Positions 1-38,826 of a stretch of DNA of 38,826 nucleotides are shown here, piece by piece. A program made the position numbers and the translations under genes. This DNA comes from Candidatus Saccharimonadota bacterium (GTDB lineage: Bacteria > Patescibacteriota > Saccharimonadia > Saccharimonadales > Saccharimonadaceae): NCBI GenBank assembly GCA_017406405.1, contig JAFQYO010000012.1, positions 1-38,826 on the forward strand, given 5' to 3'. How positions within the stretch are numbered: position 1 is the stretch's first letter; the number at the start of each line of letters is the position of its first letter. Under the pieces are notes generated by a model. It had not been told where the DNA came from, made no database searches, and saw only the letters and a program-made list of their open reading frames with translations.

Positions 1-1513
1 CATCAGTGATAGGAGAACCATAAAGGGTTTTGTTGGCGGAGTAAGCTTCGTATATCTTAGTTGAGAAAGCGGTCCCATTAGAAATTACACCATTCTCGAA
101 AGATTGAGTGCCGTTTTGTTCGTTAGAAATGGGGTAACCGAGAGGAGAGTTCTCAAGACCTACCCGTCGATAGATATTTCTAACTTCTCCACTCTTAATG
201 TAAAATGTCCCTAGCTTAGGAATAGAATACACTACACCGTTCTCAAAAAGCTGATATGAGGCGTTTCCGGGGAGGCCGTCTGTTTGGTTGGAAATCGGGA
301 GACCTAAAACTCCGTTTTCTAGACCAGTGGAGCGATATAGATTACGAATATCGCCACTAAGGACTGCGGCGGAAATTTTTGTGCTTGTGTTGTAGTATAG
401 AACGGCGTTTTCGAAAAGCTGATAGCAATTGTTATTTTTTAAGGTACAGAGGAGATTACTGGTGGGGTAACCCATTTTGCCGCTTTCTAAGCCGTGGGCG
501 CGAAAAGTATCAAGAATCGGGCCAAATTGTACGAATTTTACACCATGGGTAGAGTGGAGATAAATAATTCCGTTCGTATAGGTTTTGTAATAATTTTCGC
601 TCGCACCGATTTGTTTAATGACTCCGGTTACGGAACCGACGTTAAGCTTATTCTCTGTAATGGATTGCCGAATCACTTCAAGGAGGTTTGCGTTTTCTTC
701 GCCGGTTGCCGGATCATAGTTAAAGTAGTCTACGAAGTATAGATAAAAATTTCTATTTCCGTAGGCGCCGCAGGCGGCGGTGCCGTAGCCGGCGGCGAGG
801 GCGCCCGAGTTTGGCTGGTATGGAGTGTAGCGATAAAGTGAGCTCGTCGCGAGGTTTTTTATCTCGACATTTGAACCGCCACAGTTTCTATCGGGATTGT
901 AATAAATATAGTTCACGCCGAGAGGATAATTAGTCCAGCCGCCATTGAGGACGGTCCGGAAAAGATTTGCAGCATTTTTTAGCTGGTTTTTGAAGCCGTA
1001 GTATTTTGAGTCGCAGGCGGCGGTATCGGGACAGCCATAACCGGTCGCAGAGCGATATTGGATGTTGTTTGGCCAGGAGTCAGTAATCAGGCCCTGCTCC
1101 TTTTGGAGGAGGACAATGAGGACTTGAGGGTTTATGGAGTATTCATGAGCGACCTCATAGATGATTTCGGCGGCGGTCTGACCGGAGCCGATTGTGGTTC
1201 CCTCTCCGAAGCGTTCATCAGCGAGACAAACAAAATGGCCATTCTCAATATGATAAGAAAGGTTAGGGTAGTTATTTGCTAGATAGGTGCTTGTGTTATT
1301 GCAGTTTCCGTGGTCGTGAAGAAACCTGTCGATGTCGGCGACAGACATAGTGTTTATGTTGCTCATGGTGTAGTCACTAATAATGTTTCCGGGGTCAAAA
1401 CTAGCCAACGAGGCGGCGTTCGATTTGACCGGAATCCGAAGGCTTAAAAAAGTTAAAACGGCGACAAATCCAAATAGAAAAAGGTATTTAAGATTGGCGG
1501 GTTTTAGTTTCAT
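1..1513 (-). CDS. Secreted LGFP-repeat protein with lysozyme-like N-terminal region (partial, C-terminus outside window)
   Basis: The open frame starts at the ATG at 1513 and runs without a stop to the window edge, giving 504 visible residues. A hydrophobic signal peptide (about 1-33) is followed by a region around residues 110-260 containing EVAHEYSINPQVLIVLLQKE and a YYGFKNQL stretch, which resembles the lysozyme/transglycosylase-like domain found in front of LGFP repeats in actinobacterial and TM7 exoproteins. Residues from about 330 hold at least three LGFP-type repeats (MGYPTSN, LGLPISN, LGYPISN, each followed by YQLFENGVVY-like text). LGFP repeats are known from mycolate-containing actinobacteria, where they are thought to bind the wall, so a role in attachment to host envelope is inferred. 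The start overlaps the upstream stop as ATGA, implying translational coupling. The number of repeats beyond the edge is unknown. Confidence 0.85.
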   Translation of the reverse strand, partial: MKLKPANLKYLFLFGFVAVLTFLSLRIPVKSNAASLASFDPGNIISDYTMSNINTMSVADIDRFLHDHGNCNNTSTYLANNYPNLSYHIENGHFVCLADERFGEGTTIGSGQTAAEIIYEVAHEYSINPQVLIVLLQKEQGLITDSWPNNIQYRSATGYGCPDTAACDSKYYGFKNQLKNAANLFRTVLNGGWTNYPLGVNYIYYNPDRNCGGSNVEIKNLATSSLYRYTPYQPNSGALAAGYGTAACGAYGNRNFYLYFVDYFNYDPATGEENANLLEVIRQSITENKLNVGSVTGVIKQIGASENYYKTYTNGIIYLHSTHGVKFVQFGPILDTFRAHGLESGKMGYPTSNLLCTLKNNNCYQLFENAVLYYNTSTKISAAVLSGDIRNLYRSTGLENGVLGLPISNQTDGLPGNASYQLFENGVVYSIPKLGTFYIKSGEVRNIYRRVGLENSPLGYPISNEQNGTQSFENGVISNGTAFSTKIYEAYSANKTLYGSPITD

Positions 1514-2127
1514 AAGGTCGCAACTCCGGTTATGGTTCCCGTTCGGTCGCCTGAAGTAAGATTTAAGGTGATTTCGATATAATTCGAGAGTTTTTCGAGT
1601 TCGGCCTTCGGGACATCGAAGCCTTCACAAGAAGAGGAAGTAGCATCAGCAAAAATGTTGGCGGATTTTTTGATTTCGTTGTTTCCGTCGGAGATAACCA
1701 TCGTGCAAGTTCCGGAGGTTAGGTATTGGTCAATCGAGACACGAACAAGGAAGTTTTCGCCAGAAAAGCCAGCGTATGTGATGTTCCCGGTCAGAGAATC
1801 AGAGAGGTTCGGGTTTTCTCCGTCGTATTGTTCGGGGGTTTTCCCGTCTCCTTCAGTATCAGTCCCAGAAGAGCCAGAAAGTTCGTCGGTTTTCTTCGAC
1901 GAGGAAGATGAAGAGGAGGCCTCCGACTTTGACGAGGCGGAGGAAGATTTGTCGTTTCCGGGGGCGTTTGAAGAGGAAGTTGGTCGGAAGAACTTAAAGA
2001 AGCAAAAAACACCGATAGCTAAAAGAATAACTATAGTAATAATCCAAAACCAAGGGGTTTTATAGGCCGGGCGGCGGCGAGAAATAGATTTAGAAGATGA
2101 TTTTCCTTTTGTTTTTGTTTTAGTCAT
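1510..2127 (-). CDS. Membrane-anchored Ser-rich exported protein, unknown function
   Basis: This 205-residue protein has a basic Lys/Ser-rich N-terminus (1-25), one transmembrane helix (about 27-46), a low-complexity Ser/Lys linker (about 50-95) and a C-terminal region of about 95 residues with alternating hydrophobic beta-strand patterning and two cysteines (in SGTCTM and SSSCEG) that could form a disulphide. The layout suggests a cytoplasmic tail, a membrane anchor and an exposed Ig-like small domain. No family is recognised. A ribosome site AGGAGA sits at 2136-2141 and a -10 TATAAT at 2148-2153 (minus strand). Its stop overlaps the start of the LGFP protein, so the two are probably made together as surface components. 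Confidence 0.75.
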   Translation of the reverse strand: MTKTKTKGKSSSKSISRRRPAYKTPWFWIITIVILLAIGVFCFFKFFRPTSSSNAPGNDKSSSASSKSEASSSSSSSKKTDELSGSSGTDTEGDGKTPEQYDGENPNLSDSLTGNITYAGFSGENFLVRVSIDQYLTSGTCTMVISDGNNEIKKSANIFADATSSSCEGFDVPKAELEKLSNYIEITLNLTSGDRTGTITGVATL

Positions 2128-2147
2128 TAGATAATTCTCCTGTATAT

Positions 2148-2153
2148 ATTATA
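2148..2153 (-). promoter_or_regulatory. -10 element for the Ser-rich/LGFP surface operon
   Basis: On the minus strand TATAAT lies 20 nt before the ATG at 2127, with AGGAGA (2136-2141) in between. Unlike several neighbours, this unit keeps a short leader with a Shine-Dalgarno site. No clear -35 was identified. Confidence 0.45.
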
Positions 2154-2168
2154 TATGTATAGAAAAAA

Positions 2169-2498
2169 TTATTCAAGATTTAGACCGAGAATTTTCGCGG
2201 CTTTTAAGAGAGTTTTTATTTCTTCTTCGGAATCAGAGGAAGCTAGGGCGGAATTAAATAAATCCACGGTTTCTTGGTGAGACATATCGACAACTTCTAG
2301 AGAGCGGGCAGCCCCGGGAGTCTTTTTGAGCGCACCTTTTTCCACAAGGTTTTCCACATGTTCTGCGACCGCTGAAACAGATGATAATCCGAGCCCAGAC
2401 ATGATTTCACGGTAGCTTGGGGAATAGTTATGTTCTTTTGTAAAGGTCGAGATATAGTCGATAATTTGCTTTTGCTTTTTTGTTAATTTCTCATTCAT
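2169..2498 (-). CDS. LexA-type winged-helix DNA-binding protein lacking the S24 peptidase domain
   Basis: The 109-residue product begins MNEKLTKKQKQIIDYI and continues with NYSPSYREIMSGLGLSS, VAEHVENLVEKGALKK and PGAARSLEVVD, which follows the LexA N-terminal DNA-binding domain (LTxRQxxIL...PSxREI...GLSS...H...LxxKG...R). The S24 autoprotease domain that follows in true LexA (about 200 residues in total) is absent; instead there is a helical tail of about 35 residues. The frame stays open upstream to 2759, but that extension is antisense to the Lys-rich N-terminus of the divergent LCP gene and crosses the promoter, so the ATG at 2498 was chosen; it sits 10 nt past a minus-strand TATAAT. It probably regulates transcription, perhaps at its own divergent promoter, but could not be inactivated by RecA-stimulated self-cleavage. 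Confidence 0.8.
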   Translation of the reverse strand: MNEKLTKKQKQIIDYISTFTKEHNYSPSYREIMSGLGLSSVSAVAEHVENLVEKGALKKTPGAARSLEVVDMSHQETVDLFNSALASSDSEEEIKTLLKAAKILGLNLE

Positions 2499-2499
2499 A

Positions 2500-2514
2500 T
2501 GTGATATAATTATA
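2500..2514. promoter_or_regulatory. Palindromic bidirectional -10 element between the LexA-like and LCP genes
   Basis: The perfect palindrome TATAATTATA (2505-2514, inside the 12-bp ATATAATTATAT at 2504-2515) supplies a TATAAT on each strand. On the plus strand it is part of the extended -10 TGTGATATAAT (2500-2510). Both ATGs (2521 plus, 2498 minus) lie exactly 10 nt beyond their own TATAAT, so leaders would be only a few nucleotides long. Confidence 0.65.
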
Positions 2515-2520
2515 TAACTA

Positions 2521-4344
2521 ATGGTCAAAGAAGAAAATACAACAATTGATGGATTCCCTGTTCGTTCGGCGAAGGATTCGAAATTAGTCGCCCGTTCTAA
2601 GGCGGACAAAATTCCTGCTAATAAAGCTAAGAAAAAGCCGGCGTCTAAAAAGCGAGCAAGTGCCCCTAAGAAACCCGTCGCAAAGAAACCCGCTTCGAAG
2701 TCTAGTGCTAGTAAATCTAGGAAGACGAGCGCTTCGGCAACACGAAAAAAACCGACCATTAAGAGGCAATCTCCGGCGAGAATAATTCATGCTGAACCTG
2801 AGACTGAAGTTATAAGCAAGACTGATAAGGAAATCGAGGAAGAAATTTTCGGAAAAACACAGAAGGCGCATGATGATTTTTTGGCGCCTGTAGAAACATT
2901 TGGATTGAATGAGACTGAAGACACTGGAACAAGTGAAGGAAGGGTGGAGGAAGTTGAGGAGCTCGAAGTGGCAGATATGAAGGCTAGAAAAAAGGCAGAG
3001 AAAAAAGCGAAGAAGCTTGAAGAAAAGAGTGGGAAAAAGAAGCATAAGGTCTTAAAGATTGTTCTTATAATCCTTTTGTTGCTTATCGTCGGAGGTGGTG
3101 TTGCGTTTTATTTCTGGGGTGATGCGATTTTGAAAAAGTTGACTGGCGGAAATGGTGATATTTGGAGCGCAATCGGCGTCGTAACAAGCGACACTTATGA
3201 GCCTCTAAAAGAAGACGCGAATGGAAGAACAAATATTTTGATTTTTGGGACGAGCGGGTATGATATGGAGGGGACGAATGGAGATTATACCCACGACGGA
3301 GCGCAGTTGACTGATTCGATCATGATCGTAAGCCTTAATCAGGATACAGGAGACGTAGCGATGGTGTCGCTTCCGCGCGATTTGAAGGTTAGCTATACTT
3401 GTACTGCAACTGGAAAGATAAATGAAGTGTTTTGGTGCGCCGATATGTATGGTAATGATGAAAATGCTGGAGCGGAAGCGCTTGAGTCGGAAGTTGAAGA
3501 TATACTAGGAATCGATATTCAGTACCGAGTACATATTAACTGGGGAGCGCTGGTAAGTATAGTTGATACACTAGGAGGGATAACCGTAACGCTCGATGAA
3601 GATATCGCGGATTATGGGTGGACAAACGCAGTATTTGACGCGGGGGTGCCTTATACAATCAACGGAGAGGAGGCGCTCGGGCTCGCAAGAGCAAGGCACG
3701 GAACAGAGAGCGGTGATTTTACACGAGGAAATAGTCAGCAAAAGATTTTAATCGCGATTAAAGATAGGTTGCTCGAGAAGGGGTTGGGGATTAGCGAGAT
3801 GATAGGAGTGATTACGGCGCTCGGAGATAACGTCAGAACTAACTTTAGTATGAGCGAGATAAAAACAGGTGCGCATCTTTTAGAGGAACTTGATTTCGAG
3901 AATATTCGGCAGATTCCGTTGGTTGGGGAGGACAAAAACTATATGACAACCGCAACGATAAATGGAATTAGTTATGTGATTCCGAGCGCAGGGAACGGGG
4001 TTTATTCGCAAATACAAGAGTATGTAAAGAGAATGATGAGCGATAACGTCGCAGTGAGAGAGGGAGCTGTAATTGAAGTTTTGAACGGAAGTGGCGAGCC
4101 GGGGGTGGCGGGTGAAGAAAAGCAACGGCTGGAAGATAAAGGGTATAATGTAAAAAACATTGACGATGCGCCTGCTGGAGAATATGAAGAATATATGATT
4201 TATGATACGAGTGACGGAAAGATGCCGGAGACAAAAGAGGCGCTCGAGGAAATGTATGGAGTTGAGATGAAGTCAGAGGTTGAGCTTCCTGCCGGGGTTT
4301 CTGGATATGGATATGATTTTATAATTATCGTTGGGGCGCAGTAA
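2521..4344 (+). CDS. LytR-CpsA-Psr (LCP) family membrane protein with LytR_C domain and histone-like basic tail
   Basis: LCP enzymes transfer undecaprenyl-linked glycopolymers to peptidoglycan on the outer face of the membrane. The 607-residue protein has a Lys/Ala/Ser/Pro-rich basic stretch (about 20-85), an acidic segment (about 95-150), a Lys-rich charged run, one transmembrane helix (about 178-199), an LCP domain (about 236-425) with TDSIMIVSL, LPRD (R286, D287) and LARARH, and a C-terminal LytR_C domain (about 515-605: VIEVLNGSG...AGEEKQRLEDKGY...YDFIIIVG). It is longer than typical LCP proteins because of the N-terminal tail. The ATG at 2521 follows a -10 box by 10 nt without a Shine-Dalgarno site. 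It is transcribed alone and ends at a strong terminator. Family assignment is firm; the polymer transferred is unknown. Confidence 0.92.
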   Translation: MVKEENTTIDGFPVRSAKDSKLVARSKADKIPANKAKKKPASKKRASAPKKPVAKKPASKSSASKSRKTSASATRKKPTIKRQSPARIIHAEPETEVISKTDKEIEEEIFGKTQKAHDDFLAPVETFGLNETEDTGTSEGRVEEVEELEVADMKARKKAEKKAKKLEEKSGKKKHKVLKIVLIILLLLIVGGGVAFYFWGDAILKKLTGGNGDIWSAIGVVTSDTYEPLKEDANGRTNILIFGTSGYDMEGTNGDYTHDGAQLTDSIMIVSLNQDTGDVAMVSLPRDLKVSYTCTATGKINEVFWCADMYGNDENAGAEALESEVEDILGIDIQYRVHINWGALVSIVDTLGGITVTLDEDIADYGWTNAVFDAGVPYTINGEEALGLARARHGTESGDFTRGNSQQKILIAIKDRLLEKGLGISEMIGVITALGDNVRTNFSMSEIKTGAHLLEELDFENIRQIPLVGEDKNYMTTATINGISYVIPSAGNGVYSQIQEYVKRMMSDNVAVREGAVIEVLNGSGEPGVAGEEKQRLEDKGYNVKNIDDAPAGEYEEYMIYDTSDGKMPETKEALEEMYGVEMKSEVELPAGVSGYGYDFIIIVGAQ

Positions 4345-4370
4345 AAGAAATAGCCGCGTACAAATAATGC

Positions 4371-4396
4371 AATGCCCCCGAGAGGGGGGCATTTTG
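4371..4396 (+). terminator. Rho-independent terminator after the LCP gene
   Basis: The arms ATGCCCCC (4372-4379) and GGGGGCAT (4385-4392) close a GAGAG loop and are followed by TTT. It lies 27 nt past the LCP stop and also faces the end of jag, which converges from the other side. Confidence 0.8.
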
Positions 4397-4430
4397 GTTG
4401 GCACAATAGAAATTAGACGGTTGGGGGGGG

Positions 4431-4904
4431 TTATTCTTCGTCGGAGGAAGATAGCTTAGAGATAATTAAAACACGTTCGCGACCTTCCCCTTCAGAGTGG
4501 GTGGTAATGTCAGAATAATCTTCGGCGAGTTTGTGAACTACGCGGCGGTCGGCGGCGTTTAGGTTTATTGTCATTGGTTCGCCAGTTGCGCGAACTTTTT
4601 TAATCCAACCTTCAGCGCGTTCAGAAATACGGTCAGCTCTCTGGCGTTTGTAATCGGCGATATCAACGTTGACACGGGTAATCTCGGCATGTTTAGCGAC
4701 TAAGCTCTGCGAGACTATATGTTGAAGGCAGCGAAGATTCTCTGCGTTTTTCCCGATTAAAAGAGAGTTCATAGAAGTACTTGGTACAGAAAGCTGAATA
4801 ACCTCATCGTCAATTGTAGAATAGACAGCAACGTTAATGCCAAAAAACGACAAAAGGTCCTCTAGGTATTTCGTGGCAAAACGGATTGATTCATCTTGGT
4901 TCAT
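4431..4904 (-). CDS. jag: Jag/KhpB-type KH-R3H RNA-binding protein
   Basis: The 157-residue product has a KH domain with the GKNAENL loop (51-57) and a C-terminal R3H domain (about 113-150) with RRVVHKLAEDY, the RxxxH pattern that names the domain. The Jag-N domain found in Firmicutes homologues is missing, so this is the short form. KhpB proteins bind RNA and have been linked to cell-wall synthesis and division. It sits directly behind yidC, with 2 nt between the yidC TAA and this ATG, and its ribosome site AAAAGGAG lies inside the yidC end, so translation is probably coupled. The yidC-jag pairing beside rnpA-rpmH is the classic origin-proximal order. Confidence 0.93.
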   Translation of the reverse strand: MNQDESIRFATKYLEDLLSFFGINVAVYSTIDDEVIQLSVPSTSMNSLLIGKNAENLRCLQHIVSQSLVAKHAEITRVNVDIADYKRQRADRISERAEGWIKKVRATGEPMTINLNAADRRVVHKLAEDYSDITTHSEGEGRERVLIISKLSSSDEE

Positions 4905-4906
4905 TT

Positions 4907-5956
4907 TTATCTCCTTTTCTTTTTAGTATCTTTGGCGGAGATGCGAGTGATTTTTGTTCCTGTTTTTTTGTTTTCGATAATTTCGGCTTCTTTAGCCTTT
5001 TTAAGCTCTTTGAGGATTGTTTTGTCGGCAGAAATCTCCATTTCTTTTTCCGCCTGAGAGAGAACGAGTTTCTGTTGGATGAGGGTAATGACGTTTGATA
5101 AGAAATAATAAAGAATAATTGCACCCGGGAGGTTTATCATAATAAAGAGAAGCATCAGAGGCATCATATAGGACATCTGGGCGCTCGACATGTCGTTTAT
5201 GTCGGCTTGGTCGAGTTCTTTTCCCTCGCCAGCTTCTTTCATGAGTTCGCGGAAGGATTTTGACTTCGACTTTCCGGAAGGACGTTGTTGTTTTGCTATT
5301 AAGTATTGGCTAAAAGCAGAGAGGAGGGTCAAAACAAGCATAATAATCGCTGATTTTGACTTTAGGCCAGGTTTTACTTCGAGATTGATTCGCCCAAAGA
5401 GACGGGGGTGGAATTGGTAAGTCGGAGCTTCGAGGGTTGATTTTTCTTCTTCGGAAAGAGATTCGTCGGCGGTTTTTTCGTTATAGATGGAAAGTTCCTC
5501 TAGATAGGTAGTTTGGAGATTTATTACGTCTTTTATACGAGAGCCATCTTCTTTAACGAAGGAGTAAGCGCGCAAATCGAGGTTTTTTTCTGTAGTCGGG
5601 GGAGTCACCATGATACGAATCGCACCAAAGATAGCGATAAAAATCGGAAGCTGAATAAGGACGGTTAATAGAGAGGCGAAAGGTTTTACGTTGTATTTTT
5701 TATAGAGATCCATAGTCTGAAGGGACTCGAGTTGGCGATTCCCCTTGCAATTTTTCTTTATCTCGGCTAGCTCCGGCTGAATCTTCTTCATCAGCTTTGT
5801 TTGATGAAGCTGTTTTTTCACGAGAGGCCACATCAAGAGTTTAACGAGGATAACAAAGAGGATAATTGCAATACCAAAATCACCAACCCAGTTATAAATC
5901 AAAAAGAGGATATTTGTAATCGGGCGAATCATGATGAAGTCGATGAGTTTGAACAT
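4907..5956 (-). CDS. yidC: YidC/Oxa1-family membrane protein insertase
   Basis: YidC inserts and folds membrane proteins, alone or with SecYEG. The 349-residue protein has an N-terminal segment ending in YNWVGDFGIAIILFVILVK, the positively charged WPLVKKQLHQTKLMKKIQPE loop after the first core helix (carrying the hydrophilic-groove arginine/lysine function), the FASLLTVLIQLPIFIAIFGAIR helix and the C-terminal SYMMPLMLLFIMINLPGA / LYYFLSNVITLIQQ helices. There is no large periplasmic P1 domain, as in Gram-positive and CPR forms. The loop of about 85 residues between helices (TTEKNLDLRAYSF...) and the Lys-rich tail are lineage features. Seven nt separate it from rnpA upstream. This pathway is likely to serve the many single-span and polytopic T4SS proteins nearby. 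Confidence 0.95.
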   Translation of the reverse strand: MFKLIDFIMIRPITNILFLIYNWVGDFGIAIILFVILVKLLMWPLVKKQLHQTKLMKKIQPELAEIKKNCKGNRQLESLQTMDLYKKYNVKPFASLLTVLIQLPIFIAIFGAIRIMVTPPTTEKNLDLRAYSFVKEDGSRIKDVINLQTTYLEELSIYNEKTADESLSEEEKSTLEAPTYQFHPRLFGRINLEVKPGLKSKSAIIMLVLTLLSAFSQYLIAKQQRPSGKSKSKSFRELMKEAGEGKELDQADINDMSSAQMSYMMPLMLLFIMINLPGAIILYYFLSNVITLIQQKLVLSQAEKEMEISADKTILKELKKAKEAEIIENKKTGTKITRISAKDTKKKRR

Positions 5957-5963
5957 ATCTAAC

Positions 5964-6305
5964 CTATTGTAGCATACTTTCTTCGAGGAGAGAGCGGATT
6001 AGTTTTTGTATATCGGGAAATGGGGCGGTTTTTAGTTTTCGGGAATAAACAACAAAAATGTAGTCGCGAGGTTTTTTAAAATGGTCAAGGTCATGACGAA
6101 TCGCTTCGTAGATACGGCGACGAATTCGGTTTCTTGCGACGGCGGATTTGTAGACTTTTTTCGACACAACAACCGCAAAGCGCGTGAAACCGCGCTTGTT
6201 ATCACAGAAAACTAGGCTCATTTCAGGGTGACGGATAGTTTTCCCATTTCGGTAAGTGTATTTTACACCTCCCCGAGAATGAAAACGAAATTCTTTAGAC
6301 AACAT
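5964..6305 (-). CDS. rnpA: Ribonuclease P protein component
   Basis: RnpA binds the RNase P RNA and helps remove 5' leaders from pre-tRNAs. The 113-residue protein contains FAVVVSKKVYKSAVARNRIRRRI (about 43-65), the conserved RNR motif region, followed by YIFVVYSRK. The ATG at 6305 was chosen over an upstream start because the longer frame runs back across the terminator and through rpmH; an extended -10 TGTTATAAT lies 6 nt before this ATG. It therefore appears to have its own leaderless promoter after the rpmH terminator instead of being purely co-transcribed with rpmH. Confidence 0.93.
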   Translation of the reverse strand: MLSKEFRFHSRGGVKYTYRNGKTIRHPEMSLVFCDNKRGFTRFAVVVSKKVYKSAVARNRIRRRIYEAIRHDLDHFKKPRDYIFVVYSRKLKTAPFPDIQKLIRSLLEESMLQ

Positions 6306-6311
6306 AATAAA

Positions 6312-6317
6312 ATTATA
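6312..6317 (-). promoter_or_regulatory. Extended -10 promoter of rnpA-yidC-jag
   Basis: Minus-strand TGTTATAAT (TATAAT at 6317-6312) ends 6 nt before the rnpA ATG, so transcription would start at or next to the start codon. It lies just past the rpmH terminator. Confidence 0.55.
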
Positions 6318-6320
6318 ACA

Positions 6321-6343
6321 TAAAACCCCTCTAAGAGAGGGGT
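6321..6343 (-). terminator. Terminator or attenuator between rpmH and rnpA
   Basis: The arms ACCCCTCT (6325-6332) and AGAGGGGT (6336-6343) form an 8-bp stem with a 3-nt loop. Read on the minus strand the hairpin is followed by TTTTA. It lies right after the rpmH stop at 6349 and would separate the abundant L34 message from rnpA. Confidence 0.65.
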
Positions 6344-6348
6344 GAATC

Positions 6349-6486
6349 TTATATAGAGAGACGTTTGCGACCTTTAAGGCGGCGGCGTTTAAGAACGAGT
6401 CGACCAGCATGGCTTGAGTTTCTCTTCATGAAACCATGCTCAGCTCTCCTCTGGCGCTTGTGGGGCTGATAAGTGCGTTTTGGCAT
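6349..6486 (-). CDS. rpmH: 50S ribosomal protein L34
   Basis: This 45-residue, very basic protein begins [19 protein letters not shown] and ends [18 protein letters not shown], matching L34 (MKRTYQPSxxKRxRxHGFxxRMxTxxGRxVLxxRRxKGRxxLS). L34 is a structural protein of the large ribosomal subunit. The stop is the TAA read from 6351 to 6349. A ribosome site AGGA lies about 10 nt upstream of the ATG. The position next to dnaA and divergent from it is the usual bacterial arrangement. Confidence 0.97.
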
Positions 6487-6532
6487 AATAATAGAATCCT
6501 ATATACTTTTATATTTAGCAAATATTTGTTTT

Positions 6533-6574
6533 ATTATAGCGCAGTTTTCCACATTTTTCAACCGGTTTTCCACA
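6533..6574 (-). promoter_or_regulatory. rpmH promoter with embedded DnaA boxes
   Basis: On the minus strand TTGAAA (6561-6556), a 17-nt spacer and TATAAT (6538-6533) form a good sigma-70 promoter. A perfect DnaA box TTTTCCACA (6545-6553, plus-strand reading) lies inside the spacer and a second copy sits at 6566-6574, just upstream of the -35. DnaA binding here should compete with RNA polymerase. Confidence 0.7.
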
Positions 6575-6665
6575 AGTAAAACAGATAGCATATAGAATAG
6601 TGGAAAGTATTACCTCTGTAAATTTAAATATATATTATGAAATATTAAAATTTGATTGAGAAAGC

Positions 6666-6714
6666 TGTGGAAAACTTTTGTAGACTAAGGTATAATTATT
6701 GAAGATAAAGGAGG
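6666..6714 (+). promoter_or_regulatory. dnaA promoter, DnaA box and ribosome binding site
   Basis: TATAAT at 6691-6696 follows a DnaA box (TGTGGAAAA, 6666-6674) that overlaps the expected -35 position, suggesting autoregulation. AAAGGAGG at 6707-6714 precedes the ATG at 6726 by 11 nt, which decides the start. A TTG at 6699 is in frame but would place initiation before the ribosome site. Confidence 0.65.
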
Positions 6715-6725
6715 TCGAAAGATAC

Positions 6726-8108
6726 ATGTTTGATGTGTTCAAAAATGTGCTGGCAGAAATACAGACGAAGATTTCTGACGCCTCCTATAAAACATGGTTT
6801 AAAGATGTTGAGCTTATTTCGCTAGATAAAAGTGCAAAAATAGCGACAATTGGGGCGCCGAACGTTTTTGTCACAAATCAACTTGAGGCAAGATATTCAG
6901 AAATGCTTACTGAGGCATTTAAGAAAAATGGTGTCGAGCTAGAAAAAATAGATTTTACTGTTAAGTCATCTAAAAAAATAAAGGTTCGCGGAAGAGAGGT
7001 GACAGAAGACGGGGTGAATTTGCGGGGGAGTGAGCGGCCAAGTACGGCCAGTAATATCGCTAAGCGAACAAAGGGAAATCCTTCTTCGACGGGTTTAAAT
7101 TCAAAATTTACACTGGATAATTTCGTCGTGGGGAGTAGTAATGAACTTGCGGCGGGAGTTGCAAAGTTAATTGTTGATAATCCGGGAGATGAAAGATTTA
7201 ATCCTTTTTTCTTGTACGGAGGACCCGGGCTAGGAAAGACGCATTTAGTTCATGGGATTGGGAATGCGATTGTTGAAAAACATCCAAACTTAAAAGTCCT
7301 CTATATTCCGATGAACCATTTTTATTCGGAGTTTATAAATGCCGTAAGAGCAAATAAGGCTGATGACTTCGTGAAAAAATATCAAAAGCTAGATACGTTG
7401 ATTATTGATGATTTTCAGATGATAATCGGGAAAGATAGAAGTCAGGAAGAGTTTTTCAATATTTTTAACGACCTACACATGGCAAATAAACAGATTATTA
7501 TTACTTGCGATAGACTACCCGACCAGATTAAGACGCTCGATCAGAGATTAAGTACAAGGTTGGCAAGTAAGAGCTGTTATGACATACAATTCCCCGGTTT
7601 TGAGGATAGATGTGCGATTCTGAAGGCAAAAGCAGAGATGATGGGGCAAGAAATCGAGGATGCGGCGATTGAATATTTGGCGGATAACGTAAAGACGAAT
7701 GTTCGGCTTCTTGAAGGGGAGTTTCAGAAGTTAATGCTGATGGCGGAGATAAAAGGGATGACTCCGCTCGAGCTCATAAATGAGGGGTATATTTCCGGAA
7801 CGGTAGTAAAGAGGTCGCGAGCAGTAACACCAAGACAGGTAGTCGAGAAGGTTGCAAAGTATTATGGGTTAACGGTCGTAGAGATGACCGGAAAAAGTCG
7901 AGTATCTAATATAAAAACAGCGAGACAAGTCGCAATGTATCTTCTTTCAAAGGAATTAGGAATGTCAACAACCAAAATCGCGCCGGAGGTGGGGGTAAAA
8001 GACCATACTACGGTCATGAATGGGATTAAAAAAATAGATACCGATCAAAAAACCAACTTACAGCTTCGAGACCAAGTTGAACAAATCCGGGATGCGATAT
8101 ATGGATAG
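6726..8108 (+). CDS. dnaA: Chromosomal replication initiator DnaA
   Basis: DnaA-ATP binds DnaA boxes and melts the origin. The 460-residue product has an N-terminal domain I (MFDVFKNVLAEIQTKISDASYKTWFKD), a variable linker, an AAA+ domain with Walker A GGPGLGKTH (about 165-173) and Walker B TLIIDDFQ, an arginine-finger region LDQRLSTRL, and a C-terminal domain IV helix-turn-helix ending KDHTTVMNGIKKI, the signature that contacts the DnaA box. Length is normal. The start at 6726 follows a strong Shine-Dalgarno site. It precedes a 300-nt origin-like gap and dnaN. DnaA boxes on both sides of the gene suggest self-control. Confidence 0.98.
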   Translation: MFDVFKNVLAEIQTKISDASYKTWFKDVELISLDKSAKIATIGAPNVFVTNQLEARYSEMLTEAFKKNGVELEKIDFTVKSSKKIKVRGREVTEDGVNLRGSERPSTASNIAKRTKGNPSSTGLNSKFTLDNFVVGSSNELAAGVAKLIVDNPGDERFNPFFLYGGPGLGKTHLVHGIGNAIVEKHPNLKVLYIPMNHFYSEFINAVRANKADDFVKKYQKLDTLIIDDFQMIIGKDRSQEEFFNIFNDLHMANKQIIITCDRLPDQIKTLDQRLSTRLASKSCYDIQFPGFEDRCAILKAKAEMMGQEIEDAAIEYLADNVKTNVRLLEGEFQKLMLMAEIKGMTPLELINEGYISGTVVKRSRAVTPRQVVEKVAKYYGLTVVEMTGKSRVSNIKTARQVAMYLLSKELGMSTTKIAPEVGVKDHTTVMNGIKKIDTDQKTNLQLRDQVEQIRDAIYG

Positions 8109-8408
8109 AAAAATAAGTTCGTGTCAAATTTTGTGGAAAAGTTTGTGGGAAAATATGTGTGAGCGGTGCGAAAACGATGTGAAAAAGCTTGTGGGGAACG
8201 GCATTTTTGTTTGTTCGGGTTGTTCGGTTTTGTGGAAGAGTGTTCGGTTTTGTGGAAATTTGTTCGGTTTTTCTCAGAAAAGTGTTAAAATTTGTGGAGA
8301 AAGCTATTTGAGGAGGTTTGGGGTGGATTTCATAAAATTCATGTTTTCCACATACCCTATTACGACTACTACTAATTTATATATAAATAAAGGAAGGAGG
8401 AATTAAAC
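8109..8408. other. oriC: Probable chromosomal replication origin (oriC), dnaA-dnaN intergenic
   Basis: The gap holds DnaA boxes matching TTTTCCACA on one strand or the other at 8132-8140 and 8344-8352, and near matches at 8144-8152, 8231-8239, 8251-8259 and 8294-8302. After the 8344 box come a short GC-containing spacer (TACCC), a run of trinucleotides TAC GAC TAC TAC TAA (8361-8375) and an AT-rich stretch (to about 8390). That order (box, spacer, DnaA-trios, AT-rich unwinding region) is the basal unwinding system described for Bacillus subtilis. An extended -10 (TGTTAAAAT, 8283-8291) may also serve dnaN. A 109-codon frame across the gap is not considered a gene. Confidence 0.8.
8221..8280 (+). 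repeat. Three tandem 20-bp repeats in oriC
   Basis: The units start at 8221, 8241 and 8261. Each begins TGTTCGGTTT; the first two continue TGTGGAAGAG and TGTGGAAATT, giving a DnaA-box-like TGTGGAA per unit, and the third diverges after the first ten bases. The 20-bp period is close to two helical turns, placing the boxes on one DNA face. Confidence 0.8.
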
Positions 8409-9515
8409 ATGGAAGTTGAAGTTGATTCCGGAAAACTTTCAAAAGCATTAAATGTAGTAAGTAGAATTGCTGCCGGAAGTAAGGCGACTTTACCTATTCT
8501 TAATAATGTACTTATAAGAGTAGATGGAGGAAAAGTAAGTCTTACTTCGACAAATCTCGATATGGCAGTTGTGGATTATTTGCCGGTTAGTGAGAGTAAA
8601 GATGGAGTGATGACTGTTCCGGCTAAACTATTAGCGGAATTTGTCTCGAATTTGCCAAAAGGAAAGACTGTTAAAATCAGCACAGATGGAATGAAAGTTA
8701 AAGTTGAGGCGGAAGGATATAAATCGACTTTTAACGGGACACCAGCAGACGATTTTCCGGAGCTTCCGGGGATAGATGAAGCAAAAGCAATAAAGTTCTT
8801 AATAGGGGCAGATGAATTTAAAGTTGGAGTTAACCAGGTGGTTATTGCGAGCTCGAATGATTTGACAAGGCCAGCATTGACAGGGGTATATTTTAACACG
8901 GCGGAGGATGCGCTTTTTATTGCTTCTACTGACGGGTACAGGCTTTCTGAAAGAAAATTTATCGAAAAGATAAAAAGCGAAGTGAAGGCTATTGTGCCTA
9001 CGAGTTCACTTTCTGAAGTCATGAGGTCAATACCGGAAGATGCGGAGGAGGTGGAGATTCTGTTTGATGAGACGCAAGTTAGATTTAGGATGGGGGAAAT
9101 AGAGATTACTTCGAAGCTAATAGATGCAAGTTTTCCGGATTATCGTCAGTTGATTCCGAAAGAGTTAGAAGCCGAGGTGGTGGTGGATAAATCTGAACTT
9201 ATGAGAGGAACTAAACTTGCGGCGCTATTCGCGAGAGAGGTCGGAGGGTCGATTGTCTTGGAGGCGAAAACTTCGACGGGGACTTTTTCGGTTGGATCGG
9301 TTGCGAACGAATATGGAGAGAACACCTCGGAAATTGAGGCGGAGATAACAAAAGATGAAAGAATAACACTTAATTCGCGATTTTTAATCGACGCGTTGAA
9401 TGCGCTCGAAGAAGAAAAAGTTCGGCTTGGGTTTTCCGGGAAATTGACGCCGATTGTTGTAAAGAATGCTAAAAACGAAAAATATACGCATATTATTATG
9501 CCATTAAAATCTTAA
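8409..9515 (+). CDS. dnaN: DNA polymerase III beta subunit (sliding clamp)
   Basis: The beta clamp encircles DNA and tethers the replicative polymerase. The 368-residue protein has the usual three-domain clamp length and typical text: LPILNNVLIRVDGGKVSLTSTNLDMAV, FPELPG, TRPALTGVYF, STDGYRLS, and the C-terminus YTHIIMPLKS, equivalent to the canonical xMPMR(L) end that forms part of the partner-binding cleft. GGAAGGAGG upstream (8391-8400 region) supports the ATG at 8409. recF follows after 12 nt, so dnaN-recF are likely one transcript. Confidence 0.98.
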   Translation: MEVEVDSGKLSKALNVVSRIAAGSKATLPILNNVLIRVDGGKVSLTSTNLDMAVVDYLPVSESKDGVMTVPAKLLAEFVSNLPKGKTVKISTDGMKVKVEAEGYKSTFNGTPADDFPELPGIDEAKAIKFLIGADEFKVGVNQVVIASSNDLTRPALTGVYFNTAEDALFIASTDGYRLSERKFIEKIKSEVKAIVPTSSLSEVMRSIPEDAEEVEILFDETQVRFRMGEIEITSKLIDASFPDYRQLIPKELEAEVVVDKSELMRGTKLAALFAREVGGSIVLEAKTSTGTFSVGSVANEYGENTSEIEAEITKDERITLNSRFLIDALNALEEEKVRLGFSGKLTPIVVKNAKNEKYTHIIMPLKS

Positions 9516-9527
9516 TAGAGAGAGATA

Positions 9528-10538
9528 ATGATAATAAAATCGGTGAAGTTGACTAACTTTCGGAGCCATGATTTTTTTGAGTTGAATTGTTGGAAAGAGA
9601 CAGCAATGATTTCTGGGGAAAATGGGAGCGGAAAAACATCGATTCTAGAGGCAATTTTTGAGGTGTTAAGGGGAAAGAGTTTCCGGGCGGTTGATAAGGA
9701 TATTGTTCAGAGAGGGAAAGATTTTTATCGAGTCGAGCTTGTCTATGTGAGCGGGGAAAAAATAGTGGTAACGTATGATTTTTCCACAGGAAAGAAGATG
9801 TTTTTGGTTGGTGATAAAAAGACGGCGAGACTACCGAAGAAAAATAGATATCCGGTCGTTTTATTTGAACCGGATGACTTGAACCTTGTCGGGGCGAGTC
9901 CTAGCAGAAAGAGAGAGTATTTTGATAGGAGCTTTTCTCAGTTGAGTGAGACTTATAGTGATTCCCTTTCTAAATATAATAAAGCGCTTAGACAGAGAAA
10001 TGAACTTTTGAAGCGCGAGAATGTTTCGAGAGAAGACTTGTTTTCTTGGAATGTATTACTTGCGAGGTTTGGAGTTTTCTTGTGGAAAAGTAGGGGGGAG
10101 CTTGTGGAAAAGATAAATGATAAACTCACTGGCGTTTATCGGTCGATTGCGGAAAATAAAGACGAAATAAAGATTTTATTAAAAAAAGATGGGGAATTTG
10201 ACGAAAGTATGTATCTTAAGGAGCTTGAAAAAGTTTTTAAAAAAGATAAGATGATTGGACATACGAGCTTTGGGGCGCATAGAGATAATTATGAATTCTT
10301 ATTTAACGGGGTGGAAGCTGATGGGTCGGCGAGTCGAGGAGAAGTGCGGTCGATAGTGATTGCTCTGAAGTTTATTGAGGCAGATGAAATATTTCAAAAG
10401 ACGAGGAAGATTCCGGTTGTTTTACTTGATGATGTTTTCTCTGAACTTGATGAAATGCGTCAGAAAGCGCTCGTGAAGAATTTTAAGAAAAATCAGGTGA
10501 TTATTACGAGCGTTGGGGCAGTGGAAGATGTGGGGTGA
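9528..10538 (+). CDS. recF: DNA replication and repair protein RecF
   Basis: RecF is an SMC-like ATPase that helps load RecA at gaps. The 336-residue product starts MIIKSVKLTNFRSHD and has Walker A GENGSGKTS (30-38), FEPDDLNLV, the RR/RKREYFDR segment after SPSRKR, the ABC-type signature region SRGEVRSIVIALKF and Walker B VVLLDDVFSELD, all in RecF order. It is slightly shorter than E. coli RecF. The ATG at 9528 is 12 nt behind dnaN. The gene ends only 6 nt from the stop of a convergent gene with no terminator visible between them, so read-through antisense transcripts are possible. Confidence 0.95.
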   Translation: MIIKSVKLTNFRSHDFFELNCWKETAMISGENGSGKTSILEAIFEVLRGKSFRAVDKDIVQRGKDFYRVELVYVSGEKIVVTYDFSTGKKMFLVGDKKTARLPKKNRYPVVLFEPDDLNLVGASPSRKREYFDRSFSQLSETYSDSLSKYNKALRQRNELLKRENVSREDLFSWNVLLARFGVFLWKSRGELVEKINDKLTGVYRSIAENKDEIKILLKKDGEFDESMYLKELEKVFKKDKMIGHTSFGAHRDNYEFLFNGVEADGSASRGEVRSIVIALKFIEADEIFQKTRKIPVVLLDDVFSELDEMRQKALVKNFKKNQVIITSVGAVEDVG

Positions 10539-10544
10539 GATCAA

Positions 10545-11324
10545 CTATTCGTGGCGTGGTCCGGTGTATTCTTCCGAGCCAGATGTTGTGTTTTTACATA
10601 CGTTATCGTAATATAAGGAATAATTTTCGTAGTTTATTGGAGTTGATTTGAGCCATTCCAGGGCTTCTTCTCTGTATTGGTTTTCTAAAGCTTTGTCGTT
10701 GCAGGCGTTGGTGTAGATATTTATAATATATAAATCTTGAGAGAGAGTGAGCTGATACTTAATTTTGCCGTCTTCAGTGAAGGCTGTATAAGGAAGATAA
10801 AGTTCAGGGGAGGAGGTCGTGTTGTACATGCCGTAGCAAGTGGTTTCTGGGTATTTCATCTCGGAGATTGGAGGGCAATTTACGATGATACTATCGGGGA
10901 GAATTTCTTTTTTGCTCTTTGACCAGGCGAAGTCGACAGTGTAGGTCATTTTTAATGAATCTATATCGAGAAGGAAGTGGGTAGAAGTGATTCCATCTTC
11001 TTTGTTTTCCGTGAATGAATCTTTGCGAATTTCCGCATCGCGAACGAAAGAATCTTCGTCAGTTCCGACCGGGAGACTATCTTGAATTAAGGAATAGATT
11101 TGGGTGAGGAGGGTTTCTTCGTAAGATTCTGGGGCTGAAGAGAGATATCTATCGTAGTTTTTTATCGTGAGGGGTTGGTTTGATTTTTCGACAATATTAT
11201 TAATTGTAACTCCGATAATGATGAGAAAAATAAGGGCAATAATGCCGACGATGGCTTTTTTAGTGTTTTTTGGCATTAGTTTGAGGTTTGTAATGAAGTT
11301 TGAAAGCGGTGAATCTGGTTGCAT
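10545..11324 (-). CDS. Membrane-anchored extracytoplasmic protein, possible T4SS accessory
   Basis: The 259-residue protein has a short cytoplasmic N-terminus, one transmembrane helix (about 24-45, AIVGIIALIFLIIIGVTI) and an extracellular domain with four cysteines in the C-terminal half (NCPP, TTCYGMY, NACND, NVCKN) that could form two disulphides. No known family is recognised. It overlaps the upstream hydrolase gene by one base (TAATG), which implies coupled translation and a shared task, and it ends the six-gene T4SS strand. A role as an assembly or anchoring partner of the wall hydrolase or channel is inference from position only. Confidence 0.75.
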   Translation of the reverse strand: MQPDSPLSNFITNLKLMPKNTKKAIVGIIALIFLIIIGVTINNIVEKSNQPLTIKNYDRYLSSAPESYEETLLTQIYSLIQDSLPVGTDEDSFVRDAEIRKDSFTENKEDGITSTHFLLDIDSLKMTYTVDFAWSKSKKEILPDSIIVNCPPISEMKYPETTCYGMYNTTSSPELYLPYTAFTEDGKIKYQLTLSQDLYIINIYTNACNDKALENQYREEALEWLKSTPINYENYSLYYDNVCKNTTSGSEEYTGPRHE

Positions 11325-14300
11325 TAAAGCCCTTTCTTAGCATTTAAGATGCGTTGGACGGATTCGTTGAGCCGGGATTCGGGGATTTCTCCGGATTTTA
11401 CGGCATTTAGGATTGAGTTGTAGGCGGAGCTTGGGTTGTTTGGCATGAGAAGGAGGTCGGCGCCAGCTTTGAAGGCGGCGAGGGCGGGAGTTGAAGAAGC
11501 TTGGGTTGCGGCTCCCATGTTCAATGCGTCGGTGACAATTAGACCTTTATAACCGAGTTCTCCACGAAGATAATCGGTTAGATATTTTGAGGACATACTA
11601 GCTGGTCCGTTGCTGTCGGCGGTGGTAATATGGGCGGCCATGATCATTTTTGCTCTACTGTCGATGGCTGACTTGAACGGAATGATATCCTCGTTTTTTA
11701 GCTGAGACCAGGTCTTTGAAGTCGACGCTCCGCCAGTGTGGGTATCAGAAGCGGAAGAGCCGTGTCCGGGGAAATGTTTATAAACGGCTATAACGCCTTT
11801 AGACTCTAGTCCGCTTCCAAAAGCGGTAGAGAGCTTCGCGACAGTGTTTGGGTCGGAGCTATTAGCGAAGACGCGGTTAGCGAGAACACTGCTTCCGGCT
11901 TCGTATAAGGTGTCGGCAACGGGAGCGAAATCAACATTAAAACCGAGACCTTTCATACAATCACCAACGGTGCTTCCGGCGGTTTTAGCGGCATTGACGG
12001 AGTTGAGACTTGATGCGTTTCCGATGTCAGAGCAAAGACCTGCGTTAGCTAAGCGAGCGACGGTTCCCCCTTCTTCGTCAACCGCAATGAACATTTTTTC
12101 TTTGGCTTCGGACTGCATGCTGCCGATTTTTTGTTTTACGGAGTTTCTTCCTCCGGACAGATCTCCGCCTTCGTTCATGAAGATAACGCCGCCTGGGGTG
12201 GAACCAGTTGAATCTTTAAAGCTAGTAAATTCGTTTGCGTAGATAATAAAGAGTTGAGCGACTTTTTCTTCTAATGAGAGGGAGCTAATATCGACATTGT
12301 CGCTGCCAGAACAAGTATTAGAGAGTTCTTTTAGGAAACCGTTAGTGGAAGCATAAACCGGAGCATAAGTTCCGCCCTCGGAATACTCTTTTAAGCTGTA
12401 TTCGTGGGCTCCTGGCCATTGCCAACCTTTTCCATCCGTAGCGTAGCCTAGGGAACAAGAGGCTTCGCCGATGATGATTTTGTCGTTGGCTTCGTCGATT
12501 CCAAGGACAACACCGGTGTGGTTCGCCCAGCCGTTAGCCGAACCGGTTTCTGGACCCATACTGACGATAGAATAGACTTCGGGCTTGTTGCTTAAGTTAT
12601 TGAATCCGTATTCGGAGACGAGTTTGTTGACGGTTTGGGATCCTTGGGTGACTGGGAAGTTCGTAACGGAAGTATAACGATTTATAAACCAAGCTGAGAA
12701 GGCCGAACAGTTGTTGAGGGCGCCACCTATCCCGCTACCCTTGGCGCCAGTACAGCCAGAGTCGGTAATGGAAACTCCATCTAGCGTTACGGTTCCTGTG
12801 GTGCCTTTTGCGGCTTCATCGGCGTAAGTTTTCATGAAAGACTGGGCCTGTTCAAGAGTCATGCCGCCGCTAGAAAGACCACCAGAACAGAGTGAGGAAG
12901 ATTGGGTTTCGTTCGGGCATGGGTCGGAGGTGGAGGAAGAAGACTGATAAGAGTAAGTACCATTAGAGAAAGCTTCGTAGGCCTTTTTGGCATATTCGCT
13001 TCGCTTATCGGCGTCTTGCCAAGTGCGTTCTCCATATAGGGATCTTGCTAAACTGGCTACTCCTGGGTCGGTGAGGTTACTCGAACCTCCGTAGGCGATC
13101 TCGTCTGTAACTAAGAATAACTCTGCGTATGATTCGGGGGTTTTGTTAGTGACTTTATCGAGGTTTTTAGTAAAACTTTCAAAGACTGATTCTTGGAGCA
13201 TGAATTTTGTTTCTGCTTCAACAGCTTTGATGATTTCGTCTTGAGAGGCTCCAGAAGCTTTCATACTGCATCCGTCTTTCCATGATGAGCCGTTGGCGGA
13301 CATGAAACTTTTCATGTCGGTTGAGCGACTACCTCCAGTTTGAAAAATACCGAGATATCCTGCGGGACTACAAATGAATGGATCGATATCAAACGTTCCG
13401 CCGCCACTTTCTTGCATGAAGTTTCCGACAATTCCGGCGATTGCGGCAGGATTGTCAGAGACGCCAGAGATTCCAGCTTGAGCGATAGTGTTCCAGGCTA
13501 CACCGGCGTTGTTGTTGGTGCTGTTGGAGGTAGGGCTTAGAGACGGGGTTGAGGAGGTGTTTTCGGTGTTGGTGCTGCCGGCGGTGCCGCTTTCGGGGAG
13601 AGCGGCGTAGGCGGTATTTATCATTTGGACGAGTTCGGGGTCGCGTGCGCTTTCCGAAGGGCCGCCATCTGCGTTTCTATCAGTTCCCTTGTCGATGTGA
13701 ACGTGAGCAACGGAATTATCATTGCAAGGTCCAGCTCCGCTTGCTCCATCTCCCCAATTTATGTGTCCGATAACCTGGCCTGCAGAAACGTGGTCTCCGG
13801 CTTTAAGACTTAAATCTTCGTATGTGAGATGCATATAGGCAATAACGGTCCCGTCGATGTCGGATCTTATTCTGACATGGTTACAATTGGCGCCGTTTCT
13901 TGTGGTTTGGATGTCTCTTGTGATGGTTCCGTCGGTTATAGAAACGACAGTTTGATTTTTACAGTTTCCGCCCCAACATATATCGAAAGCGGCGTTCGCG
14001 TTGCCACTTTGGGCGCCGGCGCCATAATGACAACCAATAGGATGATTGCAAGGGATGGTAGAAATGGAGTTTTGTTGGGATTTTGAGGCGCCGGCTATCG
14101 GGAAGGCGATAGTGTGACCTTTGTAAGTCGCCGTGGTAACGCCACCGGCGATAGTGGCTGGGCCGGAGCTTCCGGGAAGGGCGTCATAAATAAGGTTGAT
14201 CCATTTTTGAGAGCCTGATTGAGTTAAATGAAGGTTGTCAGAATCGTAATCTTCGGAAGAAGCTACGCTAGCCCAGTCGGCAACGAAGATTTTGTCGTTA

Positions 14301-14938
14301 TGGGAGGACTGTGCGTTTTTTATTGCGTTGTTGACGCCGGAATAATCGCTGTTTCTGTTGTCTTTCGCGGTAACTAAGATGATTTTTGAGCCGGGAGCTA
14401 GACTGAGAAGGTCGTTAATATATCCGGAGACGGTAGCTTCGGATGAGCCGATATTGTTTGTGCCTAGGGCAAAAACAAGATAGGGACGAATCGAGTCTTT
14501 TATTCTTGTTGCGACTTCTATGCCGGAAGGGTTGCCACTGACTGTACCGCCGAAACTTTTTCCAACTTGGATGTAGCCGGAGGAGGTATCTACGTTTTCT
14601 TTCCCTCCGTAATCAAGCCCGTCTCCGAATTTTTGGGTGAGCTGGTTGTAATTAAAAGCGCGGACTGAATAAGAGTCGCCAATCCAGGTGATTTGGTCGC
14701 CAGAAGGTTTTGCGCTCGTCGAGACGGAGGAGATAAGAGAGGCGGTCGGGTCACATTCTGGGTCGTTTGTGAAGATAATGTTGTTTTGGGCGCGAAAACG
14801 TTTTTCTGCGGGAGTGAGGGCGGCGACAATCGAGGCGGCGTTTTCGGTCCCGCGAGAGGTAGCGTAAGAATTAACGGTGCATAAAAAAGGGATAAATAAC
14901 GCGGTAAGAGAAAGCAAAAAGTATTTTATGACCTTCAT
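11324..14938 (-). CDS. Five-domain secreted cell-wall hydrolase (SGNH + M23 + lysozyme-like + CHAP-like + GH3/NagZ)
   Basis: This 1204-residue exported protein (signal peptide about 1-27) stacks five catalytic-looking domains. Residues 83-255 are SGNH/GDSL-like (GDS at 87-89, GTNN at 159, DNLH with D234 and H237). Residues 295-420 are M23-like metallopeptidase text with a candidate H304/D319 pair and HVH at 412-414. Residues 480-660 resemble phage-tail lysozyme, with E510 in NFMQESGG. Residues 690-865 are CHAP-like (C744 in NNCSAF, H807 in NHTGVV). Residues 885-1204 are GH3 of the NagZ type (KHFPGHG at 1054-1060, DTH at 1065-1067, nucleophile candidate D1137 in VTDALNM). Low-complexity Ser/Thr linkers separate them. 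The gene lies among T4SS genes, where a wall-opening enzyme (VirB1 role) is expected. It could cut its own wall, a host's, or both. Domain calls are from motifs; GH3 is firmest. Confidence 0.88.
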   Translation of the reverse strand: MKVIKYFLLSLTALFIPFLCTVNSYATSRGTENAASIVAALTPAEKRFRAQNNIIFTNDPECDPTASLISSVSTSAKPSGDQITWIGDSYSVRAFNYNQLTQKFGDGLDYGGKENVDTSSGYIQVGKSFGGTVSGNPSGIEVATRIKDSIRPYLVFALGTNNIGSSEATVSGYINDLLSLAPGSKIILVTAKDNRNSDYSGVNNAIKNAQSSHNDKIFVADWASVASSEDYDSDNLHLTQSGSQKWINLIYDALPGSSGPATIAGGVTTATYKGHTIAFPIAGASKSQQNSISTIPCNHPIGCHYGAGAQSGNANAAFDICWGGNCKNQTVVSITDGTITRDIQTTRNGANCNHVRIRSDIDGTVIAYMHLTYEDLSLKAGDHVSAGQVIGHINWGDGASGAGPCNDNSVAHVHIDKGTDRNADGGPSESARDPELVQMINTAYAALPESGTAGSTNTENTSSTPSLSPTSNSTNNNAGVAWNTIAQAGISGVSDNPAAIAGIVGNFMQESGGGTFDIDPFICSPAGYLGIFQTGGSRSTDMKSFMSANGSSWKDGCSMKASGASQDEIIKAVEAETKFMLQESVFESFTKNLDKVTNKTPESYAELFLVTDEIAYGGSSNLTDPGVASLARSLYGERTWQDADKRSEYAKKAYEAFSNGTYSYQSSSSTSDPCPNETQSSSLCSGGLSSGGMTLEQAQSFMKTYADEAAKGTTGTVTLDGVSITDSGCTGAKGSGIGGALNNCSAFSAWFINRYTSVTNFPVTQGSQTVNKLVSEYGFNNLSNKPEVYSIVSMGPETGSANGWANHTGVVLGIDEANDKIIIGEASCSLGYATDGKGWQWPGAHEYSLKEYSEGGTYAPVYASTNGFLKELSNTCSGSDNVDISSLSLEEKVAQLFIIYANEFTSFKDSTGSTPGGVIFMNEGGDLSGGRNSVKQKIGSMQSEAKEKMFIAVDEEGGTVARLANAGLCSDIGNASSLNSVNAAKTAGSTVGDCMKGLGFNVDFAPVADTLYEAGSSVLANRVFANSSDPNTVAKLSTAFGSGLESKGVIAVYKHFPGHGSSASDTHTGGASTSKTWSQLKNEDIIPFKSAIDSRAKMIMAAHITTADSNGPASMSSKYLTDYLRGELGYKGLIVTDALNMGAATQASSTPALAAFKAGADLLLMPNNPSSAYNSILNAVKSGEIPESRLNESVQRILNAKKGL

Positions 14939-14946
14939 CTGGAGTT

Positions 14947-14975
14947 ATTATAAGCAATTTAAGGAATTTCGTCAA
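14947..14975 (-). promoter_or_regulatory. Near-consensus promoter of the wall-hydrolase gene
   Basis: On the minus strand TTGACG (14975-14970), a 17-nt spacer and TATAAT (14952-14947) stand 8 nt before the ATG at 14938, predicting an essentially leaderless message. The hydrolase and its downstream partner can thus be expressed separately from the T4SS genes upstream. Confidence 0.7.
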
Positions 14976-14984
14976 GGAAGGGGG

Positions 14985-16796
14985 TTATTTCTGAGCTTGG
15001 GTCGGGTTTGTGGTAATGAGGGATTCTTCGGTTTCTGAAGCGATTATTTGGAGATGGACGTGGTTTGTGCCGGCAAAGAAGAGACCTTGGCCGACCGGGA
15101 AGTTTGCGAGGCGTTTTTTCTCCTCTTCTGTCAACTTAAAGACGTCAGAAAGAACATCGACGGCAGAAGTGGATTGTTTTAAGAGGAGTTGCATAGAGGA
15201 GTTTGCGACGATGGCGCGGCCCATTTTTGTTCCCATGAAATCTCCGACGTCCTGAGTGATAGTAGTGAGGCCGAGATAGTATTTTCTGGCGCGTTTTGCA
15301 AGCGAGAAAAGGAAGTTTGCGGAATCTTCAAATTGCATAAGTTGCCAAGCCTCATCGACGATGAGGAGACGTCGTTTTTGTTCGGCGCGGACGACGTTCC
15401 AGACGTGATTAAGAACGATATACATGGCGACTGGGCGGAGCTCGTCTTCGAGGTCGCGGATATTAAAGACGACCATAGGGTTGTTGATGTCGACGTTGGA
15501 TTGTTGAGAGAAAATGCCGGCGAAGGTCCCGGTTGTGTATTTTTTAAGGCGCTGGGCAAGTTCGGGGCCGGAGCCTTCCATGTGGAGAAGCGTGTCGTAG
15601 AGGTTGATGATTGTTGGCGGAGGAGACTGGTGGGTTAATGGGTCAGAAGTTATGCCGGCGCGGGCGTAGGTGTCGATTAGGGCTTGGTCGAGGTCGGCTT
15701 CTTCGTTTGCGGTAAGACCGGGAGCACCAGTTTGGGAGCCGCCCAACATGAGACGGAAGAGGCCGTGTAAGGTAACGAGATTTGCGCGGAGTGCATCGTT
15801 TGCGTCTTCAGCATCGACGACTTTAGGGAGGTCGAAGGGGTTAATGCGGACGTCGGAATTTAGGGAGAGACGGATATAGGAACCGCCGACGGCGTCACAG
15901 AGTTTTTGGTATTCGTTTTCTGGGTCGATAATAATGATTTCTGAACCTAGCATCATTGAACGAAGAGCTTCGAGCTTTACGGTGAAGGATTTTCCGGCGC
16001 CGGATTTAGCAAAGACAACCATGTTGGCGTTTTCTAGAGAGAAACGGTCGAAAATGACAAGGCCGTTGTTGTGCATGTTGACGCCATAGAGAATTCCTTT
16101 TTCTTGAGTTAAATCGGCGGAGGTAAATGGGAAAGAAGTGGAAATTGCGCCGGTGTTCATGTTTCGGCGAATTTGGAGTTGGTCGGCGCATTGAGGGAGA
16201 CAAGATTGCATACCTTGTTCTTGTTGGGAAGTGGCGACTTTTGAGAAAACCATGAGTTGGCCGAAGATAGTCTCGACTTTTTGTTGGACGAATTTAAGTT
16301 CGTCTAGCGAGTCGGCCCAAAGAGTTACATAAAGCCCAAAGCGGAAGAATTTTTCTGCGCCGACTTGGAGTTGGTCGCGAAGTTCTTCGGCATCGGTGAT
16401 GGCGGCTTCGAGTTCTGGGTCGCGGACTTTCCCACGTTCTGCGTTTACGTTCATCGAAGCTTCGAGCTGAGTAACCTTTTTTCGGAGGTTTTTCATAACG
16501 ACTTGGGTATCGACGGGATATATATACATGGAAATATCGAGGACTTCGTCGATGTTAATGATTGGGGAAAGCCAGCCCGTAAAGAGAGTACGAGGGTAAC
16601 CATAAACATAGAGAGTGCGACCGTATTTTGTGCCGAGACGGAAATAGTCGGAATGGATTTCTATGCTGGAGGGGGAGATAAGGTCGCGAAGAGTGGTAAT
16701 TCCCTGTTCGAAGGCGCGTTGGATCGCCATATCTTCGTTCATTTGGGACTGGGCGGCGATTTGAGAAGCGGAAAGTTGTTGTTTCTTTCTAGGCAT
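14985..16796 (-). CDS. VirB4/TraC-type T4SS ATPase, C-terminal motor part
   Basis: VirB4 ATPases energise T4SS assembly and substrate transfer at the inner membrane. The 603-residue protein has an N-terminal region of about 250 residues with VirB4-like text, then a P-loop domain: Walker A AKSGAGKS (263-270), IIIIDPENEYQKLC, Walker B RLLIVDEAWQLM (476-487) and TITQDVGDFM, the glutamine-bearing motif typical of the VirB4/TraG class. The first part of a full-length VirB4 seems to be supplied by the upstream gene, which it overlaps by 8 bp. The class (VirB4 rather than VirD4) rests on context and the N-terminal extension. Confidence 0.9.
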   Translation of the reverse strand: MPRKKQQLSASQIAAQSQMNEDMAIQRAFEQGITTLRDLISPSSIEIHSDYFRLGTKYGRTLYVYGYPRTLFTGWLSPIINIDEVLDISMYIYPVDTQVVMKNLRKKVTQLEASMNVNAERGKVRDPELEAAITDAEELRDQLQVGAEKFFRFGLYVTLWADSLDELKFVQQKVETIFGQLMVFSKVATSQQEQGMQSCLPQCADQLQIRRNMNTGAISTSFPFTSADLTQEKGILYGVNMHNNGLVIFDRFSLENANMVVFAKSGAGKSFTVKLEALRSMMLGSEIIIIDPENEYQKLCDAVGGSYIRLSLNSDVRINPFDLPKVVDAEDANDALRANLVTLHGLFRLMLGGSQTGAPGLTANEEADLDQALIDTYARAGITSDPLTHQSPPPTIINLYDTLLHMEGSGPELAQRLKKYTTGTFAGIFSQQSNVDINNPMVVFNIRDLEDELRPVAMYIVLNHVWNVVRAEQKRRLLIVDEAWQLMQFEDSANFLFSLAKRARKYYLGLTTITQDVGDFMGTKMGRAIVANSSMQLLLKQSTSAVDVLSDVFKLTEEEKKRLANFPVGQGLFFAGTNHVHLQIIASETEESLITTNPTQAQK

Positions 16797-17610
16797 TTGG
16801 TTGTCCTTTCTTTACATAAGTTGTGGCGAGCTGAGTAAAGTCGACGAGCGGTTCACGAACGGCGGTATCGGGATTATTAAAGTCATAGTAGAGTTCGGCG
16901 AGCTGTTTTGTGTTTAGGCGGACGGAGTGGACGCCGATTTGATAAAGACCGGACATAACGGTATCGACGCGGTTGTTGATTTCTGAGGCGGCTTTGTCGT
17001 ATGTCGCGCGATCAATGCGAGTTATGGCTTGGGGCTTCGTTCTTTGGAGGGAGGCAAAAAGATTTTTTGTTTCGGTCAACATTTTTTCTTGTTCGGCGGA
17101 AGGATAATAAGGGATAACTATAAAGAAGGATTTGTCCATAATGTTTGCTTCTTGAGAGAGGACGTCGATGAAATTTATGTAGTCGTCCATGAGGATTCCG
17201 AGAAGCATGTTATCGTTGTTACGGCGAATTTCCGTTAAGCGGTTTATGTAGGGGCCAATATCGACGCGTTGGGAGCGGATAAGGATTTGGGTTGTGAAGT
17301 TTAGGGAGTTTAGGAAATTTTGGTAAGAGAATTCGACGCCTTCGCGTTCGGACGAAGACATGAGATCGAAATTTATTGACTGGCAGGCGACAACGGCGCG
17401 GAAGGAGCCATCTTTCATGATAACCATAGAATCGCGGAGTTCGGAAATCAGGAGGGTGGTTTGGGTCGAGAGAGGAGAGTCGGGGTTTACTTGGAGAGGA
17501 GCTTGTTGCATCGCGGGTTGGGGCGCGGGCTGAGAACCGCTCGAAATCGGAGCGGCGTTTGGTCCGGCGGGCTGGGCGGTTGGTATGTTTTGAGGGGTTT
17601 GGGGGTTCAT
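16789..17610 (-). CDS. TraC/VirB4 N-terminal-like protein (split VirB4 partner)
   Basis: The 273-residue protein has a Pro/Gln/Ala-rich disordered N-terminus (1-45) and then a folded part with ELRDSMVIMKDGSFRAVVACQSINFDLMSSSEREGV, SLNFTTQILIRSQRVD and SFFIVIPYYPS. This pattern (a strand pair around a short ligand loop, a 'bullet-proof' FxxFLNSL region, IRSxxxD) is what is found at the start of TraC/VirB4 proteins. There is no P-loop. It overlaps the downstream ATPase gene by 8 bp and has AGGAGA before its ATG. The natural reading is that VirB4 is made as two polypeptides that associate. A simple frameshift is unlikely, because the second gene has its own ATG and complete-looking start. Confidence 0.78.
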   Translation of the reverse strand: MNPQTPQNIPTAQPAGPNAAPISSGSQPAPQPAMQQAPLQVNPDSPLSTQTTLLISELRDSMVIMKDGSFRAVVACQSINFDLMSSSEREGVEFSYQNFLNSLNFTTQILIRSQRVDIGPYINRLTEIRRNNDNMLLGILMDDYINFIDVLSQEANIMDKSFFIVIPYYPSAEQEKMLTETKNLFASLQRTKPQAITRIDRATYDKAASEINNRVDTVMSGLYQIGVHSVRLNTKQLAELYYDFNNPDTAVREPLVDFTQLATTYVKKGQPNA

Positions 17611-17619
17611 AGCTTCTCC

Positions 17620-18534
17620 TTAATGTAAACTAATATATACTTCGTTATTGTTTGCGGCACGGGAAGACTCGCGGTTTGCTTGTTTAGCGAGCGAAGCAAC
17701 AGAAAGGTCGTCGCTTCCGGCGAGTTTTATGAGATTTGGGTTGACGGGGGGCGGAGCGAGAGGAACGGAGGGAGCGGCGAGGGTGGCTGGGTTTGTGGAG
17801 GAAGAAGGGGGTTGAGGGGATTTTGAAGAATCGGGGCTGGGAGAAGGAGTAGGGCGGTTAAGCGGGCGGGTACCTGATAAATTCCAGACTCCGGAGAAAT
17901 TTGAGGTTATATCTTCTATGGTCGGGTTGTTGGCTTTTATTGCGGCGCGCATTTCTTGGACGATTTCTTCATGCCGACGATTTGAATCTGAGGAGAGATT
18001 CTGGCCGACTTGAGAGGATTCGTAGGTTTCGTAGATATCGGTCGCGTTGTTTGCCTCGGCGAGAATTTCTCCGCGAACGGGAGAGTCGGAGGGGGTTGTC
18101 GAAGGGAGGTCGCCTTTTATGGAAAGACCTTCGGAATCGACGACGTTGGCAAGGAAGGAAAGACGACGGCCGGCTTCTTCTTCGGTGATGTCGCGGGTGA
18201 GAGGCTTTTCGACGATTTTCGGGGCGGTGATTGTTATGGTCGATTCACGCTGGCCGGGATTCCAGAAACGTTTGTTTGGAGTCGTATAAAAGCGAATTAG
18301 GGCGGCGATGTAGGTTTCCATAGGTTGGTCTTTCCGGAGAGGAAGAGCAAGAACTAGGAAGAATAGAGCCGGGATGACCGGAAAAATCGCAAGCAAAGGA
18401 AAAATTTGGGCGAGAGCCCAGGCGAGAGCAACGAGAGCGACGACAACAAGAAGATAGATAAATTGGCGAAAGCTAAACGGCCCGATAAGCTTGTCGTCGG
18501 CCTCAACATCTTGAGGTACCTTATATTGCGCCAT
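17620..18534 (-). CDS. PrgI-family T4SS membrane protein (VirB3-like)
   Basis: The N-terminal 120 residues match the PrgI family: MAQYKVPQDVEADDKLIGPFSFRQFIYLLV, two tightly spaced transmembrane helices (about 24-70), PLRKDQPMETYIAALIRFYTTPNKRFWNPG. PrgI proteins take the place of VirB3 in Gram-positive-type T4SS and usually precede VirB4, as here. The remaining 180 residues are a polar, Pro/Ser-rich cytoplasmic tail without a recognised domain. Nine nt separate it from the VirB4 N-terminal gene, which fits one operon. Confidence 0.88.
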   Translation of the reverse strand: MAQYKVPQDVEADDKLIGPFSFRQFIYLLVVVALVALAWALAQIFPLLAIFPVIPALFFLVLALPLRKDQPMETYIAALIRFYTTPNKRFWNPGQRESTITITAPKIVEKPLTRDITEEEAGRRLSFLANVVDSEGLSIKGDLPSTTPSDSPVRGEILAEANNATDIYETYESSQVGQNLSSDSNRRHEEIVQEMRAAIKANNPTIEDITSNFSGVWNLSGTRPLNRPTPSPSPDSSKSPQPPSSSTNPATLAAPSVPLAPPPVNPNLIKLAGSDDLSVASLAKQANRESSRAANNNEVYISLH

Positions 18535-18581
18535 ATATAATATATATTAGCATAAAAAGGAAAGTTTGGCGAGGATAAGAA

Positions 18582-21527
18582 TTAAACTTCCAAGTATTCG
18601 CGAACGGCGGTTTTCATTGCGGTTAGAGCAGATGGGTCGCCAGCGCGGAGGGCATTACATTGTTTTTCGGTAAAGAGTTTGAACATGTCTCGCGCAGCAT
18701 CTTCTGAACCATAGAAGTCGAGGAAGCGAGCCTTAAGAGCGTTAAAGGTGTCGGTTTTGAGAGCGATGAGGTCGTTTGCGGTGAGACCACGGAGATATTT
18801 TTCGGTCATTTCTTTATAGACATCTTTCAGGCGAGCGTCTTCGGCAGGGTTTTTAATAATCCATTTCCCTTCGGCGTTACAGGTCATTCCGGTAAGGAAG
18901 TTTAGGGTGTTCGTTATTTGCTCGGAGCCGGCAGCAAAGGTTGGGAGAGCAGAGATAATTTGGGGGAGCATTTCAGTCATGAGGCGGACACGAGCTTCGT
19001 CGGCGTCGGCCTGGCTTCCTCCGAAGTTTTCGGCGACAAGATAGCGGTTTATTGAGGACTTAAGGCCGCCATAGAAGGTACGGTCGATTCCTTTGACTCC
19101 AGTACCACGAAGGAGAGTTTCGACGAAGTATTTTGTATTTTCGCCTAAGGAGGTTTTTCCGGTCATATATTCTTTATAGGTTACGAAGTTTGAATTCCTT
19201 GAACCGTCGGTGTAGGCCCAGGTTTCGACGTTGATGTGTTTTCCGAGACGAGCAAGTTCGGGGTCGGCGTCTTTCATGCCGAGGAGGTTGAGAGCGAGGA
19301 CGTTTGCGAAATCGGTGCCAAGTTCGACGTAACCGTCGCGATCCATGTATTCTTGGAGGTGTTCGACGATTTTATCGTAGTCGCCACGCATCGCGAGAAT
19401 ATTTTGGGCGGCGCAGATGCCTTCGATGTCTTTTGCCTCAAGCATTTGTTCATAAGTTTTAAGGACTTCTTTTGTAACTTGTTTCGACATGTAAGTAGTA
19501 TAGGTCGAGGTGAGGGCTTTTCGTTCGGCTTCAAGGGCGTCGATAGCGTCGGCTTCGACGGATGCGAGAGCGGCGGCGCGTGAAGTTTCGGCTTCACGGA
19601 GGGCGTTGCCGGAAAGGCTTGAGCTAATAAATGCGGAAGCGCCAGCACCGCGGTTGATGAGGCGATTATAAGCGTCTTTGTCTATGAGTTCACCAGTAAC
19701 CGCATCTCGACGTGCGGCTTCGCGAAGTTGGCTGGCGTACCAGCGTTTGTCGGAAAGGTCATTACGGCGTTTTGCGCTAATTTGGGTCATGAGCTCGGTG
19801 AAGTTTTCGCCTTGGCGCTGAGCACGCGCGGCGAGTTCGGTAGAGGCTTTTATGTCGTGCGATTCGATATATGTGCTCATTGTCGACATAGAGTTGTCGA
19901 GACGAGTTTTTGAGGCAGAGTTGCGGAGGCCGATTTCACGATTTGTGAATTCGGATTTTAGTTCTTTTGTTTCGGTTACTTCTGTTGCGTAGAGGGTGCG
20001 GCCATTTTCATCGCGACCGATTGCGCGGCGGCGATAAATTGGGGCGCCATCGGCGGTATAACTGGTGATTTTCTTCCCTTCCATGCGGGCCATATAATCT
20101 TCAGCTAGGAGGTTCTGAGTTTGTGTTTCGTAAGATTTAAGAAGGGCTTGGCGACGGGCTTTGCCGCGGGCAAGTGCAGAACGCCAGTATCCGCCAGAGG
20201 CTAGATTGACTGGTTTTTGCATTTGTTTTGCGGTGTATTCGGCACGGCGGAGAGCACCTTGTTCGCGGAGAGCAGATTGGATTCCGCCGACTGGTTTTCG
20301 GGAAATGTTGTGGAGGGCGGCGTTGATTTGTCCCGGGAGGGTGCCGGACATTTTTAGGAGGTTCCAAGAGGCGAATAGAGGGACAACTTTAACGGCCATA
20401 CCAAGAACGAGGGTGATTGGGGAGTCGGCGGCGGCGATAATTACCCAGCCGACAAGAGAGCAGGCGCCGAAGAGGCCAGCGAATAGAGGGTAGAAGAAAA
20501 GCATAGAAATAATGGTTTTTCGCCATTTTTCGTACCAGGATTCGGTGTTCGGGAGGAGGAAACAAACAAAGGCGAGGGGGCTAATCATTATCAGGATATA
20601 GACGAGGGCTTGGCGGGCGGCGATAGTGACGAAAGCGATTAGAATCGAGGCGGCGGCGGCAATAAGCACAGCGAGTAAAGAGAAGAAGACGTAGCCGAGG
20701 CCGCCGGCGACGCCGATGGCGACGCCGGCGAGGACGGCGGAGCCGGTCAGAGCGCCGGCGAGAGCGGTATAGGAGATACCGCTCGAGGCGGTAGCGGCCT
20801 CGGAGATGATGCCTGTCGCCGTTACGGATTCTTCAATTCCGAGAAAAAGGCCACGTAAGGAGGCGCCGATAATGTTTGAGAGGTCAACAGCGAGAGCGCA
20901 GATGATATAGCTTAAGTTTATTAAGATTGCGGATATGATGATTTTTGGGAGAACACGCTTTATGCCATAGTTTGATATTCCGGCGCCGGTGATTTGGGAA
21001 TAAATTACTATAAGGAAGAAAATGACAAAGATGATGTTTGTGATGTCGCGGAAGATTGACCAGACTTGGTGGTAGGGGCTGCTATCGTCGAAAGAAATTG
21101 GCTTTATGATTAAGAATTGTTCAATGATGTTATAGAGCGAATCGGTGATTTTTGCGAGAAAACCGGTCGAAGGACAAACTAGCCAGCCGAGCGAGCCGGA
21201 TTCGTCGTAACATGTGCTGACCGAGGAAGAATCTGAACTGGAGTTGTCGAGAACGTCATATTCTCCCTCCGAGCTAGAGGAGCCGTTTGTTCTAGAAGAA
21301 TTGTCGACTATGTTTTCTGAGGCGGTTATTGAATTGTTTGCTGTTGAAGAATTGTCGAGAGAGGAATTTGTGGTTTCTGAGGAGTTGTTAAGAGAGGTGG
21401 ATTGGTTTGAGTTGTTTAGGGGTTCGGCAAAAACAGGGGTAGAAATGGTGTTAAGGCACAAAATAAGGCTCGCAAAAATTGAGCCCACAAGAAGAAAACA
21501 CTGGCGCAGTTTTTTAATATTTTTCAT
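18582..21527 (-). CDS. VirB6/TrbL-like polytopic T4SS channel protein with large cytoplasmic domain
   Basis: The 981-residue protein has a signal peptide (to about residue 34, PVFA), an Asn/Ser-rich exposed linker (about 35-105), then a polytopic core (about 130-400) with at least six hydrophobic segments, including IFRDITNIIFVIFFLIVIYSQ and a Gly/Ala-rich AGALTGSAVLAGVAIGVAGG stretch. Residues 400-981 are hydrophilic and helical, probably cytoplasmic. The RDxxN helix followed by a Gly/Ala-rich membrane domain fits VirB6/TrbL-type proteins, the inner-membrane pore component. It is the first gene of the operon and has a perfect consensus promoter. The long tail has no recognised domain and could contact VirB4 or select substrates. 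Confidence 0.83.
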   Translation of the reverse strand: MKNIKKLRQCFLLVGSIFASLILCLNTISTPVFAEPLNNSNQSTSLNNSSETTNSSLDNSSTANNSITASENIVDNSSRTNGSSSSEGEYDVLDNSSSDSSSVSTCYDESGSLGWLVCPSTGFLAKITDSLYNIIEQFLIIKPISFDDSSPYHQVWSIFRDITNIIFVIFFLIVIYSQITGAGISNYGIKRVLPKIIISAILINLSYIICALAVDLSNIIGASLRGLFLGIEESVTATGIISEAATASSGISYTALAGALTGSAVLAGVAIGVAGGLGYVFFSLLAVLIAAAASILIAFVTIAARQALVYILIMISPLAFVCFLLPNTESWYEKWRKTIISMLFFYPLFAGLFGACSLVGWVIIAAADSPITLVLGMAVKVVPLFASWNLLKMSGTLPGQINAALHNISRKPVGGIQSALREQGALRRAEYTAKQMQKPVNLASGGYWRSALARGKARRQALLKSYETQTQNLLAEDYMARMEGKKITSYTADGAPIYRRRAIGRDENGRTLYATEVTETKELKSEFTNREIGLRNSASKTRLDNSMSTMSTYIESHDIKASTELAARAQRQGENFTELMTQISAKRRNDLSDKRWYASQLREAARRDAVTGELIDKDAYNRLINRGAGASAFISSSLSGNALREAETSRAAALASVEADAIDALEAERKALTSTYTTYMSKQVTKEVLKTYEQMLEAKDIEGICAAQNILAMRGDYDKIVEHLQEYMDRDGYVELGTDFANVLALNLLGMKDADPELARLGKHINVETWAYTDGSRNSNFVTYKEYMTGKTSLGENTKYFVETLLRGTGVKGIDRTFYGGLKSSINRYLVAENFGGSQADADEARVRLMTEMLPQIISALPTFAAGSEQITNTLNFLTGMTCNAEGKWIIKNPAEDARLKDVYKEMTEKYLRGLTANDLIALKTDTFNALKARFLDFYGSEDAARDMFKLFTEKQCNALRAGDPSALTAMKTAVREYLEV

Positions 21528-21547
21528 AACAGACCGGATATGTTTCT

Positions 21548-21576
21548 ATTATAGCACACATAAGCGGAATTGTCAA
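21548..21576 (-). promoter_or_regulatory. Perfect consensus sigma-70 promoter of the T4SS operon
   Basis: Minus strand TTGACA (21576-21571), exactly 17 nt, then TATAAT (21553-21548), preceded by TG for an extended -10 (TGCTATAAT). The VirB6-like ATG lies 20 nt further on. It stands back to back with the pilin promoter on the other strand. Confidence 0.82.
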
Positions 21577-21645
21577 GAGGCGACCTCGGGTTTTAACAAA
21601 ACGGCTTCTTGTCCGAAAAAGCTTTTTTAAATACTTTTTCATGTA

Positions 21646-21654
21646 TGATATAAT
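21646..21654 (+). promoter_or_regulatory. Extended -10 promoter of the pilin cluster, leaderless
   Basis: TGATATAAT lies 6 nt before the ATG at 21661, so transcription should begin at the start codon. No matching -35 is clear. Confidence 0.65.
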
Positions 21655-21660
21655 GGAGAT

Positions 21661-22110
21661 ATGAAAAAGAAATTTCTTGGATTTGTTTTAGCTTTAATGA
21701 TTGGGGTGGGAGCGTTGGCCCCGGTGCCGGCGTTTGCGGTAACGTGTGGCACGGCGAACGGGACGACTTCAAAATTGTTCGGATTGAAGAGCTGGTATTA
21801 TTATCTCGATTGTACGAACGGAGGGAAGGATGTTTCTTCGGAAAACTTTAAGGGGGATAAGCTCGCTACTTCGGTTTGGACGGTTGTTTTGACGGTTTTA
21901 AGCGATATGTTCTTTCTTGCTGGGTTTCTTGCGATTATTTTGATTGTTGTTTCGGGATTTAATTTTATTACTTCTGCGGGAGATCCGGGAAAGGCGACGC
22001 ATGCGAAGAGTATGTTGGTCGGGACGATAGTTGGGCTTTTAATCACGGTGTTGGCACAGGTGATTGTTAATACGGTTTTAGGGATGATGAATACAGGAGG
22101 AGGCGCTTAA
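21661..22110 (+). CDS. VirB2/TrbC-like T4SS pilin 1
   Basis: The 149-residue protein has a signal peptide (MKKKFLGFVLALMIGVGALAPVPAFA), a loop with two cysteines (TCGTANG, DCTNGG), and two hydrophobic helices flanking the family hallmark TSAGDPGKATHAKSMLVG. VirB2-type pilins are small two-helix membrane proteins that are extruded into the T4SS pilus. The same TSAG(D/N)-x-K-x-AK(Q/N) junction is shared by four other genes in this window. It starts the plus-strand pilin series, divergent from the channel operon; pilin 2 follows after one nucleotide. Confidence 0.85.
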   Translation: MKKKFLGFVLALMIGVGALAPVPAFAVTCGTANGTTSKLFGLKSWYYYLDCTNGGKDVSSENFKGDKLATSVWTVVLTVLSDMFFLAGFLAIILIVVSGFNFITSAGDPGKATHAKSMLVGTIVGLLITVLAQVIVNTVLGMMNTGGGA

Positions 22111-22111
22111 A

Positions 22112-22399
22112 ATGGAGAAATTAAGGGTTTTTGCAGATGAACTGAACGATGCGTTGAATAAGATTCCGCATAATAGCGCGGATACGTTTAAGAATAATGC
22201 GATTTCTTGGCTTTTCTGGGCGGTCGGAGTCGCGGCGGTGGTCGTGATAATTGTTTCGGCGATTAAAATGACGACGAGCGCGGGAGACCCCGGCGCGGTG
22301 CAGAAGGCGAAGCAGACGCTGATTTACGCCATAGTAGGACTTGTGGTCGCAGTCCTTGCGTATGTGATTGTGGAATTCGTGCTTGATAGTTTAGGATAA
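22112..22399 (+). CDS. VirB2/TrbC-like T4SS pilin 2 (no signal peptide)
   Basis: At 95 residues this is the shortest paralogue. It lacks a signal peptide: a short amphipathic N-terminus (MEKLRVFADELNDALNKIP) leads straight into the two hydrophobic helices around KMTTSAGDPGAVQKAKQTLIYAIVGL. The central segment is nearly identical to that of pilin 3, suggesting a recent duplication or gene conversion. It may act as a capping or minor subunit, which is inference from the missing leader. It lies 1 nt after pilin 1 and 4 nt before pilin 3. Confidence 0.83.
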   Translation: MEKLRVFADELNDALNKIPHNSADTFKNNAISWLFWAVGVAAVVVIIVSAIKMTTSAGDPGAVQKAKQTLIYAIVGLVVAVLAYVIVEFVLDSLG

Positions 22400-22403
22400 A
22401 GAA

Positions 22404-22784
22404 ATGAGAAGAGTAATCATAGCGGTTTTAATGATAGTGGGGGTTTTAGGATGGGTATTGGTGCCGAAGGGGGCGTTTGCAAGCGATCCGGTTTGTAGCT
22501 CGACGAGCGGAGTTGACCGAGAACTAAGAGAGGCGGCGGGCTGTAGTAATACCGACACAATTAAATCGCCGATAAGGAGCGTAGTTAATACTCTACTTTG
22601 GGTCGTGGGGGTTTTAGCGGTGATTATGATTATTGTTTCTGGACTAAAAATGACGACAAGCGCGGGGAATCCGGGGGCAGTTCAGAAGGCAAAGCAGACG
22701 CTGATTTATGCACTGGTTGGGCTCGTGATTGCGGTGCTTGCTTATGCGATTGTAAATTTTGTGCTTGATAAGGTTCTGGGGTAG
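22404..22784 (+). CDS. VirB2/TrbC-like T4SS pilin 3
   Basis: The 126-residue protein has a signal peptide (to about residue 27, KGAFA), a Cys-containing loop (PVCSSTSGV, AAGCSNTD), and two helices around KMTTSAGNPGAVQKAKQTLIYALVGLVIAVLAYAIV. It shares an almost identical junction with pilin 2, with GN replacing GD. It ends the tight three-gene pilin cluster; no clear terminator was seen before the promoter of pilin 4. Confidence 0.85.
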   Translation: MRRVIIAVLMIVGVLGWVLVPKGAFASDPVCSSTSGVDRELREAAGCSNTDTIKSPIRSVVNTLLWVVGVLAVIMIIVSGLKMTTSAGNPGAVQKAKQTLIYALVGLVIAVLAYAIVNFVLDKVLG

Positions 22785-22835
22785 CCACGAATAACACGAA
22801 CGCGACGCAGAGTTATTAGACCGTGAAGAAAATCC

Positions 22836-22864
22836 TTTACAGTTATGGTTATTTTTGGTATGAT
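22836..22864 (+). promoter_or_regulatory. Sigma-70 promoter of pilin 4
   Basis: TTTACA (22836-22841), 17 nt, TATGAT (22859-22864), then a leader with AAAGGAAAA before the ATG at 22895. Unlike pilin 1, this gene has a full promoter, a leader and a Shine-Dalgarno site, consistent with higher expression. Confidence 0.68.
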
Positions 22865-22894
22865 AAAACTAACTTAAAACGAAAGGAAAACTAA

Positions 22895-23287
22895 ATGAAG
22901 TTATCTGAAAAAGTTAAGACACTTCTCTTTGCGGGGGTTTTAGTGGTAGCTGGAGTAGGGTTGGCGGCTTTGCCAGCGTTTGCGGCGAATACTCCTAGTT
23001 CGGTATCGAACGGATTGAATGCTGCGGTTAATGGTTCAGGGCTAAGTAACCAGAGTGTAAGCGTAGATAGTGTTGCAAAGAATGTCGTCAATGCTCTTTT
23101 GTATATTATAGGTATTTTGGCGGTGATTATGATTATCGTTGGTGGCGTAATGTATACTACCTCAGCTGGCGATCAAGCAAAAGTAACGAAAGCAAAGAAT
23201 ATTATTATTTATGGCTTGGTTGGGTTGGTGATTGCTATTTTGGCATACGCAATTGTAAGCTTTGTGCTAGATAAAATTCTTGTATAG
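22895..23287 (+). CDS. VirB2/TrbC-like T4SS pilin 4, probable major pilin
   Basis: The 130-residue protein has a clear signal peptide (to about residue 30, LPAFA|ANTP), a short Ser/Asn-rich exposed segment and two hydrophobic helices around GGVMYTTSAGDQAKVTKAKNIIIYGLVGL. It contains no cysteine. Its codon use is less G-ending than its neighbours, it has its own -35/-10 promoter and ribosome site, and it is closed by a strong hairpin. Those features suggest it is the abundantly made pilin, which is an inference. Confidence 0.86.
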   Translation: MKLSEKVKTLLFAGVLVVAGVGLAALPAFAANTPSSVSNGLNAAVNGSGLSNQSVSVDSVAKNVVNALLYIIGILAVIMIIVGGVMYTTSAGDQAKVTKAKNIIIYGLVGLVIAILAYAIVSFVLDKILV

Positions 23288-23321
23288 AGCTTAGTACGTT
23301 TTACGGATTTGTTGCTCATTT

Positions 23322-23347
23322 AAGAAATCCCCGAGAGGGGATTTCTT
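23322..23347 (+). terminator. Terminator after pilin 4
   Basis: The arms AAGAAATCCCC (23322-23332) and GGGGATTTCTT (23337-23347) pair perfectly (11 bp) around a GAGA tetraloop. The U-rich part lies within the 3' arm; no further T-run follows. Confidence 0.75.
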
Positions 23348-23430
23348 GGTGGGTAGGGGAAATCGAGAAAAAGGGGTGTTGGGGGAATTGTGGCGGTTTT
23401 GATGTGGGGGGGTTGAGGGGGTATAGTTCT

Positions 23431-23455
23431 AAAAAAAGACCCCCTTTCGGGGGTC
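23431..23455 (-). terminator. Terminator of the Hsp20 gene
   Basis: The arms GACCCCC (23438-23444) and GGGGGTC (23449-23455) close a four-base loop. Read on the minus strand it is followed by seven T (plus-strand A at 23431-23437). It directly faces the pilin 4 terminator. Confidence 0.88.
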
Positions 23456-23478
23456 GGAGAAACGAAGAAAAATGGCGA

Positions 23479-24015
23479 CTAGTCGATTGTGATGATTTTT
23501 GGTTCTTCGGTTTTTTCCTTTTCGAAGGTGATAGTAAGGACGCCGTCGCGAAGCTCGGCTTTTACGGAGTTTTCGTCTTCGCGGACTTGGACCGGAAGGG
23601 CGATAGTTCGAGAAAATTCACCCCAATAACATTCTTGGATATGCCAGCGGGTCGTTTGGTCGTCTTCGCCTCCGGACAGGACACCGGAAATTGTTAGGAT
23701 TGAATCGTGAATCGAGACGTTTAAATCGGATTTTTTGATTCCGGCGGTTCGGGCTTTTATTACTAATTTGTCGGCGGTTTCGTAGACATCTACGGCGAGT
23801 TGTCCAGGAAAATCGTCGCTTGTATCCCACCCATCATCCCCCTCATCTGATGGTTCGACTGTTTCTTCCTCAGGCTCGGCGAGTTCTTCTTCCTCCTCTT
23901 CGGGAGCAGGAAGCATTGACTCGTCGGCATCGAGCATAGTGGCAGCGCTGTCGTCAAGGAAGGCGGCAGCTAATTCATCTTCCATCAGCATGTCATCGTT
24001 GGTTTTACGAGCCAT
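23479..24015 (-). CDS. Small heat shock protein (Hsp20/alpha-crystallin family)
   Basis: Hsp20 proteins are ATP-independent holdases. The 178-residue product has a strongly acidic N-terminal arm (about 10-70, runs of E and D) followed by an alpha-crystallin domain (about 72-178): LAVDVYETADKLVIKARTAGIKKSDLNVSIHDSILTISG, then WGEFSRTIALPVQV and the ELRDGVLTITFEK motif close to the family A-x-x-x-n-GVL signature. The usual C-terminal IxI anchor appears as IITI near the end. A strong ribosome site GGAGG precedes the ATG. No CIRCE-like element was found before it, so its control differs from groESL. Confidence 0.93.
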   Translation of the reverse strand: MARKTNDDMLMEDELAAAFLDDSAATMLDADESMLPAPEEEEEELAEPEEETVEPSDEGDDGWDTSDDFPGQLAVDVYETADKLVIKARTAGIKKSDLNVSIHDSILTISGVLSGGEDDQTTRWHIQECYWGEFSRTIALPVQVREDENSVKAELRDGVLTITFEKEKTEEPKIITID

Positions 24016-24087
24016 ACTCGGTTTCCTCCACTTTTGTTTGTATAAGCTTTATTGTAATAGAATTTTTTGATAAAATCAATAGAGAAT

Positions 24088-24933
24088 ATGGTTAAACGGG
24101 AAAAAATTGTTGTAAGATTTACAACAAAAGACGTGGTTCGGAGACTTTTTTCTTTCTTTTCTCCCCTGTTATGTCGAGGGTGCGGGAGAAAAGGGGAAAT
24201 CCTGTGTAGCTGTTGTAAAAATTACATAGTATCTGGATTGAGACCGAAGAAAATTCAAGAAGCCGATAGAGGGACGTTTAAGAAAGCCGAATATATTGGG
24301 TTTAGAGATGAGATTTTAGGGGAGTTGGTCGAGGAATATAAATATGGTTCGGTCGCAGAAATCGGGCCAGAAATAGCGGAGATTGTTTATCGAATTTATG
24401 TCTCTAGACTTAGCCCGGAGAAGGAATATATTTTTGCGCCTATGCCGACCTCGAAGAGTCATATAAGAGAGAGAGGGTTTGATCATATGGATGAGATTTT
24501 AACTGAACTTGCGAGATTGTCCAGACGGGGCGGAGGAAATATAAAAAAGGAGAGAATTTTAGAGCGGGCAAAGAATACAGTTCAAGTCGGGGCGAATGAA
24601 GAAACGAGACGACGGCAGGCAAAAGAGGCGGTGAAGGTTTGTCGTAGCTTCTTGGAGGGAGGGCGACTAAAGAAACAGATACGAGAGAAGACGATTGTTG
24701 TTGTTGATGATGTTTGGACGACGGGAGCGAGTTTAACGGAGGCGGGTAAGATGATAAAAAAAGCGGGCGCAAGAGAAGTGTTTGCGCTCGCTATTACGAA
24801 AAACCGACAAGGGCTAAGCCCGGTTATTTATTCGGGGGAAGTTGAGACTATTTCGAGACAATGCCAAAAACAAAATCAACAATCGCGTAAGAAAGAATTG
24901 CAATCGCAAGACCAATCAAAGCGTAAAGGATAG
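24088..24933 (+). CDS. comF: ComF-family phosphoribosyltransferase-like protein
   Basis: ComF proteins are needed for natural transformation in several bacteria and share a PRTase fold. The 281-residue product has a Cys cluster in the N-terminal part (LCRGCGRKGEILCSCC), probably a zinc site, then PMPTSKSHIRERGFDHMD, the RRRQAKEA region, and the PRPP motif VVVDDVWTTGAS. The ATG at 24088 was preferred to an in-frame TTG at 24067, which lies in the promoter (TAAAAT at 24071-24076). The last 29 codons overlap a convergent pilin gene and give a Gln/Lys/Ser-rich tail (RQCQKQNQQSRKKELQ) that looks like by-product sequence. With the adjacent T4SS and pilins, a role in DNA uptake is plausible. Confidence 0.88.
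   Translation: MVKREKIVVRFTTKDVVRRLFSFFSPLLCRGCGRKGEILCSCCKNYIVSGLRPKKIQEADRGTFKKAEYIGFRDEILGELVEEYKYGSVAEIGPEIAEIVYRIYVSRLSPEKEYIFAPMPTSKSHIRERGFDHMDEILTELARLSRRGGGNIKKERILERAKNTVQVGANEETRRRQAKEAVKVCRSFLEGGRLKKQIREKTIVVVDDVWTTGASLTEAGKMIKKAGAREVFALAITKNRQGLSPVIYSGEVETISRQCQKQNQQSRKKELQSQDQSKRKG
24107..24127. repeat. Perfect inverted repeat in the comF 5' coding region
   Basis: The arms TTGTTGTAA (24107-24115) and TTACAACAA (24119-24127) surround GAT, within comF codons 7-14. Seventeen bases of it (24108-24124) recur exactly at 35803-35819. It could be an operator placed just inside the gene. Confidence 0.6.
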
Positions 24934-25219
24934 TGTTTTTTGCGTCGGTCACCTTTTTTGAGTCGCCAGCAGAGAGAGCATAGCGGAGACCACCGATAAT
25001 CAACATGATGACAGAGATAGCACCGACGAAGAAAAGGATGTAATGGGTGACGGTCGAGAAGACGCCATTTGCTCCGGTCAGATCTGTCGGCATTTCTTCG
25101 GTTTTTACGGCGTTAATTCCGTCGCGGACAGAGATGGCCATAACTTTTCCAGCACAAAGGGTACAGAGAGTGGCTGCACCGGTGAAAATTTGGGATGCGG
25201 TTTTTGCAATGTTTTTCAT
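24848..25219 (-). CDS. VirB2/TrbC-like T4SS pilin 5
   Basis: The 123-residue protein has a signal peptide-like start (MKNIAKTASQIFTGAATLCTLCAGKVMA), a short charged segment, and two helices around GGLRYALSAGDSKKVTDAKNTILYALIGLAIAILSYAIVDFVFG. It shares the SAGD-K-AKN junction of the other four pilins but is more diverged and lies apart, on the other strand, with its 3' end antisense to comF for 86 bp. Its promoter is the exact TGTGATATAAT motif at 25253-25263. It may be a pilin used under other conditions or a minor subunit. Confidence 0.85.
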   Translation of the reverse strand: MKNIAKTASQIFTGAATLCTLCAGKVMAISVRDGINAVKTEEMPTDLTGANGVFSTVTHYILFFVGAISVIMLIIGGLRYALSAGDSKKVTDAKNTILYALIGLAIAILSYAIVDFVFGIVSK

Positions 25220-25252
25220 TAAAATTCTCGCAGTTAATGATGTATTTTCTTA

Positions 25253-25263
25253 ATTATATCACA
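25253..25263 (-). promoter_or_regulatory. TGTGATATAAT extended -10 for pilin 5
   Basis: On the minus strand the exact 11-mer lies 33 nt before the ATG at 25219, so this gene has a leader of roughly 27 nt, unlike most genes carrying the motif. Confidence 0.6.
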
Positions 25264-25305
25264 GATTCCGACAAAATACAATAGGTTTTATTTCAGGGGG
25301 AGTTA

Positions 25306-25314
25306 TGTTAGAAT
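25306..25314 (+). promoter_or_regulatory. Extended -10 of tRNA-Ser(GCU)
   Basis: TGTTAGAAT ends 9 nt before the mature tRNA 5' end (25324), predicting a primary transcript with only about 3 nt of 5' leader. Confidence 0.5.
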
Positions 25315-25323
25315 GGAGAGAAC

Positions 25324-25416
25324 GGAGGGTTACCCAAGTGGCTGAAGGGGACGGTTTGCTAAATCGTTAGTCTGGGGAGACCTGGAGCGGGAGTTCGAAT
25401 CTCCCACCCTCCGCCA
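25324..25416 (+). tRNA. tRNA-Ser (anticodon GCU)
   Basis: The acceptor arms GGAGGGT (25324-25330) and ACCCTCC (25406-25412) pair fully; the discriminator is G and CCA is encoded. The anticodon stem-loop ACGGT-TTGCTAA-ATCGT shows GCT, reading AGC/AGU. The T-loop is TTCGAAT, and a long variable arm (TCTGGGGAGACCTGGA region) marks a class II serine tRNA. Confidence 0.97.
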
Positions 25417-25463
25417 GAAGTCTCTGGGAAAGTCATAGGCGATGACGTTAGCGGAGACTTCTG
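25415..25463 (+). repeat. Inverted repeat joining the tRNA-Ser 3' end to the next gene
   Basis: CAGAAGTCTC (25415-25424) and GAGACTTCTG (25454-25463) pair over 10 bp, and an inner GTCAT/ATGAC stem (25432-25436, 25442-25446) lies in the loop. The 3' arm ends just before the GGAGG site (25466-25470) of the downstream gene, so folding could affect both tRNA 3' processing and initiation. Confidence 0.6.
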
Positions 25464-25474
25464 ATGGAGGTACA

Positions 25475-26935
25475 ATGAAAGAGTCAAAGAAGAAGATTTC
25501 TGGGGCGGTCGTTTTTAAATACTTGATTTGTTTTTTGATGCCGATGACGCTTGCGCTGTTTGCTTATACACAACTGGATAATGATTCTTGGTTTGTTTTG
25601 GCGGAGGGGAGACATATTGTTCAAAGCGGGGTTTATAAGACGGATGTTCTTTCTATGCACGAGGGACTAAACATAACAGTCCAGAATTATGGGTTTGCGG
25701 CGGTGTTTTATTTAATCTTTTCTTGGTTTGGGCCGGCGGGACTGTATCTTGGAATGATTGTGCTGAACTTTCTAGTTTGTTTTCTTCTCTATAAAATATA
25801 TCTTCTTGTTAGTGAAAAAAATATAAATCTATCGCTTTTATTCATGATACTGACAGACGGGATGCTTATTTCGATGGCCTTTGTGACGACGAGAGCACAG
25901 ATGGTGAGCTATGTGTTTTTTCTGATTCTCATATATATTTTAGAGCGGTATATACGAGAGAAAAAGACAAAGGGGCTGTTGTTTATACCGTTGATTTCGG
26001 TTTTACAAATAAACCTACACGCATCGCTCTGGCCGATGTTGTTTTTAGTGATGGGGGTGTATGTGATAGACGGAATAGTAAGCGATTATAAAGTAAAGCC
26101 GATTATTATAGCGGGGATTGGGGCGGGGATAGTTGGATTTTTAAATCCGTATGGACTGAAAATGATGACGATTACGGTGACGAGTTACGTGGGCGGCTCG
26201 TTAAGTTTTATTAATGAGATGAAGCCGTTTGATTTGGTGGAAGGGACGAGAAAAATATTGTATATGGTGATTGTAGCGGTTTTAGTTCTATGTTTTTATG
26301 GGGATAAGAAAGAAATAAAAGTGAGATATGTTTTGATGTTTTTTGGATTTTTAGCTCTTGGACTGAATACTATAAAAGGGCTGAGTCAGTTTATCCTAGT
26401 GATGTTGTTGCCGGTTATTCCGGCGTATAAGGAGTTTGAGTTCAAGAGCATTTGGAAGCCGAGAGTGAGAGAACGTCTTCGAATTGGGGCGGTGGCGTTT
26501 TTGGTCTCACTGTTTTCGGTTAGGCTTTTTGAGGTTTTAAAGAAGATTGATGATTATCCGGACGAGCCGATGAAACTTGCGGTTGATGTGCTTGATGAGA
26601 AAATTCGGGAAGACGACCGGACGAACGTGAGGGTTTATAGCGGGTTTGATGATGGAGGGTATCTTGAGTTTCGGGGGTATCGGCCATATCTTGACCCGAG
26701 AGCAGAAGTGTTTTTAAAGATAAATAACGGGAAAGAAGATATTATCGACGAGTGGCTCGAATTAAGAAATGGAGATTTAAAAAAGCAAGAGTTTCTAGGG
26801 AAATATGATTTTGATTATCTGGTGGTTCGAGGAGAGGAAAAACTGATGGAGCCGGAATCGGAAAAATATGAAATGGTTTTTGAGGACGGGGAGGGAGGAA
26901 TAAAGACGCGGGTTTATGAAAAAACTAAAACATAG
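25475..26935 (+). CDS. Polytopic membrane protein, GT-C glycosyltransferase-like
   Basis: The 486-residue product has about ten hydrophobic segments across residues 15-365 and a soluble extracytoplasmic C-terminal part (about 370-486). The first loop, LDNDSWFVLAEGRHIVQSGVYKTDVLS, with an acidic pair near a membrane helix end, and the C-terminal VYSGFDDGGYLEFRGYRPYLDPRAEVF are typical of an uncharacterised GT-C-like family of bacterial integral membrane proteins (DxWWHLAxGxxI...TDPFS). Such proteins are thought to move sugars from lipid carriers, but no activity can be assigned. GGAGG at 25466-25470 favours the ATG at 25475 over the one at 25442, which lies inside the hairpin. Confidence 0.8.
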   Translation: MKESKKKISGAVVFKYLICFLMPMTLALFAYTQLDNDSWFVLAEGRHIVQSGVYKTDVLSMHEGLNITVQNYGFAAVFYLIFSWFGPAGLYLGMIVLNFLVCFLLYKIYLLVSEKNINLSLLFMILTDGMLISMAFVTTRAQMVSYVFFLILIYILERYIREKKTKGLLFIPLISVLQINLHASLWPMLFLVMGVYVIDGIVSDYKVKPIIIAGIGAGIVGFLNPYGLKMMTITVTSYVGGSLSFINEMKPFDLVEGTRKILYMVIVAVLVLCFYGDKKEIKVRYVLMFFGFLALGLNTIKGLSQFILVMLLPVIPAYKEFEFKSIWKPRVRERLRIGAVAFLVSLFSVRLFEVLKKIDDYPDEPMKLAVDVLDEKIREDDRTNVRVYSGFDDGGYLEFRGYRPYLDPRAEVFLKINNGKEDIIDEWLELRNGDLKKQEFLGKYDFDYLVVRGEEKLMEPESEKYEMVFEDGEGGIKTRVYEKTKT

Positions 26936-26940
26936 GTTTC

Positions 26941-26951
26941 TGTGATATAAT
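26941..26951 (+). promoter_or_regulatory. TGTGATATAAT extended -10, leaderless promoter
   Basis: The exact 11-mer ends 6 nt before the ATG at 26958 and begins 5 nt after the preceding stop. No Shine-Dalgarno site is present. Confidence 0.65.
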
Positions 26952-26957
26952 TAGCTT

Positions 26958-27440
26958 ATGGATAAGAAAAAAGTTGTCGCGAACAAAGAAATTGTAAACT
27001 GGGATGCGAAAGAATATATCCAGACCGAGAAAAATGCGTGGTGGTATGTCGGGCTGGTTGTGGTGACGATTTTGCTCGGTGCACTTTCGATATATTTGAA
27101 ATGGTGGACTTTTACGGCGTTAATTGTGCTTTCGGCAGTGGCGCTTGTGATGTATTCGGTGAGACCACCGAGAGTTTTGCACTATTCGCTGACGAACAAG
27201 GGGCTTTCGGAGGGGAATAGACTTTATAGCTATGAAGAATATAAGAGTTTCGGAGTTTATCAGGACGGGAAACATTATGCGATTATGCTTACGCCGAGAA
27301 AGAGGTTTTCTCCGAGAGTAGCGGTTTATTTTCCGAAAGAATCGGGAGAGAAAATCGTAGATGCGTTTGGGGCGAGGTTGCCGATGGAGGAGGTGAAGCT
27401 TGATTTTCTGGATAAATTAGTGAAGTTTTTGAGAATATAA
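26958..27440 (+). CDS. Small membrane protein with two transmembrane helices, unknown
   Basis: The 160-residue protein has a polar N-terminus with VNWDAKEYIQTEKNAWWY, two adjacent transmembrane helices (about 28-68) and a soluble C-terminal domain of about 90 residues with alternating strands (LHYSLTNKGLSEGNRLYSYEEYKSFGVYQDG...AVYFP) and a final helix. The layout resembles small bacterial PH-like membrane proteins, but no family is claimed. It sits 22 nt after the GT-C-like gene with its own leaderless promoter. Confidence 0.78.
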   Translation: MDKKKVVANKEIVNWDAKEYIQTEKNAWWYVGLVVVTILLGALSIYLKWWTFTALIVLSAVALVMYSVRPPRVLHYSLTNKGLSEGNRLYSYEEYKSFGVYQDGKHYAIMLTPRKRFSPRVAVYFPKESGEKIVDAFGARLPMEEVKLDFLDKLVKFLRI

Positions 27441-27443
27441 AGC

Positions 27444-27472
27444 TTGAGCTTTTTTAGAGAATATGATAGTAT
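27444..27472 (+). promoter_or_regulatory. Promoter of the Ala/Pro-rich protein gene
   Basis: TTGAGC (27444-27449), 17 nt, TAGTAT (27467-27472) with TG upstream (27464-27465). A leader of about 35 nt with AAAAGGG precedes the ATG at 27515. Confidence 0.55.
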
Positions 27473-27514
27473 AGGGGTAAGTTATTATATTATTAAAAAT
27501 AGAAAAGGGTGGCT

Positions 27515-28084
27515 ATGAATAATGATGAATTGCAAAAGGCAATTGATGATATAACCAGAGATAGCGTTGCTCCAGCGGAAACGGGAGTTGCGGATAATGA
27601 GGCACTTGCTAATGAAATGGCGGGTGCGCCGACGAAAGGCGAGGGTGTTACGCTTGAGCCGACGGCCACACAACCTGCGGAAGCGCCTGTTCAGGAAGCG
27701 GAGATTCCGGCTGCGCCAGCTCCGGTTGTCCCGGAAGCGCCTGCGATGCCACCTTTGACGACGGAAGCTCCGGCCGCGCCAGCTCCACAGCCAGCGCCGA
27801 CGGCCGCTCCGGCTCCAGAAATAGTAACGTCGACAACAACGGTAGCTGAGGAGGTATCTACTCCTGAGGCGGATTTGGCTGGAATAGAAAAAGAGGCTAT
27901 GAAAGAGCTTTATCCGTTACTCGATAAGGTTCAGATGGAGCCAGAAGAAAAGTTTGAAATTTATATGAAAGTCGCAGAAGACGATAAGGGTGCAATAAGC
28001 GGGGCTTTGAATGTTGCGAAGATGATTAGAGACGAGACAGCTAAAGCCGAGGCGCTTCTCGAGATAATAGAAGCCGTTAAATAA
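27515..28084 (+). CDS. Ala/Pro-rich protein with small C-terminal helical domain, unknown
   Basis: The 189-residue product has an acidic N-terminus (MNNDELQKAIDDITRD), an Ala/Pro/Glu low-complexity stretch (about 45-125) and a helical domain (about 128-189: EKEAMKELYPLLDKVQMEPEEKFEIYMKVAED...AKAEALLEIIEAVK). No signal peptide or membrane segment is seen, so it is probably cytoplasmic. The Ala/Pro linker suggests a tethering role. An in-frame GTG at 27509 is possible, but the ATG has better spacing to AAAAGGG. No family is recognised. Confidence 0.75.
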   Translation: MNNDELQKAIDDITRDSVAPAETGVADNEALANEMAGAPTKGEGVTLEPTATQPAEAPVQEAEIPAAPAPVVPEAPAMPPLTTEAPAAPAPQPAPTAAPAPEIVTSTTTVAEEVSTPEADLAGIEKEAMKELYPLLDKVQMEPEEKFEIYMKVAEDDKGAISGALNVAKMIRDETAKAEALLEIIEAVK

Positions 28085-28099
28085 GTAGGTTTATAATTT

Positions 28100-28131
28100 A
28101 AAGAGACGTACTGTTTAGTACGTCTCTTTTT
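28100..28131. terminator. Strong bidirectional terminator between the Ala/Pro-rich gene and groEL
   Basis: The arms AAGAGACGTACT (28101-28112) and AGTACGTCTCTT (28117-28128) pair over 12 bp around GTTT, with T-runs on the plus side and A's on the other, so it can serve both converging units. Confidence 0.92.
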
Positions 28132-28150
28132 ATCGTTAATCCAGAGAGGA

Positions 28151-29773
28151 TTAGTACATTGCCCCGCCGCCCATGCCGGAAGGGACTTCGGGCTCTTTTT
28201 CGGGGATTTCGCAGATGAGAGCACCCATAGTCATAGCGGTTGAGGCGATAGAGATAGCGTTTTGAACGGCTTCGCGCGTTACGCGAGCGGGGTCGATTAC
28301 GCCGGCTTTTTTCAAATCTTGAAGACCTTTTTCGGGTTGCATTACGTTTATGCCGAAACCTGGCTTTGATTTTTCGACTTCAGAAAGAAGCGCGGCGGCA
28401 TTTAGGCCGGCATTTTCGAGAATATGATAGAGCGGTCGGGAGAGAGCGTTTTTGACAATTCTTTCGGCAGGGTCGGTGTCGGAGAGGTCTTTCGAGAGAT
28501 TCACGAGAGTAACACCTCCGCCCGGAACGATGCCTTCGGAAAGAGCGGCTTTTGTTGCGGCGACAGCATCATCGACGCGGAATTTCTTTTCGTCAATTTC
28601 GGTTTCGGTCGCGCCACCGACTTTGATGATTGCGACTTTTCCTTCGAGAGCGGCGGCACGTTTTTCGAACTGCTCTCTTTCGTAATCAGAGGTAGCAAGA
28701 GCAGCTTGGTTTTTTATGAGGTCGATACGAGCTTTAATTGCCTTTTTGTCGCCAGAGCCTTTAATGATGGTCGACTCGTCTTTTGTGGCGATGATTTTTC
28801 CGGCAGTCCCAAGAACTTCCATGCCACATTCCTCGAGCTTTAGGCCTTTCTCGGAAGAGACTAAGCTGGCATCGGTTAGAATTGCGATGTCTTCCATGAT
28901 TTCTTTTCGACGATCGCCAAAGGCAGGGGCTTTTAGAACGAGAGAGTTGAAGACACCTTTCAGTTTATTCAAGACGAGGAGAGAAAGGGCTTCGCCTTCG
29001 ACGTCTTCGGCGATAATGACGAGGTCTTTCTTTCCGGCTTGAGCGCATTGTTCGAGAAGCGGGAGAATATCAGAGGAAGCAGAAATCTTTTTGTCGGTTA
29101 CGAGGATAAGAGGTTTTTCGAAGACTGCCTCTTGGCGATTTACGTCGGTGACGAAGAAGGGCGAGGAGTAGCCTTTGTCGTAAGAGAAGCCTTCGGTGAT
29201 TTCCTGTTCCATTTCGAGGCCTTGGCCGGCTTCGACGGTTACTACGCCGTCTTTGCCGATCTTTTCGATAACATCAGCAATAAGTTTGCCGATTTCGGCG
29301 TCGCCAGCAGAAATAGTCGCGACGGAAGCAACCTTTTTTGAGTCGCCTTCGATTTTCTCGGAGAGAGAATCTATACCTTTGACAATCTTTTTTCCGGCTT
29401 GTTCGATTCCCTTGCGAAGTTCCATCGGGTTTACGCCAGCAGCGATGAGCTTGTTGGCTTCGTTGAGGATTTCGTAAGTCAAAACCGTTACTGTTGTTGT
29501 GCCGTCGCCTGCGACTTTGTTGAGTTTTTGGGCGGCGGTTTTGATGAGCTTTGCACCAATTTCTTCGCCGAGATTTTCTTCGGAGGAGCCGAGCTCGACC
29601 GCCTCAGCGACCGTTACGCCGTCATGAGTAATCACAGGAGCGCCGTATGTTTTCTCGATGATAACGTTTTTCCCTTTTGGACCGAAGGTAACTTTTACGG
29701 CATCATAAAGTTGTTTTGCACCGCTTAGGATTTTTTCGCGGGCGTCGGATTCGTAATAAATCTTTTTTGACAT
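28151..29773 (-). CDS. groEL: Chaperonin GroEL (60 kDa)
   Basis: GroEL forms the double-ring folding chamber closed by GroES. The 540-residue product shows SGAKQLYDAVKVTFGPKGKNVIIE, GAPVITHDGVTVAEAVEL, AGDGTTTVTVL (nucleotide site), the apical-domain substrate region, KLSGPVAVIKVGG-equivalent KVAIIKVGGATETEI, and DDAVAATKAALSEGIVPGGG. The C-terminus is PSGMGGGAMY, a shortened form of the GGM tail. It begins 17 nt after groES; control is through the CIRCE element upstream of groES. Confidence 0.98.
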   Translation of the reverse strand: MSKKIYYESDAREKILSGAKQLYDAVKVTFGPKGKNVIIEKTYGAPVITHDGVTVAEAVELGSSEENLGEEIGAKLIKTAAQKLNKVAGDGTTTVTVLTYEILNEANKLIAAGVNPMELRKGIEQAGKKIVKGIDSLSEKIEGDSKKVASVATISAGDAEIGKLIADVIEKIGKDGVVTVEAGQGLEMEQEITEGFSYDKGYSSPFFVTDVNRQEAVFEKPLILVTDKKISASSDILPLLEQCAQAGKKDLVIIAEDVEGEALSLLVLNKLKGVFNSLVLKAPAFGDRRKEIMEDIAILTDASLVSSEKGLKLEECGMEVLGTAGKIIATKDESTIIKGSGDKKAIKARIDLIKNQAALATSDYEREQFEKRAAALEGKVAIIKVGGATETEIDEKKFRVDDAVAATKAALSEGIVPGGGVTLVNLSKDLSDTDPAERIVKNALSRPLYHILENAGLNAAALLSEVEKSKPGFGINVMQPEKGLQDLKKAGVIDPARVTREAVQNAISIASTAMTMGALICEIPEKEPEVPSGMGGGAMY

Positions 29774-29790
29774 ATATAATATATACCTTT

Positions 29791-30048
29791 CTATAATGTT
29801 GCGAGGATGTCTTTTTCTTCGACGATTAAGTATTCTTCTCCGTCGAGTTTGACGGGAGTGGTCGAGTATTCTTTATAAATAATTTTGTCGCCTGGTTTAA
29901 TGTCTTTTACTTCGGAGCCAACGGATTTGACGACAGCAAACGCGGGCTTTTCTTTTGAGTCGCTTGGCAAAAGAAGGCCGGAAGATGTTTTTTCGGCGGG
30001 CTTTTCGACTTTTGCGACGACACGGTCTTTTAGTGGTTTTAGATTCAT
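29791..30048 (-). CDS. groES: Co-chaperonin GroES (10 kDa)
   Basis: GroES is the heptameric lid of GroEL. The 85-residue product begins MNLKPLKDRVVAKVEKPAEKTSSGLLLPSDSKEKP, which includes the mobile loop that contacts GroEL, and ends EEYLIVEEKDILATL. AAAAGGAG precedes the ATG with normal spacing. It is the first gene of groESL and is preceded by a CIRCE operator. Confidence 0.98.
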   Translation of the reverse strand: MNLKPLKDRVVAKVEKPAEKTSSGLLLPSDSKEKPAFAVVKSVGSEVKDIKPGDKIIYKEYSTTPVKLDGEEYLIVEEKDILATL

Positions 30049-30087
30049 GGCGTTTTCTCCTTTTCTAACTACATTTTAGCACAAATT

Positions 30088-30114
30088 TTAGCACTCGCAA
30101 GCATTAAGTGCTAA
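30088..30114. promoter_or_regulatory. CIRCE operator (HrcA binding site) with flanking extended -10 boxes
   Basis: TTAGCACTC (30088-30096), nine bases, then AAGTGCTAA (30106-30114) match the CIRCE consensus TTAGCACTC-N9-GAGTGCTAA with one mismatch. HrcA represses heat-shock genes through it; no hrcA gene is in the window. Minus-strand TGCTAAAAT boxes at 30085-30093 and 30073-30081 can serve groES, and a plus-strand TGCTAAAAT at 30109-30117 points the other way. Confidence 0.93.
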
Positions 30115-30123
30115 AATGTTGTG

Positions 30124-30261
30124 ATTTTTAAGGTCTTGCTGCTGGGATGGTAATGGTCGGGACTTGGTTAACGAGCGAAGGGTTTAGGATGAAGAAGGAG
30201 CAAGCAAATAATAAGTAAAGGATGTTAGATGAAAATATAGCCTTTCGGGGCTATATTTTTT
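30124..30261 (+). ncRNA. Possible short transcript between CIRCE and a terminator
   Basis: A plus-strand TGCTAAAAT (30109-30117) at the CIRCE right arm would start transcription near 30124, and a hairpin with six T's ends at 30261. The interval holds only a 23-codon frame (30147-30218, MVMVGTWLTSEG...) with no recognisable family. It could be a small RNA, a micro-peptide gene or non-functional. Confidence 0.25.
30232..30261 (+). terminator. Terminator upstream of the MurE-like gene
   Basis: The arms AAAATATAGCC (30232-30242) and GGCTATATTTT (30249-30259) close TTTCGG, followed by further T's. There is no established gene upstream on this strand. Confidence 0.8.
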
Positions 30262-30297
30262 GGGGTTATGGTTTGGTTTGTGTAAGGGGGTAGAGGG

Positions 30298-30308
30298 TGT
30301 GATATAAT
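30298..30308 (+). promoter_or_regulatory. TGTGATATAAT extended -10 of the MurE-like gene
   Basis: The exact 11-mer ends 9 nt before the ATG at 30318, predicting a leader of about two nucleotides and no Shine-Dalgarno site. Confidence 0.65.
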
Positions 30309-30317
30309 ATATTGTAT

Positions 30318-31715
30318 ATGAGCTTGAAGACGACTATAAAGGATAAGGTCCCGGGATATAATTCCTTGGTGAAGCCGTATCATTTTCTTAAAGCGATAGG
30401 AGCGGGGGTAAAATATGGATTTCCGGCGAAGGGGTTAAGAGTAGTCGGGGTGACGGGAACGAACGGCAAGACGACGACATGTTTTTTGATTTGGAAAATG
30501 CTGAATGAGGCTGGGATACCGACTGGGCTGATGACGACCGTGGCTTGGGGTGGAGTAAAGAGACTGAAGCTTAAAGATGAGCTGAACCATATGACGACTG
30601 TCGATTCGCGGACGCTAAATAAACGGATTAAGAAAATTAAAGAGGCAGGGGCGAAGTTTTTAGTGCTCGAGGTGACTAGCCATGCGATGGAACAGTTCAG
30701 GACGCTCGGAGTGCCGATTGAGATGGCGGTATGGACGAATTTGACGCACGAACATTTAGACTATCATAAGACGTTTGAGAATTATCGCAAGGCAAAGGTA
30801 AAGTTATTTAAAAAAGCAAATTATGGGATTATAAATGCTGATGATAAAAGCTCGAGTGAGTTTATTAAGGCTTCGAAAAAATATACTACTTATGGTATAA
30901 AAAATGGGAAACTAAGAGCTAAAAATATAAAAATGGACGTTTTTGGCGTTAAATATTCGTGTGGTGATATAAATATCGAAACGAGGCTTCCGGGCGAGTT
31001 TAATGTGTATAATTCTTTAGCGGCTGTGGCGGTCGGAGAGAAAATTGGACTCGAGAAAGAGCAAATTGAGAAGGGGATTTTTGCGCTCGAGAGCGTCGAG
31101 GGGAGAATGAACAGGATTGATGAAGGGCAGGATTTTTCGGTGATTGTTGATTATGCGCATACGCCGGATGCGTTAGAGAAAGTATTTGAGGCGATTCCGG
31201 AAATAGATGGGAGAATTATTTCTGTGCATGGGGGAGCGGGGAGGCGAGACGAGACAACAAGGGCGGAACGAGGAGAGATTCTCGGGAAGAATAGTGATTT
31301 TGTTATTATTACGGAAGATGATTCGAGAGATGAGAATCCGGAGAAAATTGCGAAAGAGTTTGTTCGCGGAGCGGAGAAGGCCGGAAAGAAGTTGGGGAGG
31401 GATTTGGCGGTCGATCTTAATCGAGAAGAAGCAATAAGGGCGGCAATTAGGCTAGCAAAGAAGGGGGATTTAGTGCTCTTACTCGGGAAGGGGCACGAGA
31501 AGACGATTTTAAGAAAAGAGGGAGCAGTGGATTTTGAGGACAGCAAAGTCGCGAGAAAATATATCAAGGAGAGAGTGAGAGAACAAAGAGAAAAAGAAGA
31601 AGCGAGACAGAAGGCGAGGTTTTTAAGAGAAAAAGAGTTAGAAAAAAAGAAGCGAGAGGCGCTCGCAAAGAAAAAACGCGAAGACGACGGAGTGTACGGT
31701 AATATAGTCGAATAA
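30318..31715 (+). CDS. murE: MurE-like UDP-MurNAc-tripeptide synthetase (Mur ligase)
   Basis: MurE adds the third residue to the peptidoglycan stem peptide using ATP. The 465-residue product has P-loop GTNGKTT (47-53), EVTSHAMEQFR, TNLTHEHLDYHKTFENYRKAK, the GEFNVYNSLAA region, and the C-terminal DYAHTPDALE, GGAGRRD and GKGHE (390-394) motifs, all MurE-type. The N-terminal UDP-binding domain is reduced to about 35 residues, and a charged coiled-coil tail of about 50 residues (EKEEARQKARFLREKE) is added. The amino-acid-selecting DNPR motif reads DDSR (334-337), keeping the arginine. An in-frame TTG at 30312 lies closer to the -10 and was not used. Substrate choice (meso-DAP or another) is uncertain. 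Confidence 0.88.
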   Translation: MSLKTTIKDKVPGYNSLVKPYHFLKAIGAGVKYGFPAKGLRVVGVTGTNGKTTTCFLIWKMLNEAGIPTGLMTTVAWGGVKRLKLKDELNHMTTVDSRTLNKRIKKIKEAGAKFLVLEVTSHAMEQFRTLGVPIEMAVWTNLTHEHLDYHKTFENYRKAKVKLFKKANYGIINADDKSSSEFIKASKKYTTYGIKNGKLRAKNIKMDVFGVKYSCGDINIETRLPGEFNVYNSLAAVAVGEKIGLEKEQIEKGIFALESVEGRMNRIDEGQDFSVIVDYAHTPDALEKVFEAIPEIDGRIISVHGGAGRRDETTRAERGEILGKNSDFVIITEDDSRDENPEKIAKEFVRGAEKAGKKLGRDLAVDLNREEAIRAAIRLAKKGDLVLLLGKGHEKTILRKEGAVDFEDSKVARKYIKERVREQREKEEARQKARFLREKELEKKKREALAKKKREDDGVYGNIVE

Positions 31716-31732
31716 AGGGGTCTGGGCTGGGA

Positions 31733-32476
31733 TTAGGAGACGTTTTCGGGGTTGTAGTTTGCGATTCCTTCGGAGATGACGTCGGTCGAAATATGGAGAG
31801 AGGTCGCTATAGCGGAAGCGCAAGCCATATAAGGAATGATGGTTTCGCCGGTCAGGAAAGAGGCACAGACGAAGCGGTTCGAGCCAAGGGCGAGGTGAGC
31901 TTCGGTTCCCTTTTTGTAGAGCTTTGCGGTTTCGATGCGGATGTTTGCGGAGCGGGGAGTTCCGTAAGTCAAGGTTTGGTCGCGACCGGTGAATTTTGAG
32001 AACTCAAGGTAATTTGCGTCGTCTTCGTTCAGGACGACGATTTCGGGGTTCATCTTAAAGAGGGTCGATTCGGCTTCGGCGTATTCGGGCGCGGAAGGTG
32101 AGTTTAGGCCGGCAGGAACAAAGTCGGTAAGGGCGGCGACGTGAATCGGAAGATTATAGAAGACGTTGTTTTTAAGAGATTCAGCAGGAGCAGTGACGAC
32201 GCAATAGTTCGAGCCAGCTTTCCAAGCTTCAGCGAAGAATTTATGAAGGACGGAGGTTTTTATCGGGGCGTCGGAGGCGAGAATCGCAACGTGCTGACCG
32301 GCGGCGCGGAGGATTTCATGGACAAAATGAGCAACGATTGACTTCCCGGAAGTTCCGGTTATACAGATGAGCTTCATGTCACGGATTGGGTTTCCGTAAT
32401 AAGAAGAAAGGAACTTTGCACGGGCGCGTTGGGTTTTGGTTTTTAGGGAAGTTTTTTTCGCTGACTTAGGTTTCAT
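31733..32476 (-). CDS. Truncated Mur-ligase-like protein (central ATPase domain only)
   Basis: The 247-residue protein has a basic start, then MKLICITGTSGKSIVAHFVHEILRAAG with P-loop GTSGKS (41-46) in place of the canonical GTNGKT, followed by text laid out like a Mur ligase central domain (YCVVTAPAES, VAALTDFVPAGLNSPSAPEYAEAESTLFK, VVLNEDDANYLEF). It ends after about 245 residues, so the C-terminal ligase domain is missing, and the TN...HLDxH segment is replaced by TDFVPAGLN. It converges with the MurE-like gene, 17 nt apart. The coherent frame and preserved P-loop argue against recent decay; it may be an ATP-binding or regulatory paralogue. Confidence 0.78.
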   Translation of the reverse strand: MKPKSAKKTSLKTKTQRARAKFLSSYYGNPIRDMKLICITGTSGKSIVAHFVHEILRAAGQHVAILASDAPIKTSVLHKFFAEAWKAGSNYCVVTAPAESLKNNVFYNLPIHVAALTDFVPAGLNSPSAPEYAEAESTLFKMNPEIVVLNEDDANYLEFSKFTGRDQTLTYGTPRSANIRIETAKLYKKGTEAHLALGSNRFVCASFLTGETIIPYMACASAIATSLHISTDVISEGIANYNPENVS

Positions 32477-32526
32477 AAATATAGTATAACATAAAATATT
32501 GAGTTAGGAGAGAGAATAATAAAAAT

Positions 32527-32549
32527 AAGCCTTAGGAAGGCTTCTTTTT
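32527..32549. terminator. Bidirectional terminator after tRNA-Arg
   Basis: The arms AAGCCTT (32527-32533) and AAGGCTT (32537-32543) close a 3-nt loop, with T-rich sequence on both sides. On the minus strand it stops the tRNA-Arg transcript before the Mur-like gene. Confidence 0.8.
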
Positions 32550-32555
32550 ATTATA

Positions 32556-32632
32556 TGGTACGCCCGACAGGATTCGAACCTACGACCTTTTGCTCCGCAA
32601 GCAAACGCTCTATCCAGCTGAGCTACGGGCGC
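32556..32632 (-). tRNA. tRNA-Arg (anticodon GCG)
   Basis: Read on the minus strand the acceptor stem GCGCCCG/CGGGCGT (first pair G-U), discriminator A and encoded CCA frame a D-arm GCTCAGCTGGATAGAGC, anticodon arm TTTGC-TTGCGGA-GCAAA (anticodon GCG, reading CGC/CGU) and T-loop TTCGAAT. Most bacteria use ACG, later deaminated to ICG, for this box. Confidence 0.97.
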
Positions 32633-32640
32633 ATGTGGAT

Positions 32641-32721
32641 ATTTTCGCGAAAATCGCTACGACATCCACCTAGAAATTAAATGTTCATCGCGCGGATGCG
32701 TGACAGATTTATTATATCACA
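32641..32721 (-). promoter_or_regulatory. tRNA-Arg promoter (TGTGATATAAT) and structured leader
   Basis: The exact 11-mer TGTGATATAAT lies on the minus strand at 32711-32721, about 80 nt upstream of the tRNA. The leader contains a perfect 14-bp palindrome ATTTTCGCGAAAAT (32641-32654) flanked by GTGGAT/ATCCAC, which should fold as a hairpin next to the RNase P cleavage site. Confidence 0.5.
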
Positions 32722-32788
32722 AAAATAATAAAATTTCTAGGGAGATTTGGAGATTTTAAAAAAGAATATGGTTTTATAACAATAAGCG

Positions 32789-32797
32789 TGTTATAAT
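32789..32797 (+). promoter_or_regulatory. Extended -10 of the acidic two-gene unit
   Basis: TGTTATAAT ends 9 nt before the ATG at 32807; no Shine-Dalgarno site precedes that ATG. Confidence 0.58.
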
Positions 32798-32806
32798 AAG
32801 TGTATT

Positions 32807-34183
32807 ATGAGTCTTCCGGATAAACTTAAAATTAATACAAACAATGATTTTATAGGGAGTTCTGGCTCTAGCGGAGAGGGGGGTGAAACTGGAGACGGAT
32901 ATGATTCTCAAGACCCGTCGATGATACAAGCTGATGGTTGGGAGGCGCTTGCGGATGCTTCGGTTGTGGAGTATGCGGAACCTGAGCCGTCGGTTTGGGA
33001 AGAGGTCGAAGTGAAAGAAAAAGCAGACGAGAAGTTTGTTGGTCCGTTTAAAGTTACGAAATTTGATGAAAAAACTGGGAGTCAAGACGGCCGGATGATG
33101 AGGAAATGGCTTGTTGCGATGAGCGAGGGGCCAGAAGCTTTTCGAGAAGAAGATTATTATTTCGGAAAGAGTACGGAAGAGCTATCTCCGGAGGCGAAGA
33201 AGGCAACACGAGAAGTTTATCGTGAAATAAAAAATTCGACGGAAGAGGAGTTTTACGCACGAGAGAAGGAACTGCTCGAAAATATCGAAACGCCGTTTGG
33301 ACGAGATGGAGCGGAAGGGGTTTATGATTCCCTGAAGAAAAATAAGGAAGCTCTTAAACTCATATTTAGCCGTGTTCCGGAAGCATGGCAAGATATGCCA
33401 GAAGCCGAAGGAGAGCCGGACGAAGAGGGCCAAAAACGAATTACGTTGGTTGCGCTTAAGGCGTTTATGGAGAAGTATCCGACGGCTGTGGACTCTAGGA
33501 AGGCAGAAGATGAGTTTACGGAAGAAGTGTTGAGCGGAGAGAGCGCGGAAGATTTTAAAGAACATGAAGAGAAAGTCTATGAAGAAATAGACGAGATGAA
33601 TGAGATTTTATATGGCGCTCAAGAGAGCTATTTGCGGACGGCAGAAGATGTACGGAGAACACTAAAAGATAGAGAAAAGGCGGCGCTCGAGGGGCGTAAG
33701 GAGGCTAAGGAGCCAGTCGTCGAGAAGGTTGAAGAAGAAGCGGAAAAAGTTGAGGTCGTCAGCGGAGATGAGCCGAGATACCCGCGCGCTGAGTATGTCG
33801 GGCGTGTCGTGGCGAATAAAACAATGGCGAAACAGAATGTTGAACCGGCGAGCGTAGGCCGGAGAGCGGAAGAGGAAGCGGAGACTGAGGTCGGGTTTGA
33901 CTTGCGCGAGGTCGAAGAGATGTCAGAGGAAGAAACGAAAGAGTTTAAAGAGAAATACGGGAATCAAGATGTTTTAGGAAGTTATTGGACTTCGCCGGTG
34001 AACGGAATGAACTATGGATTGACGACGGATTTGTTGTTGGGCGGAGCGTTGGCGCCGGAGTTGAGCGGGAAGATGAAATGGGGTGGTCATGAACAGAAAT
34101 GCGCGCTTTCGAAGGCGTTTGAGCTCGGGAACGGTTTAGTCGGATTTATGGTTTATATCGAAACTGAAGAGGAGGAGAAATAA
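32807..34183 (+). CDS. Acidic, helix-rich cytoplasmic protein, unknown
   Basis: The 458-residue protein is rich in Glu, Lys and Ala with long predicted helical or coiled-coil stretches (about 105-310), a Ser/Gly-rich start and a compact C-terminal region (about 375-458: GNQDVLGSYWTSPVNGMNYGLTTDLLLGGALAPELSGKMKWGG...FELGNGLVGFMVYIE). There is no signal peptide, membrane helix or known motif. The C-terminal piece has a globular pattern with many glycines and could be the functional domain. Its stop shares a base with the next start (TAATG), so the two products are probably made in fixed ratio. No family is recognised. Confidence 0.75.
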   Translation: MSLPDKLKINTNNDFIGSSGSSGEGGETGDGYDSQDPSMIQADGWEALADASVVEYAEPEPSVWEEVEVKEKADEKFVGPFKVTKFDEKTGSQDGRMMRKWLVAMSEGPEAFREEDYYFGKSTEELSPEAKKATREVYREIKNSTEEEFYAREKELLENIETPFGRDGAEGVYDSLKKNKEALKLIFSRVPEAWQDMPEAEGEPDEEGQKRITLVALKAFMEKYPTAVDSRKAEDEFTEEVLSGESAEDFKEHEEKVYEEIDEMNEILYGAQESYLRTAEDVRRTLKDREKAALEGRKEAKEPVVEKVEEEAEKVEVVSGDEPRYPRAEYVGRVVANKTMAKQNVEPASVGRRAEEEAETEVGFDLREVEEMSEEETKEFKEKYGNQDVLGSYWTSPVNGMNYGLTTDLLLGGALAPELSGKMKWGGHEQKCALSKAFELGNGLVGFMVYIETEEEEK

Positions 34184-34461
34184 TGGGAAAGTTAGTAGTC
34201 AAGGCTTTAGTTCAGGGGAAGGACGGGAAAGTCAGAGAGCTAGACGAGTATGTTCGGAAAAGCGAGCAGTTAGGCGAGAACGGAAAAGAAGTTTTAGGCG
34301 GGATTGATTGGGAGAAAACGAAGGAGATGAATCCGGAGGTGACGGACGAAGCGACTCTTAAGGAACTCGAGAAAATAAAATCAAAGGGGGCGATTAAAAT
34401 TACGAACGGAGACCCAGAGTTTTTTGTGGCGGGAGCGGCAAAGCTGAAGAACGAAGCGTAG
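34183..34461 (+). CDS. Small unknown protein coupled to the preceding gene
   Basis: The 92-residue product (MGKLVVKALVQGKDGKVRELDEYVRKSEQ...) alternates short strands and helices, is charged and soluble, and has no known motif. GAGGAGGAGAAAT just before the ATG is both the 3' end of the upstream gene and a strong ribosome site, and the stop/start overlap TAATG implies coupling. It probably works with the 458-residue protein, for example as a partner subunit; this is inferred from position only. Confidence 0.7.
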   Translation: MGKLVVKALVQGKDGKVRELDEYVRKSEQLGENGKEVLGGIDWEKTKEMNPEVTDEATLKELEKIKSKGAIKITNGDPEFFVAGAAKLKNEA

Positions 34462-34492
34462 GGATTCGTAACTTGTTTTTCGGGGGAGAAAA

Positions 34493-34501
34493 TGATAATA
34501 T
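34493..34501 (+). promoter_or_regulatory. Extended -10 of tRNA-Ser(CGA)
   Basis: TGATAATAT ends 7 nt before the mature 5' end at 34509, so transcription should begin at or next to the mature tRNA end. Confidence 0.55.
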
Positions 34502-34508
34502 AAAGGGT

Positions 34509-34596
34509 GGAAGAGTGGCCGAGTGGTTGAAGGCGCACGACTCGAAATCGTGTATGCGGCAACGTATCGCAGGTTCGAATCCTGTCTCTTCCGCCA
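34509..34596 (+). tRNA. tRNA-Ser (anticodon CGA)
   Basis: The acceptor arms GGAAGAG (34509-34515) and CTCTTCC (34586-34592), discriminator G and encoded CCA are present. The anticodon arm CACGA-CTCGAAA-TCGTG shows CGA, reading UCG. A long variable arm (TATGCGGCAACGTATC) confirms a class II serine tRNA. UCG codons are common in this window. Confidence 0.97.
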
Positions 34597-34617
34597 TAAG
34601 TTGAAGATATATTTATT

Positions 34618-35406
34618 ATGTTTGAGGAAAAAATTCGTGCGAAGGGGGAGGAAAAAGTAGGGATAGAAAAAGTGCGAGAATATGGGCGAAAAGCCATACG
34701 CGCTTTTTTTAATGGAGAGAAGAGACGCGAAGAGGAGAGGCTTGTTGCGGATTTTGGACGAGCAGAGATAAGTCGAGGAGAGTTGACAGGACATCCGGAA
34801 AAGAGAAGTGAAGACACGATGCTTTTCGATACTGAAAGGGGAGTGTTTGGAGTTTTTGATGGTATGGGAGGGGTCGTCGGAGGCGCGGAGGCTTCACGAG
34901 CGGCGGCACAGGCGTTTGCGCAGATGGTACTGAAGTATCCTCCGAAGAACACAGATGAGCTTAGGGAGATGGTAAGAGCGATGTCGGACGTTGTGCGAGA
35001 GAATCCGAGAGCAGGCGGGTCGACGGCGTCGGTGGGACAAATTGTTGAGCGGAATCACCAAAAGTATTTATTATATGCACAAGTTGGGGATTCACGGATT
35101 TATCAGATTCGTCAGGGAGAAGCGAGACAGTTGACGGAGGATGAAGGATACCAGAATAAACTTTGGAATTATTTAGGGAAGCCGGATTTGGCGATTCCAC
35201 AGACGGGAGTGGTTCCTCTCCAAAAAGGAGATTATTTAGTGTTTTGTTCGGACGGGATTACGGGGGATTTTGAGAAAGATTTTATCCCTAATAAAGAGAT
35301 AGCGAGAATTGTTGAGAGGAGCAGAACAGCAAGCGAAGCGGCAAGAAATTTAACGCAGAGAGCGACGAAGGTTGATGACCGAACGGCTTTAGTTGTGAAA
35401 ATGTGA
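34618..35406 (+). CDS. PP2C-family serine/threonine protein phosphatase
   Basis: PP2C enzymes remove phosphate from Ser/Thr using two metal ions. The 262-residue product has all key motifs: SEDT (64-67), VFDGMGG (D81, first metal ligand), GGSTAS (133-138), VGDSRIY (156-162), VFCSDGIT (D212) and the terminal DDRTALVV (D253/D254). A basic N-terminal extension of about 45 residues precedes the domain. No transmembrane helix is seen. No partner kinase gene lies in the window. It starts 22 nt after tRNA-Ser(CGA), possibly on the same transcript, and the HIT gene follows. Confidence 0.93.
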   Translation: MFEEKIRAKGEEKVGIEKVREYGRKAIRAFFNGEKRREEERLVADFGRAEISRGELTGHPEKRSEDTMLFDTERGVFGVFDGMGGVVGGAEASRAAAQAFAQMVLKYPPKNTDELREMVRAMSDVVRENPRAGGSTASVGQIVERNHQKYLLYAQVGDSRIYQIRQGEARQLTEDEGYQNKLWNYLGKPDLAIPQTGVVPLQKGDYLVFCSDGITGDFEKDFIPNKEIARIVERSRTASEAARNLTQRATKVDDRTALVVKM

Positions 35407-35412
35407 TAAGAT
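35402..35412 (+). promoter_or_regulatory. TGTGATAAGAT extended -10 of the HIT gene
   Basis: This variant of TGTGATATAAT overlaps the PP2C stop codon and ends 6 nt before the HIT ATG at 35419, giving a leaderless start. Confidence 0.55.
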
Positions 35413-35418
35413 AAAGAT

Positions 35419-35793
35419 ATGAGTAGTGTTTTTTCTAAAATAGTTAAGGGGGAGATTCCCTGTTATAAAATATACGAAGACGAAAAGAATTTAGCCTTTC
35501 TTGATATAAATCCAGAAAGCAAAGGGCATACGCTTGTGATTCCGAAAGTTGAAGTCGATAAGATTTATGAGCTCGAAGACGAAGACTATGCTTCCCTTTT
35601 TTCTGCAGTCAAAAAAGTTGCAAGGAGAATGGAGGAAGTGTTTGGGGCGAGGACGTTAATGAAGGTTGTCGGGACAGATGTTCCACACGCACACGTGCAT
35701 TTGATGCCGCTTGATGAAACTTGGGAATATGGTCGGACACTTGACCTTTCTGAAGAAGATTTTAAAGAGATTCAAGAAAAATTAAAGTTTTAG
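35419..35793 (+). CDS. HIT-family nucleotide hydrolase/transferase
   Basis: HIT proteins act on nucleotide phosphoramidates or dinucleoside phosphates. The 124-residue product has the Hint-type N-terminus (FSKIVKGEIPCYKIYEDEKNLAFLDI), SKGHTLVIPK and the catalytic triad H90-A-H92-V-H94 in HAHVHLMP. The C-terminus is short. It follows the PP2C gene by 12 nt but has its own -10 box inside the PP2C stop. It ends before a bidirectional hairpin. Confidence 0.95.
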   Translation: MSSVFSKIVKGEIPCYKIYEDEKNLAFLDINPESKGHTLVIPKVEVDKIYELEDEDYASLFSAVKKVARRMEEVFGARTLMKVVGTDVPHAHVHLMPLDETWEYGRTLDLSEEDFKEIQEKLKF

Positions 35794-35802
35794 AAGGCTG
35801 AG

Positions 35803-35819
35803 TGTTGTAAGATTTACAA
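35803..35819. repeat. Second copy of the 17-bp palindromic sequence
   Basis: TTGTAA-GAT-TTACAA (35805-35819) with two further matching bases repeats 24108-24124 exactly. A further TGTTGTAA half-site lies 22 bp downstream at 35825-35832. It lies between the HIT stop and the terminator. Confidence 0.55.
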
Positions 35820-35851
35820 TTGAATGTTGTAAAAATTATCGAAATAGATGA

Positions 35852-35878
35852 AAAAAATGGCTGAAAAAGCCATTTTTT
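35852..35878. terminator. Bidirectional terminator after the HIT gene
   Basis: The arms AAAAAATGGCT (35852-35862) and AGCCATTTTTT (35868-35878) pair over 11 bp with a 5-nt loop; the A/T parts give T-tracts on both strands. Confidence 0.9.
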
Positions 35879-35913
35879 CTATGGAATTTTGTGGAAAAAC
35901 ATAAAAACTAAAG

Positions 35914-35942
35914 TTGACAACGCTAAAACGCCTATGTATAAT
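35914..35942 (+). promoter_or_regulatory. Perfect consensus sigma-70 promoter of the FISUMP exoprotein
   Basis: TTGACA (35914-35919), exactly 17 nt, TATAAT (35937-35942), followed by AGGAGG (35956-35961) 3 nt before the ATG at 35965. Both the promoter and ribosome site are near optimal, suggesting strong expression. Confidence 0.88.
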
Positions 35943-35964
35943 AGGGTGTAGTAACAGGAGGATT

Positions 35965-38826
35965 ATGAAATTAAAAGAAAAAAAATTAGGAAAAATTAAA
36001 GAAACAATTATTTTTGGCCGAGCGCTAAAAGGGTCGTTTGCTGCTTTGGCCATTTTTGTTTTAGCTTTTGTCTTTATGCCGTATATTATCGCGAAAGCGA
36101 ATGCATCGAATACGGTTGATTTGGACATAAACTGGGGAGCAGTGAGTTTGACTCTCGACCCGGATTATGAAGCGACGCAAGGTGGTGGTTCGATTGATGA
36201 TGTGGGACATGGTGATGTTGAGTTTGGAGAAATTACGCCGACAGAGAGTAATACCTCGACTGGAAATTATGGGACGATGAAAGTCGAGAAGAAGACGCTT
36301 GCTGTAACCACTACAGGGAAGTATTATACTATTTATCTTTCCACCTCCGGTAGTGAACAAGATTTAGTGAGAGTCGGTGATTCTGGTGCTTCTATCTCGA
36401 AGACTGATGGTACCTGGGCGAGCCCAGTAGCATTTAATGAAAGCGGATGGGGTTTCGCGGTTCCTGGCACGAATATCCCGGCTAGCTCGTCGAGCAGTAC
36501 TCTTCCGGCATTTACGACTGACTGCGATAGTAGCGCTTATCTTGATACTGATTTGACTGTTGCGACGGGTGGAGATTGTTATACCGATGCAACCTGGGCG
36601 CAAGTACCGGCTTCTGGTAGTCCGCAACAGATCGTGAAGAAGCAGACTAATAATACGAGCGGTTTTGCGAATGATACAACTGACGTGTTTTATGGGACGA
36701 TGATCGATACTGGGGTGATGGCGGGAACTTATCAGCAGGAGATTGTTTATACGGCGCTTGCAAGTTCGCAGAGTTTGGATAAGGTAAGTACGAATTTAGC
36801 TAGGACCGTGAGGTATGGGGCGGCTGGTGATACACAGACGATTTCTTTCGACCTTGCTGAAAGTGCGCAGAGTAGCAGTATAAGCGCGGACGATGTCGAG
36901 GTTTATGTTGTGCCGCATAGCGTTATTTCGGCGAGCCCGGTTTATGATAGCACGACCGGCGAGTACGACGTGAGTAGTCTTGACCCAGATGATTATCAAC
37001 AGTGTGATGTTCAGACCTTTAGTATCGACAATCAGAGGAGTACTTTGACCTGTAATATGCCTGTCGGGCAGATTGTTGATGACCAGACGGCGGGGTCGAT
37101 TGCGACGGATTCGATAAGAGCCGGTAAATATGATTATTGGGTGCACATTAAAGGATATAATTATAATTATATAAGTAAGGTTGATAACGGGAATAGAGAG
37201 GCCTTTGCTTATGTCGGGCTTCAGAGTACGTATTATGGCGCGGATGGTGAAGCGCATTATGTGACGACTATGCAGGAGATGGAGACAAAGTACTGTAATA
37301 ATACGTATAAGTGGGGGAAGAATGATGATTATACGTCGGTGCTGAGCGGGAACGTTGGTGTGAATGGGTTGAGAACTAACGGGATTCTTTATGCGCCGAG
37401 CGTTGATGTGAGCACTGGGACAGTTTCCTGGTCGGCTTTGAGCGGAAACGCTAGCGATAGCGGAACTCTTAGTAAAGGAAGCTTTAACTTGCTCGATACC
37501 AGGGACGGAAAAAGATATGTTGTTAGGAGATATAATACCGGGGATTGTTGGATGGCGCAGAACTTGAACCTTGACCTTTATGCGGGCGTTACGCTTACTC
37601 CGGACGATACAAACCTACATGGCAGGAACTGGAGTTTGGAAAGCAAGCCTGTTAGCAGTGCGGCTGAACCGAATCCGGGATGGACTGCTGATGGTGGTTC
37701 GACACGTGAAGCATGGCAGATTGCGCACGGGCTCGAGACGGTTACCTTGAAACAATATAATTATACTAATGGCGCGTGGGACGATGGAACTGTCCTCGGA
37801 GCTTGTACTGGCGGTACCTATACTTCGCCGTGTTTCGCGGTGACGACGGGAAGCAAGTATTATAAGATTGCGGATCAGGCTGATGTCGCTGCGGGACGAG
37901 CATCGAACGTTGGAGATAGGTTCGAAGTTACTGATGCGATTGCGGCGGATTTGTATAGTAGCGAGGGTTATACGACTGCGGTGAGGGCGTTTAGCGGAGG
38001 GATGCCTATCTTTGGGGAAGTTACTTATCAAGTTAAGAAGATAGACGCCGTTACTAGTAGTACTACGGGATGGACCAGCCAGAATGTGGCAGCGGACGGA
38101 AGTCTGATTGGGAATAATTCAAGTTCTTGTACGTTCTCGTTCTATAATGACCGCTTAGCGAGTACGACTGCTTGTGTTTTGACGACGACTGGCGATCCGA
38201 TTATTACACAGAAAGGTAGCGCAGCAGGAAGCGCATCCAATGCAAGTGCCGGGATGTCTGGTTATGGTATGAGCGTTACGGCGATTTCGATGGATATGAA
38301 TGGCGACCCGATTAGCTTTATGAATAATACAGGGACTGCAACAACTTTGGAGTTTGATAGTGATACTTCCTCGACAGTTACTTGGCCGTTTGCTACTAAC
38401 GCTGGCGACTTTAGATGGGAACGCCGAGGTGGGGATGGTGCACACGTGTATGATTATGGTCCAGTAGAATATGGTGCGATTACGTTCAATGAAAGTACAG
38501 GGGCGATGGTGGGAACACACGGAGCTGGTACGGCTTGTTCGAATGTTGGTCTTGTTTCCGGTACTTTGAAGGATAGCGATGATAATACGGTAGAATACTT
38601 GAGCTGTTTGGATAGCAACGGACAAGCAAAGGCAGAGACTACGGTTGATGGCAACTGGTACTCCTGGTATGCCGCCGTCGCCGGCTCCTCCCTCTCTTCC
38701 TTCTCCGGCGTCAACGCAACTGACAGTATATGCCCGAAGGGCTGGCAACTACCTACTTATTCCGGAGATAAGTCCTTTAATAACTTATTTGTCAATGGAG
38801 ACTTAAGCTACGGCATGAGTAACTCC
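35965..38826 (+). CDS. Large secreted FISUMP-domain surface protein (partial, C-terminus outside window)
   Basis: The frame is open from the ATG at 35965 to the window edge (954 codons). A basic start and hydrophobic helix (about 22-46, ending KANA) form a signal peptide or anchor. Residues 50-510 are a Ser/Thr/Gly-rich beta-type exodomain with scattered cysteines. Residues about 505-545 (LLDTRDGKRYVVRRYNTGDCWMAQNLNL) match the first half of the Fibrobacter succinogenes major paralogous domain (FISUMP), and about 897-935 (NWYSWYAAVAG...DSICPKGWQLPT) match its second half; some 350 residues of unrelated sequence lie between. FISUMP proteins are abundant predicted exoproteins in Saccharibacteria; their function is unknown, and adhesion is a guess. 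Base composition changes abruptly at about 38656. Confidence 0.87.
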   Translation, partial: MKLKEKKLGKIKETIIFGRALKGSFAALAIFVLAFVFMPYIIAKANASNTVDLDINWGAVSLTLDPDYEATQGGGSIDDVGHGDVEFGEITPTESNTSTGNYGTMKVEKKTLAVTTTGKYYTIYLSTSGSEQDLVRVGDSGASISKTDGTWASPVAFNESGWGFAVPGTNIPASSSSSTLPAFTTDCDSSAYLDTDLTVATGGDCYTDATWAQVPASGSPQQIVKKQTNNTSGFANDTTDVFYGTMIDTGVMAGTYQQEIVYTALASSQSLDKVSTNLARTVRYGAAGDTQTISFDLAESAQSSSISADDVEVYVVPHSVISASPVYDSTTGEYDVSSLDPDDYQQCDVQTFSIDNQRSTLTCNMPVGQIVDDQTAGSIATDSIRAGKYDYWVHIKGYNYNYISKVDNGNREAFAYVGLQSTYYGADGEAHYVTTMQEMETKYCNNTYKWGKNDDYTSVLSGNVGVNGLRTNGILYAPSVDVSTGTVSWSALSGNASDSGTLSKGSFNLLDTRDGKRYVVRRYNTGDCWMAQNLNLDLYAGVTLTPDDTNLHGRNWSLESKPVSSAAEPNPGWTADGGSTREAWQIAHGLETVTLKQYNYTNGAWDDGTVLGACTGGTYTSPCFAVTTGSKYYKIADQADVAAGRASNVGDRFEVTDAIAADLYSSEGYTTAVRAFSGGMPIFGEVTYQVKKIDAVTSSTTGWTSQNVAADGSLIGNNSSSCTFSFYNDRLASTTACVLTTTGDPIITQKGSAAGSASNASAGMSGYGMSVTAISMDMNGDPISFMNNTGTATTLEFDSDTSSTVTWPFATNAGDFRWERRGGDGAHVYDYGPVEYGAITFNESTGAMVGTHGAGTACSNVGLVSGTLKDSDDNTVEYLSCLDSNGQAKAETTVDGNWYSWYAAVAGSSLSSFSGVNATDSICPKGWQLPTYSGDKSFNNLFVNGDLSYGMSNS

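Follow-up and report, generated by a model that had tools for sequence, protein, structure and literature searches.

A five-module exported wall enzyme in a variable slot beside virB4: a candidate wall-opener for the Saccharibacterial T4SS

The window analysed here, the whole 38,826-nucleotide stretch of a contig from a Candidatus Saccharimonadota genome, encodes between recF and virB4 of an oriC-proximal T4SS a 1204-residue protein in which five wall-active modules follow a Sec signal peptide. We favour, with modest confidence, the reading that this protein is a PrgK-like, VirB1-type wall-opener for the Saccharibacterial T4SS, exported by Sec, held by a companion protein and carrying modules tuned to the wall. 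Its modules, catalytic residues, signal peptide, locus, single copies, module exchange and companion linkage were all obtained by computation (features in Table 1). Multi-module slot enzymes, exported NagZ proteins and GH3 fusions are each normal in this lineage, and the protein stands at the extreme of a mix-and-match family whose composition shifts between species. What stands out is that the genome's copies of five module types are gathered in one gene and that a hypervariable slot lies beside a near-fixed motor; of the two, the slot pattern is more surprising than the five-module fusion.

Table 1. Features of the enzyme gene, its companion and the adjoining T4SS genes (positions in the window)
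Feature	Positions	Strand	Details	Basis
Companion orf259	10545..11324	-	start overlaps hydrolase stop (TAATG)	sequence
Five-module exported wall enzyme P0001, whole ORF	11324..14938	-	1204 aa, ATG start; exact bounds from ORF translation	ORF + Pfam
NagZ-type GH3	11336..12283	-	residues 886-1201; K1054-H1055, D1065-x-H1067, D1137	Pfam + tree
CHAP module	12383..12880	-	residues 687-852; C744, H807	profile + model
Phage_lysozyme2 / phi29 gp13-like module	12935..13525	-	residues 472-668; E510	Pfam + profile
M23 module	13595..14119	-	residues 274-448; H304, D319, H370, H412, H414	Pfam
SGNH module, OatA-C-like	14168..14734	-	residues 69-257; S89, N161, D234, H237	homologue profile
Leader behind signal peptide	14753..14815	-	residues 42-62, ..RFRAQNNIIFTNDPEC	divergent copy of modular-hydrolase tag
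Sec signal peptide	14858..14938	-	residues 1-27, MKVIKYFLLSLTALFIPFLCTVNSYAT	inference from sequence
Promoter-like site	14947..14975	-	TTGACG-17-TATAAT, in 46-bp gap after virB4	motif
VirB4-type ATPase, C-terminal part	14985..16796	-	TraG P-loop	PF19044, 1e-27
VirB4 N-terminal-like protein	16789..17610	-		weak TraC_F_IV match
PrgI/VirB3-like protein	17620..18534	-		PF12666, 6e-12
Candidate extended VirB6	18582..21527	-	981 aa, seven hydrophobic segments	hydropathy only
Two T4SS pilin genes	21661..22399	+	divergently transcribed	PF18895

Within the 38.8-kb contig the ORF shows no frameshift, internal stop or contig edge, so the five-module frame is neither a chance product nor an obvious artefact. 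An origin by assembly chimera or accidental read-through is very improbable: it would fit the absence of the identical five-module order from every other genome searched, but the frame is single and stop-free, GC content is even along it (0.47-0.50), the companion start is coupled to the enzyme stop, every module has genus-level relatives and the VirB4 neighbour is the same as in other genomes. Export, as proposed in the first-pass annotation, is borne out by the predicted Sec signal peptide. No lipobox was found in the signal peptide region, and by hydropathy this is the sole hydrophobic segment of the enzyme, which is therefore predicted to be soluble once exported. The leader behind it is related to a tag of the approximate form L..(F/Y)(S/A)QNNI.FYDP..C that is common to modular hydrolases regardless of their first module. 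A profile of this tag matched 63 hydrolases (e.g. at loci L091, L034, L036, L102 and L147) and none of 4107 other ORFs; the window's own copy matches it at an E value of 10 only.

The proposal of five real wall-active modules held up in per-segment profile searches, in which all five segments matched wall-enzyme families, and catalytic residues were found in each. Pfam searches with the single sequence placed M23 (residues 327-398, 4.5e-7), Phage_lysozyme2 (residues 477-657, 1.8e-7) and GH3 (residues 889-1199, 1.6e-60) above curated cut-offs and SGNH and CHAP below them, and the latter two were assigned through homologue profiles. The SGNH profile matched the OatA catalytic domains 5ug1, 5ufy and 6vjp at 1e-19 to 3e-17, the lysozyme-module profile matched phi29 gp13, and the CHAP profile matched PcsB at 1e-4, with 37 of 45 CHAP-module homologues matching PF05257. 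Structure models were made for the CHAP module and orf259; the former (pLDDT 86) returned CHAP domains as top Foldseek entries (prob 0.98), so that structure prediction agrees with the assignment, weakly (E only 0.03). The M23 module has its H/D/H zinc ligands and catalytic His, with a first His-Asp spacing that exceeds HxxxD, and the GH3 module carries the KHFPGHG motif and D-x-H dyad of the NagZ type. Across homologues of the five modules the catalytic residues are mostly near-invariant, the exceptions being D234 of SGNH (kept in 57 of 69), H304 of M23 (16 of 25, the remainder gapped or Y) and the GH3 D-x-H dyad, which is lineage-specific.

The order M23-lysozyme-CHAP is that of LytM-MUR-CHAP in PrgK of Enterococcus faecalis pCF10 (DELTA-class), a three-module protein whose muramidase domain likewise resembles phi29 gp13 (PMC11323569). 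Both proteins belong to T4SS loci of a monoderm-type system. This correspondence, together with catalytic residues in all five modules, argues for a wall-opener; the expectation of one or two domains as the norm for T4SS hydrolases fails on PrgK itself (PMC11323569) and on this lineage, in which three to six modules are common. The window enzyme adds SGNH and GH3 to the PrgK set. PrgK is membrane-anchored, as are all known Gram-positive VirB1 homologues (PMC12857230), whereas the window enzyme carries a cleavable signal without any anchor, and it is the companion that has the transmembrane segment. The muramidase is the sole active module of PrgK, its LytM and CHAP modules being regulatory (PMC11323569); the catalytic-looking modules here may therefore just bind or regulate, and motifs are not proof of activity. 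It is somewhat unlikely, in our judgement, that the protein is mostly non-catalytic, with one module (probably the lysozyme) cutting and the others binding peptidoglycan or regulating. The PrgK precedent (PMC11323569) and the lack of the NagZ D-x-H dyad in GH3s of other slot fusions point that way, but all five modules keep their catalytic residues, including a full GH3 dyad and intact M23 ligands, which are lost in the degenerate LytM of PrgK.

Removal of O-acyl groups by the SGNH module, as the first-pass annotation had it, is not assured, since the closest match is the catalytic domain of OatA, a peptidoglycan O-acetyltransferase. The module has its Ser/Asn/Asp/His blocks in common with the C-terminal SGNH domains of OatA (S. 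pneumoniae 5ug1, S. aureus 6vjp), and its block II, V-G-K, resembles the V/I-G/S-R/V of OatA. In the S. pneumoniae domain, transferase activity is at least ten times faster than esterase activity (PMC5697884). OatA has an AT3 acyl-donor domain, in contrast to the window protein, and a search for AT3 acyltransferase (PF01757) gave no match in this protein or its genome. O-acetyl groups often hinder muramidases (PMC11323569), and esterase activity of the SGNH module would then be of help to the lysozyme module.

Linkage to a T4SS, also claimed at first pass, is confirmed by the locus, in which the gene adjoins virB4. The plus-strand genes dnaA, dnaN and recF face a minus-strand run of companion, enzyme, VirB4-type ATPase, VirB4 N-terminal-like protein, PrgI and a 981-residue multi-TM protein, and two plus-strand pilin genes follow. 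A Pfam search gave no match for the 981-residue candidate VirB6. The locus corresponds to the T4SS that PMC12102498 describes near oriC in Saccharimonadia. A genome-contig scan with P0001 as query returned no relative and one with VirB4 did; among named records, the genomes nearest by VirB4 belong to Ca. Saccharibacteria, and many come from ruminant gut. The affiliation agrees with the epibiont lineage that had been supposed. The -10 of the enzyme's promoter-like site ends 8 nt ahead of the ATG. A TATAAT from a few to ~10 nt before the ATG is seen in many hydrolase genes (the window at 14939-14975, minus strand, and L117, L118, L146, L147, L102 and L091), which leaves no room for a Shine-Dalgarno sequence and makes near-leaderless mRNAs likely. 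The 981-residue T4SS gene is preceded by a 12/12 sigma-70 consensus (TTGACA-17-TATAAT with TG before it; 21548-21576, minus strand).

The recF-virB4 placement of the slot enzyme is conserved in many genomes, which favours a wall-opener, as do findings from S. epibionticum: its T4SS is essential (PMC10633639), and hydrolases just downstream of virB4 were reported essential for epibiotic growth in a Tn-seq study cited in PMC12102498. These hydrolases, and the Patescibacteria VirB1-like homologues with extra M23 or LysM domains described in PMC12102498, come from the same class of organism as the window enzyme, with the same locus near dnaA and wall-acting domains. As far as the text consulted goes, the accounts are without SGNH, GH3 or the extent of module exchange, and the five-module set was not found elsewhere.

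Relatives were sought in overlapping sets of 174 same-genus, 199 same-family and 393 same-class genomes (774 genome searches in all). Each module has many relatives in these sets, and none of the three contained a second protein with the identical five-module order. The first-pass suggestion that the same architecture be sought in other genomes thus has a divided answer: the exact order is absent and multi-module relatives are abundant. In the fetched loci, 117 ORFs carry at least two modules in 64 distinct architectures, one ORF having six modules; the loci were retrieved with P0001 as query, so these counts are not population frequencies. The building blocks are SGNH, two lysozyme types, GH73, amidase-2-like, NlpC/P60-like, C39-like, VanY, M23, CHAP and GH3. 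The amidase-like module matched XlyA at 7e-5 and the C39-like module a papain-fold enzyme at 0.003; the NLPC modules match NlpC/P60 weakly and the second lysozyme type (LYSB) gave no PDB match, so that module counts using NLPC or LYSB are softer. Uniqueness of a five-module composition was rejected, as relatives carry five to six modules and just the exact order is unseen elsewhere.

Judged by the nearest kin of its parts, the window enzyme is a mosaic, its modules being closest to those of differently composed proteins: SGNH to that of an SGNH-LYS-LYSB-NLPC protein (43%), M23 to that of an SGNH-M23-LYSB-CHAP protein (63%), the lysozyme to that of a LYS-GH73 protein (44%), CHAP to those of GH73-CHAP proteins (49%) and GH3 to stand-alone exported GH3s (41%). 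In many relatives modular hydrolases lie far from any T4SS gene (e.g. in L097 and L034); the family thus extends beyond the T4SS, which weighs against the wall-opener reading. Locus L097 (about 1-16.5 kb) holds tandem modular hydrolases of 1032, 1434 and 1239 residues, each beside companion genes and one with six modules.

An unbiased view of the slot came from 80 loci picked on VirB4 similarity alone. VirB4 is 85-95% identical across them, and the first downstream enzyme takes at least 16 architectures, in which a module that cuts glycan is usually combined with a peptidase of papain-fold or M23 type, with or without SGNH. This typical composition is what a wall-opener would call for; against it, in 26 of the 80 loci a hydrolase could not be detected in the roughly 6 kb that follow. 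In comparison with the nearest relative (L033/L172; window 10545-21527), identity falls from the cytosolic to the surface-facing parts of the T4SS: 95% for VirB4, 90% for the VirB4 N-terminal-like protein, 65% for PrgI, 45% for CHAP, 33% for the companion and 27% for the VirB6-like protein. The slot enzyme of that relative is a GH73-CHAP protein, and SGNH, M23, lysozyme and GH3 are absent there.

Profile and family searches of the window's own genome (697,629 bases, 0.70 Mb, about 97% complete) detected one copy each of SGNH, M23, gp13-type lysozyme, CHAP, GH3 and the companion, all in this one gene pair; the single-copy claim covers these five module families and the companion. That the genome's one copy of every module is in this gene supports a wall-opener. 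The same fact would suit an autolysin or growth enzyme for wall remodelling and muropeptide salvage, placed near the T4SS as part of a highly expressed oriC region; a NagZ-type GH3 fits salvage, and the gene has a promoter-like site of its own. We regard such a housekeeping role as unlikely, because the single-copy argument reaches no further than five module families, and because for such an enzyme the variation would be unexpected that leaves VirB4 at 95% and CHAP at 45% identity to the relative with the GH73-CHAP slot enzyme.

In a maximum-likelihood tree the window GH3 is sister to stand-alone NagZ proteins (support 95/91), and the GH3s of other T4SS-slot fusions form a separate clade (100/96), which indicates that GH3 was recruited to slot enzymes at least twice; this recurrence is a further point for the wall-opener. 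A common origin of all fused GH3s in a single clade was rejected (p-AU 0.018). Like B. subtilis NagZ/YbbD and M. tuberculosis LpqI, the module is a single barrel with KHFPGHG and a D-x-H dyad, and NagZ is exported in Gram-positives as it is here; the window differs in fusing its GH3 C-terminally to four wall modules. An exported NagZ fusion had been called unexpected, a view at odds with the extracellular action of B. subtilis NagZ together with AmiE (PMC5061867), with the N-terminal export or membrane signals on stand-alone GH3s of relatives and with GH3 fusions that recur in this slot in further families within the class. In the slot GH3s of L061, L062, L156, L157, L159, L160 and L080, N-x-D replaces the NagZ dyad, which suggests altered chemistry or a binding role.

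The companion orf259 is bitopic, with a short cytosolic N-terminus, one TM segment (about residues 24-42) and a ~215-residue ectodomain in which C150 and C163 are invariant. This topology would fit a VirB8-like protein, and the VirB8-like PrgL binds PrgK (PMC11323569); an NTF2-like ectodomain was not significantly matched, and comparison with OrfG gave Z 3.6, below significance. Foldseek and VIA searches with the model (pLDDT 88.9) found no significant match to a known tether or any named fold family, which counts against a held wall-opener. In its favour, an orf259-type companion follows 49 of 54 CHAP-containing versus 14 of 60 CHAP-lacking enzymes (Fisher 8e-14, a value inflated by related sequences), its gene overlaps the enzyme's stop codon, and L051 (6790-8229, minus strand) encodes a natural TM-orf259-orf259-CHAP fusion in one 479-residue ORF. 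These features suggest that orf259 may tether or regulate the enzyme.

The companion could instead be an immunity protein, anchored in the membrane and shielding the producer of an antibacterial or anti-host effector, which would attack the wall of the host or of a rival, from its CHAP module. Several features would be in keeping with this: the enzyme is modular, changes fast and is followed by a small start-coupled gene; L097 has an array of enzyme-companion pairs; the companion tracks CHAP; and part of the ectodomain bears a weak likeness to cystatins (Z 5.2), which are inhibitors of enzymes with a papain fold, the class to which CHAP belongs. We nevertheless find an immunity pair improbable: a Z of 5.2 is below the shared-fold level, the L051 fusion suits a tether or regulator more than the antidote of a diffusible toxin, and the companion is missing for about half of the sampled multi-module enzymes.

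For the favoured wall-opener, we infer catalysis, order of action, tethering and target wall as follows. Sec would export the enzyme as a self-contained peptidoglycan-acting set in the VirB1/PrgK role. The SGNH module would act on MurNAc acyl groups, as esterase or transferase; M23 and CHAP, judging from their residues, would cut stem peptides or cross-bridges, and the gp13-type module, on the same grounds, would cut the glycan strand as a muramidase. GH3 would then take GlcNAc off the non-reducing ends made by the muramidase, comparable to extracellular NagZ with AmiE (PMC5061867). The translationally coupled orf259 would hold the enzyme at the secretion machine or regulate it nearby, and recombination would tune the module set to the wall that needs opening.

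Mix-and-match catalytic modules are also a property of phage endolysins and tail lysins, and the gp13-type lysozyme is phage-like; unlike those lysins, the window enzyme is chromosomal, has a Sec signal, is T4SS-linked and is paired with a membrane companion. A broader idea, which we offer tentatively and as possible rather than probable, is that the slot after virB4 is a host-range diversity locus, in which module swaps and fast-diverging companion and VirB6-like parts would fit an otherwise conserved T4SS to particular host walls, comparable to the exchange of lysins among phages, with orf259 as the missing anchor of a VirB1 split into two genes. The enzyme gene, which lies beside the T4SS, provides one defined, testable candidate for the breach of the host wall by Saccharibacteria; in the single strain for which this has been tested, the T4SS is essential. 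That a motor kept nearly constant (VirB4 85-95%) stands next to a wall enzyme in continual change suggests a possible site for the encoding of host specificity, and orf259 can be named as a candidate for the anchor or regulator that seems to be missing from these systems.
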